Source: a bacterium 336/3 (GTDB taxonomy: Bacteria > Bacteroidota > Bacteroidia > Cytophagales > Thermonemataceae). Taken from it: a DNA stretch of 64,000 bases. Position numbers and translations under genes: made by a program. The notes below the pieces were generated by a model. The model was given only the letters and a program-made list of their open reading frames with translations, had not been told where the DNA came from and did no database searches. Positions 1-64,000 of this stretch are shown here, in pieces (within the stretch, counting starts at the first letter, position 1; every line of letters begins with the position of its first letter). The stretch is taken from the NCBI GenBank assembly GCA_001281695.1, contig LJIE01000002.1, positions 124,001-188,000 on the forward strand. The letters run 5' to 3'.

Positions 1-446
1 GAGTGGATGGCTATTCTGTTTATCCAGAGTTAGATTTTGATATTCCTATTGGTAAAGGAGAAATAGGCACTTTGGGCGATTGTTGGGATAGAACATGGGT
101 TCGGATGCAAGAATGTTACGAATCCATCAAAATCATTCATCAGTGTATAGAAAAACTACAAAAAGAACATAAAAGAGATATAGAGTTTGATCCACAGGCA
201 GTTGTTCCAAAAAAAATACGCCCACAAGCAATGGATTTCTATATCCGAGCTGAAAATCCCAAAGGTGAATTAGGCTTCTTTTTTAGGGCTGATGGCAAAT
301 CGGATATTCCTTTTCGTTGTAAAGCCAGAAGTGCTTCTTTTTGTAATTTATCCGTTTTATCTGCTCTGAGTAAAGGAATTATGTTAGCAGATTTAATTGC
401 TATTGTAGGTTCTTTGGATTTGGTATTAGGTGAAGTAGATAGATAA
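1..446 (+). CDS. nuoD: NADH-quinone oxidoreductase subunit D, C-terminal part
   Basis: This is the C-terminal ~147 residues of the 49-kDa peripheral-arm subunit of respiratory complex I. The 5' end lies before the window, so the GTG at base 3 is probably an internal valine codon. The segment YSVYPELDFDIPIG, the PKGELGFFFRADG stretch, PFRCKARSASFCNL and the closing EVDR are hallmarks of NuoD/Nqo4, which lines the quinone-binding cavity with NuoB. No other nuo gene follows. The next gene on the strand is an unrelated phosphatase, and nuoH lies alone near 26 kb, so the complex I genes look dispersed here. Confidence 0.93.
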   Translation, partial: VDGYSVYPELDFDIPIGKGEIGTLGDCWDRTWVRMQECYESIKIIHQCIEKLQKEHKRDIEFDPQAVVPKKIRPQAMDFYIRAENPKGELGFFFRADGKSDIPFRCKARSASFCNLSVLSALSKGIMLADLIAIVGSLDLVLGEVDR

Positions 447-510
447 AAATTATAAAAAAATTGTGAATTTTTGAGATTTTTTGCATCTTAAATGAAAACT
501 ATTATACAAT

Positions 511-2571
511 TTGAAAAAATATATCTATTTCATTCTCATGATTTTTGTATTAGGAGCTTGTAATTTTTTACAAACTACGCCTAAATATGCAAGAAAAGGT
601 ATTATAGATTTATCCAAAGATTCTATTGAAAATGTAGCCTTAAATGGAGAATACTTTTTTGATTGGAATCAGGTACAACTCCCTTTCCAAATTAAGAATT
701 CGAATAATTTTCTTAATATTCCTGATGAGTGGAATAAATATGGTTATCCACCACAAGGCTTTGCTACTTATGGTTTAATCATTCAGTTACCTCCATCTAC
801 TCACAATTTATCTCTTAAATTACCAAATATAGCCACAGCTTATAATTTATGGATAAATAACAATTTATATTATAGCATGGGGAAACTTGCCACAAACCCT
901 GAAAAATCTGTAGCAAGTTATCAAAATACTATCATCTCTATTCCTGACAGTTTATTACAGCAAAAAACCTTGCAAATCACCTTGCAAATCAGTAATTATG
1001 AACACTTCAGAGGTGGTATTTACAACCCTATTTATTTGGGTAAAACAGATATTTTAAAAGCACAGAAAGAGTATGTCCAAGACTTCGAGTTATTTACTAT
1101 TGGAACTCTCGCATTTATGCTAATTTTTCATTTAATTTTATTTCTTTTTTTATCTAAAAAATATAATACAGAATCTTTATACTTAGTTTTATTATGTACT
1201 GTCATTATCATACGAGCTCTAATTATTAATGTAGGCTCTCAATATTGGTTTGTATTATTTCCTAATAGTAGTTTTGACTTTTTAATTTACTTAGAGTTTC
1301 AAGTAGCTTATAGTGTACCTCTGTTAATAGTAAGTTTTACAAATGCTTTGTTACCTAATATTTTATCAAAAAAAGTATTAAAAATTGCTAATATTCTTGG
1401 TTATGTCCTGATTTTATCTGCTTTATTACCTACTTCTACTTATTTATACTCTCTTCCTTTTCTTAATTTATTCTCTCTATTAGCTTATTTTATAGAGTTT
1501 TATTGTTGCATTATTGCTATCAAAAAAGGGATAAAAGAAGCTTATATAATTTTTGGAGCTTTTGCTTGTTCTTTTATATTTACTATGCTTGAAATTGCAC
1601 ATCATTCGGGATGGCTTCATTTGGTCTATGCAAATCTTTCTGCTTTAGGCATGATTATTTTTCTGTTTTTACAATCTTTTGTCATTTCTTTTCGTATCTC
1701 ACAAGCTTTCGAAAGAGCTTCTTATTTAAGTAAAAATTTAGAACAAGAAGTCGAAAAACGATTACAAGAACTTGAAATCAAAAATCAACAAATTGAGAAA
1801 GTAAATGAAAACATGATGGATAGTATTAGATATGCACAACGCATTCAAAATGCTACTTTACCAAGTGATAGGATTCTTAGTAAAAATTTAAGAGAATATT
1901 TTGTATTTTATCAACCAAGAGACATTGTAAGTGGCGATTTTTATTGGTTTCAAAATAGAGGAGATGATGTTTATGTAGCCCTTGCAGATTGTACAGGACA
2001 TGGCGTTCCAGGAGCTATTATGTCCGTAATGGGTAGTATAAGCCTTGATTATGCTTTTTTTAGAGAAGATTATAACGATGTATCTAATCTCCTTGCCTCA
2101 TTTGATCGGGAATTAGTGAAGCTCCTCAATAAAAATATAAATCCTCATGAAGAGCCTACTCAAGACGGAATTGTCATTGCTTTATGCAAAATTAATCTCA
2201 AAAGTAAAGAACTCTTTTATACAGCAGCCAATAGCCCTATTATTATCGTTAGAGAAGGTGTATTGATAGAGTTAAACCCTGACAGATATATTATTGGAGG
2301 AAACGTAGTAGAGTTTAAGCGTTTTACCAGTCAAAAAATGGACTTAAAGACTGGAGACATGATTTATCTTTTTTCTGATGGTTATTATGATCAATTTGGA
2401 GGGGATAAAAAGAAAAAGTACGGTACTCGGAAATTTAAAGAGTTTTTGCTACAACTTTCTACATTTCCTATATCAGAACAAAAAATAAATATCGAAACTG
2501 AGTTTGTTAATTGGAAAGGACGCTATGGGCAAATAGATGATGTACTTGTAATGGGTATAAAAATCACATAA
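511..2571 (+). CDS. 7TM-DISM sensor fused to SpoIIE-type PP2C phosphatase, lipoprotein signal
   Basis: Predicted membrane signalling phosphatase of 686 residues. The TTG at 511 gives a lipoprotein signal with LGAC and Cys17; the in-frame ATG at 538 would remove the basic start of the signal, so TTG is preferred. Residues ~20-185 look like a periplasmic 7TMR-DISMED2 beta domain. Residues ~190-400 hold about seven membrane helices. Residues ~400-435 form a charged coiled coil. From ~440 comes a SpoIIE/PP2C domain with SIRYAQRIQNA, PRDIVSGDFYWF, ADCTGHGVPGA and LFSDGYYDQFGG, which carry metal-binding aspartates. Such proteins usually dephosphorylate an anti-anti-sigma factor in response to an external ligand. 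The partner and ligand are not visible here. Confidence 0.85.
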   Translation: MKKYIYFILMIFVLGACNFLQTTPKYARKGIIDLSKDSIENVALNGEYFFDWNQVQLPFQIKNSNNFLNIPDEWNKYGYPPQGFATYGLIIQLPPSTHNLSLKLPNIATAYNLWINNNLYYSMGKLATNPEKSVASYQNTIISIPDSLLQQKTLQITLQISNYEHFRGGIYNPIYLGKTDILKAQKEYVQDFELFTIGTLAFMLIFHLILFLFLSKKYNTESLYLVLLCTVIIIRALIINVGSQYWFVLFPNSSFDFLIYLEFQVAYSVPLLIVSFTNALLPNILSKKVLKIANILGYVLILSALLPTSTYLYSLPFLNLFSLLAYFIEFYCCIIAIKKGIKEAYIIFGAFACSFIFTMLEIAHHSGWLHLVYANLSALGMIIFLFLQSFVISFRISQAFERASYLSKNLEQEVEKRLQELEIKNQQIEKVNENMMDSIRYAQRIQNATLPSDRILSKNLREYFVFYQPRDIVSGDFYWFQNRGDDVYVALADCTGHGVPGAIMSVMGSISLDYAFFREDYNDVSNLLASFDRELVKLLNKNINPHEEPTQDGIVIALCKINLKSKELFYTAANSPIIIVREGVLIELNPDRYIIGGNVVEFKRFTSQKMDLKTGDMIYLFSDGYYDQFGGDKKKKYGTRKFKEFLLQLSTFPISEQKINIETEFVNWKGRYGQIDDVLVMGIKIT

Positions 2572-2579
2572 ACAAAAAA

Positions 2580-2605
2580 CTCTTGCTATGAACAAGAGCT
2601 TTTTT
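2580..2605. terminator. Rho-independent terminator between convergent genes
   Basis: CTCTTG at 2580-2585 pairs with CAAGAG at 2593-2598 around a 7-nt loop, with an A run before and a T run after. It sits between the convergent genes ending at 2571 and 2613 and could serve both strands. Confidence 0.7.
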
Positions 2606-2612
2606 AGGTGTT

Positions 2613-3668
2613 CTATTTTATTTTAACATTTCCATATTTTGCTGTAACCTGAACTTTTGTATTTGTATTTCTACCGTATGTTCCTTTATAATAGGCTGAA
2701 GAGTTTTCAACTGTTTTATTCTGAATTGAGAATTTTTCTTTTTCTCCAACCAAAGAGCCATATTTCAAGTTCAATTCAAACTGGCAACCAGCATCTTCAT
2801 TAAAGTCAAGGCTACAATCACTATAACGAGCATCTATTGTAATATTTTGGCATCTCTTTTCTATTCCTTCTATTTTAAATGAACTATTGTAGGAGCCCTT
2901 CATATTCATAGATTTACCTAAATTTTTAATAATAAACTTACCCGCATAATCTGTCTCACCTTCTATTTGCTCTACACTCTCTATTTCTAAATTACCATAA
3001 GCATTATCTACATTCAGTGAATTTACTTTTCCTACTTCTGTATTAGAATAAGAATTTTTGAGTTTTATGTTACCAGCTTGTTCCAAATCCAAGTTACCAT
3101 AAGCTACATATATACTGCCTTCTTCTATGTAAGCAACCTGAGCATTTCCATATTTTACCTGTACAGCTTTTTCACTACTTCCTGTCAACTTTTCGGCTTT
3201 AATATTTCCATAAGATGTGTGTAGTGTTGTTTTGGATGAACAATTACCTACATAAGTATTGCCGTATTTGTTATAGACCTCCAATGGTGTTGTAGCTGGC
3301 ATATCAATGGTATAATTGATTTCAAAAGATGTTCTACCTCCCCAAGACCATCCACTCATATTAGATAGAAGGGTTTCAAATGCTATCAAATTACCTGATT
3401 GTGTAGTAGTTACAGATATTTTATCTAAGATTTCATCTGCTCTCTCCTTAGATGAAGCTTTTGCTATCATTTCAACTTTTACATTGATTTGGTTACTACT
3501 ATTTGTATTGATATGTACTTTTCCATAAGAATTTGTGATTTTCAAATTCATTCCACTTGCCGAATAACTTTTCTGTATAGTCTTTCGAGCTTCTTGGTCT
3601 TGAGCTTGTACTTGCAATGCAACTACCATGCTCAAAATAAAGGCGATTTTATATAATAACTTCTTCAT
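2613..3668 (-). CDS. Secreted DUF4097-like beta-helix protein
   Basis: A 351-residue exported protein with a Sec signal (residues 1-22, ending QVQAQ). The body is a run of short beta segments with YGN recurring about every 20 residues (YGNTYVG, YGNIKAE, YGNAQVA, YGNLDLE, YGNLEIE, YGSLVGE, YGNVKIK). This is typical of the DUF4097 or putative adhesin right-handed beta-helix family. Its start overlaps the anti-sigma gene by 20 bp, so it is the third gene of a sigma, anti-sigma and output-protein operon. Its function is unknown; a role in the cell envelope or in sensing through the anti-sigma factor is inference. Confidence 0.75.
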   Translation of the reverse strand: MKKLLYKIAFILSMVVALQVQAQDQEARKTIQKSYSASGMNLKITNSYGKVHINTNSSNQINVKVEMIAKASSKERADEILDKISVTTTQSGNLIAFETLLSNMSGWSWGGRTSFEINYTIDMPATTPLEVYNKYGNTYVGNCSSKTTLHTSYGNIKAEKLTGSSEKAVQVKYGNAQVAYIEEGSIYVAYGNLDLEQAGNIKLKNSYSNTEVGKVNSLNVDNAYGNLEIESVEQIEGETDYAGKFIIKNLGKSMNMKGSYNSSFKIEGIEKRCQNITIDARYSDCSLDFNEDAGCQFELNLKYGSLVGEKEKFSIQNKTVENSSAYYKGTYGRNTNTKVQVTAKYGNVKIK

Positions 3669-4263
3669 TTTTGTTTTCTTTTTGAGGTTTTGAATACTTT
3701 TCTAAAATTTCAATCTGTCTTTCTAAGATTTCGATTCGGAGCTTGAGATTCTGAATCATAGCGTTCGTAACTTGTTCGTGGTTGGGGTTTTTATAAAAAT
3801 CGATTTTTAACTGTTGATAAGTAGAGTCTAAAGCCCGAAAGTCTTTCTCAAATTCTCCTAAATTTTCAGGATTTAGTTTTTTTAACTCTTCTTTTTTCTG
3901 TTGAATCATAGAAGTGTAATACACTTCTACTTCTGCCAATTCAGGATTTACTTTTTTCAAATCCATTTGTGCAACGTTTATTTGTGTTTCCTCATTGGGA
4001 TTCATGTATTTGAATACTCCATAGCCTGCAAAAAGAAGTACAAATACGGCGGCAGCTCTCCATAAACTTTTATGACTAATTGTAACACTACCTCCTTGTT
4101 TTTGAGTATTTCCGAGCATTACAGGAGCTTTTTCTTCTGTTTTCTCTATTTTTTCGTCCAATTTTTGCTCGATTTTTGCCCACAAAGCATCTTCATTGTT
4201 CCACTCAAAAGAATCTTGTATGTTGTCTTTGTGGTTTTTTAGATATTTTTCTAACTCGTCCAT
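3649..4263 (-). CDS. Predicted transmembrane anti-sigma factor
   Basis: A 204-residue protein with an acidic N-terminal cytoplasmic segment (~1-65), one membrane helix at ~69-86, and a periplasmic coiled-coil tail rich in Lys and Glu (~100-200). It lies 11 bp downstream of an ECF sigma gene, overlaps the secreted DUF4097-like gene, and has the size and topology of a membrane anti-sigma factor. No zinc-binding ZAS motif (HxxxCxxC) is present, so it would be a non-zinc type. The assignment rests on gene context and topology and not on a recognised domain. Confidence 0.7.
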   Translation of the reverse strand: MDELEKYLKNHKDNIQDSFEWNNEDALWAKIEQKLDEKIEKTEEKAPVMLGNTQKQGGSVTISHKSLWRAAAVFVLLFAGYGVFKYMNPNEETQINVAQMDLKKVNPELAEVEVYYTSMIQQKKEELKKLNPENLGEFEKDFRALDSTYQQLKIDFYKNPNHEQVTNAMIQNLKLRIEILERQIEILEKYSKPQKENKNEEVII

Positions 4264-4274
4264 AACCTTCGTAT

Positions 4275-4823
4275 TTATAAATTTTCTAAAATTTCTTTTA
4301 ATTTTGCTTTTGCTCTATTCAACTGCGATTTTGATGTTGATTCAGTAATATTTAATACCTCTGCAATTTGTTTGTGACTATATTCTTCTATGAGGTATAA
4401 TGTCAACACTGTTCTAAATCCGTCTGGTAATAATTGTATAGCTTGATGTATTTTATTCAGTTTTTCTGATTCTGTTTCGGCTTGTTCTTGTTCTTTATCA
4501 CTATCATCTCTAAAATCATGTTTTTCTATATCCTGAAACTCTAAACGTCTTTTTTTGAGTAAATTTAAAGACTTATTAATCACTATTCTTTTTAACCAAG
4601 AGCCAAAAGTCGAATCTCCTTTAAAGGTATCTATCTTTTGAAAAGCATCTAAAAATGAATCTTGTAGTACATCTTCTGCTTCACCCTGATTGTTCAAAAT
4701 TCTCATAGCTACTCCAAACATTGCCTTTGCATACAGTTTGTAGAGCTCATACTGAGCTTTTCGGCTTCCTGTTCTACACTCTTCAACCAAGTGTTTATGA
4801 ATATCTATATATTCTGTATTCAA
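4275..4823 (-). CDS. ECF-family RNA polymerase sigma factor
   Basis: A 182-residue sigma-70 protein with only regions 2 and 4. Region 2 (~20-90) contains GEAEDVLQDSFLDAFQKID and SWLKRIVINKSLNLLKKRR, the core-binding and -10 recognition parts. Region 4 (~120-178) has LPDGFRTVLTLYLIEEYSH followed by a helix-turn-helix with ITESTSKSQLNRAKAKLKE. It is the first gene of a three-gene unit with a membrane anti-sigma factor and a secreted beta-helix protein, and it probably activates its own promoter, as most ECF systems do. The stress signal is not apparent. Confidence 0.92.
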   Translation of the reverse strand: MNTEYIDIHKHLVEECRTGSRKAQYELYKLYAKAMFGVAMRILNNQGEAEDVLQDSFLDAFQKIDTFKGDSTFGSWLKRIVINKSLNLLKKRRLEFQDIEKHDFRDDSDKEQEQAETESEKLNKIHQAIQLLPDGFRTVLTLYLIEEYSHKQIAEVLNITESTSKSQLNRAKAKLKEILENL

Positions 4824-5018
4824 GGTGCTTGTTGTTTGATTTCATACTAATGACAGACCTTTATTAAAAAGGTTGCATAAATTTCCTAAAAAATATTTTA
4901 ATCAGTAAAGTATCATACAAAATAATTTATAAAACATTAATTTATAACATATTAAAACTTGCAAATAAAAAACAAAACCATTTTACTATTTGGCTGTTAT
5001 TGTACTAAAACCTTTTTT

Positions 5019-6338
5019 ATGACAACAAAACAACCTATCCATATTTTTTGGTTTCGCAGAGATTTACGTTTACATGACAATATTGGTTTGTTTAATGCCT
5101 TGACAAGTACAAATCCAGTTTTACCCATTTTTATTTTTGATAAAAATATTCTTGATGCCTTAGAAGACAAAGAAGATAGACGCATTGCTTTCATTCATCA
5201 GGCTTTGATAGAAATACAAAAAGACTTATTGCCTTTGGGAAGCTCTTTAGAGGTATTTTATAGTACACCTTTAGAAGCATTTAAAACTCTAATAGAAAAA
5301 TATCACATCAAAGCTGTTTTCACAAACCACGATTACGAGCCTTATGCCAAACAACGAGATACAGAAATTCAAAACTTTTTAGATTCAAAAGGAATTATAT
5401 TTCAAACATTTAAAGATCAGTGCATTTTTGAAAAACAAGAAGTTTTGAGTAATACAGGTACTCCTTACACAGTTTTTACGCCTTATAGCAAAAAATGGAA
5501 GAGCTTGGTTACTTCTCACCATGTTCAGTCTTATGATGTAGAAAGTAATTTTGGAAATTTTTTCAAAACTGAAGAACTTTCTATACCCAGTATAACCGAA
5601 ATGGGTTTTAAATCACTCAAACAAGATTTTCCAAGTAAAATAGTTCGAGAAGAAATTTTACAGAATTATGCTGAAAAAAGGAACTTCCCTGCCATTGAAG
5701 GTACATCGAGATTGAGTGTACATCTCCGTTTTGGGACAATCAGTATCAGAGAATTGGCTCGAAAAGCTCAAAGCCTGAATGAATCGTTTCTAAATGAACT
5801 GATTTGGCGAGATTTTTATATGATGATTTTGTGGAATTTTCCTCATGCTGCCACCAATGCCTTCAGGGCTGAATATGAAAATATTGAATGGCGAAATAAC
5901 AAAGAAGAATTTGAAAAATGGTGCAACGGACAAACAGGCTACCCTATTGTAGATGCAGGTATGCGAGAACTCAACGAAACAGGTTTCATGCACAATCGTG
6001 TACGTATGATTGTAGCCAGCTTCCTGACTAAGCATTTACTCATTGATTGGCGTTGGGGTGAAACTTATTTTGCTAAAAAACTCCTTGATTTTGATTTGTC
6101 TGCCAACAATGGTGGCTGGCAGTGGGCAAGTAGCTCTGGCTGTGATGCAGCTCCTTATTTCAGAATATTTAACCCTACTGAACAAACCAAAAAATTTGAC
6201 CCTCAGCTTACTTATATCAAGCGTTGGGTCAAAGAATTGAGTGATTTTTCATACCCAAAACCCATTGTAGAGCATACTTTTGCAAGACAAAGAGCATTGG
6301 ATACTTATAAAAAAGGTTTGGAGAAAAGTAAGAATTAA
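5019..6338 (+). CDS. Cryptochrome/photolyase family protein, probable CPD photolyase
   Basis: A 439-residue DNA photolyase. The ATG at 5019 is chosen over an upstream TTG at 4959 because homologues begin shortly before HIFWFRRDLRLHDN. The N-terminal alpha/beta antenna-binding domain spans ~1-130 and the helical FAD domain ~200-430. The latter contains ELIWRDFYMMILWNFP, MHNRVRMIVASFLTKHLL, DLSANNGGWQWASSSGCDA and YFRIFNP. These carry FAD-contacting Asn/Asp residues and tryptophans of the electron-transfer chain, as in class I CPD photolyases. It is a single gene. Cryptochrome function cannot be excluded from sequence alone. Confidence 0.9.
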   Translation: MTTKQPIHIFWFRRDLRLHDNIGLFNALTSTNPVLPIFIFDKNILDALEDKEDRRIAFIHQALIEIQKDLLPLGSSLEVFYSTPLEAFKTLIEKYHIKAVFTNHDYEPYAKQRDTEIQNFLDSKGIIFQTFKDQCIFEKQEVLSNTGTPYTVFTPYSKKWKSLVTSHHVQSYDVESNFGNFFKTEELSIPSITEMGFKSLKQDFPSKIVREEILQNYAEKRNFPAIEGTSRLSVHLRFGTISIRELARKAQSLNESFLNELIWRDFYMMILWNFPHAATNAFRAEYENIEWRNNKEEFEKWCNGQTGYPIVDAGMRELNETGFMHNRVRMIVASFLTKHLLIDWRWGETYFAKKLLDFDLSANNGGWQWASSSGCDAAPYFRIFNPTEQTKKFDPQLTYIKRWVKELSDFSYPKPIVEHTFARQRALDTYKKGLEKSKN

Positions 6339-6339
6339 G

Positions 6340-6783
6340 CTAGTCTCCTATTTCCATATAAAGCGATTCTTCTTCTTTGTCATCAACATAAACTCGTAGT
6401 CTATAAATACCTTCTTTAGGAAAATTTACTTTCAATATTGATTGGTGAGCATAAACAGCTTGTTTTTTAAACAGAGAAAATGGATTTTGTCTATCACTAT
6501 TGTCTATGATTTTTTCTCCTGTGGCGTCATTTTCTAAAGTAATATAAAATTTATGCACTTGATTTAAACTATAATTTTGAAATCGTATATATGCTATAAA
6601 TTTTACCGTTGAACCTACTGCATTTGCACTAAACCCTGTAAAAACGTTATTTATTTGAGTATTTCCTCTTTCATTTTCTTTTACTTCACTACACAAAACA
6701 ACGGAACAACTTCCTTTACTTTGTCCAAAACTTAAATCATTGATTAATAAAATGATCGCTCCAAGTAAAAATATTTTTTTCAT
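6340..6783 (-). CDS. Secreted small beta-sandwich protein, unknown function
   Basis: A 147-residue exported protein with a Sec signal ending at LSFGQ (~21). The body is beta-rich (TQINNVFTGFSA, STVKFIAYIRFQN) and ends with GIYRLRVYVDDKEEESLYM. That pattern resembles DUF6941-type proteins, but the match is by eye only. It stops one base after the convergent photolyase stop and stands alone. I do not recognise a function. Confidence 0.6.
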   Translation of the reverse strand: MKKIFLLGAIILLINDLSFGQSKGSCSVVLCSEVKENERGNTQINNVFTGFSANAVGSTVKFIAYIRFQNYSLNQVHKFYITLENDATGEKIIDNSDRQNPFSLFKKQAVYAHQSILKVNFPKEGIYRLRVYVDDKEEESLYMEIGD

Positions 6784-6899
6784 AATGTATTTGGTTTATT
6801 TTCTTCAAAATAATACCAAAATTCTAATTTGTCATTCCTATATTTAATGAAAGCCTTCTCTAAATTTATGAAAGTATAGTTTTTGAGTTTAAATTATTT

Positions 6900-7475
6900 T
6901 TACTCTAGATTTTTCATTTTATTTAACATTTGTAGCTCTTTTTTAAGAAATCTAAATAGTAAGAAAGCAAAAACACTTAAAAATATTGTTCCACTAATTA
7001 AAACATATAAATAGAACCCAGAAGAAAGGTATTTCTTGAATATGGGTAAAAGTATTATAAAACCTATTACATAAGTGATGTAAATTATTGGAGTAAAAAT
7101 AATATGTACTTGTTTTCTCCATGTATAAAACACATCCATTTGTCTGCTAAACTCATCTACAGTTTGATGTAACCTTATTTTCTTAAGTTTTTGAGAGCTT
7201 ATCCACTCCAAAAACACCCTTATAATCAATGAGCCTATCATGAGAGATAAACCCAAGCCCATCATGCCTATTTGATGAGCTGAAACCCAAACAAAATACC
7301 AAACTAATATACAAGCTGTCAGTGATAAAATAATTATTGTAGATATATGATTTATTTTAACTTTTTGCAGTTTGGATTCTGCTTTTTTAATAATATCTGA
7401 AGCATCTTTTATATTTTTTTCTTCATTTTGTTTATTCCAAAGGTTTTGTAAATTATCAAACGTTTCCATGTACAC
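6900..7475 (-). CDS. Four-helix membrane protein in sigma operon, possible anti-sigma
   Basis: A 191-residue protein with a cytoplasmic N-terminal helix (~1-40), two membrane helices at ~43-65 and ~70-90, a charged loop, and two more near ~125-150 and ~155-178. ATG at 7475 or 7469 would both work. The start overlaps the end of the upstream ECF sigma gene by 20 bp, which implies translational coupling. By position it may act as the membrane regulator of that sigma factor, but no known anti-sigma domain is recognised. Confidence 0.65.
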   Translation of the reverse strand: MYMETFDNLQNLWNKQNEEKNIKDASDIIKKAESKLQKVKINHISTIIILSLTACILVWYFVWVSAHQIGMMGLGLSLMIGSLIIRVFLEWISSQKLKKIRLHQTVDEFSRQMDVFYTWRKQVHIIFTPIIYITYVIGFIILLPIFKKYLSSGFYLYVLISGTIFLSVFAFLLFRFLKKELQMLNKMKNLE

Positions 7476-7947
7476 AATTTGTTAAAGTGTTCTTAATTCT
7501 ATGAATTTTTACACGAAGATTTTCTTCTGTAATACCCATAATATCAGCAATTTGAGAATATTCTACTCCTTCTAAAACCATTAAAATAATGGCTTTTTCT
7601 TTTTCTTGAAGTTTATGGATACAAACATACATCTGTTGTAATTTTTCTTCCTCTTCCGAAGAGTATGCTTCATGAGCTATATGAGGCATTTTTTCGGTTT
7701 TTACTTCTTTTTTGGTAGATTGTTTTCGCAGATGAAGCAAACAAGTATTTACTGATATTCGGTATATCCAAGTACTCACATTTGCTTCACCTCGAAAAGA
7801 GTCCAAATATTCCCAAACTTTGATAAATACATCTTGTGTAATATCCGAAGCAAGTTCTTCATTACCATTCATATAGCCCTTACATAACCGAAAGACTTTT
7901 GAATAATGTTGGTTGAATATTTCGTTAAAAAGTTCTTGTTTATTCAC
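7456..7947 (-). CDS. ECF-family RNA polymerase sigma factor
   Basis: A 163-residue sigma factor. Region 2 (~10-80) includes ELASDITQDVFIKVWEYLD and STWIYRISVNTCLLHLRKQ. Region 4 (~105-160) includes EKEKAIILMVLEGVEYSQI and ITEENLRVKIHRIKNTL as helix-turn-helix. It lies 4 bp after an exported alpha/beta hydrolase gene and overlaps a membrane protein gene by 20 bp, so the three are almost certainly co-transcribed. It is only distantly similar to the sigma factor at 4275-4823, so these are separate systems. Confidence 0.92.
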   Translation of the reverse strand: MNKQELFNEIFNQHYSKVFRLCKGYMNGNEELASDITQDVFIKVWEYLDSFRGEANVSTWIYRISVNTCLLHLRKQSTKKEVKTEKMPHIAHEAYSSEEEEKLQQMYVCIHKLQEKEKAIILMVLEGVEYSQIADIMGITEENLRVKIHRIKNTLTNCVHGNV

Positions 7948-7951
7948 TTTG

Positions 7952-8785
7952 CTATAAAATTTCTTTCAGTTTTTTCATAAACCATTCAGGTTGGTCATAC
8001 ATTACAAAATGTGCTGCATTTTCTGCATAATGTATTTTTACTGAGGGTAATTTTTCATATTGAGTATTGTATGTTTTCTGAACTGTTGCCAAATCAGGGC
8101 TTGTAGCTGCAAGTATTGTAACAGGAACAGATATTTTAGCAATATCTTCTCTCAAATCGAGGTTTAACATATCTACATAACTATAAATGTATGTTTTCCT
8201 ATCTATCATGTTCATCCAGTTTGTAATTATAGGCTGTTTTTCTTTATTTTTACACATAAAGCCTATCATTTGTTTGTTCATGTTTTCAAAAGCCGTTTTA
8301 TCCATTTCTATCATCATTTTATTACGAGGGTTATCATAAGGTATTTTTTCACCTTTGTAATTGGGTATCATCAGGGCTGCTGAACAAGGCAGAGCATCTA
8401 CAAGAATCAATTGTTTGAACATTTCTTTTTCTAAAGAAGCAAGCCACAAACTAAGCGTTCCACCTAAGCTATGCCCTACAAGTGTAGGTTTTTTAAGTTT
8501 TTTTGTTTTCACATACTGAATTACTTCATCTTTAATGGTAGAGAACCAAGGTGTTTCGATAGCTGGAACACCTCCAAAGCCTGCAAAAGTAAAAATATGA
8601 CATTCGTTTGTCTTAGAAAGTTCGGCAACAGTTTCATTCCAAAGTTCGCCAGAACAACCAAAACCTGCAAATAATAAAATGGGGGTTCCTTTTCCTTTTA
8701 CAGTTACTTGAAAAGAAGTTTGAGCATTTGTTTTTAGAACAAGGGAAACCAAAATGAGAGCGAAAGCCAAAAATCTGTTTTTCAT
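7952..8785 (-). CDS. Exported alpha/beta hydrolase
   Basis: A 277-residue alpha/beta-hydrolase fold enzyme with a Sec signal ending at KTNAQ (~22). The nucleophile elbow is VGHSLGGT with Ser106, the oxyanion region is FAGFGCSGELW, and the catalytic His lies in AENAAHFVMYDQPEWF near residue 259. The acid is probably the Asp in AATSPDLAT. It resembles periplasmic esterases or lipases of the AB_hydrolase_1 type; the substrate is unknown. It is the first gene of a unit with an ECF sigma factor 4 bp downstream, an unusual pairing that may link envelope esterase activity to sigma control. Confidence 0.8.
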   Translation of the reverse strand: MKNRFLAFALILVSLVLKTNAQTSFQVTVKGKGTPILLFAGFGCSGELWNETVAELSKTNECHIFTFAGFGGVPAIETPWFSTIKDEVIQYVKTKKLKKPTLVGHSLGGTLSLWLASLEKEMFKQLILVDALPCSAALMIPNYKGEKIPYDNPRNKMMIEMDKTAFENMNKQMIGFMCKNKEKQPIITNWMNMIDRKTYIYSYVDMLNLDLREDIAKISVPVTILAATSPDLATVQKTYNTQYEKLPSVKIHYAENAAHFVMYDQPEWFMKKLKEIL

Positions 8786-8884
8786 AAAAAATGATGTTTT
8801 AGTTAAATTTTCTCTTTGGATACATCACTTTCTATATTGTTACAGATTTTTTTTAAAATTTTTAATTTTTTTTTAATAAAGCAT

Positions 8885-8920
8885 AAAAAAAGCTGTTCAT
8901 TTTACCAGAACAGCTTTTTT
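8885..8920 (-). terminator. Strong intrinsic terminator after the TPR gene
   Basis: AAAAAAGCTGTTC at 8885-8897 is perfectly complementary to GAACAGCTTTTTT at 8908-8920, with a 10-nt loop. It starts 2 bp past the stop of the TPR gene transcribed leftward. Confidence 0.85.
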
Positions 8921-8921
8921 A

Positions 8922-9605
8922 TTAATTATTTTTTAATTGATCAACCTTTTCAAAACATTCTTGAGCTTTTTCTTCCTCATGATAAATGTGTTTATAAATG
9001 ATCCCCAGTGTATTCCAGCCATCAATGTAGTTTTCATCCAGTTCTACTGCTTTTTTTACACATTCAAAAGCTTTTTCATTATCTTTATGGTACTTTCCAT
9101 AAGCAATTCCGATATTATGCCAAGCTTTTGCATTTTTATCATTTACCTTCAAAACTCTCTGAAAACAATCGATACATTCTTCTCCTTCATTGTAAGTATT
9201 ATATAATACTCCTAAATTGATAAGAGCTATTTCATAATTTGGATTTATTTCCAAAGATTTTTTGTAGTAGCTCAAGGCTGTCTCCAAATTATCAAATTGT
9301 GTTTCCTGAATGAAACCCATATTATTCCACGAAGTATATGCGTTTTTATCAAGTTCTGTACTTGTTTTATAATACAACAAAGCTCTCACATAATCTCTTT
9401 TATATATCTCAAAGATATAACCCATTCTATGCCACACATAAGAGTCTTCAGAAGTTATGGCGATACATTGGTCATAGGTTTCTATGGCTTCTTCCCAATT
9501 TCCATTATCGAAGTAAGCATCTGCAAGTTCTACCAAATCGCTGTATTTGGCATCTTGATGTTCTACTTTTTCTTTTGCTTTTGTTATTCTTTCTTGTTTA
9601 TCCAT
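8922..9605 (-). CDS. Tetratricopeptide-repeat protein
   Basis: A 227-residue soluble protein made almost entirely of about six TPR units. Recognisable repeat cores are WEEAIETYDQCI, YVRALLYYKTSTELD, LETALSYYKKSLEINP, GEECIDCFQRVLKVN and NEKAFECVKKAVELD. There is no signal peptide, so it is cytoplasmic and probably a protein-protein scaffold. It is monocistronic and closed by the strong terminator at 8885-8920. The TPR fold says nothing specific about its partner. Confidence 0.85.
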   Translation of the reverse strand: MDKQERITKAKEKVEHQDAKYSDLVELADAYFDNGNWEEAIETYDQCIAITSEDSYVWHRMGYIFEIYKRDYVRALLYYKTSTELDKNAYTSWNNMGFIQETQFDNLETALSYYKKSLEINPNYEIALINLGVLYNTYNEGEECIDCFQRVLKVNDKNAKAWHNIGIAYGKYHKDNEKAFECVKKAVELDENYIDGWNTLGIIYKHIYHEEEKAQECFEKVDQLKNN

Positions 9606-9818
9606 AAGTTTAATTTTTATGTTACAACTTTATAAAAGCAAGTATATAAAAACTTTTATTTCTTCTCTTTAGATTATGAGCGTATGCAAAAATTATTGAG
9701 TATATATTTTATCTAAAAAAAATACTATAAAAAACATAGATAACTACAATTTTCAATACAAAAAGATATTTTATCTTTATTTTTTATAAAAAACAGTATA
9801 AAATATCTAAAATGTATT

Positions 9819-9826
9819 TATTTTTG
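9819..9826 (+). promoter_or_regulatory. Bacteroidota -7 box of the arginine operon
   Basis: TATTTTTG matches TAnnTTTG exactly and is followed by GCGAC. Transcription would start near 9832. This places the upstream ATG at 9812 before the start site and supports translation of the GNAT gene from 9845. A clear -33 TTTG is not seen. Confidence 0.55.
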
Positions 9827-9844
9827 CGACAAAGTTTTATACCT

Positions 9845-10423
9845 ATGTTTATAATTCAGGTCGCAAATAGTAGTCATCTAGATTTTGCTGAAAGAATTTG
9901 TCAAGAAATTGAAAATTCAGCAAAAATCAGGGGAACAGGTATTGCCAAGCGTTCTCCCGATTACATCCAACAAAAAATGTTGGAAGGTAAGGCTGTGATT
10001 GCCCTTACCGAAGACAACCAATGGGCAGGGTTTTGTTATATCGAAACATGGCAAAATGAAGAGTATGTAGCCAATTCTGGTCTAATTGTAAACCCTGCTT
10101 ACCGACAACATGGGCTTGCCCGAAGGATTAAGTTTCAAATTTTTGAACTCTCTCGTAGCAAATACCCACATGCTAAAATTTTTGGACTTACCACAGGACT
10201 CGCTGTGATGAAAATAAATTCGGAGCTTGGTTATGAGCCTGTTACCTACTCAGAACTCACTCATGACGAGAAGTTTTGGAACGGTTGTAAAAGCTGTGTG
10301 AATTATGAGATTCTAAAAAGTAAAGATTTTAAAAATTGCCTCTGCACAGCCATGTTATATGATGCTCAAGAAAAATTAAAACAACAAGAAAATGCAAAAA
10401 GAGAAGATTATATTAGCTTATAG
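9845..10423 (+). CDS. GNAT acetyltransferase of the arginine operon, candidate N-acylglutamate synthase
   Basis: A 192-residue GNAT N-acyltransferase. The start at 9845 is chosen because a -7 promoter box lies between it and an earlier ATG at 9812. ENSAKIRGTGIAKR, the strand SGLIVNPAYRQHGLARRI (acyl-CoA pyrophosphate loop, near residues 77-92) and GLTTGLAVMKINSELGY mark the fold. As first gene of a complete arginine cluster that contains argB but no classical argA or argJ, it is the natural candidate for the first step, acylation of glutamate. Bacteroidota use an acetyl or succinyl group at this stage. It overlaps argG by 32 bp. Function is inferred from context. Confidence 0.75.
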   Translation: MFIIQVANSSHLDFAERICQEIENSAKIRGTGIAKRSPDYIQQKMLEGKAVIALTEDNQWAGFCYIETWQNEEYVANSGLIVNPAYRQHGLARRIKFQIFELSRSKYPHAKIFGLTTGLAVMKINSELGYEPVTYSELTHDEKFWNGCKSCVNYEILKSKDFKNCLCTAMLYDAQEKLKQQENAKREDYISL

Positions 10424-11597
10424 TGGTGGCTTGGATACCACTTATTGTGCTGTTTATCTGAGTAATATATACGAAGTTCATGCCGTTACCATCAATACTG
10501 GAGCTTTTTCTGATAAAGAAATAGAAATATTAGAAGAAAGGGCTAAGACTTGTGGAGTCGCTTCTTATGTTTGTATGGATGTTCGTAAAGCATATTATGA
10601 AGAGTGTATCAAGTTTCTTGTATATGGCAATGTACTCAAAAATGGTGTTTACCCTCTCAGTGTGAGTGCAGAAAGAATTATTCAGGCGAAAAGTATTGCT
10701 GAATATGCAAAAAAACTAAATATCAATATCATTGCTCATGGAAGTACAGGGGCAGGCAACGACCAAGTAAGATTTGACATGATTTTTACGCATGTACTCC
10801 CACAAGTAAAAATCATCACGCCTATCAGAGATAATAAACTTAGCAGAGAAGAAGAAATAGTTTTTTTAAATTCCAATGGAATAGATTACGCTCCTGAAAA
10901 AGCTACTTATAGCATTAATAAAGGTATTTGGGGAACATCTGTAGGTGGAAAAGAAACCCTTAACTCTTTTCAAAATCTGCCTGAACATGCATGGCCTACC
11001 CCTGTTACAGCTTCAGAACCTCAGAATATTAACCTTTATTTTGAAGAAGGTGAGCTTTTAAAAGTAAATGATATTCATTTTGGGCATCCAATAGAAGCTA
11101 TTGAATATCTACAAAATATCGCCCAGCCATATGGCATTGGTAGGAATATCCATGTGGGTGATACGATTATAGGAATCAAAGGAAGAGTTGGTTTTGAGGC
11201 TGCTGCCCCCGAACTGATTATCAAATCTCATCATTTGCTTGAAAAACACACACTTACCAAATGGCAACTTTTTTGGAAAGATCAATTGGCAAACTGGTAT
11301 GGCAACTGGCTACATGAAGGGCAAATGCTAGACCCTACCATGCGTGATATTGAAGCTTTTCTAAAAAACACTCAAAAAACGGTAACAGGAAGTGTTTATA
11401 TTACTTTGTACCCATACAGATACACCCTCAATGGCATTGAAAGCAAACACGATTTGATGTCTGCCAAATTTGGTACTTATGGAGAAATGAATAATGCTTG
11501 GACAGGCAATGATGTGAAAGGTTTCACCAAAATATTTGGAAATCAGACTTCTATTTTTCATCAGGTAAATGCTTTTACTGAACATGAACAAAATTAG
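10392..11597 (+). CDS. argG: Argininosuccinate synthase
   Basis: A 401-residue ATP-dependent enzyme that joins citrulline and aspartate. The PP-loop AYSGGLDTTYCAVYLS lies at residues ~9-24. AHGSTGAGNDQVRFDM, which contacts citrulline and aspartate, and YAPEKATYSINKGIWGTSVGG follow. Length matches the family (~400). The GTG-free ATG start overlaps the GNAT gene by 32 bp, and argC begins inside its 3' end, so translation is likely coupled along the operon. Confidence 0.95.
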   Translation: MQKEKIILAYSGGLDTTYCAVYLSNIYEVHAVTINTGAFSDKEIEILEERAKTCGVASYVCMDVRKAYYEECIKFLVYGNVLKNGVYPLSVSAERIIQAKSIAEYAKKLNINIIAHGSTGAGNDQVRFDMIFTHVLPQVKIITPIRDNKLSREEEIVFLNSNGIDYAPEKATYSINKGIWGTSVGGKETLNSFQNLPEHAWPTPVTASEPQNINLYFEEGELLKVNDIHFGHPIEAIEYLQNIAQPYGIGRNIHVGDTIIGIKGRVGFEAAAPELIIKSHHLLEKHTLTKWQLFWKDQLANWYGNWLHEGQMLDPTMRDIEAFLKNTQKTVTGSVYITLYPYRYTLNGIESKHDLMSAKFGTYGEMNNAWTGNDVKGFTKIFGNQTSIFHQVNAFTEHEQN

Positions 11598-12546
11598 AAT
11601 TGGAATTGTAGGCGGGGCAGGCTATACAGCAGGCGAATTACTGAGAGTATTGGTATTTCACCCTTTTGTAGAAATTGTATTTGTTCACAGTAAAAGCAAT
11701 GCAGGTAAGTTTATTTATGAAGTTCATGATGATTTATTGGGAGATACCCAGCTCTCGTTTAGTTCAGAATATCATACTGATATTGATGTAGTATTTTTAT
11801 GTGTATCGCATGGTGAAGCCAAAAATATCATAGAGGTTTTTAAACACACAAAAATCATTGATTTAAGCCACGACCACAGGCTAAAATCGTCAAATCATCA
11901 ATTTGTGTATGGTTTACCTGAACTCCAAAAAGAGACTATCAAACAGGCTCAGTATATTGCAAATCCTGGTTGTTTTGCTACTGCCATTCAGTTGGCTCTT
12001 TTACCTTTGGCAGAAAAACAGCTTTTAAAAACTGATATTCAGGTATTTTGCACAACTGGCTCAACAGGGGCAGGACAATCACTGTCAGAAACCTCTCATT
12101 TTAGCTGGAGACAAAACAATCTATCTGTTTATAAGGCTTTTACACACCAGCATTTAGCAGAAATTGAGCAGAGTGTACAACAGTTACAAAATACATTTGA
12201 GCATGAAATTCAGATAATACCTCAAAGAGGAGCTTTTACAAGAGGAATTATGGCTTGTCTGACAATGAATTTAGAACTTGAGCTTGAAGAAATTCAAAAC
12301 ATCTATATACAAAAATATCAAGATGAACCTTTTGTGTGGGTATCTCAAAAAAATATACATCTCAAGCAGGTTGTCAATACCAACAAATGCTTGTTGTATA
12401 TAGAAAAACACGAAAACAACTTAATGATTATCAGCATTATAGACAATTTATTAAAGGGAGCATCTGGGCAAGCAGTACAAAACATGAATCTGATGTTTGG
12501 CTTAGATGAAACCACAGGTTTAAAATTAAAATCAACAGCTTTTTAA
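11584..12546 (+). CDS. argC: N-acyl-gamma-glutamyl-phosphate reductase
   Basis: A 320-residue NADPH-dependent reductase. The ATG at 11584 is preferred over 11569 because it directly precedes the Rossmann motif RIGIVGGAGYTAGELLR. The catalytic cysteine is in ANPGCFATAIQLAL, and HQHLAEIEQ plus PQRGAFTRGIMA are family signatures. It makes the acyl-glutamate semialdehyde used by ArgD. It overlaps argG by 14 bp. Confidence 0.94.
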   Translation: MNKIRIGIVGGAGYTAGELLRVLVFHPFVEIVFVHSKSNAGKFIYEVHDDLLGDTQLSFSSEYHTDIDVVFLCVSHGEAKNIIEVFKHTKIIDLSHDHRLKSSNHQFVYGLPELQKETIKQAQYIANPGCFATAIQLALLPLAEKQLLKTDIQVFCTTGSTGAGQSLSETSHFSWRQNNLSVYKAFTHQHLAEIEQSVQQLQNTFEHEIQIIPQRGAFTRGIMACLTMNLELELEEIQNIYIQKYQDEPFVWVSQKNIHLKQVVNTNKCLLYIEKHENNLMIISIIDNLLKGASGQAVQNMNLMFGLDETTGLKLKSTAF

Positions 12547-12550
12547 AAAT

Positions 12551-13708
12551 ATGGAAAATTCTGCAACAGCTACCGAAACTACTATGCAAATGTTTGATGT
12601 TTATCATCTTTTTGACATAGACATTACAAAAGCCTCAGGTTCTACACTTTGGGACAGCAAGGGGAAAGAATATCTGGATTTATATGGAGGACATGCCGTT
12701 ATTTCTGTGGGACATAGCCACCCAGAGTATGTTCAGGCTATTACGAAACAGTTACAAAGTGTTAGTTTTTATTCTAACTCTATCTATATCAAGCAACAAG
12801 AAGAACTTGCTCAAAAATTAGGAAGACTTTCTGGCTACAACGATTACCAACTGTTTTTGTGTAATTCTGGTGCAGAAGCCAATGAAAATGCTTTCAAATT
12901 GGCTTCATTCCACACAGGCAAAAAGAAAGTAATTGCCTTTACAAAAAGTTTTCATGGGCGTACTTCACTGGCAGTAGCTGCTACTGATAACCCTCAAATT
13001 GTAGCTCCTATCAATCAGAATGAGCATATTATATTTTTACCTTTGAATGACATTTTCTCTTTTGATCATGCTTTTTCGGACGATGTGGCTTGTGTAATCA
13101 TTGAAGGCATACAAGGTGTTGCAGGTGTTTATGCTCCTACTATTCCTTTTTTGCAACACATCGAAAAAGCTTGTAAAGCCAAAAATATTCCTCTGATTTT
13201 GGATGAAGTACAATCTGGTTATGGGCGTACAGGTAAGTTTTTTGCCCATCAAAGAGCTGGTATCAAACCTGATATCATCACGATTGCTAAAGGTATGGGC
13301 AATGGATTTCCTGTGGCAGGTGTGATGATAGCTCCACATATCAAAGCCAAAAAAGAAATGTTAGGAACTACTTTTGGTGGCAATTATTTGGCTTGTGCTG
13401 CTGCCATTGCTGTTTTGGATATTATTGAAAAAGAAAATCTGATTGCCAACGCCCAAGAAAAAGGGAAATATTTAGTTTCCAAACTACAAGATATTTCTAA
13501 AGTAAAAGAAATCAGGGGTTTGGGTTTGATGATAGGAATTGAATTATATGAGCCTTGTGCTGAAGTCCGAAGGGCATTGCTTGAAAAACACCATATTTTT
13601 GTGGGTTCTTCAAGCAATAAGAATACGATTCGTATTTTGCCTTCTTTGGCTATCACCGAAATTCAAATCAATCAATTTATTGACGCATTCAAATCTGTTA
13701 TTACTTAA
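12551..13708 (+). CDS. argD: Acylornithine aminotransferase
   Basis: A 385-residue class III PLP aminotransferase that transfers an amino group from glutamate to acyl-glutamate semialdehyde. Seen are LYGGHAVISVGHSHP near the N-terminus, LFLCNSGAEANENAFKLA, LILDEVQSGYGRTGKFFAHQ, the PLP lysine in TIAKGMGNGFPVAG, and GTTFGGNYLACAAAIAVL. Length is typical. It starts 4 bp after argC and ends one base before argF'. The acyl group (acetyl or succinyl) cannot be read from this enzyme. Confidence 0.93.
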   Translation: MENSATATETTMQMFDVYHLFDIDITKASGSTLWDSKGKEYLDLYGGHAVISVGHSHPEYVQAITKQLQSVSFYSNSIYIKQQEELAQKLGRLSGYNDYQLFLCNSGAEANENAFKLASFHTGKKKVIAFTKSFHGRTSLAVAATDNPQIVAPINQNEHIIFLPLNDIFSFDHAFSDDVACVIIEGIQGVAGVYAPTIPFLQHIEKACKAKNIPLILDEVQSGYGRTGKFFAHQRAGIKPDIITIAKGMGNGFPVAGVMIAPHIKAKKEMLGTTFGGNYLACAAAIAVLDIIEKENLIANAQEKGKYLVSKLQDISKVKEIRGLGLMIGIELYEPCAEVRRALLEKHHIFVGSSSNKNTIRILPSLAITEIQINQFIDAFKSVIT

Positions 13709-13709
13709 A

Positions 13710-14657
13710 ATGAAACAATTTACTTCTGTAAAAGATATTCCTGACCCCAAAGGGTTAGTACAAGACGCAATCAAACTGAAAAATAATCATAGATTTTCTG
13801 ATTTAGGTAAAAATAAAACGATTGGGCTTCTTTTTTTTAACCCAAGCCTACGAACTCGTATGAGTACCCAAAAAGCTGCTCAAAATTTAGGAATGAACCA
13901 TATTGTTCTCAATGTTGGGCAAGACGGCTGGGCGTTGGAGTTTGAGGAAGGAGCTATTATGAATGGAACAACTGTAGAGCATATCAAAGATGCTGCCCCT
14001 GTGATGGGCTTGTATTGTGATATACTGGCTATCAGATGTTTTCCAAATTTAAAAAATAGAGAAGAAGATTACTCTGAGAAAATTTTACAGCAATTTATCA
14101 AATATTGCAATATACCTGTAATCAGCTTAGAGTCAGCAACTTTGCATCCATTACAAAGTCTTGCAGATATGATAACCATTCAGGAGCATCAAAAACAAAA
14201 TGCTCCCAAAATAGTACTGACATGGGCTCCACATATCAAGCCCATTCCTCAGGCTGTTGCCAATTCGTTTGCAGAATGGGCTGTGGGTTGTGGTCATCAC
14301 CTAACCATCACACATCCAAAAGGTTATGAACTTTCTGAGGATTTCACACAAGGGGCTACTATTGAGCATAATCAGGAAAAAGCTCTTGAAAATGCAGATT
14401 TTGTATATGTGAAAAACTGGTCTTCGTATCAAGACTACGGAAAAATTCTAGATGTCCAAGAAAACTGGCTTTTAGATCATCAGAAAATGAGTGTAACACA
14501 TGACGCTAAAATTATGCACTGCCTGCCTGTACGCAGAAATGTAGAACTATCTGATGAATTGCTGGATAGCGAAAATTCTTTGGTTCTAAAGCAAGCAGAA
14601 AACAGGATTTATGCAGCTCAAATAGTCTTACAAAAAATTTTAGAAACCAATTTTTAG
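13710..14657 (+). CDS. argF': N-acylornithine carbamoyltransferase, probably succinylornithine type
   Basis: A 315-residue transcarbamylase; the ATG at 13710 follows the argD stop directly. FFNPSLRTR (~42-50) binds carbamoyl phosphate, and MHCLPVRRN lies near the C-terminus. The insert QDGWALEFEEGAIMNG with EHIKDAAPVMG marks the acyl-ornithine class and not classical ArgF. At the position that separates Xanthomonas acetylornithine (Glu92) from Bacteroides succinylornithine (Pro90) enzymes, this protein has Val89. A non-acidic residue there suggests use of succinylornithine. That reading relies on my recalled alignment. Confidence 0.9.
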   Translation: MKQFTSVKDIPDPKGLVQDAIKLKNNHRFSDLGKNKTIGLLFFNPSLRTRMSTQKAAQNLGMNHIVLNVGQDGWALEFEEGAIMNGTTVEHIKDAAPVMGLYCDILAIRCFPNLKNREEDYSEKILQQFIKYCNIPVISLESATLHPLQSLADMITIQEHQKQNAPKIVLTWAPHIKPIPQAVANSFAEWAVGCGHHLTITHPKGYELSEDFTQGATIEHNQEKALENADFVYVKNWSSYQDYGKILDVQENWLLDHQKMSVTHDAKIMHCLPVRRNVELSDELLDSENSLVLKQAENRIYAAQIVLQKILETNF

Positions 14658-14660
14658 ATT

Positions 14661-15443
14661 ATGCAAAAGTTACACATCATCAAAATTGGCGGAAATGTGG
14701 TGGATAATCCCAAAGTTCTAGAAAAATTCATAGAAGATTTCTCTGCTGTTACCTCACCCAAAATATTGGTACACGGTGGAGGCAAATTAGCTACCGAATT
14801 AGCTGAAAAATTGGGCATTCCACAAACTATGGTAGAAGGCAGAAGAATTACAGATTTTGAAACGCTCAAAATTACGACAATGGTTTATGCAGGCTTGATA
14901 AACAAGCAGTTGGTAGCTCAATTACAAGCCAAAGGCATACAAGCATTGGGACTGAGTGGAGCAGACAACAACCTAATTTTGAGTGAAAAACGAAACCATT
15001 CTTCCATCAATTTTGGGTTCGTAGGAGATATTAAAAGTATAAACACTTCTTTTTTAAGCAGTTTGCTGTCTCAAAATATTGTTCCTGTTATTTGCTCTAT
15101 CACCCACGATGGCAATGGGGTGTTACTCAATACCAATGCTGATACCATTGCCACAGAATTGGCTATTGCCCTTTCAAACCTTTATAAAGTACATTTGAGT
15201 TTCTGTTTTGAGAAAAAGGGAGTTCTGACAGACATTGCAGACGAAGAATCTTACATTCCCCAAATCGAAAAAACGGTTTACCAGCATTTGAAATCTGAGA
15301 AAGTCATTTCGGATGGAATGCTCCCAAAACTTGAAAATGCTTTTCAGGCTATTGAAAAGGGAGTTTCTAAAGTCCTGATTTACCATGCAAAATATCTCCA
15401 TACATTAGAAAACGATTTTATAGGCACAGAACTTTATGGATAA
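14661..15443 (+). CDS. argB: N-acylglutamate kinase
   Basis: A 260-residue amino-acid kinase fold enzyme, the second step of arginine synthesis. IIKIGGNVVDNPKVLEKF at the start and ILVHGGGKLATELAEKLG (~35-52) form the phosphate-binding glycine loops. LNTNADTIATELAIAL and VLTDIADEESYIPQI are nucleotide-side motifs. The N-terminal helix used by arginine-inhibited hexameric kinases is absent, so strong feedback control at this step is less likely. Three bases separate it from argF', and it overlaps the next gene by 8 bp. Confidence 0.92.
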   Translation: MQKLHIIKIGGNVVDNPKVLEKFIEDFSAVTSPKILVHGGGKLATELAEKLGIPQTMVEGRRITDFETLKITTMVYAGLINKQLVAQLQAKGIQALGLSGADNNLILSEKRNHSSINFGFVGDIKSINTSFLSSLLSQNIVPVICSITHDGNGVLLNTNADTIATELAIALSNLYKVHLSFCFEKKGVLTDIADEESYIPQIEKTVYQHLKSEKVISDGMLPKLENAFQAIEKGVSKVLIYHAKYLHTLENDFIGTELYG

Positions 15444-16512
15444 TCTAAAAACCATCTTAAAACAAGAAAGTATTGAATTACTCAAAGAGCTTATCGCTAT
15501 TGAATCTTTTAGCAAAACCGAAGACAAAACGGCTGATGCCATAGAATCGTTTTTTAAAGCCAAATCAATCCCTACAGAAAGGCTCATGAATAATGTTTGG
15601 GTTAAAAACAAGTTTTTTGATGCCCAAAAGCCTACTATTTTACTCAATTCGCACCACGACACTGTAAAACCCAATAAACAATATACCCGAAATCCTTTTA
15701 GTCCTGATGTTGAAAATGGTATTTTGTATGGTTTGGGTAGCAATGATGCTGGTGGAGCTTTGGTTTCTTTAGCTGCCTGTTTTTTGTATTTCTACGATAA
15801 GCCTTTGGCTTTCAACCTTATTTATGCTGCTACTGCCGAAGAAGAAATTTCTGGAAAAAATGGTGTTGAGATAGTTTTGCCTCATCTTCCTGAAATTTAT
15901 TTTGGAATTGTAGGCGAACCCACCCAAATGCATATTGCTGTTGCAGAAAAAGGTCTTTTTGTGATAGATTGTGTGGCTCATGGCAAATCGGGGCATGCAG
16001 CCCGTGAAGAAGGCGAAAACTCTATTTACAAAGCTTTTAAAGATATTGACTGGTTTAGAACCTATCAATTTCCTGAAAAATCCGATTTTTTGGGAAATGT
16101 AAAAATGTCTGTAACCATGATTCAGGCGGGTTTACAACACAATATTGTCCCTGAAACCTGTCAGTTTACAGTTGATATTCGTACCACAGATAAATACGAC
16201 AATCAGGCTGTTTTAGAGGTGATTAAGCAACATATTTCTTGTGAGGTTATTCCTCGTTCTTTGAGGCTCAACCCCTCTTTTGTACCTCTCTCGCATCCAC
16301 TTGTGGCTTGTGGTATCAAAATAAATAGAGAAACATATGCTTCACCTACCACCTCAGACCAAGCCCTGATGTCATTTGATACCTTCAAAATGGGACCTGG
16401 GGACTCTGCAAGGTCACATACTGCCAACGAATTTATTTATCTACACGAAATTGAAACAGGCATAGACATTTATATACAACTCCTTGAATCTTTTAATCAG
16501 ACACTCTTATGA
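15436..16512 (+). CDS. ArgE-like M20 deacylase, acylornithine/acylcitrulline hydrolase
   Basis: A 358-residue M20 metallopeptidase-family deacylase. Metal ligands and catalytic residues are visible in LNSHHDTVKPN, LYGLGSNDAGGALVSLAA, ATAEEEISG and GIVGEPTQMHIAVAEKG. The dimerisation domain is interrupted between ~170 and ~285, and the last metal ligand is in GDSARSHTANEFIYLHEIE. In an operon with an acylornithine carbamoyltransferase, its substrate should be acyl-citrulline, releasing citrulline for ArgG. It overlaps argB by 8 bp and argH by 4 bp (ATGA). Confidence 0.87.
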   Translation: MDNLKTILKQESIELLKELIAIESFSKTEDKTADAIESFFKAKSIPTERLMNNVWVKNKFFDAQKPTILLNSHHDTVKPNKQYTRNPFSPDVENGILYGLGSNDAGGALVSLAACFLYFYDKPLAFNLIYAATAEEEISGKNGVEIVLPHLPEIYFGIVGEPTQMHIAVAEKGLFVIDCVAHGKSGHAAREEGENSIYKAFKDIDWFRTYQFPEKSDFLGNVKMSVTMIQAGLQHNIVPETCQFTVDIRTTDKYDNQAVLEVIKQHISCEVIPRSLRLNPSFVPLSHPLVACGIKINRETYASPTTSDQALMSFDTFKMGPGDSARSHTANEFIYLHEIETGIDIYIQLLESFNQTLL

Positions 16513-17816
16513 AACTTTGGCAACATACATACAGCCCGCAATCTGAAATAGATACACTCATTGAAAATTTTACCATCGGACAAGACCCCATTTGGGACAT
16601 ATATCTTGCCAAAGCAGATGTACAAGGCTCACTAGCTCATGCAAATATGCTTTATAGCATTGGTTTGCTAACTGCCCAAGAGTGGCAAGATGCTCAAGAA
16701 GGCTTGTATAGCATTTTAGAAAGCATAGAAAATGGCTCTTTTACAATAGAAAATGGCATAGAAGATGTTCATTCTCAGATAGAATGGATGCTTACAGAAC
16801 TCAAAGGAGAAGTTGGCAAGAAAATCCATGCAGGGCGTTCGAGAAACGACCAGTCGTTATTGGATATAAAACTCTTTATAAAATCTGAAATTCAGGATAT
16901 TACAAAAAAAATAGAATCTTTATTTCTCCAATTGATTGGATTAAGCGACAAACATCAACACGATTTACTCCCCGGTTATACACATTTTCAGTTGGCTATG
17001 CCTTCTTCGTTTGGGCTTTGGTTTGGAGCGTATGCCGAAAGCCTCTCTGACGATTTGGAGCTACTTTTAGCAGCCTACAATATGGCAAACAAGAACCCTT
17101 TGGGTTCTGGGGCAGGTTATGGCTCTTCTTTCCCTTTGGATAGAGAGCAGACTACCGAACTGCTCGACTTTGCATCTCTCAATTACAATGTAGTTTATGC
17201 CCAAATGACTCGTGGAAAAGTCGAAAAAACTACAGCAATGGCTCTTTCGGGTGTTGCTGCCACACTTTCCAAATTTTCGATGGATGTGTGTTTGTACATG
17301 AATCAGAATTTTGGATTTATCAGTTTTCCTAAGAAATTCACGACAGGTAGTAGCATTATGCCCCACAAGAAAAACCCTGATATTTTTGAACTGATTAGAG
17401 CCAAATGCAACAGAATACAAGCTTTACCCAACGAACTGACGTTACTCACCAATAATCTGCCTTCAGGTTACCACAGAGATATGCAGCTCACCAAAGAATG
17501 CCTGTTTCCTGCACTGATGAGTCTAAAAAGCTGTCTGGATATACTCATGTTGGCTTTGGAGCATATCATCATCAAGAAAGATATTTTGGATGATGAAAAG
17601 TACCTATACTTATTTACCGTAGAAGAAGTAAACAGATTGGTACTTTCGGGCATTCCGTTTAGAGATGCGTATCATTTGGTTTCTCAACAAGTTGAAAACA
17701 AGAGCTTTGCATTCAGAAAACTCTCGTTAAATCATACACATCAGGGAAGTATCGGGAATTTATGTAATGAAGAAATCAAAAAGGCTTTTTTCGAAAAACT
17801 AAAAGCATTTGGCTAA
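16509..17816 (+). CDS. argH: Argininosuccinate lyase
   Basis: A 435-residue member of the fumarase/aspartase superfamily that splits argininosuccinate into arginine and fumarate. EDVHSQIEWMLTE, HAGRSRNDQSLLDIKLF and the signature GSSIMPHKKNPDIFELIRAK with the catalytic serine are present. It is somewhat shorter than the ~457-residue E. coli enzyme. It starts in an ATGA overlap with the deacylase gene and is the last gene of the operon. Its stop overlaps the convergent Lrp-family gene by 4 bp, leaving no room for a separate terminator. Confidence 0.94.
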   Translation: MKLWQHTYSPQSEIDTLIENFTIGQDPIWDIYLAKADVQGSLAHANMLYSIGLLTAQEWQDAQEGLYSILESIENGSFTIENGIEDVHSQIEWMLTELKGEVGKKIHAGRSRNDQSLLDIKLFIKSEIQDITKKIESLFLQLIGLSDKHQHDLLPGYTHFQLAMPSSFGLWFGAYAESLSDDLELLLAAYNMANKNPLGSGAGYGSSFPLDREQTTELLDFASLNYNVVYAQMTRGKVEKTTAMALSGVAATLSKFSMDVCLYMNQNFGFISFPKKFTTGSSIMPHKKNPDIFELIRAKCNRIQALPNELTLLTNNLPSGYHRDMQLTKECLFPALMSLKSCLDILMLALEHIIIKKDILDDEKYLYLFTVEEVNRLVLSGIPFRDAYHLVSQQVENKSFAFRKLSLNHTHQGSIGNLCNEEIKKAFFEKLKAFG

Positions 17817-18280
17817 TCTTCTGAAAGATAATAAGATGTTTCATCTTTGATGATATTCATGACGATATTGCTGTGGTATTGTCCGATATTTGGGATATTC
17901 GATAACTTATTGACAACAAAGTCGTTGTATGCCTCGATATCGGTGGTTGCCACCTTCAAAACATAATCGTAAACACCTGAAAGACTGATAATTTCTTGTA
18001 TTTCTGGTATTTTGACAGCATCCTGTTCAAATTTCTCAAGTTTTTCTTTGGATTGCTCTTTTAAAATGATGTTGCAGTAAGCAAACAACTTGATTCCCAC
18101 CTTTTTAGGGTCAAGTATCACCGTTCTTTTCTTGATGACTCCCGTTTCCTCTAAGTATTTGATGCGTTCGTAGGTGGGTGTGTACGACAACCCAACCAAT
18201 TGAGCGACTTCTTTAACAGGAACAGTACAGTCTTTTTGTAAAATATTAAGAATTTTAGCGTCTATTTTATCCATAAACAA
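17813..18280 (-). CDS. Lrp/AsnC-family transcriptional regulator
   Basis: A 155-residue regulator. The N-terminal winged helix-turn-helix is VPVKEVAQLVGLSYTPTYER (~20-40), followed by IKYLEETGVIKKRTVILDP. The C-terminal RAM/AsnC ligand-binding domain includes SLSGVYDYVLKVATTDIEAY. Convergent with argH and ending inside it, this gene could respond to an amino acid and control the adjacent operon. Control of arginine synthesis is inference, since no binding site was identified. Confidence 0.9.
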   Translation of the reverse strand: MFMDKIDAKILNILQKDCTVPVKEVAQLVGLSYTPTYERIKYLEETGVIKKRTVILDPKKVGIKLFAYCNIILKEQSKEKLEKFEQDAVKIPEIQEIISLSGVYDYVLKVATTDIEAYNDFVVNKLSNIPNIGQYHSNIVMNIIKDETSYYLSED

Positions 18281-18409
18281 AGCATACTAAGCGTTTTGTG
18301 GTTTTATAGAACAAATATACACGAAAAATCAAGTAAAATGGAATTTATTGTGAAACAACGTTACGTTCTTGTTTTTCTTCAAAATTGGAGAAGGTTGAGG
18401 ACATAACTA

Positions 18410-19375
18410 TTATTTTCCTGTTGGAGTAGTTTTTAACATCTCTATAATTTTAACAGAATCATTATCAGCTTCTTGATTAGAATAACCTGTTGGTTGAGCA
18501 GTAAAGATAGACTGTGTTGCACTCAATAGTACAGCATTTTTTGTTTGTACATCATCTCCAGCTCCTTTTACAAATGTTTCAAAAGTTTTTAAAGAATTAT
18601 GTTTATGTCTATTTACAATATGATTATGTACATGAGCTTTATAGTTCTTTGTTATCAAAGATAAAGCATAAAATAAACCACTTGTGATGATAATTTTAGA
18701 TACAGTGTATTGAAATATTTTAGATGTATCATTATTTTCTGGATTAATAAAAAATGCTCCTACACCCCAACCTATAATTATTAATATCATTCCTTTCAGC
18801 CAGTTTAACCATAATTTTGAAGATTTGTCATGATTTTCTGCTTCTGTTTTAAACAAATCTGCATATACAGCTACCCCAACTTGTGAACTTGCTTGAGTAG
18901 CTTTATCTAGTATTTCTTTTATTTTTTGTTCTACTTCCTGTTCTCTCAATATTAAATCATCATATACTTTTTGAATATCATTGAGTTTTGCTTGTAATTC
19001 TAATTCGTCAAGTTTTTTAAAATATGTGATTATGGGTAAAACTGTATTAAATAAATCTTTATAACCTGATTGTAAAGTATTAGATATATTTCTTCTATTT
19101 TGAGTAATATTGCTAGAGTTCTTTTCAACAGAAAAAGTCAGCATATGATTAAATGCTGAGTGAATAGAGTTAATGGAATCATTTATTTTACTAATTGTTT
19201 CTTTAGGAATTTTGTTTATTTCACATTCGAGTAAATCCTTAGATATCTTTACTGCAGACTCCATAAGTGGATAATCAGCTTCAAAAGAGAGTTCTGTACC
19301 CAAATCTGTTCTTTTAAAATTTTCAGGTATAAAACTTGCTACTTCTGTTACTAAGTGGCTTAGAGCATTTGACAT
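18410..19375 (-). CDS. Coiled-coil protein with two membrane helices, unknown
   Basis: A 321-residue protein I cannot name. Residues ~1-165 are helical and charged, with a predicted coiled coil around LDELELQAKLNDIQKVYDDL. Two membrane helices follow at ~192-212 and ~222-242. The C-terminal segment HNHIVNRHKHNSLKTFETFV and AVLLSATQSIFTAQPTGYS looks like a conserved block found in unnamed bacterial proteins. Its divergent promoter region carries a perfect palindrome (19427-19443). No neighbour explains its role. Confidence 0.65.
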   Translation of the reverse strand: MSNALSHLVTEVASFIPENFKRTDLGTELSFEADYPLMESAVKISKDLLECEINKIPKETISKINDSINSIHSAFNHMLTFSVEKNSSNITQNRRNISNTLQSGYKDLFNTVLPIITYFKKLDELELQAKLNDIQKVYDDLILREQEVEQKIKEILDKATQASSQVGVAVYADLFKTEAENHDKSSKLWLNWLKGMILIIIGWGVGAFFINPENNDTSKIFQYTVSKIIITSGLFYALSLITKNYKAHVHNHIVNRHKHNSLKTFETFVKGAGDDVQTKNAVLLSATQSIFTAQPTGYSNQEADNDSVKIIEMLKTTPTGK

Positions 19376-19426
19376 ATTTTGTAAAATTTAAGTTCCCCCA
19401 ATTTACAAACAAAAAAACTTCCACGC

Positions 19427-19443
19427 ATCAGGGAATCCCTGAT
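19427..19443. promoter_or_regulatory. Perfect palindrome between divergent genes, candidate operator
   Basis: ATCAGGG-AAT-CCCTGAT is a 7-bp perfect inverted repeat with a 3-bp centre in the 191-bp region between the divergent genes at 18410-19375 and 19567-20028. A third half-site, TTTTCAGGG, follows at once. A protein-binding site is likely, but the factor is unknown. Confidence 0.4.
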
Positions 19444-19566
19444 TTTCAGGGTGTGTAAGAAAAAGCATCAGATTGCATTTTCAAGCTTTCTATTTTGCAT
19501 ATAAGAAGCAAAATTGTTATTTTTAGCTACTTTTAGCAGTGTAAGATTTTTACTTTTTTGAAAGAA

Positions 19567-20028
19567 ATGGAGTTTCAAGAACGCTTGTGTCGTATGGCAG
19601 ATGCCCGTAACACCTACCGATATGCCTTCGATGTGATAATGGAGAAGGGGTATAAGATTTTCTTCATCCCTGACCCACGAGATGAGTTTGATGGCGATTA
19701 TTGGGCAATGAAAGACAAACGAGATTTTATAGCCTCCGACCCACTCAGGCTATTAGGGCTTATCAGTATTTGGGAGGAGTTTGGCGATACTTGGTACACC
19801 CAACCCAAACGCCCTTTGCGAAGTAATGCCTACATCATGGATAGAGCCTTGCCCGATACCGTAGAAGATTTTGAGCAGATGTCCCAAACAGATTTTGAAT
19901 CGTTTATCTCTGATTATCAAATACTTTTTGAAGCTTTGGGCAAAGATTATCCTTTACACTCAAACATGACAAGGCAAGCCTTGTTCGATATTCTCGAAGA
20001 TTTTTATAAATGGGAAGAGGAAGAATAA
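19567..20028 (+). CDS. Small acidic cytoplasmic protein, unknown function
   Basis: A 153-residue protein with no signal peptide or membrane helix; the ATG at 19567 is preferred over an in-frame TTG three codons earlier. It is rich in aromatic and acidic residues (IPDPRDEFDGDYWAMKD, LISIWEEFGDTWYTQP). I do not recognise the family. It is followed by a 224-bp repeat-like non-coding stretch. Confidence 0.6.
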   Translation: MEFQERLCRMADARNTYRYAFDVIMEKGYKIFFIPDPRDEFDGDYWAMKDKRDFIASDPLRLLGLISIWEEFGDTWYTQPKRPLRSNAYIMDRALPDTVEDFEQMSQTDFESFISDYQILFEALGKDYPLHSNMTRQALFDILEDFYKWEEEE

Positions 20029-20252
20029 TCTTTAGAAGTTGTTTAAAAACAGTTTAAATACTTGATATTAAACAACTTGATTTTTGCATTTTTTTCAAAT
20101 ATAAAAAGTGTTGGGTTGAAAATTCAGCGAGGTGAGCGAAGGTTTGTGTGTGGAAGCTTTGAATTTTCTTGATTTTTTGGTTCTTTTTTCTTGATAAAAA
20201 AGAACAAGGACTCCATTAACTTATCAAAACAATAATAAATTTAAACAACCTT
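20029..20252. repeat. Repeat-like non-coding element with nested inverted repeats
   Basis: The 224 bp between two genes hold AAGTTGTTTAA (20036-20046) pairing with TTAAACAACTT (20068-20078). A further reverse copy TTTAAACAAC lies at 20240-20249 near the far end. Inside is a second hairpin, GTTCTTTTTT (20180-20189) with AAAAAAGAAC (20196-20205) and loop CTTGAT. The first hairpin may end transcription of the 19567 gene. The outer GTTGTTTAAA/TTTAAACAAC pair could be terminal repeats of a small dispersed element. Copy number cannot be judged from one window. Confidence 0.4.
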
Positions 20253-20807
20253 TTAGATTTTAAATATTTTTTCAGGAATTTTATAAACAATATAAGCAGA
20301 AAGCATACCCACAAGCCCCCCAACAATTACATCTGTTGGGTAATGGGCTGCCAGATAAATACGACTGAACGACACCACTCCAGCCCAGCCAAAAAGAAGA
20401 TAAATAAATCGGTAATGTTTTCGTAAGGCAAGCCACCAAAACATGGCAAGCCCGAAAGTATTAGCAGCATGTGAAGAAGCAAATCCGTATTTTCCACCAC
20501 AACCAGCAGGCAGATGCAGAACATTTTCCCAAGCAGAAACATGGCAGGGGCGTAAACGCTCAAAAAAAGGCTTCATCAAAGAAGACGTAATTTGGTCTGA
20601 AAGCACTACCACAAGCGTAATACCTACAATATAAAATACACTTTTCCGACCATACACCTTTATAAGCAGATACAACAAAAACACATAAAAGGGTATCCAG
20701 ATACCTGTATGGCTTGCCCATTTCATCAAGAAATCAGCTGTTGGGTGATGCATTTCGTTTACCCACAAAACCACCGATTTGTCCCAAGCATCTATTGTTT
20801 CTAACAT
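20253..20807 (-). CDS. PAP2-family membrane phosphatase
   Basis: A 184-residue integral membrane phosphatase with about five helices. The three PAP2 motifs are clear: KPFFERLRPCH (K-x6-RP), ASSHAANTFG (SxH) and SRIYLAAHYPTDVIVGG (SRx5Hx3D). Substrates in this family are phosphatidate, undecaprenyl diphosphate or phosphatidylglycerophosphate; the sequence does not choose among them. It lies 5 bp after the ComEC-like gene, so they are probably co-transcribed. Confidence 0.88.
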   Translation of the reverse strand: MLETIDAWDKSVVLWVNEMHHPTADFLMKWASHTGIWIPFYVFLLYLLIKVYGRKSVFYIVGITLVVVLSDQITSSLMKPFFERLRPCHVSAWENVLHLPAGCGGKYGFASSHAANTFGLAMFWWLALRKHYRFIYLLFGWAGVVSFSRIYLAAHYPTDVIVGGLVGMLSAYIVYKIPEKIFKI

Positions 20808-20812
20808 ACTAC

Positions 20813-22966
20813 TTAGTTTTGCGACTCAGAGAGTAGAAAACTTCCCTTTTCATAGATATTATGAACGTCAGGGCGTTTCATACTCAATTTTTCAGCAATA
20901 TAAGATTTATTAGAAGCATCTACTATTATTTTTTGTGGGGAAAATTGAAGCCAATCTAAGTTTTTAAGCGAATTATTCTGAACTATCAGATATTTGGGTT
21001 GTATGGTATTGATTTTAGCAATATCCAATTTTTTGAGTGGTTCTTGCACAAATACAATGGTTTTACCTTTCCAAATCCATAATTTCCAAGTGTCAAAATC
21101 TTGCCACTTGGGGGGTGTATTGTAATGCTTTTCGGATGTTCCCAGTTCATCCAAAAGGTTTTTGGTATTAAAATTAAGCCTTCCAACATGGTTTTGCAGG
21201 GTACTATCTGTCCAAATAATGGACTTCTGCCCTTCAGTCAGGCTACAAGCCCACGCATTGCCCACACCATACACCACAAACACTTGCTGGCGTTGTTGAG
21301 TTGCATTTTTATAGATAGAGGATGCTGTCAGAAACACCAAAGAAAATGTACTCAGAGCCAGCCATTTGACTTTTCGTTTTTCAAAGAAAAAGATAAAACC
21401 CAGTAAAAACACACTCAAAGCCAAGGCTTCTTTAAAATCTAGTACCAAACTGGTTGTGGCATAATCGAGGTTTTCTACCTGAAATACTATTTTGTTGGTA
21501 ACCCAGATTGTTTTTTCTAAAAACCAGCCCAGTAAAGTATTGAGATAAGGAACTGTTGATAGTGCCACCAAAGCCAAACCTACTACCAATACCACATTTC
21601 CCAAAGGTATAATGAGCAAATTGGCTAAAATTCCATAGGTTGGGTATTGATGGAAGTGATACAACGTAATGGGTAGGGTGAAAATCTGTGCTGCCACCGA
21701 AACTACAATAGTTTTCCAAATCCAGTCAGTCAGGTAATTTTGGGGCTGATAGGCCACATACATTTTCGGGAACAAATATACTATTCCCAAAACAGCCAAA
21801 TACGAAAGCTGTAAACCCACATCCATCAGTAAAAACGGATTCCAACACAACAAAAAGAACAAAGAAACAGCCAACGTATTGAAGATATTACTGTTACGTT
21901 GTAAATTCTGAGCCAATACAATCATCGAAAACATCATCACAGCCCTAAGTACCGAACCCGAAAGCCCTGTAACAAAAGCATACATCCACAAAATTAGTAA
22001 TACAATGCTTACAAAATAAATTTTACCATTTGGCAGTCGTTTGATTTTACCCAATAAAAACACCAAAATCATGTAGATAATCCCTACATGCATACCCGAA
22101 ACAGCCAGTACATGCGTTACACCTGCATTGGTGTAGGCTTGTTTGAGATCTTCATCCAGATGATGTTTGACTCCCAACACCAACGCCGAAGCCATTCCAT
22201 ACTCCTGCTCCGAGTGGATATTTTTCTTGAGAGCTTTATCACAATATTGGCGAATCTGGATAGATGCGTATTCAAAATACTCATACCAAGCCATTTGACT
22301 TTCTACAAAAAGAAAATCTGTTTGTTTGATGTATTGTTGGTGGTAGATATTTTGGTAAGAAAGATATTTTCTGTAATTGAATTGTGCTTGATTGAGTGGG
22401 GCATTGATGAGTTGTAATTTATTTTTTGTGATAAAAACATCTCCAAAATCAGGCTTATGACTGCCTTTTTCAAGAAAAACGTTCACTTTATCAGTGGCTT
22501 TTACCCAACCTTTCTCATTTTTGACTTCATCTATCTGGCACACAAAATAATAGGTTTTGTTCTTTTCCAGTACCTCAGAAATGACACGAGCCTTGTATGC
22601 TTCAAAATGGTCTGTTTGTTGCAAAACATGATGTGGCAATCTCGAATCGTTGCGAAAATGAACAAGTAAAATTCCAAAAACAAAGATATTGGCAAGGGCA
22701 AGTCCTCCCATCAGAGGTGAGAAAGCGTGTTTTTTGTATTTTGGAATGCTCAAAAAGAGTAAAACATAGATAATTCCAAGTCCCAACCACACCCAAACCA
22801 ACTGATTTGCGTTGAGTTCGGCAAAATGCCCAATCAATATTCCTACAATAAGAGCAAACAAAAACCTCACAAAATAAAGCCCTTGTAGGCTACTCTGTGA
22901 AGGTTCTTGGATTTTTGTAGTTTCCAACCATTTATTTTTTAAAAACTCTATTGCTTTGTTTGTCAT
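20813..22966 (-). CDS. comEC: ComEC/Rec2-family competence membrane protein
   Basis: A 717-residue polytopic protein. Residues ~30-210 contain the early membrane helices and the DUF4131 domain. The Competence domain (~240-510) includes GVTHVLAVSGMHVGIIY and VTGLSGSVLRAVMMFSMI, as in the ComEC channel that takes single-stranded DNA into the cytoplasm. The C-terminal ~150 residues are soluble but lack the HxHxDH motif of the metallo-beta-lactamase domain found in many ComEC proteins. It is followed by a PAP2 gene and preceded by a thioesterase gene 4 bp upstream. Confidence 0.87.
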   Translation of the reverse strand: MTNKAIEFLKNKWLETTKIQEPSQSSLQGLYFVRFLFALIVGILIGHFAELNANQLVWVWLGLGIIYVLLFLSIPKYKKHAFSPLMGGLALANIFVFGILLVHFRNDSRLPHHVLQQTDHFEAYKARVISEVLEKNKTYYFVCQIDEVKNEKGWVKATDKVNVFLEKGSHKPDFGDVFITKNKLQLINAPLNQAQFNYRKYLSYQNIYHQQYIKQTDFLFVESQMAWYEYFEYASIQIRQYCDKALKKNIHSEQEYGMASALVLGVKHHLDEDLKQAYTNAGVTHVLAVSGMHVGIIYMILVFLLGKIKRLPNGKIYFVSIVLLILWMYAFVTGLSGSVLRAVMMFSMIVLAQNLQRNSNIFNTLAVSLFFLLCWNPFLLMDVGLQLSYLAVLGIVYLFPKMYVAYQPQNYLTDWIWKTIVVSVAAQIFTLPITLYHFHQYPTYGILANLLIIPLGNVVLVVGLALVALSTVPYLNTLLGWFLEKTIWVTNKIVFQVENLDYATTSLVLDFKEALALSVFLLGFIFFFEKRKVKWLALSTFSLVFLTASSIYKNATQQRQQVFVVYGVGNAWACSLTEGQKSIIWTDSTLQNHVGRLNFNTKNLLDELGTSEKHYNTPPKWQDFDTWKLWIWKGKTIVFVQEPLKKLDIAKINTIQPKYLIVQNNSLKNLDWLQFSPQKIIVDASNKSYIAEKLSMKRPDVHNIYEKGSFLLSESQN

Positions 22967-22970
22967 TTTT

Positions 22971-23528
22971 CTAAAGTTTCAAACCAAGAACGCAACGCTC
23001 TTCGCTTAGGCTACGAATACCTTCTTGAATATTTAGCTCATTTTTAGCACTATAAAAAAGGCTGACATATTCTTTTTTGTATTCACGGCGTTTCATAGCT
23101 TCCAAAAAACGTCTGATTTCTTCTTCAGTTTCCAAAAGCAATTTCGGTACCAATGTTGGTTTTCCTTCATCATCTTTTGCAACCATTGTAAAATAACTCG
23201 TATTTGTGTGCCTCTGCTCCCCTGTTTTGATATTTTCGGCAGTTACCCTGATACCCACCACCAAAGAGGTTTTTCCTACATAATTCACAGATGCAGCAAA
23301 CCTTACCAAGTCCCCTACTTCCACAGGGCTTAAAAACTCAACATTATCTACTGTTATGGTTACACAATAAGCCCCTGCATGTTTAGAAGCACAAGCGTAA
23401 GCTACTTTATCCATAATGGACAGGAGTATTCCTCCATGAATTTTACCTCCAAAATTGGCATAAGAGGGAATCATAAGTTCAACAAGCTCTGTTTGAGAGT
23501 ATCGAACGGGTAAGGTTTCTGTAAGCAT
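22971..23528 (-). CDS. Acyl-CoA thioesterase, hotdog fold
   Basis: A 185-residue hotdog thioesterase. The ATG at 23528 is preferred over an in-frame TTG at 23552 that would overlap the previous gene. FGGKIHGGILLSIMDKVAYA (~25-45) contains the conserved Asp of acyl-CoA hydrolases, followed by TVDNVEFLSPVEVGD and VGKTSLVVGIRVTAEN. It resembles the YciA/BFIT group acting on fatty acyl-CoA. The extended charged C-terminus is unusual. It lies 4 bp after the serine dehydratase subunit. Confidence 0.85.
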   Translation of the reverse strand: MLTETLPVRYSQTELVELMIPSYANFGGKIHGGILLSIMDKVAYACASKHAGAYCVTITVDNVEFLSPVEVGDLVRFAASVNYVGKTSLVVGIRVTAENIKTGEQRHTNTSYFTMVAKDDEGKPTLVPKLLLETEEEIRRFLEAMKRREYKKEYVSLFYSAKNELNIQEGIRSLSEERCVLGLKL

Positions 23529-23532
23529 ACTA

Positions 23533-24210
23533 TTAAATATTTGTAAGGTCAATATTTTTTACTTCTTCTACAGAATTCAAGCTTTTTAGATATTCTATTG
23601 TTAAGGGACGTAAAGGAGAATCCATCTCGTAAAAATGACAAGCCATATCGTTTTTACCTTTTCTCGAAACACTCATGGTTGCAATATTGCAATCATCATG
23701 AGAAAGAACATTGGCTATAAAAGCTACAATCCCTCTTGTGTCGTCTGCAAGCACAATAAGTGTGTGTGAAGAAGCTGTAATATCTGCTCTAAATCCATTG
23801 AAAGAGGCTATATTAATTAATCCTCCTCCTCTACTTTCTCCAAGAATCTCCACAGATTTATCTCCTGCTGAAAGCTCCAACTTTACGGTATTTGGGTGAT
23901 ACAAAGAAGCATTTCCGATAGCCTTAAAAGTATAATCCAAGCCTTTTTCTTTGGCATAATCAAAGGATGTTTTGATACGAGTATCGTCTGTGGCAAAATC
24001 TAAAAGTCCAGCAATGATGGCTCTGTCACTGCCATGCCCTTCGTAAGTTTGAGCAAAAGAGTTATAAAAAGTGATGACTGCCTTTTGAGGTATTTCACCT
24101 AAAATTTTTACTGCTGTTCTGCCAATACGTACAACTCCAGCCGTATGAGAGCTTGAGGGACCAATCATGATGGGTCCAATCATATCGAAAATACTACTAC
24201 GTTCACTCAT
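23533..24210 (-). CDS. sdaAB: L-serine ammonia-lyase, beta subunit
   Basis: A 225-residue beta chain of the two-subunit iron-sulfur L-serine dehydratase, which converts serine to pyruvate and ammonia. The ATG at 24210 directly precedes the family start SIFDMIGPIMIGPSSSHTAG; the longer frame to 24282 is not needed. YEGHGSDRAIIAG follows. Residues ~145-215 form an ACT domain (HTLIVLADDTRGIVAFIA), a likely serine sensor. The cluster-bearing alpha subunit is not in the window. Confidence 0.9.
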   Translation of the reverse strand: MSERSSIFDMIGPIMIGPSSSHTAGVVRIGRTAVKILGEIPQKAVITFYNSFAQTYEGHGSDRAIIAGLLDFATDDTRIKTSFDYAKEKGLDYTFKAIGNASLYHPNTVKLELSAGDKSVEILGESRGGGLINIASFNGFRADITASSHTLIVLADDTRGIVAFIANVLSHDDCNIATMSVSRKGKNDMACHFYEMDSPLRPLTIEYLKSLNSVEEVKNIDLTNI

Positions 24211-24318
24211 AAAAACAATTAAGATTGCGTTTTGCAATATCCAATTACGCAGAATTTTGCCATCAAAAAAAGAGAATCTCAAATATTTTTATAATGTTTG
24301 TAAAAAACTTATCAAACT

Positions 24319-25116
24319 ATGAACATAGAAAAAACTCTAGAACAACTTTATACACTTTTGGTGGGTTATACCCCAAAAATTGCAGGAGCTATTTTAGCAT
24401 GGATTGTAGGAAGTTGGCTTGTTAGCAGAATTTCTATTATTTCAAGGAAAGCTCTTTTAATCCGAAATTTTGATCCTTCGATTAGTAAATTTCTAATCAG
24501 TTTAATTTCTATTGGACTCAAAGTCTTACTGTTATTCAGCATTGCAGGTATTTTAGGCATAGAAACCACTTCGTTTGTGGCAGTATTGGGAGCAGCCAGT
24601 TTGGCTGTGGGTTTGGCATTGCAAGGTAGTCTTTCCAATTTTGCAGGAAGTGTACTTATTTTGTTTTTTAAGCCCTATAAGGTTGGTGATATGATTACCT
24701 TTCAAGTTTTTACAGGGGTTGTCAGAGAAATACAAACTTTTAGCACAGTATTGGAAACTACTGAAGGGCAGATTATTATATTACCAAATGGGATTGTAGC
24801 TAATGGAGCTATTATCAATCAAACAGGAGGGCAACAACGAAGAGTAGAATACAAATTTAAAGTATCCAATGTACATGATTCTGAAATGGTAAAAGGTATT
24901 TTACTCAATATTGCAAAAACAGAAACTATGTTTTCGCAAGAACCAGCCCCCAATGTAGTAATTACAATGTTGGAAGATAATGCTTATTTTGCTTCTTTGG
25001 TTTGTTGGCTTGCCCCTGAAGATTATGTAAGTTCAGCTTCTCGTATTGCAGCAAACATCCATGAGAAAGTTCAGAGTACTTTTACAAAGCAGGGAATCGT
25101 AAATCCTCCTGCTTAA
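24319..25116 (+). CDS. mscS: Small-conductance mechanosensitive channel
   Basis: A 265-residue MscS channel with three membrane helices (~18-38, ~60-80, ~90-118). The pore helix is GAASLAVGLALQGSLSNFAG, with the alternating Ala/Gly packing of MscS TM3. The beta domain continues at FKPYKVGDMITF, and GQIIILPNGIVANGAIINQT leads into the cytoplasmic cage. Size is close to the 286-residue E. coli protein. It protects against osmotic downshift. Its stop abuts the stop of a convergent small gene. Confidence 0.92.
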   Translation: MNIEKTLEQLYTLLVGYTPKIAGAILAWIVGSWLVSRISIISRKALLIRNFDPSISKFLISLISIGLKVLLLFSIAGILGIETTSFVAVLGAASLAVGLALQGSLSNFAGSVLILFFKPYKVGDMITFQVFTGVVREIQTFSTVLETTEGQIIILPNGIVANGAIINQTGGQQRRVEYKFKVSNVHDSEMVKGILLNIAKTETMFSQEPAPNVVITMLEDNAYFASLVCWLAPEDYVSSASRIAANIHEKVQSTFTKQGIVNPPA

Positions 25117-25518
25117 TTATTTGCATTCATTGTACTTTTTTTTCAAAGTTTTTTCAAAATCCTCAGGAAAATGCTCATTCACTTCGTTTTTAGCAATAAA
25201 ATCGATAGAGAATTGTATCATTTCGTAGCCCGCATAATTGGCTGTATTATGGGCGAAAAAAGTCCCTGAATCAGCCATATAGTTCCAAAAATCTAATATC
25301 ACTTCTTGTTTATCAACATCTATCACATGGTATAAATCTGCTTCTATCCATCCTTCTTGTTCTTCATCAAAAATATTTTCAATACTTTCAATATTTCCCT
25401 CTCCAAAATACAATTCTGCACAAATTTTAATTTGTTCTTCTTGTACTGGAGTAAAACTATTCAAATTACCAGCTTCAGTGCTGTAGGTCTGAATGTGTTT
25501 AAAAATGATGTTTTCCAT
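25117..25518 (-). CDS. Small acidic protein, unknown function
   Basis: A 133-residue soluble, acidic protein (many Glu and Asp, with NIESIENIFDEEQEGWIEAD and DFWNYMADSGTFFAHNTANY). There is no signal peptide or membrane helix. It lies between nuoH, 13 bp upstream on the same strand, and the convergent mscS gene. I do not recognise its family; coupling to nuoH is possible but unproven. Confidence 0.6.
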   Translation of the reverse strand: MENIIFKHIQTYSTEAGNLNSFTPVQEEQIKICAELYFGEGNIESIENIFDEEQEGWIEADLYHVIDVDKQEVILDFWNYMADSGTFFAHNTANYAGYEMIQFSIDFIAKNEVNEHFPEDFEKTLKKKYNECK

Positions 25519-25531
25519 AATTTTTTATTTT

Positions 25532-26626
25532 TTAAATCATCAATACTCTCCAAATACTACATACAAGTAACATAACAAGTGTAACAGGTGTAAGCACTTT
25601 CCAAGCCAAATACATGAGTTGGTCGGTACGCAGGCGTGGGTAAGTCCAACGAACTACTACTTGTAAAAGCAAAACAATAATGGTTTTGCTACAAAGCCAA
25701 AATATAGCCCAAAAACCTGCTAAAAAGCTCCCTGTTTCACCAGTAGTCCATTCTGCAAGGCGTACACTGCCTATATTGGGCAAAGGTGTATTCCAGCCTC
25801 CAAAAAACAAGATAATTCCGAGCATACTTACAAGTATCATCATGGTATATTCTGCCAAGAAGAATATGGCAAATCGAAACCCAGAGTACTCTGTATGAAA
25901 CCCACCTATAATTTCCGACTCGCCTTCGGGCAAATCGAAGGGGGCTCTGTTGGCTTCCGCAAGCGTTGTAATAAAAAACACCACATACACCACAAACAAT
26001 AAAGGCATTTGAACAATATTCCATGTCAGAAAACCTCCTATGTGTGTTACTTCTACCCCTAACGCCTTGATACCAAATAAATAAATAGACTCCTGAGAAC
26101 TAAGTCCTTGTCTTACAGCTATTTCTGTTAAATCTAAACTTTGAGCAAGTACCACTACACACAACACTGAGAGCACTAATGGAATTTCATAAGAAACAAT
26201 TTGAGCAACTGAACGCATTGCTCCATACAAAGCAAATTTATTGTTAGACCCCCAGCCTGCCATCAATAAACCTACCACATCCAAAGAAACAATAGCAAGC
26301 AAGAAAAAAACACCTATTTCGATATGAGAAGCTTGTAAGCCTTTTCCCAAAGGTATCACAACCATTCCAGCAAAAATAGCAGGAAAAATGACAATAGGAG
26401 CAAGTAAAAACAGTTTTTTATCTGCTTGAGTAGGTACAATATCTTCTTTTTGTAAAAGTTTTAGTAAGTCAGCTACTGGTTGTAGCGTTCCAAATTTTCC
26501 TACTTCGGTGGGTCCCATACGATCTTGAATAAATGCTGCAAGTTTACGTTCTGCGTAAAATGTAATCAGTACCAAAACAAGCACTAAAGTCAGATAAGCC
26601 CCAAAGTATAAAACTGTTTCCAACAT
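25532..26626 (-). CDS. nuoH: NADH-quinone oxidoreductase subunit H
   Basis: A 364-residue membrane subunit of complex I. The ATG at 26626 is preferred over an in-frame TTG at 26644, which would lie inside the divergent promoter. ITFYAERKLAAFIQDRMGP, FALYGAMRSVAQIVSYEIP and EANRAPFDLPEGESEIIGG are invariant NuoH motifs at the quinone entrance. There are eight or nine membrane helices. It stands alone, away from nuoD at the window start, and is divergent from ugd. Confidence 0.95.
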   Translation of the reverse strand: MLETVLYFGAYLTLVLVLVLITFYAERKLAAFIQDRMGPTEVGKFGTLQPVADLLKLLQKEDIVPTQADKKLFLLAPIVIFPAIFAGMVVIPLGKGLQASHIEIGVFFLLAIVSLDVVGLLMAGWGSNNKFALYGAMRSVAQIVSYEIPLVLSVLCVVVLAQSLDLTEIAVRQGLSSQESIYLFGIKALGVEVTHIGGFLTWNIVQMPLLFVVYVVFFITTLAEANRAPFDLPEGESEIIGGFHTEYSGFRFAIFFLAEYTMMILVSMLGIILFFGGWNTPLPNIGSVRLAEWTTGETGSFLAGFWAIFWLCSKTIIVLLLQVVVRWTYPRLRTDQLMYLAWKVLTPVTLVMLLVCSIWRVLMI

Positions 26627-26630
26627 AAAT

Positions 26631-26660
26631 TTTGAGTTTGCCAAAAATAAACTATTTTTG
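26631..26660 (+). promoter_or_regulatory. Promoter of the ugd gene
   Basis: TTTG at 26631-26634, an 18-bp spacer, and TATTTTTG at 26653-26660 followed by CGTC match the Bacteroidota -33/-7 pattern. Transcription would begin near 26666, leaving a ~26-nt leader before the ATG at 26692. Confidence 0.7.
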
Positions 26661-26691
26661 CGTCAATTTTACTAAAAAAACTCTAAAACAT

Positions 26692-27990
26692 ATGAAAATA
26701 GCTGTTGTCGGTACTGGTTATGTAGGCTTGGTTACTGGTACTTGTTTAGCAGAAACAGGTAACACTGTTACTTGTGTAGATATCAATGAAGAAAAAGTAA
26801 AGAAACTCCAATCTGGTGTTATTCCTATATATGAGCCTGGTTTAGATATTCTTTTTGACAGAAATATTGCTCAAGGTAGATTAAAATTTACCACCAATTT
26901 AGTAGAAGGCATTGAAGATGCAAAAATTATCTTTTTGGCATTGCCCACACCTCCAGGTGAAGATGGTTCAGCAGATTTGAAGTACATTTTAGGGGTTGCT
27001 GACGATTTAGGCAAAATCTTAAAAAATTATGTAGCAATTGTAGATAAAAGTACTGTACCCGTAGGAACTGCAGAATTGGTACATAAGAATATTGCCAAAA
27101 ATGCAAAAGTAGAGTTTGATGTGGTTTCTAATCCCGAATTTTTAAGAGAAGGTGTTGCTGTTGAAGACTTTATGAAACCAGATCGTATTGTAATTGGTAC
27201 AAGTTCTGATAGAGCTAAAAAGGTAATGGAACAATTGTATTTGCCTTTTGTAAGACAAGGCAATCCTATCATTTTCATGAGTGAACGCTCTGCTGAAATG
27301 ACTAAATATGCAGCCAATGCATTTTTAGCTACCAAAATCACATTTATGAACGAAATTGCAAACCTATGCGAAAAAGTAGGTGCAAATGTAGATGATATTC
27401 GTAAAGGTATTGGTTCTGATACTCGTATCGGTAAGCGTTTCTTGTTTGCAGGTATTGGTTATGGAGGTAGTTGTTTCCCTAAAGATGTTCAGGCTTTAGC
27501 CAAAACTTCTGAAGACAGTGGTTACGATTTCAAAATTTTGAAATCTGTGATGAATGTAAATGACCTCCAAAAAACAAGATTACAAGAACCTCTTTCTAAA
27601 TATTTTAATGGAGATTTAAAAGGTAAGCAAATAGCTATTTGGGGATTGGCTTTCAAGCCTTATACAGATGATATTAGAGAAGCTCCCGCTTTGGAAAATA
27701 TCCAACATTTACTCAATTTGGGTGCTAAAGTAAGAGCGTACGACCCTGAAGCTATGGAAAATGTTCGCCATATATTTGGAGATAAAATCGAGTACGCAGA
27801 TAGTCCTTATGGAGCTTTATTAAATTCAGATGCTCTCATGATTATGACAGAGTGGCCTGTTTTCCGTACCCCTGATTTTGAAGTAATGACAAGTCTTCTG
27901 AAAAATAGAGTTATTTTTGATGGCAGAAACTTATATGAGCCTCAAGATATACAAGCTTTAGGCTTTGAATATTACAGCATAGGTAGATAG
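26692..27990 (+). CDS. ugd: UDP-glucose 6-dehydrogenase family protein
   Basis: A 432-residue NAD-dependent nucleotide-sugar dehydrogenase that oxidises UDP-glucose to UDP-glucuronate for polysaccharide synthesis. The ATG at 26692 lies just before the Rossmann motif VVGTGYVGLVTGTCLAE. NPEFLREGVAVEDFMKPDR and the nucleophile loop GYGGSCFPKDVQAL (catalytic Cys) are clear, and the C-terminal UDP-binding domain has WGLAFKPYTDDIREAPA. A related family member using another sugar is possible. The PurA-like gene follows after one base. Confidence 0.93.
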   Translation: MKIAVVGTGYVGLVTGTCLAETGNTVTCVDINEEKVKKLQSGVIPIYEPGLDILFDRNIAQGRLKFTTNLVEGIEDAKIIFLALPTPPGEDGSADLKYILGVADDLGKILKNYVAIVDKSTVPVGTAELVHKNIAKNAKVEFDVVSNPEFLREGVAVEDFMKPDRIVIGTSSDRAKKVMEQLYLPFVRQGNPIIFMSERSAEMTKYAANAFLATKITFMNEIANLCEKVGANVDDIRKGIGSDTRIGKRFLFAGIGYGGSCFPKDVQALAKTSEDSGYDFKILKSVMNVNDLQKTRLQEPLSKYFNGDLKGKQIAIWGLAFKPYTDDIREAPALENIQHLLNLGAKVRAYDPEAMENVRHIFGDKIEYADSPYGALLNSDALMIMTEWPVFRTPDFEVMTSLLKNRVIFDGRNLYEPQDIQALGFEYYSIGR

Positions 27991-27991
27991 T

Positions 27992-29197
27992 ATGGCTAAA
28001 AAAGCTTCTATTGTTATAGGATTGGGCTTTGGAGACGAAGGAAAAGGTTTAACCACCTCTTTTCTTGGCTTCCAAAGCCCAAATTCTTTGGTGGTCAGAT
28101 TTAACGGAGGACAACAAGCAGGACACACTGTTTGCATAGGAGAAAAAAAACATGTTTTTTCTAATTTTGGTGCAGGTACATTCCAAAATATTCCTACCTA
28201 CTGGTCAAGATTTTGTACTTTTTCTCCTTCTGCTTTTATTACAGAACACAAAGTTTTAGAAAGTTTGGGAATATTTCCACAGATTTTCATAGACAATCTT
28301 TGCCCTGTAACAACTCATTACGATATTCTTTATAATCGTTTGTTAGAACAAAAACGTGGAAATCAGCGACATGGCAGTTGTGGAATGGGTTTTGGGGCAA
28401 CCATTGAACGCCACGAAAACAGTCCTGTAAGGCTTTACGCTCAAGATTTAAGTTTCCCTGAAATTGTAAACATCAAGCTTAAAAGCATCAGGGCATATTA
28501 CCACGAAAAACTTATCCAACAAGGCATTACAGATTTCTTAGAAATGCCTCACGAACAAGAAGACAACAGATTTCTTGGCTATTTATCTGAATTACAGAAA
28601 CTTAAAAATTCTCAAAATATATCTTGGGTACACGAAAAAGATGTTTTTTCAGATATATACCCTTTTGAGCATTTTATTTTTGAAGGAGCTCAGGGTGTTC
28701 TTTTGGATATGGATTTTGGTTTTTTTCCGAATGTAACCAGAAGCAATACCACCTCCAAAAATGCTTTAGAGCTGATTACTCGAAATTCTAAAAGTAAAAT
28801 CTCAGACATAAATATCTGGTATGCAAGCCGTTGCTATCATACTCGGCATGGAGCTGGCTGGTTTCCATTAGAAAATACTCGTCTCGATTTACAAAATACC
28901 GAAAACGAAACCAATCAACTCAATGATTATCAGGGTTTTTTCAGAAAAGCACCCCTCAATTTAGAGCTTTTGCATTATGCTTTGCAATGTGATAGCAATT
29001 TTTCAAAAGGATTACCTAAAAACTTAGTGCTTACCTGTGCTGACCAATTACCCAATCAAGAGTGTTTGGTGTGGGGAAATGGCTTGGAAAAAATGAATGT
29101 TTCAAGCCTTTCTAAAAGATTACAACCTCATTTTGAGAAACTTTTGGTAAGTTTTAGTGCAGATAGTGAGCAGTTACAAAATGATAACTCCATTTAA
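27992..29197 (+). CDS. Divergent adenylosuccinate synthetase-family protein (PurA paralogue)
   Basis: A 401-residue PurA-fold protein, shorter than standard PurA (~425-432). The N-terminal loop IGLGFGDEGKGLTTSFL keeps the catalytic Asp, RFNGGQQAGHTV keeps the catalytic His, and FEGAQGVLLDMDFGFFPNVT is close to PurA. Other parts differ strongly. The arginine-rich IMP/GTP loop of PurA (GRRRRTGWLD) is replaced by QGFFRKAPLNLE, and the guanine-recognition TKLD is replaced by TCAD. A changed substrate or cofactor is therefore likely. It directly follows ugd and precedes a restriction-modification pair. The Asp argues against phage PurZ. Confidence 0.75.
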   Translation: MAKKASIVIGLGFGDEGKGLTTSFLGFQSPNSLVVRFNGGQQAGHTVCIGEKKHVFSNFGAGTFQNIPTYWSRFCTFSPSAFITEHKVLESLGIFPQIFIDNLCPVTTHYDILYNRLLEQKRGNQRHGSCGMGFGATIERHENSPVRLYAQDLSFPEIVNIKLKSIRAYYHEKLIQQGITDFLEMPHEQEDNRFLGYLSELQKLKNSQNISWVHEKDVFSDIYPFEHFIFEGAQGVLLDMDFGFFPNVTRSNTTSKNALELITRNSKSKISDINIWYASRCYHTRHGAGWFPLENTRLDLQNTENETNQLNDYQGFFRKAPLNLELLHYALQCDSNFSKGLPKNLVLTCADQLPNQECLVWGNGLEKMNVSSLSKRLQPHFEKLLVSFSADSEQLQNDNSI

Positions 29198-29230
29198 GTA
29201 TTTTTATTAAGAAAAAACAAACAAATGTCG

Positions 29231-29238
29231 TATATTTG
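29231..29238 (+). promoter_or_regulatory. -7 box of the restriction-modification unit
   Basis: TATATTTG matches TAnnTTTG exactly. It would start transcription near 29244, about 100 nt before the methyltransferase ATG. No clear -33 element is seen. Confidence 0.45.
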
Positions 29239-29341
29239 GGTGTTATACTTCATGTAATGGACAAAACTATACATATACAACAAACTTCTAAAATTGATAG
29301 GAAAAATTAACTTTGTTGTCTAACAATTTTAAATTTAAAGT

Positions 29342-30451
29342 ATGCTTTTTGAAGAATACCAATATTTGAATTATCAGTTTCCTGAACCACAATATTTGGG
29401 TGCAAAGTACACTCTTTTACCTTGGATAAATCAATTCATACCTAAAAATACAAAAACGGCTATTGACGCTTTTGCAGGCTCTCAATCAGTTGGATATTTA
29501 TTTAAACAGCTTGGTTACAAAGTGATTGCAAACGACTTTTTAAACTTTAATAACCAAATTGGGAAGGCTTTAATAGAAAACAGAAGTATAAAATTAGAGA
29601 AAGAAGATTTACTATTACTTTTCCAACCAGCAAAAAACAAGGACGAATTTAAGCTAATTGAAGATATTTTTACAAACGTCTTTTTTGAAAGAGAAGAAGC
29701 AGAATTTTTAGACAATTTTAGAGCAAATATTCCATTACTTGACAGCGAACTCAAACAATCACTTGCTTATACTGTAATCAATCGTAGTATGACAAGGAAA
29801 ATAACAATGGGACATTTTGGACATACACAAGCATTGGTGTATGCAAACGACCCAGAAAGAATAAAGCGAAATAGAAGTTTGGTAAGACCTATAAAAGAAA
29901 TTTTTGAAGAACTTCTGCCAAAATACAATAACTCAATATTTGACAATAAACAAGATAATAAAAGCTACAATCTGAACATTTTAGAATTGTTACCAAATAT
30001 AGAAAACGTTGATCTAGCATATTTTGACCCACCTTATTGTTATAGTCATGCTGACTATCAAGGCTTTTATCATTTGCTCGAAACCTATACAGAATATTGG
30101 AAGGATAAAGAGTTTATCAACGGTATAAAACGATACGAACCACAACGTTTTAGTGGGTTTGACAAAAAACGAGATGTCATTTCCTCTTTTGAAAAACTGT
30201 TTGAATTATCAGAAAATATCCCCAATTGGCTAATCAGTTATAACAATAGAAGTTATCCCAAAATTGACGAATTTGAAAAATTAATCTCAAAGTTTAGAAA
30301 TGTAAAAATTGAAACCAAAACCTATCAAAATGGTAGAGGTGGAAAAGGAAGTGTTGCAGGTAGTCAAGAAATACTATTTGTTTGCAGTCCTAAAAAGAAA
30401 CATTTTGTTTCAAGCAATCTAAAAGAACAATTAGTAAATGAAGGATTTTAA
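29342..30451 (+). CDS. Type II adenine-specific DNA methyltransferase (D12 class)
   Basis: A 369-residue N6-adenine methyltransferase of the Dam/D12 (alpha) class. QYLGAKYTLLPWINQF is the N-terminal FxGxK-type motif, AIDAFAGSQSVGYLF is the AdoMet-binding motif I (~residues 39-53), and LAYFDPPYCYSHADYQ is the catalytic DPPY motif. The central target-recognition region is novel to me, so no recognition sequence can be given. It overlaps the next gene by 14 bp, as is common for restriction-modification pairs, where methylase expression must match endonuclease expression. Confidence 0.88.
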   Translation: MLFEEYQYLNYQFPEPQYLGAKYTLLPWINQFIPKNTKTAIDAFAGSQSVGYLFKQLGYKVIANDFLNFNNQIGKALIENRSIKLEKEDLLLLFQPAKNKDEFKLIEDIFTNVFFEREEAEFLDNFRANIPLLDSELKQSLAYTVINRSMTRKITMGHFGHTQALVYANDPERIKRNRSLVRPIKEIFEELLPKYNNSIFDNKQDNKSYNLNILELLPNIENVDLAYFDPPYCYSHADYQGFYHLLETYTEYWKDKEFINGIKRYEPQRFSGFDKKRDVISSFEKLFELSENIPNWLISYNNRSYPKIDEFEKLISKFRNVKIETKTYQNGRGGKGSVAGSQEILFVCSPKKKHFVSSNLKEQLVNEGF

Positions 30452-31544
30452 ATATTGGAAGAAGCTCCACGAAAGCGAAAAATTAGAAGAGTTCAGCCAA
30501 GATAAAACAGGTTTGTTATGGTTGAAAACTAAATCAATTGTTAGAAAAGAGCTTATCGTAGATTTTCTTGCAAATAATAAAATTCAGCTTAAAGAAACAG
30601 CTTTGGCAAAGCAATTCATAGAGTTGTTTGATTTGTTATGTCTAGATATAGAAAACTCAAATAAAAAGTTGAACGACTTTATCAAGGCTGAAAACATCAA
30701 ACAAGTTAAAGGACTTGACACAACCCAATTGGTTTCTGAACTCTACAAACTTAAAAACTTTGACTGGGGTGGTGACTACCAAAACTCATTGGACAAATAT
30801 TTGGTAAGTAGGTATGTAAAAGTTCATAAATCTTTTGATACACTAATTTCAAAATTCGAAACTGAAATCAATGTTGCTGTTCAAGGCTATGTATTGAATA
30901 GTTGGTATAACCATTGGAGTAGTATTTTAATTGAACATATTTTCAAATCTCATTCAGCAGTATTACCAACAGTCGGTCAAATCAAAAGCGTTGATTTTTT
31001 TATAAATGATGTACCTTTTGACTTAAAAGTTACTTATTTACCAGCAGAATATATCAAAACAAAACGTAAGGAAAAAGGCTATCCTGTTGAACTTACCTAT
31101 TTAAAAAAGAAAGCACAAGAGGCAAAAATCAGTTTTGATAAGAAAGCAAAACCAGCAGACATTTCGTATGAAATCATTGAAAAAATGAAAAATAGAAATG
31201 ATACATTTTGCATTGAAGTATTGACAACTTTGAAAAACGAGAAACTACAAATTTTAAAGGAAGTTCAAAATAATCCTAAAATATTAGCAACTTGGCTCTA
31301 TGAAAATCAAGGCGAAATGCGTTTTGGTTCTGAAAATCGTTTATTCCTTGTACTTGTGGACACTGACGACTTTGGTAACTCATGGAAATTGAAAAGAAAC
31401 CTTGACCTTTTGAAGCCAACAATTATCAACTACTTGGATAATTTCAAAAACAAGAAAATTGATGACTTAAAAGTAAATTTTGAGTTTAAAGGTAAACCTC
31501 AGACTTTTACTGCATTGGCAGATGTAATATTTGTAGTAAAGTAA
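30438..31544 (+). CDS. Probable type II restriction endonuclease, PD-(D/E)XK type
   Basis: A 368-residue protein translationally coupled to the adenine methyltransferase. I do not recognise a named family, but QIKSVDFFINDVPFDLKVTY (Asp, then Asp-Leu-Lys ten residues on) fits a PD-(D/E)XK nuclease core, flanked by HIFKSHSAVLPTVG. Position, size and this motif make it the partner endonuclease. A methylation-dependent or nicking activity cannot be excluded. The pair is flanked by housekeeping genes, consistent with horizontal gain. Confidence 0.7.
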   Translation: MKDFKYWKKLHESEKLEEFSQDKTGLLWLKTKSIVRKELIVDFLANNKIQLKETALAKQFIELFDLLCLDIENSNKKLNDFIKAENIKQVKGLDTTQLVSELYKLKNFDWGGDYQNSLDKYLVSRYVKVHKSFDTLISKFETEINVAVQGYVLNSWYNHWSSILIEHIFKSHSAVLPTVGQIKSVDFFINDVPFDLKVTYLPAEYIKTKRKEKGYPVELTYLKKKAQEAKISFDKKAKPADISYEIIEKMKNRNDTFCIEVLTTLKNEKLQILKEVQNNPKILATWLYENQGEMRFGSENRLFLVLVDTDDFGNSWKLKRNLDLLKPTIINYLDNFKNKKIDDLKVNFEFKGKPQTFTALADVIFVVK

Positions 31545-31686
31545 TTGAACAAAAAATACAGGACATAATAAGTAGATTTTAAAGAATTTCTTATACAAAA
31601 TAAATATATATAAATTCATTAATCTTCAACTATTCAAAAAGTCCCCATTTAAGTTCAATAATATCCATTTTCATAGTATTAAACAC

Positions 31687-31715
31687 AAAAGCCCCAAATT
31701 AGATTTAGGGCTTTT
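31687..31715. terminator. Bidirectional terminator between the endonuclease and gapA
   Basis: AAAAGCCCCAAAT at 31687-31699 pairs with ATTTAGGGCTTTT at 31703-31715 around a 3-nt loop, allowing one internal C/A mismatch. T runs on both strands suit the convergent genes. Confidence 0.8.
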
Positions 31716-31748
31716 ATAATTTATCATTGATAACTGATAATCAAATTA

Positions 31749-32747
<999 letters not shown>

Positions 32748-32882
32748 CTAGTTTGCTTAAAATTGTGAAACAAATACTAAAATTTGCCCGCAATATTACA
32801 GATAAAAATTAGATTTTAATAATAGTGCCTCTGAATTTGTTTATATTTTCTAATTTTTCAGTCTAAATCGAGTTATATAGCT

Positions 32883-33722
32883 TTATTTTTCTACTTCATT
32901 CTTAAAATCTCTGAAAGCTCTATAAATCGCTGATGCCATAAGTGTCTGGCTCCAAGGGTCTTTTAGATAAGATTCTTCTTCTTCATTAGATAAATACCCT
33001 AATTCAACCAGAATACTTGTACTAGCAATTTCTCTAAGCACCAAAAAACCAGCCTGTTTGATACCTCTTGATTTTCGGTTGAGCCTATCATTAAATTGTT
33101 TATCAATCAATGTGGAAAGACGTAAACTATTTTCAAGATACGTATTTTGATTAATATCAATCAAAATAGAAGCTTGAGGTGAGTTAGGGTCAAAACCTTT
33201 ATAATTTTTCTTATAACCTGATTCTAAAGCAACCACAGCATTTTCTCTTCTGGCAACCTCTAAGTTCTCTTTACTCACATGAAGTCCCATCACAAATACC
33301 TCTAAACCTTTGGCCTCTGCCGATTTTTTATTTTTTTTCACATCCATCGAATTACAGTGAATCGAAATGAAAACATCTGCATCATTTCGATTTGCAATTT
33401 CAGCTCTTTTATACAGCTCAACAAAGGTATCTGTAGTTCTGGTATAGATTACATTGACATCAGGTAAATATTTTTTAATAGTTGCACCTAATTCTAAGCT
33501 AACTGCTAAGGTTATATCTTTTTCTTTTGTATTTTTGCCCAACGCTCCAGGGTCGTGTCCGCCATGTCCTGCATCAATGACAATGGTACGAATTTTGTAT
33601 TTCTGTGGACTTGGTGATTGAGATTTAAAAGGTAAAGTAAATGCAAAACAGATTAGCACAATAATTGCTAAGAATAGAAAGTTTTGTCCATTTTTTTTAT
33701 TTACCAACATTCGATTTAACAT
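32883..33722 (-). CDS. N-acetylmuramoyl-L-alanine amidase (Amidase_3)
   Basis: A 279-residue zinc amidase that cuts the bond between N-acetylmuramate and L-alanine in peptidoglycan. A single N-terminal membrane or signal segment (~16-32) directs it to the periplasm. VIDAGHGGHDPGALG has the first zinc His, a Glu ligand and second His follow (FISIHCNSMD), and STSILVELGYLSNEEEESYL carries the catalytic Glu. It is likely involved in daughter-cell separation. It is divergent from the LptD-like gene with only 19 bp between starts. Confidence 0.9.
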   Translation of the reverse strand: MLNRMLVNKKNGQNFLFLAIIVLICFAFTLPFKSQSPSPQKYKIRTIVIDAGHGGHDPGALGKNTKEKDITLAVSLELGATIKKYLPDVNVIYTRTTDTFVELYKRAEIANRNDADVFISIHCNSMDVKKNKKSAEAKGLEVFVMGLHVSKENLEVARRENAVVALESGYKKNYKGFDPNSPQASILIDINQNTYLENSLRLSTLIDKQFNDRLNRKSRGIKQAGFLVLREIASTSILVELGYLSNEEEESYLKDPWSQTLMASAIYRAFRDFKNEVEK

Positions 33723-33741
33723 TTTTAATTATAGAATATTT

Positions 33742-36486
33742 GTGGTTCAAACTGTTGCAAATATAAGGGCTTTGAGCCTAATTTTCCTAACCTTTGTATT
33801 TTATTTGATAAGTAACTCTGTATCAGCACAAAATGATACCCTGAAAATTAGTGTAGATACCATCCGAAATGTGGCTAACAAAAAGCCCACCAACGATACT
33901 TTGCCCAAAACCAAAGCATCTGATTTAAAAACTACTGTCAAATTTACTGCCAAAGATTCTATCAAAATCAATGTCAAAACAAAAAAAGCTGCCCTATACG
34001 AAAAAGGGCAAATTGATTATGGAGAAACGCAACTCAAAGCTGCTCGCATATTTCTAGATTTAAGTTCACAAATCGTAAGAGCCAGACCTAAATTTGATAG
34101 CATTCAAAAGAAAAAAATGTTGGATAAGCCCTTCTTAAAAGAAGGTGCAGAAAACTTTGGTATGGACTCCGTAGATTATAATTTAGAAACTCAAAAAGGT
34201 CTGATTTTCAATATTGTAACTAAACAAGGAGAAGGTTTTATTGCAGGCTCTCGTGTAAAAAAAGACGAAAACAATGAACTTTGTATTGGAGATGGACATT
34301 ATACCACCTGTGATTTGGCTCATCCACATTTTCGTATTGTAGCAAAAAAAATTAAGGTTACTAAAAAACAAAACGTAATTGTAGGACCTTTTTATTTAGA
34401 AATTAGTGATGTTCCTACCCCACTTGGTTTTGCATTTGGGATTTTTCCTAAACCTCAACAAAAAACATCAGGTATTATCATTCCCGAATATGGTGAAGCA
34501 AGAGAAAATGGTTTCTTTTTGCGTGGTGGTGGCTATTATTGGGCTATCAGCGATTATGTAGATGCTCGTTTTACAGGCGAAGTTTATTCTTATGGCAACT
34601 GGGGAATAGGTAGTACTGTCAATTACAAAAAGCGTTATGGTTATAATGGAGGGCTCAATTTTAGTTATAGAAGCTTATTTGACAAGCCTTTAGATGAGTT
34701 TAATAGAGTAAAAAATGGGCAGTTTAGTTTGTCATGGAACCACACTCCAGAGTCCAAAGGCACAGGCAGGTTTTCAGCTTCTGCCAATGTTGCAAGTTCA
34801 GGATTCAATAGAACCAGTGTTACAGATATTAACGCCCTCATTAACACTAACTTAAACTCCTCTATTAGTTATTCTAAAACATTCAAAGGCAAGCCTTTTG
34901 CTTTGTCTTTGGCTGCAAGACATCAGCAACAACTTACTCGTAATGAAGTAACACTCAATCTACCTGATGTCAATTTTACAATGAACCAAGTTTTTCCATT
35001 TAAATCCTTAGTTAAAAACCCTCGTAGTTTTTTTGGAACAATTGGTATCAATTACTCTTTAAATGGTTCAAATACAATTACTAACAGAATTTCAGGAACT
35101 AGTTTTTCTTTTCCAACTACAGAGCAAAGACAAGACAGTGTTTATGCTTTCAAGCCTGAAAATTTTTCATTGTTTCTCCAAAATGCTAAAATCAATTTAG
35201 CACAAACAAGTACACTCTCTGCTCCTTTTAAGTTACTTAAATATTTTAATGGCTCTTTTTCAACAAATTTTGCTCAAACATTCCATCAAAGAAGGTTTAG
35301 CTATGAATGGAATGAAATAAATGATTCTACAGGTTTGGTAAGAGTGGATACCTCTAATCGTTGGGGTACTTCTTTCAGATATAGTTTTAGTACAAGTTTG
35401 GGTACAAATATCTATGGTTTCTACAATTTTGCTAATTCTAAAAGTCGTTTACAAGCCATCAGGCATACTATTATTCCAAGTATCAATCTTTCTTATAGTC
35501 CTGATTTCTCGCAAGATAAGTTTGGCTTTTATCAAAGAGAGCAAACAGGTTTCAATGTAGATAGACTTGGGGTTCGTACACCCAGATTTGAGAATTTAGC
35601 CCGATTTGAAGGTGTGCCAGGTCAAGGACGTTCAGGGACGATTGGTATTAGTCTAAGAAACGTTTTGGAGGCTAAACTTCGCTCCAAAGTTGATTCGGCT
35701 GGTGCAAAACCTCAAAAAATCAATTTATTAGATGAGCTTTCATTTGGTACATCCTATAATATGCTTGCCAATAAATCTTTGGGGCAATATGCATGGGCAA
35801 ATGTAACGATGAATACTCGTATCAGACTATTTGGCAAAATAGATATTGCTTTGAGTAGTTCATTAGACCCTTATTTATATAGAGATACTATTGTTAATAA
35901 TACTACTAGTAAAGTTAAATCTTTTGATTTAGCATGGGCAAAAGGCAGGCTCGGGCAAATCAGTACAACCAACTTATCATTTTCCACTATTTTCAATCCT
36001 GACTTTTTTAAGAAAAAGACAAATCCAGTTACAACAGGCAGTAGAGGTAATACTGATGCTGATATGAATAGACTTTTGAATCCTATGGGTAATAACAATA
36101 CAGGTTTAACTACCTCTACAGTTCAAAATCCTTTCAATAATGCAAACAATTATGTAGATTTTGATGTAACATGGAGTTTAAATTTGAATTACAACCTTTC
36201 TCTTTCAAGGCTTCCTCAAAAAGATATTACACAAACACTTAATTTTTCGGGAGATGTAAGTCTAACAAAAAATTGGAAACTAAATTTTAATAGTAACTAT
36301 GATTTCAAAGCCAACGCTTTTGGAGCATCTCAATTTAGTTTTATTAGAAATTTACATTGTTGGCAAATGAGCTTTAATTGGCAACCTTTTGGACAATTTC
36401 AGTCTTATACATTCAGGCTCAATGCCAATGCTTCTACACTCAAAGACTTAAAAGTAGAAAGACGTAGAACTTGGTATGATAGATAG
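33742..36486 (+). CDS. LptD-like outer membrane LPS-assembly protein
   Basis: A 914-residue outer-membrane protein of the Bacteroidota LptD type, which inserts lipopolysaccharide into the outer leaflet. After the signal (ending SVSAQ) comes a small OstA-like jellyroll region (~55-200), including AALYEKGQIDYGETQLKA and CIGDGHYTTCDLAHPHF with its cysteines. A large beta barrel of amphipathic strands follows to the end. The start is uncertain: GTG at 33742 is used, but a TTG at 33772 also yields a signal peptide. The rest of the Lpt machinery is elsewhere. Confidence 0.82.
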   Translation: MVQTVANIRALSLIFLTFVFYLISNSVSAQNDTLKISVDTIRNVANKKPTNDTLPKTKASDLKTTVKFTAKDSIKINVKTKKAALYEKGQIDYGETQLKAARIFLDLSSQIVRARPKFDSIQKKKMLDKPFLKEGAENFGMDSVDYNLETQKGLIFNIVTKQGEGFIAGSRVKKDENNELCIGDGHYTTCDLAHPHFRIVAKKIKVTKKQNVIVGPFYLEISDVPTPLGFAFGIFPKPQQKTSGIIIPEYGEARENGFFLRGGGYYWAISDYVDARFTGEVYSYGNWGIGSTVNYKKRYGYNGGLNFSYRSLFDKPLDEFNRVKNGQFSLSWNHTPESKGTGRFSASANVASSGFNRTSVTDINALINTNLNSSISYSKTFKGKPFALSLAARHQQQLTRNEVTLNLPDVNFTMNQVFPFKSLVKNPRSFFGTIGINYSLNGSNTITNRISGTSFSFPTTEQRQDSVYAFKPENFSLFLQNAKINLAQTSTLSAPFKLLKYFNGSFSTNFAQTFHQRRFSYEWNEINDSTGLVRVDTSNRWGTSFRYSFSTSLGTNIYGFYNFANSKSRLQAIRHTIIPSINLSYSPDFSQDKFGFYQREQTGFNVDRLGVRTPRFENLARFEGVPGQGRSGTIGISLRNVLEAKLRSKVDSAGAKPQKINLLDELSFGTSYNMLANKSLGQYAWANVTMNTRIRLFGKIDIALSSSLDPYLYRDTIVNNTTSKVKSFDLAWAKGRLGQISTTNLSFSTIFNPDFFKKKTNPVTTGSRGNTDADMNRLLNPMGNNNTGLTTSTVQNPFNNANNYVDFDVTWSLNLNYNLSLSRLPQKDITQTLNFSGDVSLTKNWKLNFNSNYDFKANAFGASQFSFIRNLHCWQMSFNWQPFGQFQSYTFRLNANASTLKDLKVERRRTWYDR
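33758..33765 (-). promoter_or_regulatory. -7 box of the amidase gene
   Basis: The minus strand reads TATATTTG, an exact TAnnTTTG match, placing a start near 33752, about 30 nt before the amidase ATG. The box lies inside the annotated first codons of the opposite LptD-like gene, which suggests overlapping divergent promoters or a later LptD start. Confidence 0.45.
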
Positions 36487-36532
36487 AATATGAAACCTTT
36501 ACACTAAAAATTTTTATTTTTAGATAAATTCT

Positions 36533-36540
36533 TATATTTG
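36533..36540 (+). promoter_or_regulatory. -7 box before the CorC/HlyC gene
   Basis: TATATTTG followed by CATAAA matches TAnnTTTG. Transcription would begin near 36546, 58 nt before the ATG at 36604. A -33 TTTG is not clear. Confidence 0.45.
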
Positions 36541-36603
36541 CATAAAAACACCTTAAACAATACAAAACTAAGATGATGGTGTTCTCACTTTATTCTCTCC
36601 TAT

Positions 36604-37926
36604 ATGGTCGGTGATATATTACTAACCCTTTTTTTAGTTGCTCTCAATGGAATTTTTGTGGCTGCTGAATTTGCTATTGTCAAGGTCAGAGCCTCACAAG
36701 TAGAAACCAAATATCAATCTGGCAATCGCCTTGCAAAAAACGCTCTTAAGATTATCAACAATTTAGATGCTTATCTTTCTGCAACTCAACTTGGTATTAC
36801 ACTTGCCAGTTTGGGTTTAGGTTGGGTTGGTGAGCCTATTGTTGCTAAAATCATTGGAAATACTTTTGAAGCCTTACAAATTACCATTTCTGAAAAAGCT
36901 CTTCATCAAGTTTCTTTGGTTACAGCATTTTCTTTGATAACTGTTCTCCATATTGTTTTTGGTGAATTAGCTCCAAAATCTTTGGCTATTCGTTATCCTG
37001 AGCGTACTACTATGCTCTTAGCGATGCCTTTGCAAGCTTTTTATATAGTTTTCAAACCTTTTATATGGGTTTTAAATGGTTTTGCTAATTTCATTTTGAA
37101 AGTGATAGGTGTACCTTTGATACATGAACATGATACACATACAGAAGATGAAATTCGTTTACTTTTAGAAGAAAGTAAGAAAAGTGGAAATATCAATACT
37201 ACTGAACACGAACTTTTAGAAAACGTTTTTAAGTTTGATGATAGGCTCACAGAGCAAATCATGACCCCAAGAACCAAAGTTGTGGGTCTGAGAATTGATA
37301 CGAGCATTCAACAAGCTTTTGAGCTGATTATGAGTGAAGATTATTCTCGTATCCCTGTGTATGAAGACTCTTTAGATAATATTGTTGGTATTTTACACAC
37401 AAAAGATATTCTAAAAAATCTAAAAAGTACAGAAGCTACAGTTGCATCTCTAATGCGTAAGCCTTACAGAATCTCTGAAAGAAAATCTATCAATACATTG
37501 CTTAGGGAAATGCAAAAAGAACGCATCCAAATGGCTATTGTATTAGACGATTTTGGAGGAACAGCAGGTATCGTAACCATGGAAGATATTTTGGAAGAAA
37601 TTGTAGGAGACATCCAAGACGAATACGACAACGAAACACCTATTGTACAACAAAAAAGTGAAACAGAGTTTATTGTAAAAGCTTTGGCTAATATAGATGA
37701 GGTGAATAAATTTTTGCCAGAACCTATCCCCGAAAGTGAAGATTATGATACAGTTGCAGGTTTTATCAATGAGGTTTTTGGAAAAATCCCTGATGTAAAT
37801 GCGGAAGTAACTCACGAAATTTATACTTTCAAGATTTTACAAAAAGATAACAATACCATAGAAACTGTATTATTGAAACTTTCTTTGCCAAATAGAGAAG
37901 AGAAACCTGCTATCACTTTCGAATAA
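36604..37926 (+). CDS. CNNM/CorC-HlyC family membrane protein
   Basis: A 440-residue protein with an N-terminal DUF21 domain of three to four membrane helices (~1-190; ATQLGITLASLGLGWVGEP), two CBS domains (~205-330; MTPRTKVVGLRID and VYEDSLDNIVGILHTKD) and a C-terminal CorC_HlyC domain (~345-430). This family binds nucleotides and Mg2+ and takes part in magnesium or cobalt export. The Bacteroidota gliding protein GldE has the same architecture and is an alternative name. folB begins immediately after its stop. Confidence 0.88.
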   Translation: MVGDILLTLFLVALNGIFVAAEFAIVKVRASQVETKYQSGNRLAKNALKIINNLDAYLSATQLGITLASLGLGWVGEPIVAKIIGNTFEALQITISEKALHQVSLVTAFSLITVLHIVFGELAPKSLAIRYPERTTMLLAMPLQAFYIVFKPFIWVLNGFANFILKVIGVPLIHEHDTHTEDEIRLLLEESKKSGNINTTEHELLENVFKFDDRLTEQIMTPRTKVVGLRIDTSIQQAFELIMSEDYSRIPVYEDSLDNIVGILHTKDILKNLKSTEATVASLMRKPYRISERKSINTLLREMQKERIQMAIVLDDFGGTAGIVTMEDILEEIVGDIQDEYDNETPIVQQKSETEFIVKALANIDEVNKFLPEPIPESEDYDTVAGFINEVFGKIPDVNAEVTHEIYTFKILQKDNNTIETVLLKLSLPNREEKPAITFE

Positions 37927-38310
37927 ATGAGTCTAGCTACTATTTCTTTAGAAAATATTGAATTCTTTGCTTATCATGGTTTCTATGAAGAAGAACAAAA
38001 AATTGGCAATAAATATAGTGTAGATATTACCATCACTGCCGATTTGAGTATGGCTTCTCAGAACGACAAATTAGCTGATACCATCAATTACGAACATTTA
38101 TATAAAATTGCAGCCGAGGAGATGAAAAAACCCACTCGGCTGTTAGAGCATATTGCTAAACGTATCATTGACAGCATTTTTCAGCATTTCCCTAAAGTAC
38201 AAAAAGCAGAAGTAGCTGTTTCTAAATACAACCCTCCTATTGGTGGGGTTTGTACCAAAGCAAAAGTCTGTATCTCAGAAGATAATCCTGCTTTGTTTAA
38301 GGTAGATTAA
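37927..38310 (+). CDS. folB: Dihydroneopterin aldolase
   Basis: A 127-residue T-fold enzyme of folate synthesis that converts dihydroneopterin to hydroxymethyl-dihydropterin. Seen are LENIEFFAYHGFYEEEQKIG (active-site Tyr/Glu region), DTINYEHLYKIAAEEM and a late lysine in SKYNPPIGGVCTKAKVCI. Length is typical of FolB. It directly follows the CNNM-family gene with no gap and overlaps the convergent cdsA by 14 bp. Confidence 0.92.
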   Translation: MSLATISLENIEFFAYHGFYEEEQKIGNKYSVDITITADLSMASQNDKLADTINYEHLYKIAAEEMKKPTRLLEHIAKRIIDSIFQHFPKVQKAEVAVSKYNPPIGGVCTKAKVCISEDNPALFKVD

Positions 38311-39250
38311 TAATATGTGGATTGTTGAATATTACCCAACCATGGAATAAACTAAGGAATAGTGCTACAAAAGGCATAGCTATCAGTAAACCATCAAATC
38401 TATCTAAAAAACCTCCATGTCCAGGAATAACTGAGCCTGAGTCTTTGATATCTAAGCTACGTTTGAGCATAGATTCTACCAAATCGCCATAAGTGCCTAC
38501 AATTACAATAATGGCAGAAATGACATGCCATTTCCAGCCAGCTAAACTTGTGAAGTATATAGACAGCACAAAAGCCACTACCTGCGAAAAGAACATGCCT
38601 CCAGCGAAACCTTCCCAGCTTTTTTTAGGCGAAATACGTTCAAAAAGCTTCGTTTTTCCAAATTTTCTACCCACAAAATACGCTCCTGAGTCACTCGCCC
38701 ACAAACAAAATAAAATGCCTAAAGGAATTTGATATTGATAGGTAATATCTCTTTCTGCATATCCATTTAAAGAGATATCTATCGTAAGCCAACTATTAAA
38801 CACAAAAAGGGAAAAAGGAAAAACAACATATAATAAACCTAAAATGCTTAAAGCAATGTTTATAAAAGGCTGTTTGTCATTTTTATCATATAATTTTACA
38901 ATAAATGCTAAAAATATTCCCACAGAAATGAATGCATATAAATATCTTATAAGAAAAATTATTATTTTTTGCATCCAAATGTGAGCATGTTCATAGTATG
39001 CCAAAACTTGTGTAAAAAATAAAAAAACAAGTAAAATCCCATTAAAAACCATCATGTATTTCTTCATGGGCTTATATCCTGCTTTTTCAAGCAGCGTATA
39101 AAACTCCCACAAGCTAAAAGACATAATAAAGGCGAAGAGCAAAAAGAAACTATATTCACTCCAATAAATGGCATTAATCAGAATGGCTGCACCCAAAACT
39201 CCTGCTATTACTCTTTGAGCCAAATTCGACATTTTATCTAATCCAAGCAT
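38297..39250 (-). CDS. cdsA: Phosphatidate cytidylyltransferase
   Basis: A 317-residue integral membrane enzyme that makes CDP-diacylglycerol from CTP and phosphatidate. About eight membrane helices are visible. The C-terminal signature is split over RISPKKSWEGFAGG, GDLVESMLKRSLDIKDSG and PGHGGFLDRFDGL, which matches the CDS motif. ATG codons at 39250 and 39232 are both possible starts. It lies 12 bp after the nuclease gene and overlaps folB at its end. Confidence 0.92.
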   Translation of the reverse strand: MLGLDKMSNLAQRVIAGVLGAAILINAIYWSEYSFFLLFAFIMSFSLWEFYTLLEKAGYKPMKKYMMVFNGILLVFLFFTQVLAYYEHAHIWMQKIIIFLIRYLYAFISVGIFLAFIVKLYDKNDKQPFINIALSILGLLYVVFPFSLFVFNSWLTIDISLNGYAERDITYQYQIPLGILFCLWASDSGAYFVGRKFGKTKLFERISPKKSWEGFAGGMFFSQVVAFVLSIYFTSLAGWKWHVISAIIVIVGTYGDLVESMLKRSLDIKDSGSVIPGHGGFLDRFDGLLIAMPFVALFLSLFHGWVIFNNPHIINLP

Positions 39251-39262
39251 ATTTTTCTCTGT

Positions 39263-42200
39263 TTAATCTCTGCTACAAATATTTTTATATTGGCAATAAC
39301 CACAAATTTCTATATCATCTGTTTTTTGGAAGTCTTGTTCAGTATCCAGCATATTTCTGATAATTTGTTGTAACCAAAGCTCTGTTTTATGCAAAAACCA
39401 CTCTTTATCGTCCAAAGGCAAGCCTTTGGAATTAGTTTCTTTGGCATCTTTGGGTTTTGAAATTTGGAGGGTCATCAAACCATCTTCCAGCCTTCGCATA
39501 GAATAAATTCCTGCTTCAATGGGCTGGTTCTTAAACTTTTCCCATTGAGAATTATTTTCTAAATTTTTCAGGAGCAAATATCTATATAACCATAATTGCC
39601 TTGCTTTGCTCAAATCTTTACTTTCTGCAATTTTCAAAAACTTCTCCTCATCCATTCTCAAGTCTTCGGGGCTTACACTGCCTGTTTTATAGTCAATAAT
39701 TCTGAGAACCTGCGAAAACTTATCCACTCTATCCACTATTCCACGCAGTCGGACTTGTAAAGCCTGCTGATTGTCTTGGTATGTAAACTCAGCAGGCAGT
39801 ATTTTCAACATTTCTTCTTTGTTTTCTAAACTTAGAATTTCAAAGTTCTTTTCTCCTAACACTTCATTCTCAAGTTCATCTATTTGTTCTTGTAAGAAAC
39901 TTTTGATGTAGTGCATGGCTGCTTCTTGAGCAATCAGGTTATTGCCCACCATCGAATCTTTGGTGAAACTTGCTTTCTCTTGAAACTTTTGTTTTACTCG
40001 TCTTTCAACTGTATCTAATTGTTTTTCTAAGATTTTATCTGTAATAACACCCTCTTTGTTAGTTTCACCAAAAATATCCTCCAAAACAGCATGAATTACG
40101 ATACCAAAAGTATCCGCTCCAACTTCTTCTTCTACTTCATCAGCATCTTTAATACCTGCCAAATAATTGAAATAAAATTGTAGAGAACACTTGATAAACG
40201 AATCGAGAGCTGAAGGGGAAATATTATTTTCCAATCGTTCTTTGATAAGATCCAGTATTTCAGGTGTTTTCTTAATTTTTAAATCTTCCTGATTGGTTTG
40301 TATAGGTGTTGCAAATTGAGCTGTAAGGCGTTTAATTGTCAGTAGTGGATTGAGTTTTGCCAAATCATTTTCTAACTGCAATACATAACGACTTACCTCA
40401 TTACTACCTCCACCCGATTGTGTTTTAGACGAACAATACACCAAAGCAACTTTTTCAGCTCTTTGTAAAAGCCTATAAAAATGATAGCTCTGCATAGATT
40501 CCTGCTCTTCGTGAGTGGGTAATCCAAAGCTTTTTGCCACATCAAATGGAATAAGCGATTGGCTTTTTTTGCCCTGTGGAAAAGTCCCTTCATTGGCTGC
40601 AAGTACAATTACCTGTTCAAAATCTAAGGTTCTGGTTTCCAAAAAACCCATAATTTGTAGCTTGCTATCTCTATTGCTTTCAAAAGGTATGCGTTCTTCT
40701 CTAACCAATTGGAATAAAAAATTCCTAAATGTTCTAAAATCCAACGAATATTCTTTACGAGCTAAGAAACCTCTCAATTTTCGGAATAAACGTTTGAATT
40801 TTTTTAGATAAAAACGTTCTAAGTCATCTGTATTTTTAGCAAAAGCCTTTTCAAAATACTCCATAAGCTTCTGAATTTTTTTGGCAATGCTACTTACTTT
40901 GGTGGTATCCCAATAGGTAAATAACAAACCCAAAGGCTCTTCAAGTTGTTCATATAAAGAAGTTAAAGTGTCTTTTATTTTCTCATTTTCTTCTTTTGCC
41001 AACAATCTTTTAGGTAAACGTTTGAGTTCTGAGGAACTCATGTATATTTTATTGTATCTTACAATGTACTGAATAGCTTCTCTAATAAAGCTATGGTTCA
41101 TATCAAGGCCTAAATCTTTGATTAATAGTTGCTCGTATTTACGAACAAAAGGGTGATTGAGAACCTTAAAAATTTGACTATAATGGTATTTGATGGAGTT
41201 TTTTTCTTCATCAACTCCTTCCTGATTTTTCTTAAACCACTTTTCTACTTTTTTACTTTGTTGCATCTCAAAAAGCATCATCACTAAATTGAAGAGTGTT
41301 GAACTTTGTAAGTTCAAACCCATTGTGATGTTGTAGCCTTTATAATGCTCTTCTTCATCTATGCTATGAAGTAAGGAAAGCAATAAACTCTCCTCAGGCA
41401 ATACAATAACAGTTCTTTTCTTTTTATCCCAATTTTTGAGAAGTTGCTCTGCCACATGAGCTTGTAGTGTAAAATTCCCACATTCTATAACACTCACGTT
41501 TTTAGGTGTTTCCAACAAGTTTTTATCTTCCCACAACCACAAATTATTTTTATCTTTCCATTGTTTTTGGTATCGTTTCAGAAATTTAGCAGCAGGGTTT
41601 TCACCTTTATGCCTCATATAGAAATAATCTGTATCCCAGAGCAATGTAACTTTATCTTTTTCTTTAAGTTGTTCTATAATTCTTTCTTCACTTTTATTGA
41701 AAGCATTGAATCCCACAAACACATAATGTTTAACCTCTTGATTATCAATTAGTATACTTTGTGTGTTTTCAGCTAAATGTCTATACATCAAGCCTGTATA
41801 AGCTTTATTAAGTTCTTGTAGTCTTTGTTTAAATTTTGCGTAAAGAATGTAGAGTTTATCCCAAAACTCAAAATAATATTTGAGATTTTCTTGACTTTGG
41901 GTCTGGCGATATTCTGACAAATTCCAGCTTTTAATACGCTCAATATCAGCCAAATTTCCAAATATTTGTTTGGCATCTGCTAAGTTTTGGTCTATGATAC
42001 TAAAATCTTTTAGCAATGTAGGTAACCAAGAAAGCAAATTATCAGACTCTTGGCGTTGATTTAAAACTTCTTGAGCTATTTTTTGAAGCAATAAAAGTTG
42101 CTCTATAGGGTCTGTTCGTTTAAAACCTACACTTTGTGTAATAAAATCATCAATTGCATATACAGCAGGAGGTGTTTCAATACCAGCTTTGGCAAATTCC

Positions 42201-42310
42201 TGTTTTAAGGAACGCATACTTCTGCGAGAAGGAACAATGACTCGTATTTTTTCTAATTCTGTGAAGTTCTCTGTAATATGTTGGCGTACTTTTTCTAAGA
42301 ACGGTATCAT
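39263..42310 (-). CDS. AddB-like PD-(D/E)XK exonuclease with iron-sulfur motif
   Basis: A 1015-residue AddB/RecB-type protein. The N-terminal half is helicase-like but has no Walker A lysine loop, as in AddB. The C-terminal nuclease domain shows FGIVIHAVLEDIFGE and LRIIDYKTGSV, the PD-(D/E)XK core. It is enclosed by the iron-sulfur pattern Cys708 (SFIKCSLQFYF) plus Cys1003, Cys1006 and Cys1012 (CGYCQYKNIC). This arrangement is diagnostic of AddB in double-strand break repair. The expected AddA helicase partner is not adjacent. Confidence 0.87.
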   Translation of the reverse strand: MIPFLEKVRQHITENFTELEKIRVIVPSRRSMRSLKQEFAKAGIETPPAVYAIDDFITQSVGFKRTDPIEQLLLLQKIAQEVLNQRQESDNLLSWLPTLLKDFSIIDQNLADAKQIFGNLADIERIKSWNLSEYRQTQSQENLKYYFEFWDKLYILYAKFKQRLQELNKAYTGLMYRHLAENTQSILIDNQEVKHYVFVGFNAFNKSEERIIEQLKEKDKVTLLWDTDYFYMRHKGENPAAKFLKRYQKQWKDKNNLWLWEDKNLLETPKNVSVIECGNFTLQAHVAEQLLKNWDKKKRTVIVLPEESLLLSLLHSIDEEEHYKGYNITMGLNLQSSTLFNLVMMLFEMQQSKKVEKWFKKNQEGVDEEKNSIKYHYSQIFKVLNHPFVRKYEQLLIKDLGLDMNHSFIREAIQYIVRYNKIYMSSSELKRLPKRLLAKEENEKIKDTLTSLYEQLEEPLGLLFTYWDTTKVSSIAKKIQKLMEYFEKAFAKNTDDLERFYLKKFKRLFRKLRGFLARKEYSLDFRTFRNFLFQLVREERIPFESNRDSKLQIMGFLETRTLDFEQVIVLAANEGTFPQGKKSQSLIPFDVAKSFGLPTHEEQESMQSYHFYRLLQRAEKVALVYCSSKTQSGGGSNEVSRYVLQLENDLAKLNPLLTIKRLTAQFATPIQTNQEDLKIKKTPEILDLIKERLENNISPSALDSFIKCSLQFYFNYLAGIKDADEVEEEVGADTFGIVIHAVLEDIFGETNKEGVITDKILEKQLDTVERRVKQKFQEKASFTKDSMVGNNLIAQEAAMHYIKSFLQEQIDELENEVLGEKNFEILSLENKEEMLKILPAEFTYQDNQQALQVRLRGIVDRVDKFSQVLRIIDYKTGSVSPEDLRMDEEKFLKIAESKDLSKARQLWLYRYLLLKNLENNSQWEKFKNQPIEAGIYSMRRLEDGLMTLQISKPKDAKETNSKGLPLDDKEWFLHKTELWLQQIIRNMLDTEQDFQKTDDIEICGYCQYKNICSRD

Positions 42311-42438
42311 GCTAGCCTACCAAAAAGATTTTTTTTAAGAAAAGGCTAAATTAAGAAAAAATGACACAATTTCTATTTTTCTCACTCTTTTTGTCTTGTA
42401 AATCAAATTATTTGCCCAAAATATAATTTTTTTCTTTT

Positions 42439-42446
42439 TAAATTTG
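42439..42446 (+). promoter_or_regulatory. Possible -7 box of the porin gene
   Basis: TAAATTTG matches TAnnTTTG, 45 bp before the porin ATG. A TTTG at 42411-42414 is 24 bp upstream, longer than the usual spacing. Confidence 0.35.
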
Positions 42447-42490
42447 TTAATATTTAGTTAATAAATTTAACATTAAAGAAATACAATTTA

Positions 42491-43705
42491 ATGAAAAGTA
42501 TTTTTATATTAGGATTCTTTATATCTTTTTTATCAAGTTTTGCTCAAGATACCTTGCAAAAAAACAACACTCCTATTTTCAATTATAAAAATGGTTTAGG
42601 TTTTTTTATTCCTGATAGTTCATTTTCATTGAATTTAAAGTTTCGTATACAATCTCGTATTTTAATGAATACAAAATCTATAGAGGACTTTTCACCAAGT
42701 AGTTGGGAGACAAGAGTCAGAAGAGCTCGTTTAAGCTTTTCAGGGCATGTCTTCAATCCTAAACTTACTTATAATGTTCAACTTTCTTTTTCGAGGGGAG
42801 ATATGGATTGGTCTGATGCTGATGAGTCATCGCAAAATGTAAGTCCAAATGTATTAAGAGATGCTATGATATTTTATAAACCTTCTAACAGACTACTATT
42901 TGGTTTGGGACAAGGTAAACTTTCAGGCAATAGGCAAAGAGTTATTTCTTCAGGAGCTTTACAATTTTATGATAGGTCGCCAGTTAATGCAAATTTCACG
43001 TTGGATAGAGATTTTGGTATTTTTGCAACCTATACAATGGGAAAAAAAGATTTTAAAACTATCTTGAAAACAGCTATTTCATCTGGTGAAGGTAGAAACT
43101 CCAACTTGAGTAATGCAGGTCTGGCTTATACAGCGAGATTAGAATTGCTCCCTTTTGGAGTGTTTACAGACACTGGAGATTATTTTGAGGGGGATGTGGC
43201 TCGTGAAGAACGCCCAAAAATATCTATTGCAGGTGGTTATCATTTCAATGATATGGCTGTACGTACACAAGGACAAATAGGGAGAGATTTATTTGCTCCC
43301 AAAAGTTATCATACATATTTATTTGATTTCCTACTCAAGTATAAAGGTTTTGCTCTGTCATCCGAATACATTCGTAGAGATACAGAAGGAACTCCTATTA
43401 CTATCAATTCTGATGGTGTAATGAGTAATGTTGTTACAGGAGATGGTATCAATACTCAAATTAGCTACTGTTTTGAATCAAGATGGGAAATTGCAACTAG
43501 ATACTCACTCATAACACCTCATAAAGATATTGCAAGCACTTTCAATCAAATCAATCAGTTTGGGATTGGTACAACTAAATATTTCAAAAAGCACAAAGTA
43601 AAAGCTCAGTTCAATATTTTTTATCACCATGAAAGAAATTTAACAACTTTCACAAATACACAGAAGCATTTTTTTGGCGTATTTCAGATGGAAGTAGGTA
43701 TATAA
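42491..43705 (+). CDS. OprO/OprP-family phosphate-selective porin
   Basis: A 404-residue outer-membrane beta-barrel protein with a Sec signal ending SSFAQ (~19). SLNLKFRIQSRILMN, ETRVRRARLSFSGHVFNPKL, RLLFGLGQGKLSGNRQR and LDRDFGIFATYT are typical of the porin_O_P family (OprO/OprP of Pseudomonas). In Bacteroidota such genes often sit near phosphate uptake loci, but no pst or phosphate genes are here. Selectivity is therefore not assured. Confidence 0.85.
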   Translation: MKSIFILGFFISFLSSFAQDTLQKNNTPIFNYKNGLGFFIPDSSFSLNLKFRIQSRILMNTKSIEDFSPSSWETRVRRARLSFSGHVFNPKLTYNVQLSFSRGDMDWSDADESSQNVSPNVLRDAMIFYKPSNRLLFGLGQGKLSGNRQRVISSGALQFYDRSPVNANFTLDRDFGIFATYTMGKKDFKTILKTAISSGEGRNSNLSNAGLAYTARLELLPFGVFTDTGDYFEGDVAREERPKISIAGGYHFNDMAVRTQGQIGRDLFAPKSYHTYLFDFLLKYKGFALSSEYIRRDTEGTPITINSDGVMSNVVTGDGINTQISYCFESRWEIATRYSLITPHKDIASTFNQINQFGIGTTKYFKKHKVKAQFNIFYHHERNLTTFTNTQKHFFGVFQMEVGI

Positions 43706-43759
43706 TTTGCATTTCAGACAAAAAATAATTTATTTTAGAAAACTAAATTTCAATTCATT

Positions 43760-44221
43760 ATGCAAAAAATCACAAAAATTTTAGCTTTTGTATTCATTTC
43801 TAGTAGCTTTTTTATGAGTTGTGGAGACAAAAAAGACTCTACAGATACAGCTAAACAAGATACTGCTGCTAAAGTAGAAAAGAAAGAAGAACCTAAGCAA
43901 GAAGAGAAAAAAGAAGCTAGTAAGCCCTCTGAAGATGATATTAAAGCCTTTTTGTATAGCAAAGAGGGTACTTTTGGCTGGCGTATAGATGCAGGTACTT
44001 TAATTCTTTTAGATTTCTTTAAAGATGGCAGATTAAGCGTACAAGGTCCTGATGGTGAAGCTACTATGTGGGAAGGCAAATGGAGCTTGGCAGGCGACCA
44101 GCTTACAATGGAATGTAAGGGTTGTGGCGAAATGAAAGCGAAAGAAACAGTTACTGTAAAAATGGATGGAGAGAAACTTGTATTGGGTGATAAAACCTAT
44201 AGTCGTAACAAGCCTCAATAA
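43760..44221 (+). CDS. Small lipoprotein with Lys/Glu-rich linker
   Basis: A 153-residue lipoprotein. The lipobox FMSC gives Cys21. A low-complexity KKEEPKQEEKKEASKP linker (~35-60) leads to a C-terminal beta domain (GRLSVQGPDGEATMWEGKWS and TMECKGCGEM), which has the look of a lipocalin-like strand pattern. Function is unknown. It is monocistronic and ends in a strong shared terminator. Confidence 0.7.
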   Translation: MQKITKILAFVFISSSFFMSCGDKKDSTDTAKQDTAAKVEKKEEPKQEEKKEASKPSEDDIKAFLYSKEGTFGWRIDAGTLILLDFFKDGRLSVQGPDGEATMWEGKWSLAGDQLTMECKGCGEMKAKETVTVKMDGEKLVLGDKTYSRNKPQ

Positions 44222-44224
44222 AAT

Positions 44225-44255
44225 AAAAAAGGTCTGTAAATTACAGACCTTTTTT
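44225..44255. terminator. Strong bidirectional terminator
   Basis: AAAAAAGGTCTGTAA at 44225-44239 is a perfect complement of TTACAGACCTTTTTT at 44241-44255. It serves the lipoprotein gene on the plus strand and overlaps the stop codon of the convergent lipoprotein gene at 44254. Confidence 0.88.
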
Positions 44256-45123
44256 ATTTATATCTTACTGAAAAATAATTAGTTATTAACTCTATATCTA
44301 ATCTCTTTAGAATGTTCCAATCATATATTTGTCTAGAAGATTGAAAAATTAAAATTCTGACAAGTTGTTCTTCTGTTAGATTTTTAAGAAAACTCCATTG
44401 ATAAATCAATTTGTCAATTTTTTCAAATTCATCTATCAATTTGGAATTGTTTTTAACTATGCTCATTACACTATATAAATAAGTTTCAGGATATTCTATT
44501 TCCTCTATCTTACCTTTGATAATATAGCTTTCTATATTTTTATGGACTAAAGCTGGATTTATCTTCTCAAATTTGTATAGTTTGTGATAAAAATGATGGT
44601 AATAGGCTCCTAAGTAAATAGAAAATCGGGAAGCCACAGTTTCATCCAAACCAAATAACAAAACACCTTTTACTTTTCTATTAAACATCTCTTTATCAGC
44701 TTTTAGCATTTCTGGGGTTACAGTTCTAGACCAAAAAGATGATAAATCGACAAATAAAAAATCGTTTTTCCATACAAAAAAAGAAGGGGCTTGAATTATA
44801 AATTTTTCATCCTCTATATCTCTTGAATCATTGAGTCTATTCATATAAGAATCCAAAACATAGAGAGCTAACTCGTTTTTCTCATCAATAATTTTTCCTC
44901 CTCCTTTAGATAAGTGATATGTTTCTTTTAGCAATTCAAAATGTTCTTGAGTATTTTTAATTTGCTTATACTTTACTTTAAAATGTTGTAATCTGCTTTT
45001 TTTATTTAAAATATTATATCTTTTTTCTTGATTTGTTGTTTGAGGCAATTTAACATCTTGTTTTTCCGATTCAAAACAAGATGTTAAGCAAATCACCATT
45101 AATATGGCAATATAGGTTTTCAT
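44254..45123 (-). CDS. Lipoprotein of unknown function
   Basis: A 289-residue predicted lipoprotein with lipobox LTSC (Cys16). The mature part is mostly helical and charged, without recognisable enzymatic motifs (FRRY-type signatures are absent). Its start overlaps the polX stop in an ATGA arrangement, so the two are translationally coupled, which is odd for a cytoplasmic DNA-repair protein and an envelope lipoprotein. I do not recognise the family. Confidence 0.65.
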   Translation of the reverse strand: MKTYIAILMVICLTSCFESEKQDVKLPQTTNQEKRYNILNKKSRLQHFKVKYKQIKNTQEHFELLKETYHLSKGGGKIIDEKNELALYVLDSYMNRLNDSRDIEDEKFIIQAPSFFVWKNDFLFVDLSSFWSRTVTPEMLKADKEMFNRKVKGVLLFGLDETVASRFSIYLGAYYHHFYHKLYKFEKINPALVHKNIESYIIKGKIEEIEYPETYLYSVMSIVKNNSKLIDEFEKIDKLIYQWSFLKNLTEEQLVRILIFQSSRQIYDWNILKRLDIELITNYFSVRYK

Positions 45124-46820
45124 CTAATGTCTTTTTTAAAGACTTGTTTTATTTCATCTTTCCTCAAAGCATTCAAACACATTTCTTTGGTTAGTCCTGC
45201 TTTTCGGGCTACAAGTACCCCAAACTGATGATATAAATATCCTTCTTTGTCGTGAGCATCAGCATTGATAGCAATTTTCACCCCTTTTTCAAGAGCTTTA
45301 TGCACCCAACGCCAATCCAAATCCAAACGCAAAGGATGAGCATTAATCTCAATAGCTACTCCATTTGCAGCACAAGCATCTATCATCTTGGGGATATTGA
45401 GAGGATAACCCTCTCTACGCAAAAGCAATCTACCCGTCGGATGCCCAACGATAGTTGTGTAAGGGTTTTCTATGGCTTTTATGATGCGTGCTGTGGCTCT
45501 TGCTTCATCCATTTGTAAATTAGCATGGATAGAAGCCACAATAAAATCGAAACTTTTAAGCACATCATTGCTATAATCCAAATCTCCATTACTCAAAATA
45601 TCAGATTCTATTCCTTTAAATATCTTAAAATCAGGATTCTGTTGATTTAGTTTTTCTATTTCAAGATGTTGGTCAGCTACTCGTTTCTCATCTAAGCCAC
45701 CTGCATAATACGCTGATTTAGAGTGGTCTGTTATTCCTAAATATTCAAAACCAAAAGCTTTGGCAGCTTTCGCCATTTCCTCTAGACTATGTTTGCCATC
45801 ACTGTAAGTAGAGTGAGCATGAAGGGTTCCTTTTAAATCTTTGGTTTCAATTAAAACTGGTGTTTGTGCGTATTCAAATTCCCACAAACCTTCACGAAGT
45901 TCGGGCTGTAAATAAGGCAAATCAAATTGTTTGTATATATCTTCTTCATTATCAAACACCTTACTTTGAGACACTTGTAATAAAGTTTGATTATTCTTCT
46001 TGTATGCTAAGTGTTTTGGATTTGCTGAAAGCAGAAATACAGTATTATAGAATTTTTGAGCATTTGCAATATTTACTTCTATTTTCAAAGTACTTTCTTT
46101 AAAAACACCTCTCCAAGTATAAATTCCACATTTTTCTTTATATGTTTCCAAAAAAGGACAAGCTTGCAAATACTCATGTAAAAGTTGTATTTGAGATGTT
46201 TGGACAACCACTTCCAATGTATTAATAATCTCTAAAGAGCGTCTGTACTCACCAACCCAAGACATTTTTTGGCATAAAGGGCTTGCTTTTAAGTACTGCT
46301 CCAACTCATGAGCATAAGGCAGAACATCTGCATATAAAAGTTTATCAGAATTTAACTTGATGAAAAGTAAACCATTTTTAATAGTCTCCTGAATTTTCTC
46401 GCCAAAACCTTTTATTTGAGCTATTTTGTCTGTCTCACATGCCTTAAAAAGCTCCTCAGGGCTTGTAATGTTGGCTTCTTGCCAAAGTGTCCGAACTCTT
46501 TTAGCACCAAGTCCTTTTATTTTTAAGATTTTTAGTAAACCCGAAGGTGTTTTTGCCAAAATATCTTCAAGCTCCTGAAATGTATTTTTTTCTATAATTT
46601 CGAGAATTTTTTCTGCAATACTTTTTCCTATGCCTTGTAGTTTTTGAATTTGCTCTTTGGGTAGTTTGGCTATCTCGTCTGTTACTTTTTCGAGTTTGAA
46701 AACAGCAGCATGATAGGAACGAATTTTAAATTCGTTTTCGTTATGGAGTTCTAAAAGCGTAGCGAAAGAAGACAAACAATCTGTTATATCCTCATTTGTA
46801 ATATTTAGTTGATTATTCAT
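45120..46820 (-). CDS. polX: PolX-type protein with degenerate polymerase site and intact PHP domain
   Basis: A 566-residue protein with HhH motifs (GIGKSIAEKILEII; GLGAKRVRTLW), a family X polymerase core (~150-310) and a C-terminal PHP phosphoesterase (~325-566). The PHP domain keeps its metal ligands: TLHAHSTYSDGKHS, GITDHSKSAYYAGGLDE, FKGIESDI, SIHANL, VGHPTGRLL, INADAHDKEG. In the polymerase core, GEYRRSLEIINTLEVVV has Thr201 and Glu203 where active PolX has the two Asp of GDID. The third acid lies in KIEVNIAN. Polymerisation is therefore probably lost, and a 3'-5' exonuclease or phosphoesterase role likely remains. Confidence 0.88.
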   Translation of the reverse strand: MNNQLNITNEDITDCLSSFATLLELHNENEFKIRSYHAAVFKLEKVTDEIAKLPKEQIQKLQGIGKSIAEKILEIIEKNTFQELEDILAKTPSGLLKILKIKGLGAKRVRTLWQEANITSPEELFKACETDKIAQIKGFGEKIQETIKNGLLFIKLNSDKLLYADVLPYAHELEQYLKASPLCQKMSWVGEYRRSLEIINTLEVVVQTSQIQLLHEYLQACPFLETYKEKCGIYTWRGVFKESTLKIEVNIANAQKFYNTVFLLSANPKHLAYKKNNQTLLQVSQSKVFDNEEDIYKQFDLPYLQPELREGLWEFEYAQTPVLIETKDLKGTLHAHSTYSDGKHSLEEMAKAAKAFGFEYLGITDHSKSAYYAGGLDEKRVADQHLEIEKLNQQNPDFKIFKGIESDILSNGDLDYSNDVLKSFDFIVASIHANLQMDEARATARIIKAIENPYTTIVGHPTGRLLLRREGYPLNIPKMIDACAANGVAIEINAHPLRLDLDWRWVHKALEKGVKIAINADAHDKEGYLYHQFGVLVARKAGLTKEMCLNALRKDEIKQVFKKDIR

Positions 46821-46827
46821 TGTTTTA

Positions 46828-46842
46828 AAACCTATAAGGTTT
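46828..46842. repeat. Short palindrome AAACCT-ATA-AGGTTT
   Basis: A perfect 6-bp inverted repeat lies just upstream of polX, with a related imperfect copy GAAACCTTATAGATTTC around 46882-46898. It could be a small dispersed palindrome or hairpin in the leader. Its function is unknown. Confidence 0.35.
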
Positions 46843-46902
46843 GTATAAGCAGATTTATAAATTGTTTTATTACTATTTTCCGAAACCTTATAGATTTCTT
46901 TA

Positions 46903-47598
46903 TTATGCTATCAATTCTTTTACTTTTTGAATCGTTTTTTCAGCACCTGCATAAACCTGAGAAATAGTTGCTTCCATCATGTAGCAAGGGCTTGTTACAA
47001 TTTTATTGGCTTTATCTACAAAAACATCATCAACACTTACCATCACTGCCAAATTCCCTGTTTGGTTAATGCCTCCACTAATTGCTGCAATATCATAAGG
47101 AGATTTATCAATGGTATTACCAATTGTAAGTTGTATACCTGCATTTATGCCTTCTAATGCTTTTGCAATCGTTGTAGGAGCCATACAAACTGCTCCAATA
47201 GGTTTCTTAGCATTATAAAAATCCTGAATTATTTTTTTTACACTTGGCAGAATTTCACCAGCAGGTCCTTCAAAAGCCCATTTGGTAAAATTTTTAGCTA
47301 CTCCAAAACCTCCAGGCATAATAAGAGCATCTAATTCCGTGATATTTACTTGTTCTATATCTATAATTGCCCCTCTGGCTATACGAGCTGCCTCTACAAG
47401 AACATTTCTTGCTTCAGGCATTTCTTCGCCTGTCAGGTGGTTTATTACATGATGTTGATTGATATTGGGTGCTATACAAACAGCCTCTATATTCATTTTA
47501 TCTATTGCCAAAAGTACACTGACTGCCTCGTGTATTTCAGAACCATCATATACACCACAACCAGAAAATAATACACCAAATTTTAATCTCTTTTCCAT
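46903..47598 (-). CDS. elbB: ElbB-type DJ-1/PfpI family glyoxalase
   Basis: A 231-residue DJ-1/PfpI superfamily protein close to ElbB, once linked to early isoprenoid synthesis and shown to have glyoxalase III activity. KFGVLFSGCGVYDGSEIHEA, ITELDALIMPGGFGVAKN and the nucleophile elbow PIGAVCMAPTTIAK (Cys) are typical. Length fits (E. coli 217). It is monocistronic. The physiological substrate is uncertain. Confidence 0.9.
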   Translation of the reverse strand: MEKRLKFGVLFSGCGVYDGSEIHEAVSVLLAIDKMNIEAVCIAPNINQHHVINHLTGEEMPEARNVLVEAARIARGAIIDIEQVNITELDALIMPGGFGVAKNFTKWAFEGPAGEILPSVKKIIQDFYNAKKPIGAVCMAPTTIAKALEGINAGIQLTIGNTIDKSPYDIAAISGGINQTGNLAVMVSVDDVFVDKANKIVTSPCYMMEATISQVYAGAEKTIQKVKELIA

Positions 47599-47666
47599 AA
47601 TAGTTTAAGATTTATACACGCCAAGATAGCAAAAAGCCTTATGAAAGGCAAAACCTCATTTATATT

Positions 47667-48248
47667 TTATCTGAGCCTACCAAATACAATATTCCCCTCA
47701 AATGCTACATAAGATTGCAATCCATTTATATTAGAATTAACTGCTATTTCCAAGCCTATCTCTTTTGAGAACAGAAAATCTATACTTACTCTTGTTTTTA
47801 GACCTATTCCATTTCTAATTCTATAATCTGTCACTTTATATCCATTTCCCCCTAAAAAACCTCCACCAGAATAATACTCGAATAAAGGTGTTTTAAAATG
47901 CACCCATGAAGCTCCTAATTCTGTTCCAAAACGAATAGTTGGATGGTTGATAGGGATTTTTTTTATACAACTAACAGATACAAAACTTGAATATTGCCTG
48001 ACTTTGTTATTTCCATTAAAAAGTGGCTGCCACAGAGGTATGGGTGTATATTTATAAGAAGAATTTTGAATTCCACCACTAATATTTAATCCATTATTTT
48101 TACTAAAAAAATAGGCTATATTCATACCACTACCCGAAGCAATTGAAAAGCCTCCATAGAGTATTCTTTTTTTAATAAGTATAGAGTCTTGAGCTTTTGC
48201 AGAAATACTCAAGAAACTCAATACAATCAAAATCAATCTTATTTTCAT
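47667..48248 (-). CDS. Small outer-membrane beta-barrel protein, unknown
   Basis: A 193-residue exported protein with a signal ending ISAKAQ (~20) and alternating hydrophobic strands (RILYGGFSIASGSGMNIAY, GLNISGGIQNSSYKY, ending VAFEGNIVFGRLR). A terminal aromatic or charged strand fits an 8-stranded outer-membrane barrel. No function is recognisable. Confidence 0.6.
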   Translation of the reverse strand: MKIRLILIVLSFLSISAKAQDSILIKKRILYGGFSIASGSGMNIAYFFSKNNGLNISGGIQNSSYKYTPIPLWQPLFNGNNKVRQYSSFVSVSCIKKIPINHPTIRFGTELGASWVHFKTPLFEYYSGGGFLGGNGYKVTDYRIRNGIGLKTRVSIDFLFSKEIGLEIAVNSNINGLQSYVAFEGNIVFGRLR

Positions 48249-48324
48249 AAAAAAATGGTTTATAATTTATAGCTCTACCATAAATCATAAACCAAATTAA
48301 AAACAAAAAATATATTTCACAATC

Positions 48325-49371
48325 TTAATCCATCAAGAAAGGATAATCTTGTTGCACATAAATATCTGTAAATGCCTCTTTTGCATCTGGATATGGAGAG
48401 TTTTCGGCAAACTCTACAGAATCTTCTACTTCTGCCATAAGTCTTGCTTCTATTGCTTCCAAGTCTGCTTCTGTAGCATATTTTTTCTTGAGAATGGTTG
48501 CTCTTACCTGCTCAATCGGATCAAGAGCTTTGTATGCTTCCAATTCTTCTTTTGTACGATATTTGGCTGGGTCAGACATTGAGTGTCCACGATAACGGTA
48601 TGTTCTGAATTCCAACAAAGTAGGTCCATTTCCACTTCTCGCTCTTTCTGCTGCTCTTTCTACTGCCAAATGAACTTCTTCTACATTCATAGCATCTACA
48701 GGCTCAGAAGGCATATCATAGCTTTCACCCAATTGGTATAATTCTGTTACATTAGAAGTACGCCCAACAGATGTACCCATTGCATAACCATTGTTTTCAA
48801 TAACAAAAATTACAGGCAATTGCCACAACATAGCCATATTAAAGGCTTCGTGAAGAGCTCCTTGTCTGGTTGCTCCATCACCCATGTAACAAATACAAAG
48901 ATTTTTAGTTTTGTTATATTTTTCTGCGAAAGCTAATCCAGCCCCCAAAGGAATTTGTCCACCTACAATTCCGTGTCCACCTACAAAATTAACTGCTTTA
49001 TCAAAAATATGCATAGAGCCTCCCTTACCTTTTGAGCAACCTGTTGCTTTTGCAAAAAGCTCCGCCATCACAGCTCTTGAAGTTGTGCCTAACGCCAATG
49101 GATGTCCGTGGTCTCTATATGCAGTAATCCATTTATCATCTTTGGTAAGAGCAGAAGCAGCACCTACTGCACAAGCCTCTTGCCCTATGTACAAGTGGCA
49201 AAAGCCTTTGATTTTCTGTCTTCCATATAATTGTCCAGCCTTTTCTTCAAAACGACGGATTAAAAGCATCTTTTCAAACCAAAAGAGATAAGTTTCTTTA
49301 GAAAATTCTCTTTTGTTAGAAGTCTCCTTTTTAGAAGTCTTTTGTGTTGTAGAAGTTTTTGCCTTTGCCAT
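48325..49371 (-). CDS. pdhA: Pyruvate dehydrogenase E1 component, alpha subunit
   Basis: A 348-residue thiamine-diphosphate enzyme subunit. FCHLYIGQEACAVGAASAL, ITAYRDHGHPLALG, GKGGSMHIFDKAVNFVGGHG and the ThDP motif CYMGDGATRQGALHEAFNMA are seen, and the phosphorylation-loop-like YRYRGHSMSDPAKYRTKEE follows. The Ser/Thr/Lys-rich N-terminus (~1-25) is a low-complexity extension. The E1 beta and E2 genes are not adjacent. Branched-chain 2-oxoacid E1 is less likely given the close PdhA match. Confidence 0.93.
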   Translation of the reverse strand: MAKAKTSTTQKTSKKETSNKREFSKETYLFWFEKMLLIRRFEEKAGQLYGRQKIKGFCHLYIGQEACAVGAASALTKDDKWITAYRDHGHPLALGTTSRAVMAELFAKATGCSKGKGGSMHIFDKAVNFVGGHGIVGGQIPLGAGLAFAEKYNKTKNLCICYMGDGATRQGALHEAFNMAMLWQLPVIFVIENNGYAMGTSVGRTSNVTELYQLGESYDMPSEPVDAMNVEEVHLAVERAAERARSGNGPTLLEFRTYRYRGHSMSDPAKYRTKEELEAYKALDPIEQVRATILKKKYATEADLEAIEARLMAEVEDSVEFAENSPYPDAKEAFTDIYVQQDYPFLMD

Positions 49372-49473
49372 ATTTTTTATTGATTACAATTCACTATACT
49401 GACATTTATTTTATTTGAGTATAAAAACTGATTCGCAAATATTATATCTTATTACTCTAATCTTATCTTAATT

Positions 49474-50388
49474 TTACCATTCACCAATTTCTAACTCATG
49501 GTAAGTAGTATTGCCTAGTCTGTGTTTTTCTGCCAATATTTCCATCATACCATCTTTTAAACCTAAACCTGGTACAATAATTTCTTTAATTTTAGCCCAT
49601 TTCATGACAGAAAGATATACATTAGAGGCTGGCGTAATAATATCTGCTCTGTCAGGGTTCAACTCCCATTCATTTATCAGCTCCTCCAAAGAGTATTTAC
49701 TTAATGTTTCTAAGACTTCTTCTATATCTTTGGTGGTCAAAGATTTACTTTTTCTTTTAGAAAGTTCTAAAATTTTATTAATGTTTCCACCTATTCCTAC
49801 TGCTGTAAGTTTAGGTACAGCATCTTTGATATTTTTTTCTACCCAGTTTTGCATTTCTTTCCAAACTTTTTCAGGAACAGCTTTTTCAAGCAACCTTACT
49901 GAGCCTATCTCAAATGACTTAGAAAACAATGCTTTTTTCTGTGAAAACAAAGTAACTTCTGTGCTTCCTCCACCTACATCAATATGCAAATAATTTCTAT
50001 CATCCAAAACTCTTAATAAGCCTTTATTCACTACTTCACTTTCTTCATCACCCGAAATGATTTGTAAATCCATTCCAAGTTCCTCTTTTACCTTTTTAGC
50101 TATTTCTTCTCCATTTTTTGCTTCTCTCATAGCTGAAGTCGCCATCATCAGATAATCATCAACTTCATGTAAATCTATGAGTAACTTATAAGCATGCAAT
50201 AACTTTAGTATTTGCTCTTCTTTTTCTGCACTGATTTTTTCTTCGTTAAATACTTCTAATCCTAGTCGTAGTGGAAAACGAACATACTCTATCTTTTTGA
50301 AAGAAATACTGTCCTTGTGTTGAAGAACACTACTAATCTGCATTCTTGCAGCGTTGGAGCCAATATCTATAGCAGCAAATTTCATCAA
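49474..50388 (-). CDS. Ppx/GppA-family phosphatase
   Basis: A 304-residue member of the ASKHA-fold exopolyphosphatase/guanosine pentaphosphatase family. AAIDIGSNAARMQISS is phosphate loop 1, MATSAMREAKNGEEI lies in the interdomain region, HIDVGGGSTEVTLF is phosphate loop 2, and AVGIGGNINKILEL is near the end of the core. It lacks the extra C-terminal domains of the ~510-residue proteobacterial enzymes. It could act on polyphosphate or pppGpp; the sequence does not decide. Confidence 0.9.
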   Translation of the reverse strand: MMKFAAIDIGSNAARMQISSVLQHKDSISFKKIEYVRFPLRLGLEVFNEEKISAEKEEQILKLLHAYKLLIDLHEVDDYLMMATSAMREAKNGEEIAKKVKEELGMDLQIISGDEESEVVNKGLLRVLDDRNYLHIDVGGGSTEVTLFSQKKALFSKSFEIGSVRLLEKAVPEKVWKEMQNWVEKNIKDAVPKLTAVGIGGNINKILELSKRKSKSLTTKDIEEVLETLSKYSLEELINEWELNPDRADIITPASNVYLSVMKWAKIKEIIVPGLGLKDGMMEILAEKHRLGNTTYHELEIGEW

Positions 50389-50561
50389 AGCGTTTTTGCA
50401 AACATAACCTTACAAACTAAGATTTGCAAATAAATTTATTTTTCAAAAAACTACTATTTTTCTATTTGAGTCAGTCACTACCAGCTTTGTATTCAAAGTT
50501 ATCAAAACTATCAATCTTGAAATTAAAAATCCAAAGCTTTTTAATTTGTATTTTTTTAATC

Positions 50562-52538
50562 TTAAAAATCTCTTAACTCCTGCAATTCTTTTCCAAAACC
50601 ACCTGAAAGTATCGGGAAGCGACACCAAGTTTTTGGATCAAGGTTTTTGTCATCCAAATGAAAACTTGGAGCATAACGTTCTCTTTTCCATTGGTTTCTG
50701 CACCAAAGTTTAAAGAATTTTTCTACCCAAGCTTTTAATTGTAATCTGTCTGTTTGTGGGTACTTTTGTTCTAAAAGTAGCAGGCACTCAATTGGAGAAC
50801 GTTTATCTCGGATAGCATACTCCTCTATATCATCCAAAATATTATATGGCATCAAATCACTTTCATCTGTTTGCATAGAGCTTTTAGGACGCAACTCTGC
50901 TGTAGGTTGTTGCTTATTCACATAACTGAGTGCAGAAATCGTGTATTTTTCACCAACTCCTTGGCTTTCAAGCCAACGAAGCCAATAACGCAGATATTCT
51001 TTGTCAATACCAGCAATAGGTGAAAGCCCTCCAGAAGTATCTCCATCCATAGTGGCATAACCCACAGCCGCCTCCGAACGATTGGATGTAGAAAGAAGCA
51101 AAGCATTTTTAAGATTTGCAAAAAACCAAATGCCTGGAGCTCTCACTCTTGCTTGTATATTTTGTAAAGCAATATCATCTGTTTCCCAACTTAGTTTTCT
51201 CCCCATTGCTACCTCAATAATTCTGTGATATTCTTTCACCAAATTATCAATATTTAGGTTATGGAATTCAGCTTTGAGAGCTGTAGCCAATTCTTTTGCT
51301 GCTGTAAATGTAACATCTCCACTATTTTCTGTTGCTTGGTATGCTGTTGTAATAAGCCTTTGAGCTACTTCGTCAGCATTTTTTAAGTTTTCTATGCCTT
51401 TGATATAGCCAATTTTCTTGATAAATCCTTCCCAACCTAATTCTGCAATGGCAAAATCTATGAGCATTCTACACAAACAAGTAATTGCAGAAGAGTCCGC
51501 TCCTCCACTCAAAGAAATCACAAAACCACTGGAATAACTTTTTCGCATATAATCAAAAAGCCCTAACATCATGGCTCTTGCGAATTCTTCTTCTTTAATA
51601 CACTTGCTATGCTCCCAAACAGCTTCTTGTGGCAAGTTGGGTTGTGGTAAAATTTCAGGAAAATCAAAATCTACTTCTATACAGTTCCCAAAATCGTCAA
51701 GAGCTTCAAAATTATGCATTTGTATTTGAGAAAGGCGTGTAAGATTTATATCTATCACTGCCGTTGTAATATCTGCATCTTTAAAAGAAAGTCTTTCGCC
51801 AATTGCCAACAAAGTTCCATTGTTAGCAATTAAAGCCCCACCATCATAAATAGCTCTACCTGCTTCGTTTCCAAGCAAATTTGAATATACATAACTCACC
51901 CCAAAAGCTCTTGAGCCTTCCAAAACAAAGCGTTTACGAACTTCTATTTTACCAAAAGCAAAATGACTTGCACTCGGATTTAAAATTAAATCTATGCCAT
52001 AATGATACAAAGCCCGCCCAGGGCGATTAGCCACCCAAGCATCTTCGCAAATTTCAAAACCAACCTTTACACCACCTACATTAAAATATAAATCCCCAAC
52101 TTTATACTCTTTGTTATCTATCTTGATAGTAGTTGAGCCTTTTTGAGTCCATGCCGTAAACCAACGAGGTTCATAATGAATACCATTACCCGCTAAAAAT
52201 TTCTTTGCTACAAAGCCCAAAATTTCTCCATTTGCCATTAAGCAAGCACAATTGAACAATTTATTTTGTACCAAAAGAGGCAAACCAACCGAAACTACCA
52301 TATTACGAGTATAAGGAGCTATCTTTAAGAGATATTCAAGGGCTTTTTCATGGGTATTGTTTGCATAAAAAGCATCTTCACAACCATAACCAGTAATACA
52401 AAGTTCTGGAAGACAAAGAATTGAAACTTGCTCTTTTCTTCCTTGTTCTATGGCTTCTATGATGTTTTGGAAATTGCGTTCCCAATCTAAAGGAGTCTGA
52501 TTTAGCACACCAGCTCCTACTTTAATGAGTTGAAGCAT
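50562..52538 (-). CDS. nadE: Glutamine-dependent NAD+ synthetase
   Basis: A 658-residue two-domain enzyme that amidates NaAD to NAD. The N-terminal nitrilase domain (~1-280) supplies ammonia from glutamine, with LCLPELCITGYG (Glu) and GFEICEDAWVANRPGRALY (catalytic Cys). The synthetase domain has the PP-loop ISLSGGADSSAITCLCRML, then YATMDGDTSGGLSPIAGIDK. It resembles the long NadE of actinobacteria and Bacteroidota. pncB and pnuC lie nearby, forming a loose NAD cluster. Confidence 0.94.
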   Translation of the reverse strand: MLQLIKVGAGVLNQTPLDWERNFQNIIEAIEQGRKEQVSILCLPELCITGYGCEDAFYANNTHEKALEYLLKIAPYTRNMVVSVGLPLLVQNKLFNCACLMANGEILGFVAKKFLAGNGIHYEPRWFTAWTQKGSTTIKIDNKEYKVGDLYFNVGGVKVGFEICEDAWVANRPGRALYHYGIDLILNPSASHFAFGKIEVRKRFVLEGSRAFGVSYVYSNLLGNEAGRAIYDGGALIANNGTLLAIGERLSFKDADITTAVIDINLTRLSQIQMHNFEALDDFGNCIEVDFDFPEILPQPNLPQEAVWEHSKCIKEEEFARAMMLGLFDYMRKSYSSGFVISLSGGADSSAITCLCRMLIDFAIAELGWEGFIKKIGYIKGIENLKNADEVAQRLITTAYQATENSGDVTFTAAKELATALKAEFHNLNIDNLVKEYHRIIEVAMGRKLSWETDDIALQNIQARVRAPGIWFFANLKNALLLSTSNRSEAAVGYATMDGDTSGGLSPIAGIDKEYLRYWLRWLESQGVGEKYTISALSYVNKQQPTAELRPKSSMQTDESDLMPYNILDDIEEYAIRDKRSPIECLLLLEQKYPQTDRLQLKAWVEKFFKLWCRNQWKRERYAPSFHLDDKNLDPKTWCRFPILSGGFGKELQELRDF

Positions 52539-52678
52539 AATTTTTCAATCAATAATATTTTTAGAGAAATCCAAGTTGAATTGTATTGCGTATGTATGTT
52601 ATCTATTTGTAAAAATAGATAAATAAGTTTCAGAAACAAATGTTTTAATTTTTTGTTATTTAGTTAGATATATCACTT

Positions 52679-53245
52679 ATGAAAAACAGTTTTTTAATTA
52701 GTTTTGCTTGGTTAATTTTCCTCTCAGCATGTGGGCAAAACACTCCCAAACAAACACAGGCACAAAAACAGCAAGATCTAATGTCTTGTGGAAAACCTCT
52801 TGAAAATCAAACAAATGTTGCAAATATGGAATTCACTATCAAAAAATCGGAAGAAGAATGGAAAAAAAGTCTCACTGAAGAGCAATATAGGGTTTTGAGA
52901 CTGAAAGGTACAGAAAGGTCTTTTACAGGCAAACTTTACAAAAACAAAGAGAAAGGTATTTATACTTGTGCTGCCTGTGGTAATGAATTATTTAAGTCAG
53001 ATACTAAATTTGAATCTGGAACAGGTTGGCCTAGTTATTTTGATGTTTTACCTAAATCTGTTGTAACCTCTACAGATGTATCTCATGGTATGGTTCGCAC
53101 AGAAGTAATGTGTGCCAAATGTGGTGGGCATTTAGGGCATGTATTTGATGATGGACCCAACCCTACTGGTATGCGTTATTGTATCAATTCTGTATCTATG
53201 GATTTCAAAAAAGAAGAAGATAATAAGAAAACAGAAGATAAGTAA
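52679..53245 (+). CDS. msrB: Lipoprotein peptide-methionine (R)-S-oxide reductase
   Basis: A 188-residue MsrB with a lipoprotein signal (LSACGQ, Cys18), so it acts on oxidised proteins in the envelope. The zinc cysteines are in [11 protein letters not shown] and [28 protein letters not shown] binds substrate, and [11 protein letters not shown] has the catalytic Cys. An MsrA partner is not in the window. It precedes pnuC by about 50 bp, but a promoter box lies between them. Confidence 0.92.
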
Positions 53246-53260
53246 TCTATTATTTTTTAG

Positions 53261-53268
53261 TAGTTTTG
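53261..53268 (+). promoter_or_regulatory. -7 box of the pnuC gene
   Basis: TAGTTTTG followed by CACC matches TAnnTTTG. The start would be near 53274, giving a ~24-nt leader before the TTG at 53298. No convincing -33 element is present. Confidence 0.45.
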
Positions 53269-53297
53269 CACCAAAACACTATTAAATTCTTACTACA

Positions 53298-53909
53298 TTG
53301 ACCATAGAAAGTCTAATCCTTTGGTTAAAGGAAAATTACATAGAAATTTTAGGTTTCATAACCAGTCTTATTTGTGTATGGCTCAATATCAGAGCCAACA
53401 TTTGGGGCTGGTTTTGGGCTATTATATCATCTGCTATTTCAGCCGTTTTTTTCTATAAACTCCAACTTTTTGGAGATATGAACCTCCAGTTTTTCTTTAT
53501 TGTAGCTTCCATATATGGTTGGTATGAGTGGAAATTTGGGGAAAAAGATAAAACCACACAAAAACTAACCATTACATTTCTTCCTAATTATTTTATTGTA
53601 TGGGTAAGCATAGCAAGTGTTGCATGTTTTGGGGTTGTTTTTCTGGTTCTTAAACAGCTGAAAGGAGATTTTTTATTGATGGATGCCATTACAACTACTC
53701 TTAGTATTGTAGCCACATGGCTCATGGCTCGTAAATATGTAGAAAACTGGATTCTTTGGATAATCGCTGATGTCTTGTATGTGGGCATGTATTTTCAGAA
53801 GGAAGCCTATTTATATACACTTTTATATGCTATTTTTTTAGCAATGGCAACCAAAGGCTTTATAGATTGGCGGAAAAAGAGTTTTTTAGAAGCTAAAGTA
53901 TTAGCATAG
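53298..53909 (+). CDS. pnuC: PnuC-family vitamin transporter, probably nicotinamide riboside
   Basis: A 203-residue transporter with seven to eight membrane helices. The start is a TTG; no better ATG exists upstream. NIRANIWGWFWAIISSAISA, FFIVASIYGWYEWKFG and RKYVENWILWIIADVLYVGM are characteristic of PnuC. In Bacteroidota, PnuC relatives can also carry thiamine (PnuT), but here no thiamine genes or TPP riboswitch are near. The neighbours nadE and pncB favour nicotinamide riboside. That substrate choice is inference. Confidence 0.88.
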   Translation: MTIESLILWLKENYIEILGFITSLICVWLNIRANIWGWFWAIISSAISAVFFYKLQLFGDMNLQFFFIVASIYGWYEWKFGEKDKTTQKLTITFLPNYFIVWVSIASVACFGVVFLVLKQLKGDFLLMDAITTTLSIVATWLMARKYVENWILWIIADVLYVGMYFQKEAYLYTLLYAIFLAMATKGFIDWRKKSFLEAKVLA

Positions 53910-53912
53910 ATT

Positions 53913-54467
53913 TTATTCTTCTAAATCTATCACTCCTCCAGAAACAATAAATTTCATGATATCTGCTCCATCTGCTTGCAATAGAGTTACGAATTTTTTT
54001 TCTACAATGTATAAGTTTCCTGAAAAATTATAAGAATGAGGCACATATACAGCTACATTTCCCTCTCCTATACCCAATTCTCCTAAATCTTCTTGTGTCA
54101 AGAAACCTAATCTTTTCAGATTAGAGTCTTGAGAAAGTTGTACCAAAACAGGTTTGTCAAATTTTTTCTTCTCTCCTACAAAGGCTGAAGTCAAATCTTT
54201 GATAGATGAATAAATGAATCGCACAAATGGCAATTTTTCTAAAATTGTATCAAAAAATTGTAAAATAGGTCTTGTAAGCCATGCTGAGCCCAAATATCCT
54301 AAAATAGTTGTGCCTCCTAAAACAATTACCAAACCTAAACCAGGGATAGGTAAATGCGGAAAAAGCGTATCTACCCACGTAAAAATAGAATATAAACTAT
54401 ATATTGTAATGCTTGCTGGAGCTACAAATAGTAAGCCCCTGAAAAAATAGCGTAAAAAATATTTCAT
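53913..54467 (-). CDS. DUF502 family membrane protein
   Basis: A 184-residue protein with two membrane helices (~8-30 and ~43-65), then a soluble domain. PASITIYSLYSIFTWVDTLF, IPGLGLVIVLGGTTILGYLG, KLPFVRFIYSSIKDLTSAFV and VAVYVPHSYNFSGNLYIVEK are the DUF502 hallmarks. The function is unknown in the family. It lies 16 bp after pncB on the same strand, so the two are likely co-transcribed, and it ends 3 bp from the convergent pnuC stop. Confidence 0.88.
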   Translation of the reverse strand: MKYFLRYFFRGLLFVAPASITIYSLYSIFTWVDTLFPHLPIPGLGLVIVLGGTTILGYLGSAWLTRPILQFFDTILEKLPFVRFIYSSIKDLTSAFVGEKKKFDKPVLVQLSQDSNLKRLGFLTQEDLGELGIGEGNVAVYVPHSYNFSGNLYIVEKKFVTLLQADGADIMKFIVSGGVIDLEE

Positions 54468-54483
54468 GTATGTTTTTTGAGTT

Positions 54484-55962
54484 CTAAATCTGTTCTTTTT
54501 TACGTAGCTTGGTTAATAAATCCATTTTAAGCTTAAATAAATTCTCTTCCAAGCCAACTGGGTAAGTATGAGGGTTTGCAAAACGCTTTACCCCATTATG
54601 AAATTTCGATAACTGATTCTGAACTCTATCTCTAATTTCTTCAATATGAGGTGTTTGATAAACCACTTTCCCCTTATCAAAAACAGTAACCAACAAATCC
54701 TCAAACTCATAGGAGTTATCAAATGTTTTGCTCCTTGTCATATCCATTGGGTCTATAATGGTATGTAAATCTGTTTTAGGCATTATTTCATCATCATAAA
54801 TCATATCTCCCAAAAACTCTTGATTGTTATAAAAACGCCTTACTTGCTGAATCCCAGGGTTTGACACTTTAATAGCTTGCTCTGAAAGCTTCATTTTATA
54901 ACTCCATGTTCCATCTTTTTTACGAATAGCAGCTATTTTATAAACTCCTCCCAATGCAGGCTGGTCGTAGGCTGTTACCAATTTTGTACCAATTCCCCAC
55001 ATAGTTATTTTAGCATCTTGATTTTTCAAACTTTCTACAGTATATTCATCCAAATCATTGCTTGCTACAATGGCTGTATCTTGAAAGCCTGCTTCGTCTA
55101 AAATCTTACGAGCCTCAATACTCAAATAAGCCAAGTCTCCAGAATCCAGACGAATACCAGCCATTTTATAGCCTTTTTCTTTCAATTTTTTCCCAACTTG
55201 TACTGCATGTTTCACTCCTTGTATGGTATCGTAAGTATCTACCAAAAACACACAGTTATTGGGCATCACTTGGGCATACGTTTCAAATGCTTCTATTTCA
55301 CTTTCAAAAGACATGACCCAGCTATGAGCATGTGTACCTTTTACAGGAATCCCAAATAGTTTACCAGCCAGAACATTTGATGTAGCATCACAACCTCCAA
55401 TATAGGATGCTCTGCTGGCAGCTAGTCCACCATCTATGCCTTGGGCTCTACGCAAACCAAACTCCAAAACATTTTCCCCTTTTGCAGCCAAACACATCCG
55501 AGAGGCTTTGGTTGCTACCAAACTCTGAAAATTGATGATATTTAAAAGTGGGGTTTCTATCAGTTGGCATTGAATAATTGGCCCTCTTACTCTAATCAAA
55601 GGTTCATTTGGAAAAACGACTGTTCCTTCAGGTATTGCCTCCACAGAACAAGTAAATTTTAAATTTGCCAAGTAATCTAAAAAATCTTGTTCAAAAAGCA
55701 TTTTTCCATCATTCCCTTTCAAAGATCCCAAATATGCAATATCACTTTCATCTAATCTGAAATTTTCTAAATAGTCCATAATATACTCCAAACCACATGC
55801 TACCACATAACCACCTTTAAATGGATTTTTACGAAAAAACAAGTTGAATACAGATTCTTGTTCGCCTTTGCCCGATTTCCAATAACCATAAGCCATTGTG
55901 AGTTGATAAAGGTCAGTCAATAATGAAAGCGAAGAACTGTAAAGATTTTTCGTGATTTGCAT
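54484..55962 (-). CDS. pncB: Nicotinate phosphoribosyltransferase
   Basis: A 492-residue enzyme of NAD salvage that makes nicotinate mononucleotide. LLTDLYQLTMAYGYWKSGK near the start, ESVFNLFFRKNPFKGGYVVA, GLRRAQGIDGGLAASRASYI, KGTHAHSWVMSFESE (active-site His) and GIRLDSGDLAYLS are PncB motifs. Length fits the long bacterial type (~490). It acts in the same pathway as NadE and the transporter PnuC encoded alongside. Confidence 0.94.
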   Translation of the reverse strand: MQITKNLYSSSLSLLTDLYQLTMAYGYWKSGKGEQESVFNLFFRKNPFKGGYVVACGLEYIMDYLENFRLDESDIAYLGSLKGNDGKMLFEQDFLDYLANLKFTCSVEAIPEGTVVFPNEPLIRVRGPIIQCQLIETPLLNIINFQSLVATKASRMCLAAKGENVLEFGLRRAQGIDGGLAASRASYIGGCDATSNVLAGKLFGIPVKGTHAHSWVMSFESEIEAFETYAQVMPNNCVFLVDTYDTIQGVKHAVQVGKKLKEKGYKMAGIRLDSGDLAYLSIEARKILDEAGFQDTAIVASNDLDEYTVESLKNQDAKITMWGIGTKLVTAYDQPALGGVYKIAAIRKKDGTWSYKMKLSEQAIKVSNPGIQQVRRFYNNQEFLGDMIYDDEIMPKTDLHTIIDPMDMTRSKTFDNSYEFEDLLVTVFDKGKVVYQTPHIEEIRDRVQNQLSKFHNGVKRFANPHTYPVGLEENLFKLKMDLLTKLRKKEQI

Positions 55963-56088
55963 AATGAATGAGTATATTTTATTTCACAATATATCCAAAA
56001 ACAGCTAAAATGCTGTATTAATTACAAAAAACTTTTTTTATAATAGTTTTTTTTATAGGTTTAAGAGAAGAATTAAAACCAAGTAATT

Positions 56089-56841
56089 ATGGCAAACAAA
56101 TTATACGAACTTCTTGCAGTGGAGCAAGACCGTAAAAACAAAGCAAATGAGTCTTTAGGGGAAGCCAAGAAAATTTTCACAAAGAATGACCCTTATTTTG
56201 ATGGAATGATTAAGAAATATGTGGCAATAGAAGAAGATTCTGAACAAATTCCTGATGAAACCAAAGAAATGGTGAAAACAGTAAAGCAACAATTGGAAGA
56301 ATTGCAAGAGAATGTAGTTGCTGCCTTAGATGCTACCCTTTCCAAAGAAGAAACCAATGCTTCTAACACAGCCAAAGCTGAATTGGTAGTGGGTGATACA
56401 AGTTTTGGAACTTTTTCGGCTACTTCATTATTGGCTTTAGAATCGCATTTATCAAAAATTTTAGATTTATACCAAACTATTCCTGTCTTAGATTCTACAA
56501 GAAAATGGTCTTTTGATAACCAAAAAAGTGTTTATAAAACAGATGAAGAAGTTAAATTCAGAAGTATCAAACGCCCACAGGTAATTGTAAAATATGAGGC
56601 AACAGATAAACATCCTGCTCAAACAGAGTTGTTATATCTTGATTTTCAGGTAGGTAAATATGAAACTACTTATTTTTCAGGAAAATTAACCATTGCTCAA
56701 AAGAATGAGATCATCAAACGCCTTGAAAAACTAATGGAGGCTGTAAAAGTTGCAAGAGCCAAAGCCAATAGTGTTGAGGTACAAAATATTAAACTTGGAG
56801 ATAAAGTATTTAATTTTTTACATAAAGATATTTTATCTTAA
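56089..56841 (+). CDS. Conserved protein of unknown function upstream of the tRNA-like RNA array
   Basis: A 250-residue soluble protein. I see helical N-terminal segments (~1-85, with a coiled-coil-prone stretch near 55-80), then a mixed domain with YEATDKHPAQTELLYLDFQV (HPAQ at 175-178), and a helical C-terminal part, RLEKLMEAVKVARAKANSVE. This layout recalls a widespread family of unknown function that I associate with the label DUF7873, though I cannot verify the accession. It is closed by its own terminator and directly followed by two structured RNA units. It may be a binding or processing partner of those RNAs; this is inference from position. Confidence 0.75.
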   Translation: MANKLYELLAVEQDRKNKANESLGEAKKIFTKNDPYFDGMIKKYVAIEEDSEQIPDETKEMVKTVKQQLEELQENVVAALDATLSKEETNASNTAKAELVVGDTSFGTFSATSLLALESHLSKILDLYQTIPVLDSTRKWSFDNQKSVYKTDEEVKFRSIKRPQVIVKYEATDKHPAQTELLYLDFQVGKYETTYFSGKLTIAQKNEIIKRLEKLMEAVKVARAKANSVEVQNIKLGDKVFNFLHKDILS

Positions 56842-56856
56842 TATTATATTTATCTT

Positions 56857-56890
56857 AAAAGCCTCATTATCTAAATTAATGGGGCTTTTT
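56857..56890 (+). terminator. Terminator of the unknown-function gene
   Basis: AAAAGCCTCATTA (56857-56869) pairs with TAATGGGGCTTTT (56877-56889), allowing one T-G pair, and is followed by a T run. It separates the protein gene from the RNA array. Confidence 0.8.
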
Positions 56891-56919
56891 TGTTTTTATG
56901 AGATTTTCTATTAGATTTG
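56889..56919 (+). promoter_or_regulatory. Promoter of the first tRNA-like RNA unit
   Basis: TTTG at 56889-56892, a 19-bp spacer, and TAGATTTG at 56912-56919 form an almost ideal Bacteroidota promoter, the best in the window. Transcription should start near 56925. The -33 element shares its T run with the preceding terminator. Confidence 0.8.
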
Positions 56920-56974
56920 CTATACAGAGATAGTCTTATTGTTAGTATAAGCATCAAAACAATTTAGTGTATGC

Positions 56975-57036
56975 AGTATCAGCATACCTAAAAAATAAGT
57001 TTTAGTGTTTCGCTCTGCAGTTTTAGCTTAAATATC
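56975..57036 (+). ncRNA. Conserved 5' segment of RNA unit 1
   Basis: This leader part shares AGTATCAGC (56975-56983) and an AGTGTTTCGCTCTGCAG-like block (57004-57020) with unit 2 (57434-57442 and 57455-57472). GTATGC (56969) and GCATAC (56982) can form a small hairpin around AGTATCA. It contains no plausible reading frame. Confidence 0.55.
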
Positions 57037-57046
57037 TTCTACAAAT

Positions 57047-57176
57047 ATTGTTTTGTTTCAGCCTGATTGCATGGGTTCGAATCCCATCACCCCTACTTAT
57101 TATGTAAATATTTGTTTTATAGGGGTGTAGCTCAGTGGCAGAGCTAAGGTATGTCTATGTTATTCGGCAAAACAAT
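57047..57176 (+). ncRNA. Circularly permuted tRNA-like domain, Y-RNA-like, unit 1
   Basis: Order of elements: T arm ATGGG-TTCGAAT-CCCAT (57071-57087), acceptor 3' strand CACCCCT with A (57088-57095), a 24-nt linker, acceptor 5' strand AGGGGTG (57121-57127), TA, then D arm GCTC-AGTGGCA-GAGC (57130-57144). The acceptor pairs over 7 bp plus a closing T-A. T-loop TTC and D-loop GG, needed for the tRNA elbow, are kept. There is no anticodon arm. Instead, ATTGTTTTG (57047-57055) pairs with CAAAACAAT (57168-57176), closing the fold. This is the permuted geometry described for the tRNA-mimic module of bacterial Y RNA (YrlA). It is not a standard tRNA, and no tag-peptide frame marks it as tmRNA. Confidence 0.8.
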
Positions 57177-57203
57177 GGTTTGTGTGTTAGATGTAAAAAA
57201 TTT

Positions 57204-57277
57204 GGGTTTGTAGCTCAGTTGGTTAGAGCATCAGAATGACACTCAGAGGGTCATAGGTTCAACTCCTATCAAATCCA
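57204..57277 (+). tRNA. tRNA-Val-like cloverleaf, anticodon GAC, unit 1
   Basis: A 74-nt cloverleaf: acceptor GGGTTTG/CAAATCC with one G-T pair, D arm GCTC/GAGC, anticodon loop ATGACAC with GAC at 57238-57240, variable loop GGGTC, T arm ATAGG-TTCAACT-CCTAT, discriminator A. CCA is not encoded. The anticodon stem TCAGA/TCAGA has an A-A mismatch in its centre (57233 with 57245); a normal Val tRNA would have TCTGA. It lies 27 nt after the permuted domain and 3 nt before a G+C-rich hairpin, so it is the 3' part of one transcript. It may be a working Val tRNA or a tRNA mimic. Confidence 0.75.
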
Positions 57278-57280
57278 GCC

Positions 57281-57317
57281 GGGTGTGGGGAAGGTTAGAC
57301 CCCCACCCACTTTTTTT
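57281..57317 (+). terminator. G+C-rich 3' hairpin with conserved loop, unit 1
   Basis: GGGTGTGGGG (57281-57290) pairs with CCCCCACCC (57300-57308) with one bulge, followed by seven T. It works as an intrinsic terminator. The apical AGGTTAGA is identical in unit 2, although the stem sequence differs. Confidence 0.85.
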
Positions 57318-57352
57318 ATTTTTCTTGTATTTCCTATATATTTTTCTCACCT

Positions 57353-57367
57353 TAGCTTCTGAAGCTA
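57353..57367 (+). promoter_or_regulatory. Palindrome before unit 2, candidate operator
   Basis: TAGCTTC-T-GAAGCTA is a perfect 7-bp inverted repeat. It touches a weak -7-like TAGTTTTA (57366-57373), which lies at nearly the same distance from AGTATCAGC as the unit 1 promoter does in its unit. It may be where unit 2 transcription is controlled; no strong promoter is evident. Confidence 0.35.
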
Positions 57368-57502
57368 GTTTTAGTATTACATTTAGTTTTATCCCTTTCT
57401 GATTTCACCAGATGTCTACGAAACATTTTGGATAGTATCAGCGAGTTAGCTTAAGTGTTTTGCTTCACAGCCTTAGTTTTAATATTTTTTATATGTGATA
57501 TG

Positions 57503-57618
57503 TTATTGATAGCCTGACAGCATGGGTTCGAATCCCATCGCCCCTACTTTGTAGCTTTATATTTTATAGGGGTGTAGCTCAGTGGCAGAGCTAAGGTATA
57601 TGATTTTCAGAACAGTAA
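57503..57618 (+). ncRNA. Circularly permuted tRNA-like domain, Y-RNA-like, unit 2
   Basis: Paralogue of the unit 1 domain. T arm ATGGG-TTCGAAT-CCCAT (57522-57538), acceptor 3' strand CGCCCCT with A (57539-57546), a 20-nt linker, acceptor 5' strand AGGGGTG (57568-57574), D arm GCTC/GAGC (57577-57591). The acceptor change A to G keeps pairing as T-G. The closing stem uses different bases from unit 1: TTATTG (57503-57508) with CAGTAA (57613-57618), and CTGA (57514-57517) with TCAG (57607-57610). A ~35-nt stretch around the 5' acceptor strand and D arm is identical in both units. Changed but still paired flanks support a selected RNA fold. Confidence 0.8.
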
Positions 57619-57644
57619 TATAGACACTTATAAGGAATAACTGA

Positions 57645-57718
57645 TGTTTTGTAGCCCAACAGGTTGAGGCATTGGACTCATGATCCGAGACATGCAGGTT
57701 CGACTCCTGTCAAAACGA
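57645..57718 (+). tRNA. tRNA-Met-like cloverleaf, anticodon CAT, unit 2
   Basis: A 74-nt cloverleaf: acceptor TGTTTTG/CAAAACG with a terminal T-G pair, D arm GCCC/AGGC with a C-A mismatch, anticodon stem TTGGA/TCCGA, loop CTCATGA with CAT at 57679-57681, variable loop GACAT, T arm GCAGG-TTCGACT-CCTGT, discriminator A, no CCA. The weak acceptor end and D stem are not those of a usual elongator Met or Ile tRNA. It occupies the same place in unit 2 as the Val-like tRNA in unit 1. It may be a specialised tRNA or a mimic. Confidence 0.7.
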
Positions 57719-57719
57719 C

Positions 57720-57756
57720 GGGCGGGGGATTAGGTTAGAACCTCCGCCCATTTTTT
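57720..57756 (+). terminator. G+C-rich 3' hairpin with conserved loop, unit 2
   Basis: GGGCGGGGG (57720-57728) pairs with CCTCCGCCC (57741-57749), followed by six T. The loop contains AGGTTAGA (57732-57739), the same as in unit 1. Confidence 0.85.
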
Positions 57757-57770
57757 ATACAAATTCCATA

Positions 57771-57794
57771 AAAAAAGCCCACAGATGCGGGCTT
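57771..57794 (-). terminator. Terminator of the sdh genes
   Basis: AAGCCC at 57775-57780 pairs with GGGCTT at 57789-57794, and the minus strand ends in a T run. It lies 23 bp after the sdhB stop, facing the RNA array. Confidence 0.75.
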
Positions 57795-57816
57795 AAATTT
57801 TGAATTTTATTTGCAA

Positions 57817-58590
57817 TTATAATGCTTCTTCTGTTGCAAGTTTAGCTACAAAATAATCTCTATTCATTCTTGCAATATTTTTGATAGAAATACCTTTAGG
57901 ACATTGTATTTCACAAGCTCCTGTATTGGTACAAGCACCAAAACCTTCTGCATCCATTTGAGCAATCATTTTCTGTACACGACGATAACGTTCTGCCTGC
58001 CCCTGAGGAAGTAATCCTAAATGAGCAATTTTAGCTGAAACAAAAAGCATAGCTGAAGCATTTTTGCATGATGCCACACAAGCTCCACAACCAATACAAG
58101 TAGCAGCATCCATAGATTCTCCTCCTACATCTTTAGGGATAGGTATCTCATTTGCATCTACGGTTACCCCTGTATTCACAGAAATATATCCACCAGCTTG
58201 AATAATTCTATCAAAAGCACCTCTATCTACTGCTAAATCTTTAATCACAGGAAATGCTTTTGCTCTCCAAGGTTCAATATAAACTGTATCACCATCATTA
58301 AAGCTACGCATGTGTAATTGGCATGTAGTGGTTTGTTTGGGTCCATGAGGTTGCCCATTGATGTACAAACTACACATACCACAAATACCCTCACGACAAT
58401 CGTGGTCAAAGGCAATAGGGTCTTCTCCTTTCTTCAATAAATCCTCATTCAATACATCCAACATTTCAAGGAAAGACATATCAGGTGAAGCAACAACTTT
58501 GTACTCTACCATTTTGCCTTTATCATTCTTATTTTTTTGTCTCCAAACCTTTAAGGTCAGATTCAATTTATGTGTGCTATTTCCAGCCAT
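57817..58590 (-). CDS. sdhB: Succinate dehydrogenase/fumarate reductase iron-sulfur subunit
   Basis: A 257-residue electron-transfer subunit. The [2Fe-2S] cysteines are in [15 protein letters not shown] and [10 protein letters not shown], and the [4Fe-4S]/[3Fe-4S] cysteines are in [15 protein letters not shown] and [15 protein letters not shown]. It connects the flavoprotein SdhA with the haem subunit SdhC. It is the last gene of the sdhC, sdhA, thioredoxin-like, sdhB order. Direction (succinate oxidation or fumarate reduction) cannot be told from sequence. Confidence 0.95.
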
Positions 58591-58632
58591 ATAATTTTGG
58601 ATTTTAAGTCTTTATACTAAATTCAATATCAA

Positions 58633-59154
58633 TTACTTGTTTTTTAAAAATCTGGCTCTGACGGCTTCAATTTCTTTTTGAGAAGGTTTTGATGTATTTT
58701 GAAGTTTTTTAATAAAAGCTTCTACTTCTTCAGGGCTCGCAGGGCAACCGATATTACTGCCTTGCATTTTAGAGTCTTCCAACAGTTTTCCTGTTTTATC
58801 TAAAATTGCCCAATAAGGTAAACCTTGTCCTTTTCCTCCATAATTGTCCATCACCATTTCTCCTCCTGCATTTTCTAAAGCTTTGTTATTTGCTCCTTCT
58901 TGTACAGTCAAATAAGTAATTATATAGTTTTTATGAAAGAATTCTTTGCATGTTTCATCTAAAATGGCTTTTTCCATCTTTTTACACCATCCACACCATG
59001 AAGCATGAAAAATAAGCAAAACTTTTTTGTCTTCTTTGCTTGCTTGCTCAAAAGCATTTTTCATTACACTTTCTGCTGTGGGCGTTTTTTGAGCATAAAT
59101 AGACTCACTCAATATCCACACTAAACACACAAATACAATTCTTATGGTTTTCAT
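58633..59154 (-). CDS. Exported thioredoxin-like protein, CGWC
   Basis: A 173-residue thioredoxin-fold protein. The ATG at 59154 gives a Sec signal ending SIYAQ; the longer frame to 59178 is not needed. The active site is FHASWCGWCKKMEKA, a Trp-Cys-Gly-Trp-Cys redox centre, followed by GLPYWAILDKTGKL with the cis-Pro. It probably acts as a periplasmic disulfide reductase or isomerase. It is inserted between sdhA and sdhB, which is unusual, and may serve cytochrome or cluster maturation; that is inference. Confidence 0.85.
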   Translation of the reverse strand: MKTIRIVFVCLVWILSESIYAQKTPTAESVMKNAFEQASKEDKKVLLIFHASWCGWCKKMEKAILDETCKEFFHKNYIITYLTVQEGANNKALENAGGEMVMDNYGGKGQGLPYWAILDKTGKLLEDSKMQGSNIGCPASPEEVEAFIKKLQNTSKPSQKEIEAVRARFLKNK

Positions 59155-59172
59155 AAATATTTGATTTACAAC

Positions 59173-59202
59173 AATCATCTGCCATAGACATAGCAGATGA
59201 TT
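59173..59202 (-). other. Intercistronic hairpin between sdhA and the thioredoxin-like gene
   Basis: AATCATCTGC (59173-59182) and GCAGATGATT (59193-59202) form a 10-bp perfect stem with a 10-nt loop. There is no long T run on the minus strand, so it may attenuate or stabilise mRNA and not fully terminate. Confidence 0.55.
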
Positions 59203-59215
59203 TGTTTTATCTAAT

Positions 59216-61153
59216 TTATTTATAACTTCTTTGGGTTAGTTTGACATTTTCAAATATTAGTTCTTCTTTATGAAGCTCTTCTGGTTCATTTTCGCCTTTA
59301 TATTCCCAAGCAGCTACATAAGCATATTTGTCATCATCACGTTTTGCTTCACCATCAATCTGATACTCTTCACGGAAGTGTCCTCCACAAGATTCATTTC
59401 TATCCAAAGCATCATCTACCATCAATTCTCCTAACTCTATAAAGTCAGCTACACGATACGCTTTTTCAAGTGTTTGGTTGAATTCTTCGTTTGTACCTGT
59501 AATTTTTACATTTGTCCAGAATTCTTTTTTCAACTCTTGGATTTTACCTTTAGCATATTTTAAGCCTTCAGCACTTCTGGACATACCACAATACTCCCAC
59601 ATGATTTTACCCAAATCTCTATGTATCTCATCTACAGTACGCTTACCATTGATTGATAACATTTTTTGCATACGCTCTTTTACATCCTTTTTGGTCTTCT
59701 CAAATGCTTGATGAGTAGTTGGATATTTATCTTCTTTAATATCAAGCTTTGCTAAATCATCCCCTATTGTATAAGGAATAACAAAATAACCATCTGCCAA
59801 ACCTTGCATCAGAGCCGAAGCACCCAAACGATTAGCACCATGGTCAGAGAAATTTGCTTCACCCAAGGCGTACAAACCTGGTACAGTAGTCATCAAATTA
59901 TAATCTACCCACAAACCACCCATTGTATAGTGTACAGCAGGATAAATCATCATCGGCAATTCATAAGGGTCTTGATCTGTAATTTGTTTGTACATATCAA
60001 ACAAGTTGCCATATTTAGCTTCTATTACAGATTTTCCATCTCTCTTGATAGCATCAGCAAAATCAAGATAAACAGCCAAGCCAGTTTTACTTACTCCTTT
60101 TCCTTCATCACAAGCATATTTAGCATTTCTCGATGCCACATCACGAGGCACAAGGTTACCAAATGAAGGATATTTTCTTTCTAAGAAGTAATCTCTATCT
60201 TCTTCTTTGATTTCTTTGGGAGAAAGAGTTCCTTGGCGAATTCTTTCAGCATCTTCTTTTTTCTTAGGTACCCATACACGTCCATCATTACGCAAAGATT
60301 CTGACATCAATGTCAATTTAGATTGATAATCGCCAGATACAGGAATACAAGTAGGGTGAATTTGTGTAAAACAAGGGTTTGCAAATAATGCTCCACGCTT
60401 ATGAGCTCTCCAAGCAGCTGAAACATTTGAGCCCATTGCATTGGTTGAAAGGAAGAAAACGTTTCCATAACCACCTGTACAAAGTAAAACAGCATGAGCA
60501 GAATGGCTCTCTATTTCTCCAGTTACTAAGTTTCTTACAATAATACCTCTACATCTACCATTATCAACAACTACATCCATTAGCTCTGTACGATTGTACA
60601 TCTGTACTTTTCCCGTAGATATTTGTCTGCTAAGAGCCTGATAAGCACCTAACAATAATTGTTGTCCTGTCTGACCTTTTGCATAAAATGTACGAGATAC
60701 CTGAGCACCTCCAAAGGAACGATTGTCAAGTAATCCTCCATATTCACGAGCAAAAGGAACACCTTGAGCTACACATTGGTCAATAATATTTACAGAAACT
60801 TGAGCCAAACGATGCACATTTGCCTCTCTTGCTCTGTAATCTCCTCCTTTGATAGTATCATAAAATAAACGATAAATACTATCACCATCATTTTTATAAT
60901 TTTTTGCAGCATTAATCCCCCCTTGAGCAGCAATAGAGTGAGCTCTTCTAGGGCTATCCTGAAAACAAAAAGCCTTTACATTATATCCTAACTCTGCAAG
61001 TGTAGCAGCAGCCGAAGCACCTGCCAAGCCTGTTCCTACTACAATAATATCATATTTTCTTTTATTCGCCGGATTTACCAATTTTAAATTAAACTTGTGT
61101 TTATCCCACTTTTCACCCAAGGGACCATCAGGAATTTTAGCATCTAATTTCAT
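59216..61153 (-). CDS. sdhA: Succinate dehydrogenase/fumarate reductase flavoprotein subunit
   Basis: A 645-residue flavoprotein with covalent [23 protein letters not shown] is the FAD Rossmann motif, [18 protein letters not shown] has the FAD-linking His, [18 protein letters not shown] lies in the capping/active-site region, and [20 protein letters not shown] plus [20 protein letters not shown] are substrate and FAD motifs. Length is typical of Bacteroidota SdhA. It follows sdhC by 71 bp. Confidence 0.96.
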
Positions 61154-61224
61154 ATTTTTTACTTTTATATGTTTGTAAATAAAAAATCTATACTCAAAAA
61201 ATAATTCATTTTTGTAAAATATAA

Positions 61225-62034
61225 TTATCCTGCTCCACCTTCTGATTTCTGAGCACTTTTTCTAGGTTTGAAAACTATTGATAATCCTAACGCAAGTACA
61301 AAACCACCTGCCAAAGCAAATAAAGACATACTTTCTTGTTTTAAAAACATCAAAACAGGGATACACGCATAAGCAGCAGGAATAAATACAGCAAACACAA
61401 CTCCTACATGATGAATAAAAGGGCTATATTTTTTATGATTTAAACCCAATGTTTGAAAAGAACTTTTAAATCCATGAAATAAATGGAAAGCTAGTCCAAT
61501 CATAGAAAGTACATAAATCGCTACAATCCAAGATTCAGCAAAAGCTATTTGAGTAGCTTCATACAAATTATGAACAGACTTACCATCTAAAGATGTTTCA
61601 CTTAAGCCTCCAAATTTAGATTTTGCCCAAAATGCTTGTAAATGTACAACCAAGAATATTAATACAATTGTTCCTAGAAGCATCATGTTACGAGATGCCC
61701 AAGCACTACTTTTACCTTCTTGTGTATAAGCATACTGAACAGGACGAGCAGTTCTATTACGCATTGTAAGCATAATGCTTGTAACAATATGTAATAAAAT
61801 GAAAGAGAAGTTTCCTATAGAAATTATTTGAATAAGAGGATTATGTCCCATAAAATCTGCATACCTATTAAAAGCAGCACCTCCATCATCTTTTAGAAGT
61901 TGTAAATTACCTATTAAATGTACCACTAAAAAAAGAATCAAAAATATTCCTGTTAGAGCCATGATAAGCTTTCTACCCAGAGTGCTGGTAAGCATATCCA
62001 CAAGCCAATTTGCTGTTTTTGTTGTTGTAGCCAT
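61225..62034 (-). CDS. sdhC: Succinate dehydrogenase/fumarate reductase cytochrome b subunit
   Basis: A 269-residue membrane anchor of the type B (single large subunit, di-haem) family with five membrane helices. His ligands for two haems are likely in [31 protein letters not shown] and [32 protein letters not shown] near the start is typical of Bacteroidota. It is the first gene of the sdh group, so its expression leads the others. Confidence 0.93.
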
Positions 62035-62165
62035 AATTTTCGTATAATTTTGTATGGTATTTTAAATTACTGATTGTTTATAAAAAATGTTTTAACTTCA
62101 AATTTAAAATTGAATTTTAAGAAAACAATACATACTGCTTTATTTTGAATAATTCTAAACAAGAA

Positions 62166-62200
62166 ATAAAAAATGACCTATAGATAATTTATAGGTCATT
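62166..62200 (-). terminator. Terminator of the sensor gene
   Basis: AATGACCTATA (62172-62182) and TATAGGTCATT (62190-62200) form an 11-bp perfect stem. The minus strand continues into a T run. It lies 5 bp past the stop of the PAS/GAF gene. Confidence 0.85.
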
Positions 62201-62205
62201 AATAA

Positions 62206-64000
62206 TTATTTGTCTGTCATCAATTGTTTGATTTCTTTCTCCAAATCTTCAATTCTTCGTTTGTCTTGTTTTTGTTTTTCGAATAAAGTAGCCATAATTC
62301 TTTGGTTTTCACCCTCTGCCAATTTGGCTTCTGTAATGTCTTTTGCAAATACAGATACTCCTATCACATCACCAGCATCATTAAATATAGGATTAAATGA
62401 GTGTTCTCTATATTGTATTTTTTTATTTCCTAAATCTCTTTTAATAACCTTCTCGAAACGTTCTCCACTTAAAGCTCTATCATAATATTTCTTCCATTCT
62501 TCATGTAAATGTTCAGGGATTGTAGTAAAAATATTATCTCCTTCTTTGAAATTATATTCTTTTCTACGCTTTCTAAATACATCATTGAAAACTAAAAACT
62601 GATATTTTTTATCCATTGCCATAATGGAATCTTCTGTGTTATTAATCAATGATTTTAAATTGGCTTCTTTAATTTTCAATTCTAATTCTGTAGAACGTTG
62701 TTGGGTTATATCCGCAATAAATACAGATGCACCAATTACCCTTTGTCTTTCATTATAAATAGGGTTATATAAAATTTCATAATAGTAAGTAACCCCTCTA
62801 ATAATAACATCTGCATAAGTTGTAAAACGATCTCCTCCAAGAACTTGAGCAAATTCTTTTTTCATTTGTTCAAATGTTCTCCCTGGGAATGCTTCTTCTA
62901 CTGTTCTTCCTATATCCAAATACACTCCAATAGACTCATACAAATTTCGCATGGTTTTATTAATAACCGTAATTTTTAAATTATGATTAAATGCCATAAT
63001 TGCATCAGAGGCATTATCCAAAAGAGCACGCATATTTCCTTCTTTTTCAGAAAGTTCTCTTTGGTTTCTTTGCATTTCTTCCTGAGTAGATTGTAATTCT
63101 TCGATGTTTTGGCGTAACTCTTCTTCTTGCTCACGCATTCTAAATGTAATACGTTGCGATTCTTCCAAAAGCATCTTCGTTCTACGGTTTACTTTACTAC
63201 TTGAATACGTAGAAGCCACACTATCTGCAATTTGCTCAATAAATTCTTTTTGATATGGTTCTATGGGATGGAAAGATGCTATCTCCAATACTCCTTGTAC
63301 TTCTTGATTTACTTTTAGAGGTACAATGAAAATATATTTTGGATTGGCTCCTCCTAGTCCTGTTCTGATTTCAATGTAATCATTTGGAACTTCTGTAAGA
63401 TAAATCGATAAACCTTCTCTCCATGCTCTACCTACTAATGATTGTCCTTTTAATATTTTTCTCTCAACAAATTTCTTTTTATTATAAGCATAAGCTGAAA
63501 TTAACTCCAAATATGACTCTTCACCCTCTTTTTCATCATTTACAATGAATACTCCACCCTGATTTGCTCCTACATATTTTACAAGTTCTGCAATAAGTTG
63601 TTCAGATAATCTATCCAAATCGTTACTCTCTCTTCGAAGAATCTCACTAAATTTAGCTAGACCTGTATTTCTCCATGAACGAACCTCATCAGCTTTTGAT
63701 ACTTCCATCAGACCTTCTCGCATTTGAGCAATAGATTGCCCTAAATCTCCTTGACCATTAAAAATATTAATTTCAGCATCAAATTTACCCTGACTAACCC
63801 CTGAAGAGAATTTTTTGAGATTTTGTAAGTTTTTTGTTATGAGATTTAATTTTTCTGATATGGTATTTAGCTCTAAAACATTCGTAAATAAGGGTGTGGG
63901 TAAATTTCCTTTTGATAGTTCTTCAGTGTATATATCTATTTTTTGGATATTTTGACTTATATTCCTATTTAATAATGTAACCAAAGAAAATAATAAGAAG
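62206..64000 (-). CDS. GAF/PAS sensor protein, 5' part beyond window
   Basis: The C-terminal ~597 residues of a membrane signalling protein. The reading frame stays open to the window edge and begins with the end of a membrane helix (FLLFSLVTLL), so the TTG at 63984 is internal. Domains in order: HAMP-like linkers (~10-110), a GAF domain (~125-275, GGVFIVNDEKEGEESYLELI and ILKGQSLVGRAWREG), a coiled coil (~285-330), a PAS domain (~330-440), a second PAS domain (~455-570) and a short C-terminal coiled coil. No kinase, GGDEF or methyl-accepting domain follows, so output may go through an unseen partner. Confidence 0.85.
   Translation of the reverse strand, partial: FLLFSLVTLLNRNISQNIQKIDIYTEELSKGNLPTPLFTNVLELNTISEKLNLITKNLQNLKKFSSGVSQGKFDAEINIFNGQGDLGQSIAQMREGLMEVSKADEVRSWRNTGLAKFSEILRRESNDLDRLSEQLIAELVKYVGANQGGVFIVNDEKEGEESYLELISAYAYNKKKFVERKILKGQSLVGRAWREGLSIYLTEVPNDYIEIRTGLGGANPKYIFIVPLKVNQEVQGVLEIASFHPIEPYQKEFIEQIADSVASTYSSSKVNRRTKMLLEESQRITFRMREQEEELRQNIEELQSTQEEMQRNQRELSEKEGNMRALLDNASDAIMAFNHNLKITVINKTMRNLYESIGVYLDIGRTVEEAFPGRTFEQMKKEFAQVLGGDRFTTYADVIIRGVTYYYEILYNPIYNERQRVIGASVFIADITQQRSTELELKIKEANLKSLINNTEDSIMAMDKKYQFLVFNDVFRKRRKEYNFKEGDNIFTTIPEHLHEEWKKYYDRALSGERFEKVIKRDLGNKKIQYREHSFNPIFNDAGDVIGVSVFAKDITEAKLAEGENQRIMATLFEKQKQDKRRIEDLEKEIKQLMTDK

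What the first reader, a model, noticed from the sequence alone, without database searches (positions are those of the whole stretch)
56089..57756. Two-unit array of Y-RNA-like permuted tRNA domains joined to full tRNA cloverleafs, next to an unknown protein gene
Seen directly: two paralogous units, each with a permuted tRNA-like fold lacking an anticodon arm and closed by pairing flanks, then a complete cloverleaf (GAC or CAT), then a G+C-rich hairpin. Known: bacterial Y RNAs such as YrlA carry a tRNA-mimic module of this topology and bind the Ro60/TROVE protein. Here no TROVE, RtcB or archease gene is visible; a 250-residue protein of unknown function is the only neighbour. Inference: this is a distinct RNA-protein system in which each RNA combines one permuted and one normal tRNA shape.
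Basis: partly seen in the sequence, partly recalled or inferred. Interest (0 to 1): 0.93.

Follow-up and report, generated by a model that had tools for sequence, protein, structure and literature searches.

The report
DUF7873 with permuted double-tRNA RNA
This looks like a previously unrecognised pair of a small protein and a noncoding RNA built from two tRNA-shaped domains, at least one of them encoded back to front, found in several groups of bacteria and in phages; it matters because it resembles a tRNA-mimicking RNA-protein machine that does not depend on the known Ro60 protein.

Summary
Each unit has a permuted tRNA module (T-arm, acceptor, loop, acceptor, D-arm), a cloverleaf and a terminator, 3' of a DUF7873 (PF25283) gene. 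The module lies within 700 nt 3' of DUF7873 in 48 of 88 loci (Bacteroidota, phages, Streptomyces plasmids), against 2 of 88 on the 5' side and 0 of 4,400 shuffles. Its arms covary. In 390 order genomes, model matches of 75 bits or more fall in 24 of 31 DUF7873 genomes and 1 of 359 others; in 12 of the 24 the RNA is not beside the gene. The nearest known thing is the bacterial Y RNA/Ro60 RNP, but TROVE was not found in 14 of 31 DUF7873 genomes nor in 9 of 10 phages. Unlike Y RNA modules beside TROVE, the acceptor loop carries a tRNA 3'-end signature (C74 in 48 of 48 against 6 of 23), suggesting a nicked, two-piece tRNA mimic. DUF7873's model has no PDB match at E<=0.001. I read this as a distinct tRNA-mimic RNP; processing, binding and function are inferred.

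The parts
56089..56841 (+). DUF7873 (PF25283) protein gene, 250 aa; proposed protein partner
   Evidence: ORF; PF25283, 278.5 bits, E 7e-83; AF2 model mean pLDDT 83.1, pTM 0.69; no PDB match at E<=0.001
56859..56891 (+). terminator-like hairpin and T-run after the DUF7873 gene, so the RNA may be a separate transcription unit
   Evidence: sequence read directly; not tested further
57000..57033 (+). unit 1: conserved 5' element with AG repeats around UUCGCUC
   Evidence: conserved columns in A4; T[TC]GCT[CT] within 130 nt 5' of the T-arm in 39 of 63 units vs 1236 of 6300 shuffles, 36 of the 39 at 60-72 nt
57071..57144 (+). unit 1: permuted tRNA module (domain B): T-arm 57071-57087, acceptor 3' strand 57088-57094, loop 57095-57120 starting A-C (N73-C74), acceptor 5' strand 57121-57127, D-arm 57130-57144
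   Evidence: (5/5, 7/7, 4/4 pairs), covariation, C74, CM 91.5 bits (it is one of the model's own sequences)
57203..57280 (+). unit 1: cloverleaf (domain A), anticodon GAC
   Evidence: 63.7 bits
57281..57317 (+). unit 1: terminator hairpin with AGGUUAG loop and T-run
   Evidence: hairpin covaries in A4; AGG[TC]TAG within 230 nt in 25 of 63 units vs 204 of 6300 shuffles
57446..57482 (+). unit 2: conserved 5' element (UUUUGCUU variant)
   Evidence: A4
57522..57591 (+). unit 2: permuted tRNA module (domain B): T-arm 57522-57538, acceptor 57539-57545 with 57568-57574, loop 57546-57567 (A-C start), D-arm 57577-57591
   Evidence: CM 92.0 bits (one of the model's own sequences)
57645..57719 (+). unit 2: cloverleaf (domain A), anticodon CAT
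   Evidence: 48.8 bits
57720..57756 (+). unit 2: terminator hairpin with AGGUUAG loop and T-run

Best explanation
DUF7873 and the RNA form a two-part RNP that mimics tRNA. Shown by sequence: the RNA is a conserved structured RNA with a 5' element rich in AG repeats, a permuted tRNA domain (B), a second tRNA domain (A, in normal order in most Bacteroidota loci read, permuted in the actinobacterial phage and plasmid loci) and often its own terminator; it co-occurs with DUF7873 even when not beside it. Inferred from the encoded C74: the loop joining the two acceptor strands of B is cut by tRNA-processing enzymes and given CCA, leaving a nicked, two-piece tRNA mimic tied to the rest of the RNA through its anticodon stem (about 0.55). 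Inferred: DUF7873 binds the RNA, perhaps at the AG-repeat element, and presents the two tRNA shapes to tRNA-handling enzymes or the ribosome, most likely as bait or scaffold that keeps the tRNA pool working under tRNA damage or phage attack; this would explain its place inside phage tRNA arrays (about 0.35). That the pair is a real RNA-protein partnership distinct from Ro60/Y RNA: about 0.85.
For: Conserved 3' location: 48 of 88 loci vs 2 of 88 on the 5' side and 0 of 4400 shuffles. Covariation: 99.8% of cells paired, 13 of 16 pairs with double changes, score 0.837 vs 0.197 shuffled; full-length alignment, 31 of 44 predicted pairs with double changes. Anticodon-like stem not used by the detector: 30 of 48 units 5/5 vs maximum 16 in 2000 shuffles. 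Co-occurrence: CM matches >=75 bits in 24 of 31 DUF7873 genomes and 1 of 359 others, Fisher p 5e-31; leaving out the 12 genomes whose strong RNA is adjacent to DUF7873, 12 of 19 vs 1 of 359, p 4e-17. The 15 further loci read keep module B then cloverleaf (15 of 15). Phages: module 3' of DUF7873 in 10 of 13 phage loci examined, one more doubtful; 10 of 10 tested proteins of phages, a plasmid and a Bacteroidales MAG are PF25283; the gene is inside tRNA arrays in four phages. C74 in 48 of 48 distinct modules, as in 28 of 29 other tRNA-model matches of this genome checked, vs 6 of 23 TROVE-adjacent modules.
Against: No transcript, binding or processing data. 20 of 35 order loci and 15 of 34 GTDB loci of DUF7873 have no module within 700 nt (L101 and L153 had only 322 and 310 nt to search). 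5 of 31 DUF7873 genomes (G005, G123, G140, G160, G185) show no adjacent and no >=75-bit RNA (best in G160 68.2, G005 64.9). Microcoleus, Lak-B3, two IMG/VR contigs with the same downstream sequence as Lak-B3, and IMG/VR L186 show none; Pseudanabaena is doubtful. The D-arm of the L180 detector hit looks spurious, although the CM finds a module at the same T-arm (43.8 bits). Sequences in A3 were chosen by a detector that demands most arm pairs, which inflates. One search scored at most 9 candidates a genome with strict filters, and the 75-bit line was set after seeing the list; a tandem-tRNA stretch in phage L190 reaches 74.2 bits, and the Vibrio and actinobacterial modules only 21.6-50.9 bits, so kinship across phyla rests on architecture and DUF7873, not on the model. 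In phages, adjacent normal tRNAs can imitate a permuted module (extra hits) and would carry C74 too. Outer flank pairing is significant in only 16 of 48 units. Co-occurrence is not corrected for phylogeny. The protein's model matched no solved fold, so RNA binding is unproven.
Confidence: 0.6

Rival explanations
1. These are bacterial Y RNAs bound by the genome's Ro60/TROVE protein, encoded away from it.
For: Same permuted arm order as YrlA; the genome has TROVE; TROVE is enriched in DUF7873 genomes, 17 of 31 vs 75 of 359, p 9e-5; several CM matches of about 55-74 bits lie within a few kb of TROVE (places compared).
Against: YrlA scores 28.1/26.9 against a gathering score of 69. TROVE not found in 14 of 31 DUF7873 genomes, including G021 (99% complete), which has the RNA, nor in 9 of 10 phage records with the module and both plasmids (a host could supply it). 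Of the 359 genomes without DUF7873, 75 have TROVE but only 1 of the 359 reaches 75 bits. C74 48 of 48 vs 6 of 23.
Confidence: 0.1
2. A tmRNA relative: a permuted, two-piece tmRNA-like RNA with DUF7873 in the role of SmpB.
For: Partial matches to beta_tmRNA and tmRNA_permuted over T-arm, acceptor and loop; a tRNA 3'-end signature in the loop; two-piece permuted tmRNAs are established (PMC3978253, passages).
Against: tmRNA matches are below cut-off and limited to the tRNA-like part; the genome has another RNA that matches the full ordinary tmRNA model at 137.7 bits; the D-arm is canonical. I did not look for a tag frame or for SmpB.
Confidence: 0.07
3. tRNA-gene debris or tandem tRNA genes mis-parsed as permuted modules.
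For: Tandem tRNAs do seem to give CM matches (overlapping hits in G040, G162, G171, my reading; L190 10233-10341 at 74.2 bits) and extra detector hits in phage arrays.
Against: Double changes in 13 of 16 pairs, co-occurrence with DUF7873, module plus cloverleaf in 15 of 15 further loci, no tRNA annotated at the module in six annotated phage loci.
Confidence: 0.03
4. A precursor of a functional tRNA (domain A), with the permuted module only a processing or stability tag, and DUF7873 a tRNA chaperone for such arrays.
For: Domain A is a good tRNA; it lies 3' of module B in 15 of 15 further loci; CAG is its commonest anticodon there (7 of 22 cloverleafs); DUF7873 sits among tRNA genes in phages.
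Against: Anticodons otherwise vary, and ARAGORN reads 7 of the 22 cloverleafs with 4-base anticodons; in the actinobacterial phage and plasmid loci A is itself permuted (my reading).
Confidence: 0.2

Closest known systems
Bacterial Y RNA / Ro60 (Rsr) RNP, YrlA, RF02553
   Same: Permuted tRNA-like module of T, acceptor and D arms joined to a flank stem; RNA with a dedicated protein; often near tRNA or RNA-repair genes
   Different: Co-occurring protein is DUF7873, not TROVE; second tRNA domain; AG-repeat/UCGCUC element; loop with N73-C74; strong RNA hits absent from TROVE-only genomes
Permuted two-piece tmRNA (RF01850, RF04321)
   Same: Acceptor strands joined by a loop that carries a tRNA-like 3' end; likely cleaved into two pieces
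   Different: Canonical D-arm and anticodon-like stem, second tRNA domain, no tag known (not searched); the genome has another, ordinary tmRNA match
Circularly permuted tRNA genes (reviewed in PMC3978253, passages)
   Same: 3' half encoded before 5' half
   Different: Those are religated to a normal tRNA; here the anticodon end runs into long conserved flanks and the chain continues into a second tRNA domain
Band-7/SPFH-associated tRNA-like RNA (Burroughs and Aravind 2016; recalled, paper not held)
   Same: A tRNA-like noncoding RNA next to a protein in an RNA-repair setting (recalled)
   Different: Band-7 found in 1 of 12 phage or plasmid records with DUF7873 and the module (Rhodococcus phage NiceHouse); I could not compare the RNAs

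Membership tests
Bacterial Y RNA (YrlA, RF02553) | permuted T-acceptor-D tRNA-like module | tested here: met
Bacterial Y RNA (YrlA, RF02553) | score at or above Rfam gathering cut-off | tested here: not met
   28.1 and 26.9 vs 69 bits
Bacterial Y RNA (YrlA, RF02553) | obligate presence of Ro60/TROVE | tested here: not met
   TROVE elsewhere in own genome; in 17 of 31 DUF7873 genomes; in 1 of 10 phages and 0 of 2 plasmids
Bacterial Y RNA (YrlA, RF02553) | acceptor capped by a short loop without a tRNA 3' end, as in most TROVE-adjacent units seen here | tested here: not met
   C74 48 of 48, loops 7-222 nt over 53 hits vs C74 6 of 23, loops 3-16 nt, searched up to 60 nt
Bacterial Y RNA (YrlA, RF02553) | stem bound by Ro60 | not testable with these tools
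   needs binding data
tmRNA | covariance match over the whole RNA | tested here: not met
   unit 1 partial, 27.0 vs 84 bits (RF01850) and 26.7 vs 47 (RF04321); unit 2 lower
tmRNA | tag reading frame and SmpB | not tested
   no search made; another tmRNA match in the genome
tRNA (domain A only) | tRNA model over cut-off | tested here: met
   63.7 and 48.8 vs 29 bits
tRNA (domain A only) | charged and used in decoding | not testable with these tools
   4-base anticodons read in 7 of 22 homologous cloverleafs argue against it for those copies
DUF7873 (PF25283) | Pfam gathering score | tested here: met
   278.5 vs 27 bits; 10 of 10 proteins from phages, a plasmid and a Bacteroidales MAG

The most novel reading that the evidence does not exclude
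A Ro60-independent class of tRNA-mimic RNP, shared by bacteria and large phages: DUF7873 holds an RNA of two tRNA shapes, matured by tRNA enzymes into a CCA-ended, nicked double tRNA, possibly aminoacylated, that engages the ribosome or tRNA-cleaving and tRNA-repair enzymes.
Probability: 0.4. Interest if true: 0.95.

Novelty: categorically new. Interest (0 to 1): 0.86.

Why it matters
If true, it would add a second, unrelated protein family to the short list of proteins with a dedicated tRNA-mimic RNA, show permuted tRNA architecture beyond Y RNAs and tmRNA, give a role to an unknown family found in 88 phage records, and make testable why several large phages keep such an RNA inside their tRNA arrays.

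Tried and rejected
Considered and rejected: Rfam families other than tRNA (none over cut-off in the window; weak matches); DUF7873 as a known fold (Foldseek PDB best E 0.11; viral library best E 3.4e-3 with TM 0.17; none at or below 0.001 in either); DUF7873 as a defence, NCBIfam or PHROG family (only weak matches: PADLOC best E 8.7e-4, NCBIfam best 0.0057, PHROGs 0.038 for the window protein and none for five phage proteins); Band-7 or TROVE as a shared phage partner (1 of 12 records each); cis-regulation of DUF7873 by the RNA (in 12 genomes the RNA is on another contig or about 76-151 kb away). RF02553 over the own genome did not discriminate: it also rang in 13 of 14 control genomes at E<=10. 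The raw tally (389 of 390 genomes at E<=0.001) is useless, because ordinary tRNAs match; I used a 75-bit line, set after seeing the list. Foldseek hits to Cascade subunits were not pursued (low probability).

Rows dropped: one search kept 48 distinct cores of 53 hits. A3 used 23 of the 38 short-loop references plus the two window units; left out were near-duplicates L110, L111, L163, the reference L082 that equals window unit 1, and 11 actinobacterial and Vibrio modules. Window unit 2 runs past the 700-nt limit. Order and GTDB sets share some genomes. One search used 63 units (48 plus the 15). L181 and L183 count as misses although I read variant modules in them by eye. 13 of 88 phage records and 2 of 4 plasmid records were examined. 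One search used the 30 best of 64 tRNA matches, without the window unit; some of these are tRNA-like genes of the Ro60 and other arrays, not ordinary tRNAs. The Deinobacterium chartae control that rings for both DUF7873 and TROVE was not opened.

Papers: passages only of PMC7790460, PMC8394870, PMC7824862, PMC10085705, PMC3978253, PMC5852040; of all others only search listings. No paper holding 'DUF7873' was found; the other searches listed nothing that I recognised as this system. The library lacks many journals.
Full report
What is there. The window (C2:124001-188000 of an unnamed 4.71 Mb assembly) holds at 56089-56841 a 250-residue protein of Pfam family DUF7873 (E 7e-83). After a terminator-like hairpin follow two paralogous RNA units. 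Each has a conserved 5' element, a permuted tRNA module (T-arm, 3' acceptor strand, loop, 5' acceptor strand, D-arm), a cloverleaf that ARAGORN calls tRNA-Val(gac) or tRNA-Met(cat) and RF00005 matches, and a terminator hairpin with an AGGUUAG loop. Rfam has no other family above cut-off in the window; YrlA aligns in the same arm order at 28.1 and 26.9 bits against a gathering score of 69.

It is conserved next to DUF7873. A script looking only for paired T, acceptor and D arms in permuted order found the module within 700 nt 3' of DUF7873 in 15 of 35 order loci, 19 of 34 GTDB loci, 6 of 11 IMG/VR loci, 6 of 6 phage loci and 2 of 2 plasmid loci. Controls: 2 of 88 on the 5' side (L191, in an annotated phage tRNA array, and L187, a viral contig) and 0 of 4,400 shuffles (the order and GTDB sets overlap; the D-arm of the L180 hit looks spurious). 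Seven more phage loci gave four convincing cases, one doubtful and two none. The own genome has a second DUF7873 gene at C4:24801-25559 with the module downstream.

The structure is under selection. On 25 sequences of module B, 99.8% of arm cells pair, 13 of 16 pairs show changes on both sides, and the covariation score is 0.837 against 0.197 shuffled and at most 0.150 when slid. The detector helped choose these sequences, so I tested a helix it did not use: the anticodon-like stem between the flanks pairs 5/5 in 30 of 48 units, against a mean of 7.3 and a maximum of 16 in 2,000 partner shuffles. An alignment of 24 full-length RNAs gives the arms of B, the acceptor and T arms of A, and the terminator hairpin, with 31 of 44 predicted pairs doubly changed. 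Outer flank pairing is supported on average but reaches p<=0.05 in only 16 of 48 units.

It co-occurs with DUF7873 even when apart. DUF7873 is in 31 of 390 order genomes. A covariance model from the 25 sequences has matches of 75 bits or more in 25 of the same 390 genomes (at most nine candidates a genome were scored, and the line was set after seeing the list). 24 of the 25 are DUF7873 genomes; the exception, G169, is 79% complete and shares its genus with two DUF7873 genomes. In 12 of the 24 (G028, G037, G043, G057, G083, G090, G108, G116, G121, G128, G145, G177) the RNA is on another contig or about 76-151 kb from the gene, and none of their sequences were used to build the model. Leaving out the 12 genomes with an adjacent strong RNA gives 12 of 19 against 1 of 359 (p 4e-17, not corrected for phylogeny). 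The 15 further loci read (those 12 genomes, extra copies in G103 and G052, and G169) keep module B followed by a cloverleaf in 15 of 15. Together with the 14 genomes with adjacent modules, 26 of 31 DUF7873 genomes have the RNA; G005, G123, G140, G160 and G185 do not by these tests.

Phages and actinobacteria. DUF7873 matches 88 phage records; 10 of 10 tested proteins from phages, a plasmid and a Bacteroidales MAG are PF25283. In Rhizobium phage RHph_TM61, Arthrobacter phage Mimi, Gordonia phage Phendrix and Rhodococcus phage NiceHouse the gene sits inside a tRNA array. In the actinobacterial phage and Streptomyces plasmid loci read, two permuted domains stand in tandem, joined by a linker with a similar UCGCUC-type motif; in the Bacteroidota loci domain A usually is in normal order and follows B. 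The whole RNA seems to be rearranged between groups while its two tRNA shapes persist. The model scores the Vibrio and actinobacterial modules at only 21.6-50.9 bits, and a tandem-tRNA stretch of a Rhizobium phage at 74.2, so this link rests on architecture and on DUF7873.

How it most likely works. The nucleotide after the discriminator position of the permuted acceptor is C in 48 of 48 distinct modules, although loops vary from 7 to 222 nt. In 28 of 29 other tRNA-model matches of this genome that same C is encoded, and the full CCA in only 2. Modules next to TROVE show C in 6 of 23, with loops of 3-16 nt. I infer that the loop is processed as a tRNA 3' end and completed with CCA, giving a nicked, two-piece tRNA mimic joined to the rest through its anticodon stem, as two-piece tmRNAs are (PMC3978253, passages). 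I infer further that DUF7873, whose predicted model matches no solved fold at E<=0.001, binds the RNA, perhaps at the AG-repeat element, and presents two tRNA shapes to tRNA-handling enzymes or the ribosome, probably to protect or police tRNAs. Shown: conservation, structure, co-occurrence in genomes, C74. Inferred: processing, binding, function.

Relation to Ro60. The genome has a TROVE gene at C1:3343459-3344190, preceded by an array of nine cloverleafs with Y-like modules between them. TROVE is enriched in DUF7873 genomes (17 of 31 against 75 of 359), so the two systems may cooperate. But it was not found in 14 of 31 DUF7873 genomes, nor in 9 of 10 phage records and both plasmids with the module. 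Works like a Y RNA: plausible. Is a Y RNA: not supported. A role suggested for YrlA, competitive inhibition of an anticodon nuclease (PMC7790460, passage), would fit here too but is untested.

Limits. No expression data; one doubtful and several negative phage loci; the literature check covers only the held open-access library, and the paper that I recall as most likely to describe a related RNA (Burroughs and Aravind 2016) was not held.

Noticed in passing
L003 9320-12300 (G000:C1, minus strand): The Ro60/TROVE gene of the same genome is preceded by an array of nine tRNA-model cloverleafs interleaved with permuted Y-like modules (two by the detector, more by eye), with R2K ATP-grasp, 2OG-Fe(II) oxygenase (AlkB-like), RNA ligase and PcfJ-like genes around it.
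   Followed up: partly
L049 1240-1960 (G000:C1:2133240-2133960): Four cloverleafs by eye (two called by the tRNA model) in normal order whose anticodon arms carry long inserts with a recurring AAGGTCAA...CTTACTTC...AATTACC pattern, directly upstream of an ORF of at least 667 aa with only a weak RING hit.
   Followed up: no
L040/L041 (G000:C1:3716764-3716934): Two tandem tRNA-Trp(cca)-like cloverleafs lie just upstream of an ORF that I read as anthranilate synthase component I (recalled from sequence, not searched): a possible tRNA-like leader.
   Followed up: no
L048 1227-1743 (G000:C2:110726-111241): Six leucine-type tRNA-like genes in tandem just upstream of a 169-aa ORF without Pfam hit.
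   Followed up: no
L050 1283-1751 (G000:C1:1003282-1003749): Array of Asn(att), Asp(gtc), Gly(gcc), Val(aac) and Ser(gct) tRNA-like genes beside a 454-aa ORF.
   Followed up: no
L203, L207, L209, L210, L214 (domain A): ARAGORN reads a 4-base anticodon 'ttcc' in one domain A copy of five genomes (G108, G028, G145, G121, G083), with other 4-base readings in G057 and G145.
   Followed up: partly
own genome tRNA-model matches (L018-L047): 28 of 29 checked encode C74, and only 2 encode a full CCA.
   Followed up: yes
G000:C4:24801-25568 (L080, L115): The second DUF7873 gene of this genome: the protein search reports one TAA inside its aligned stretch, the profile search none; I did not resolve this.
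   Followed up: no
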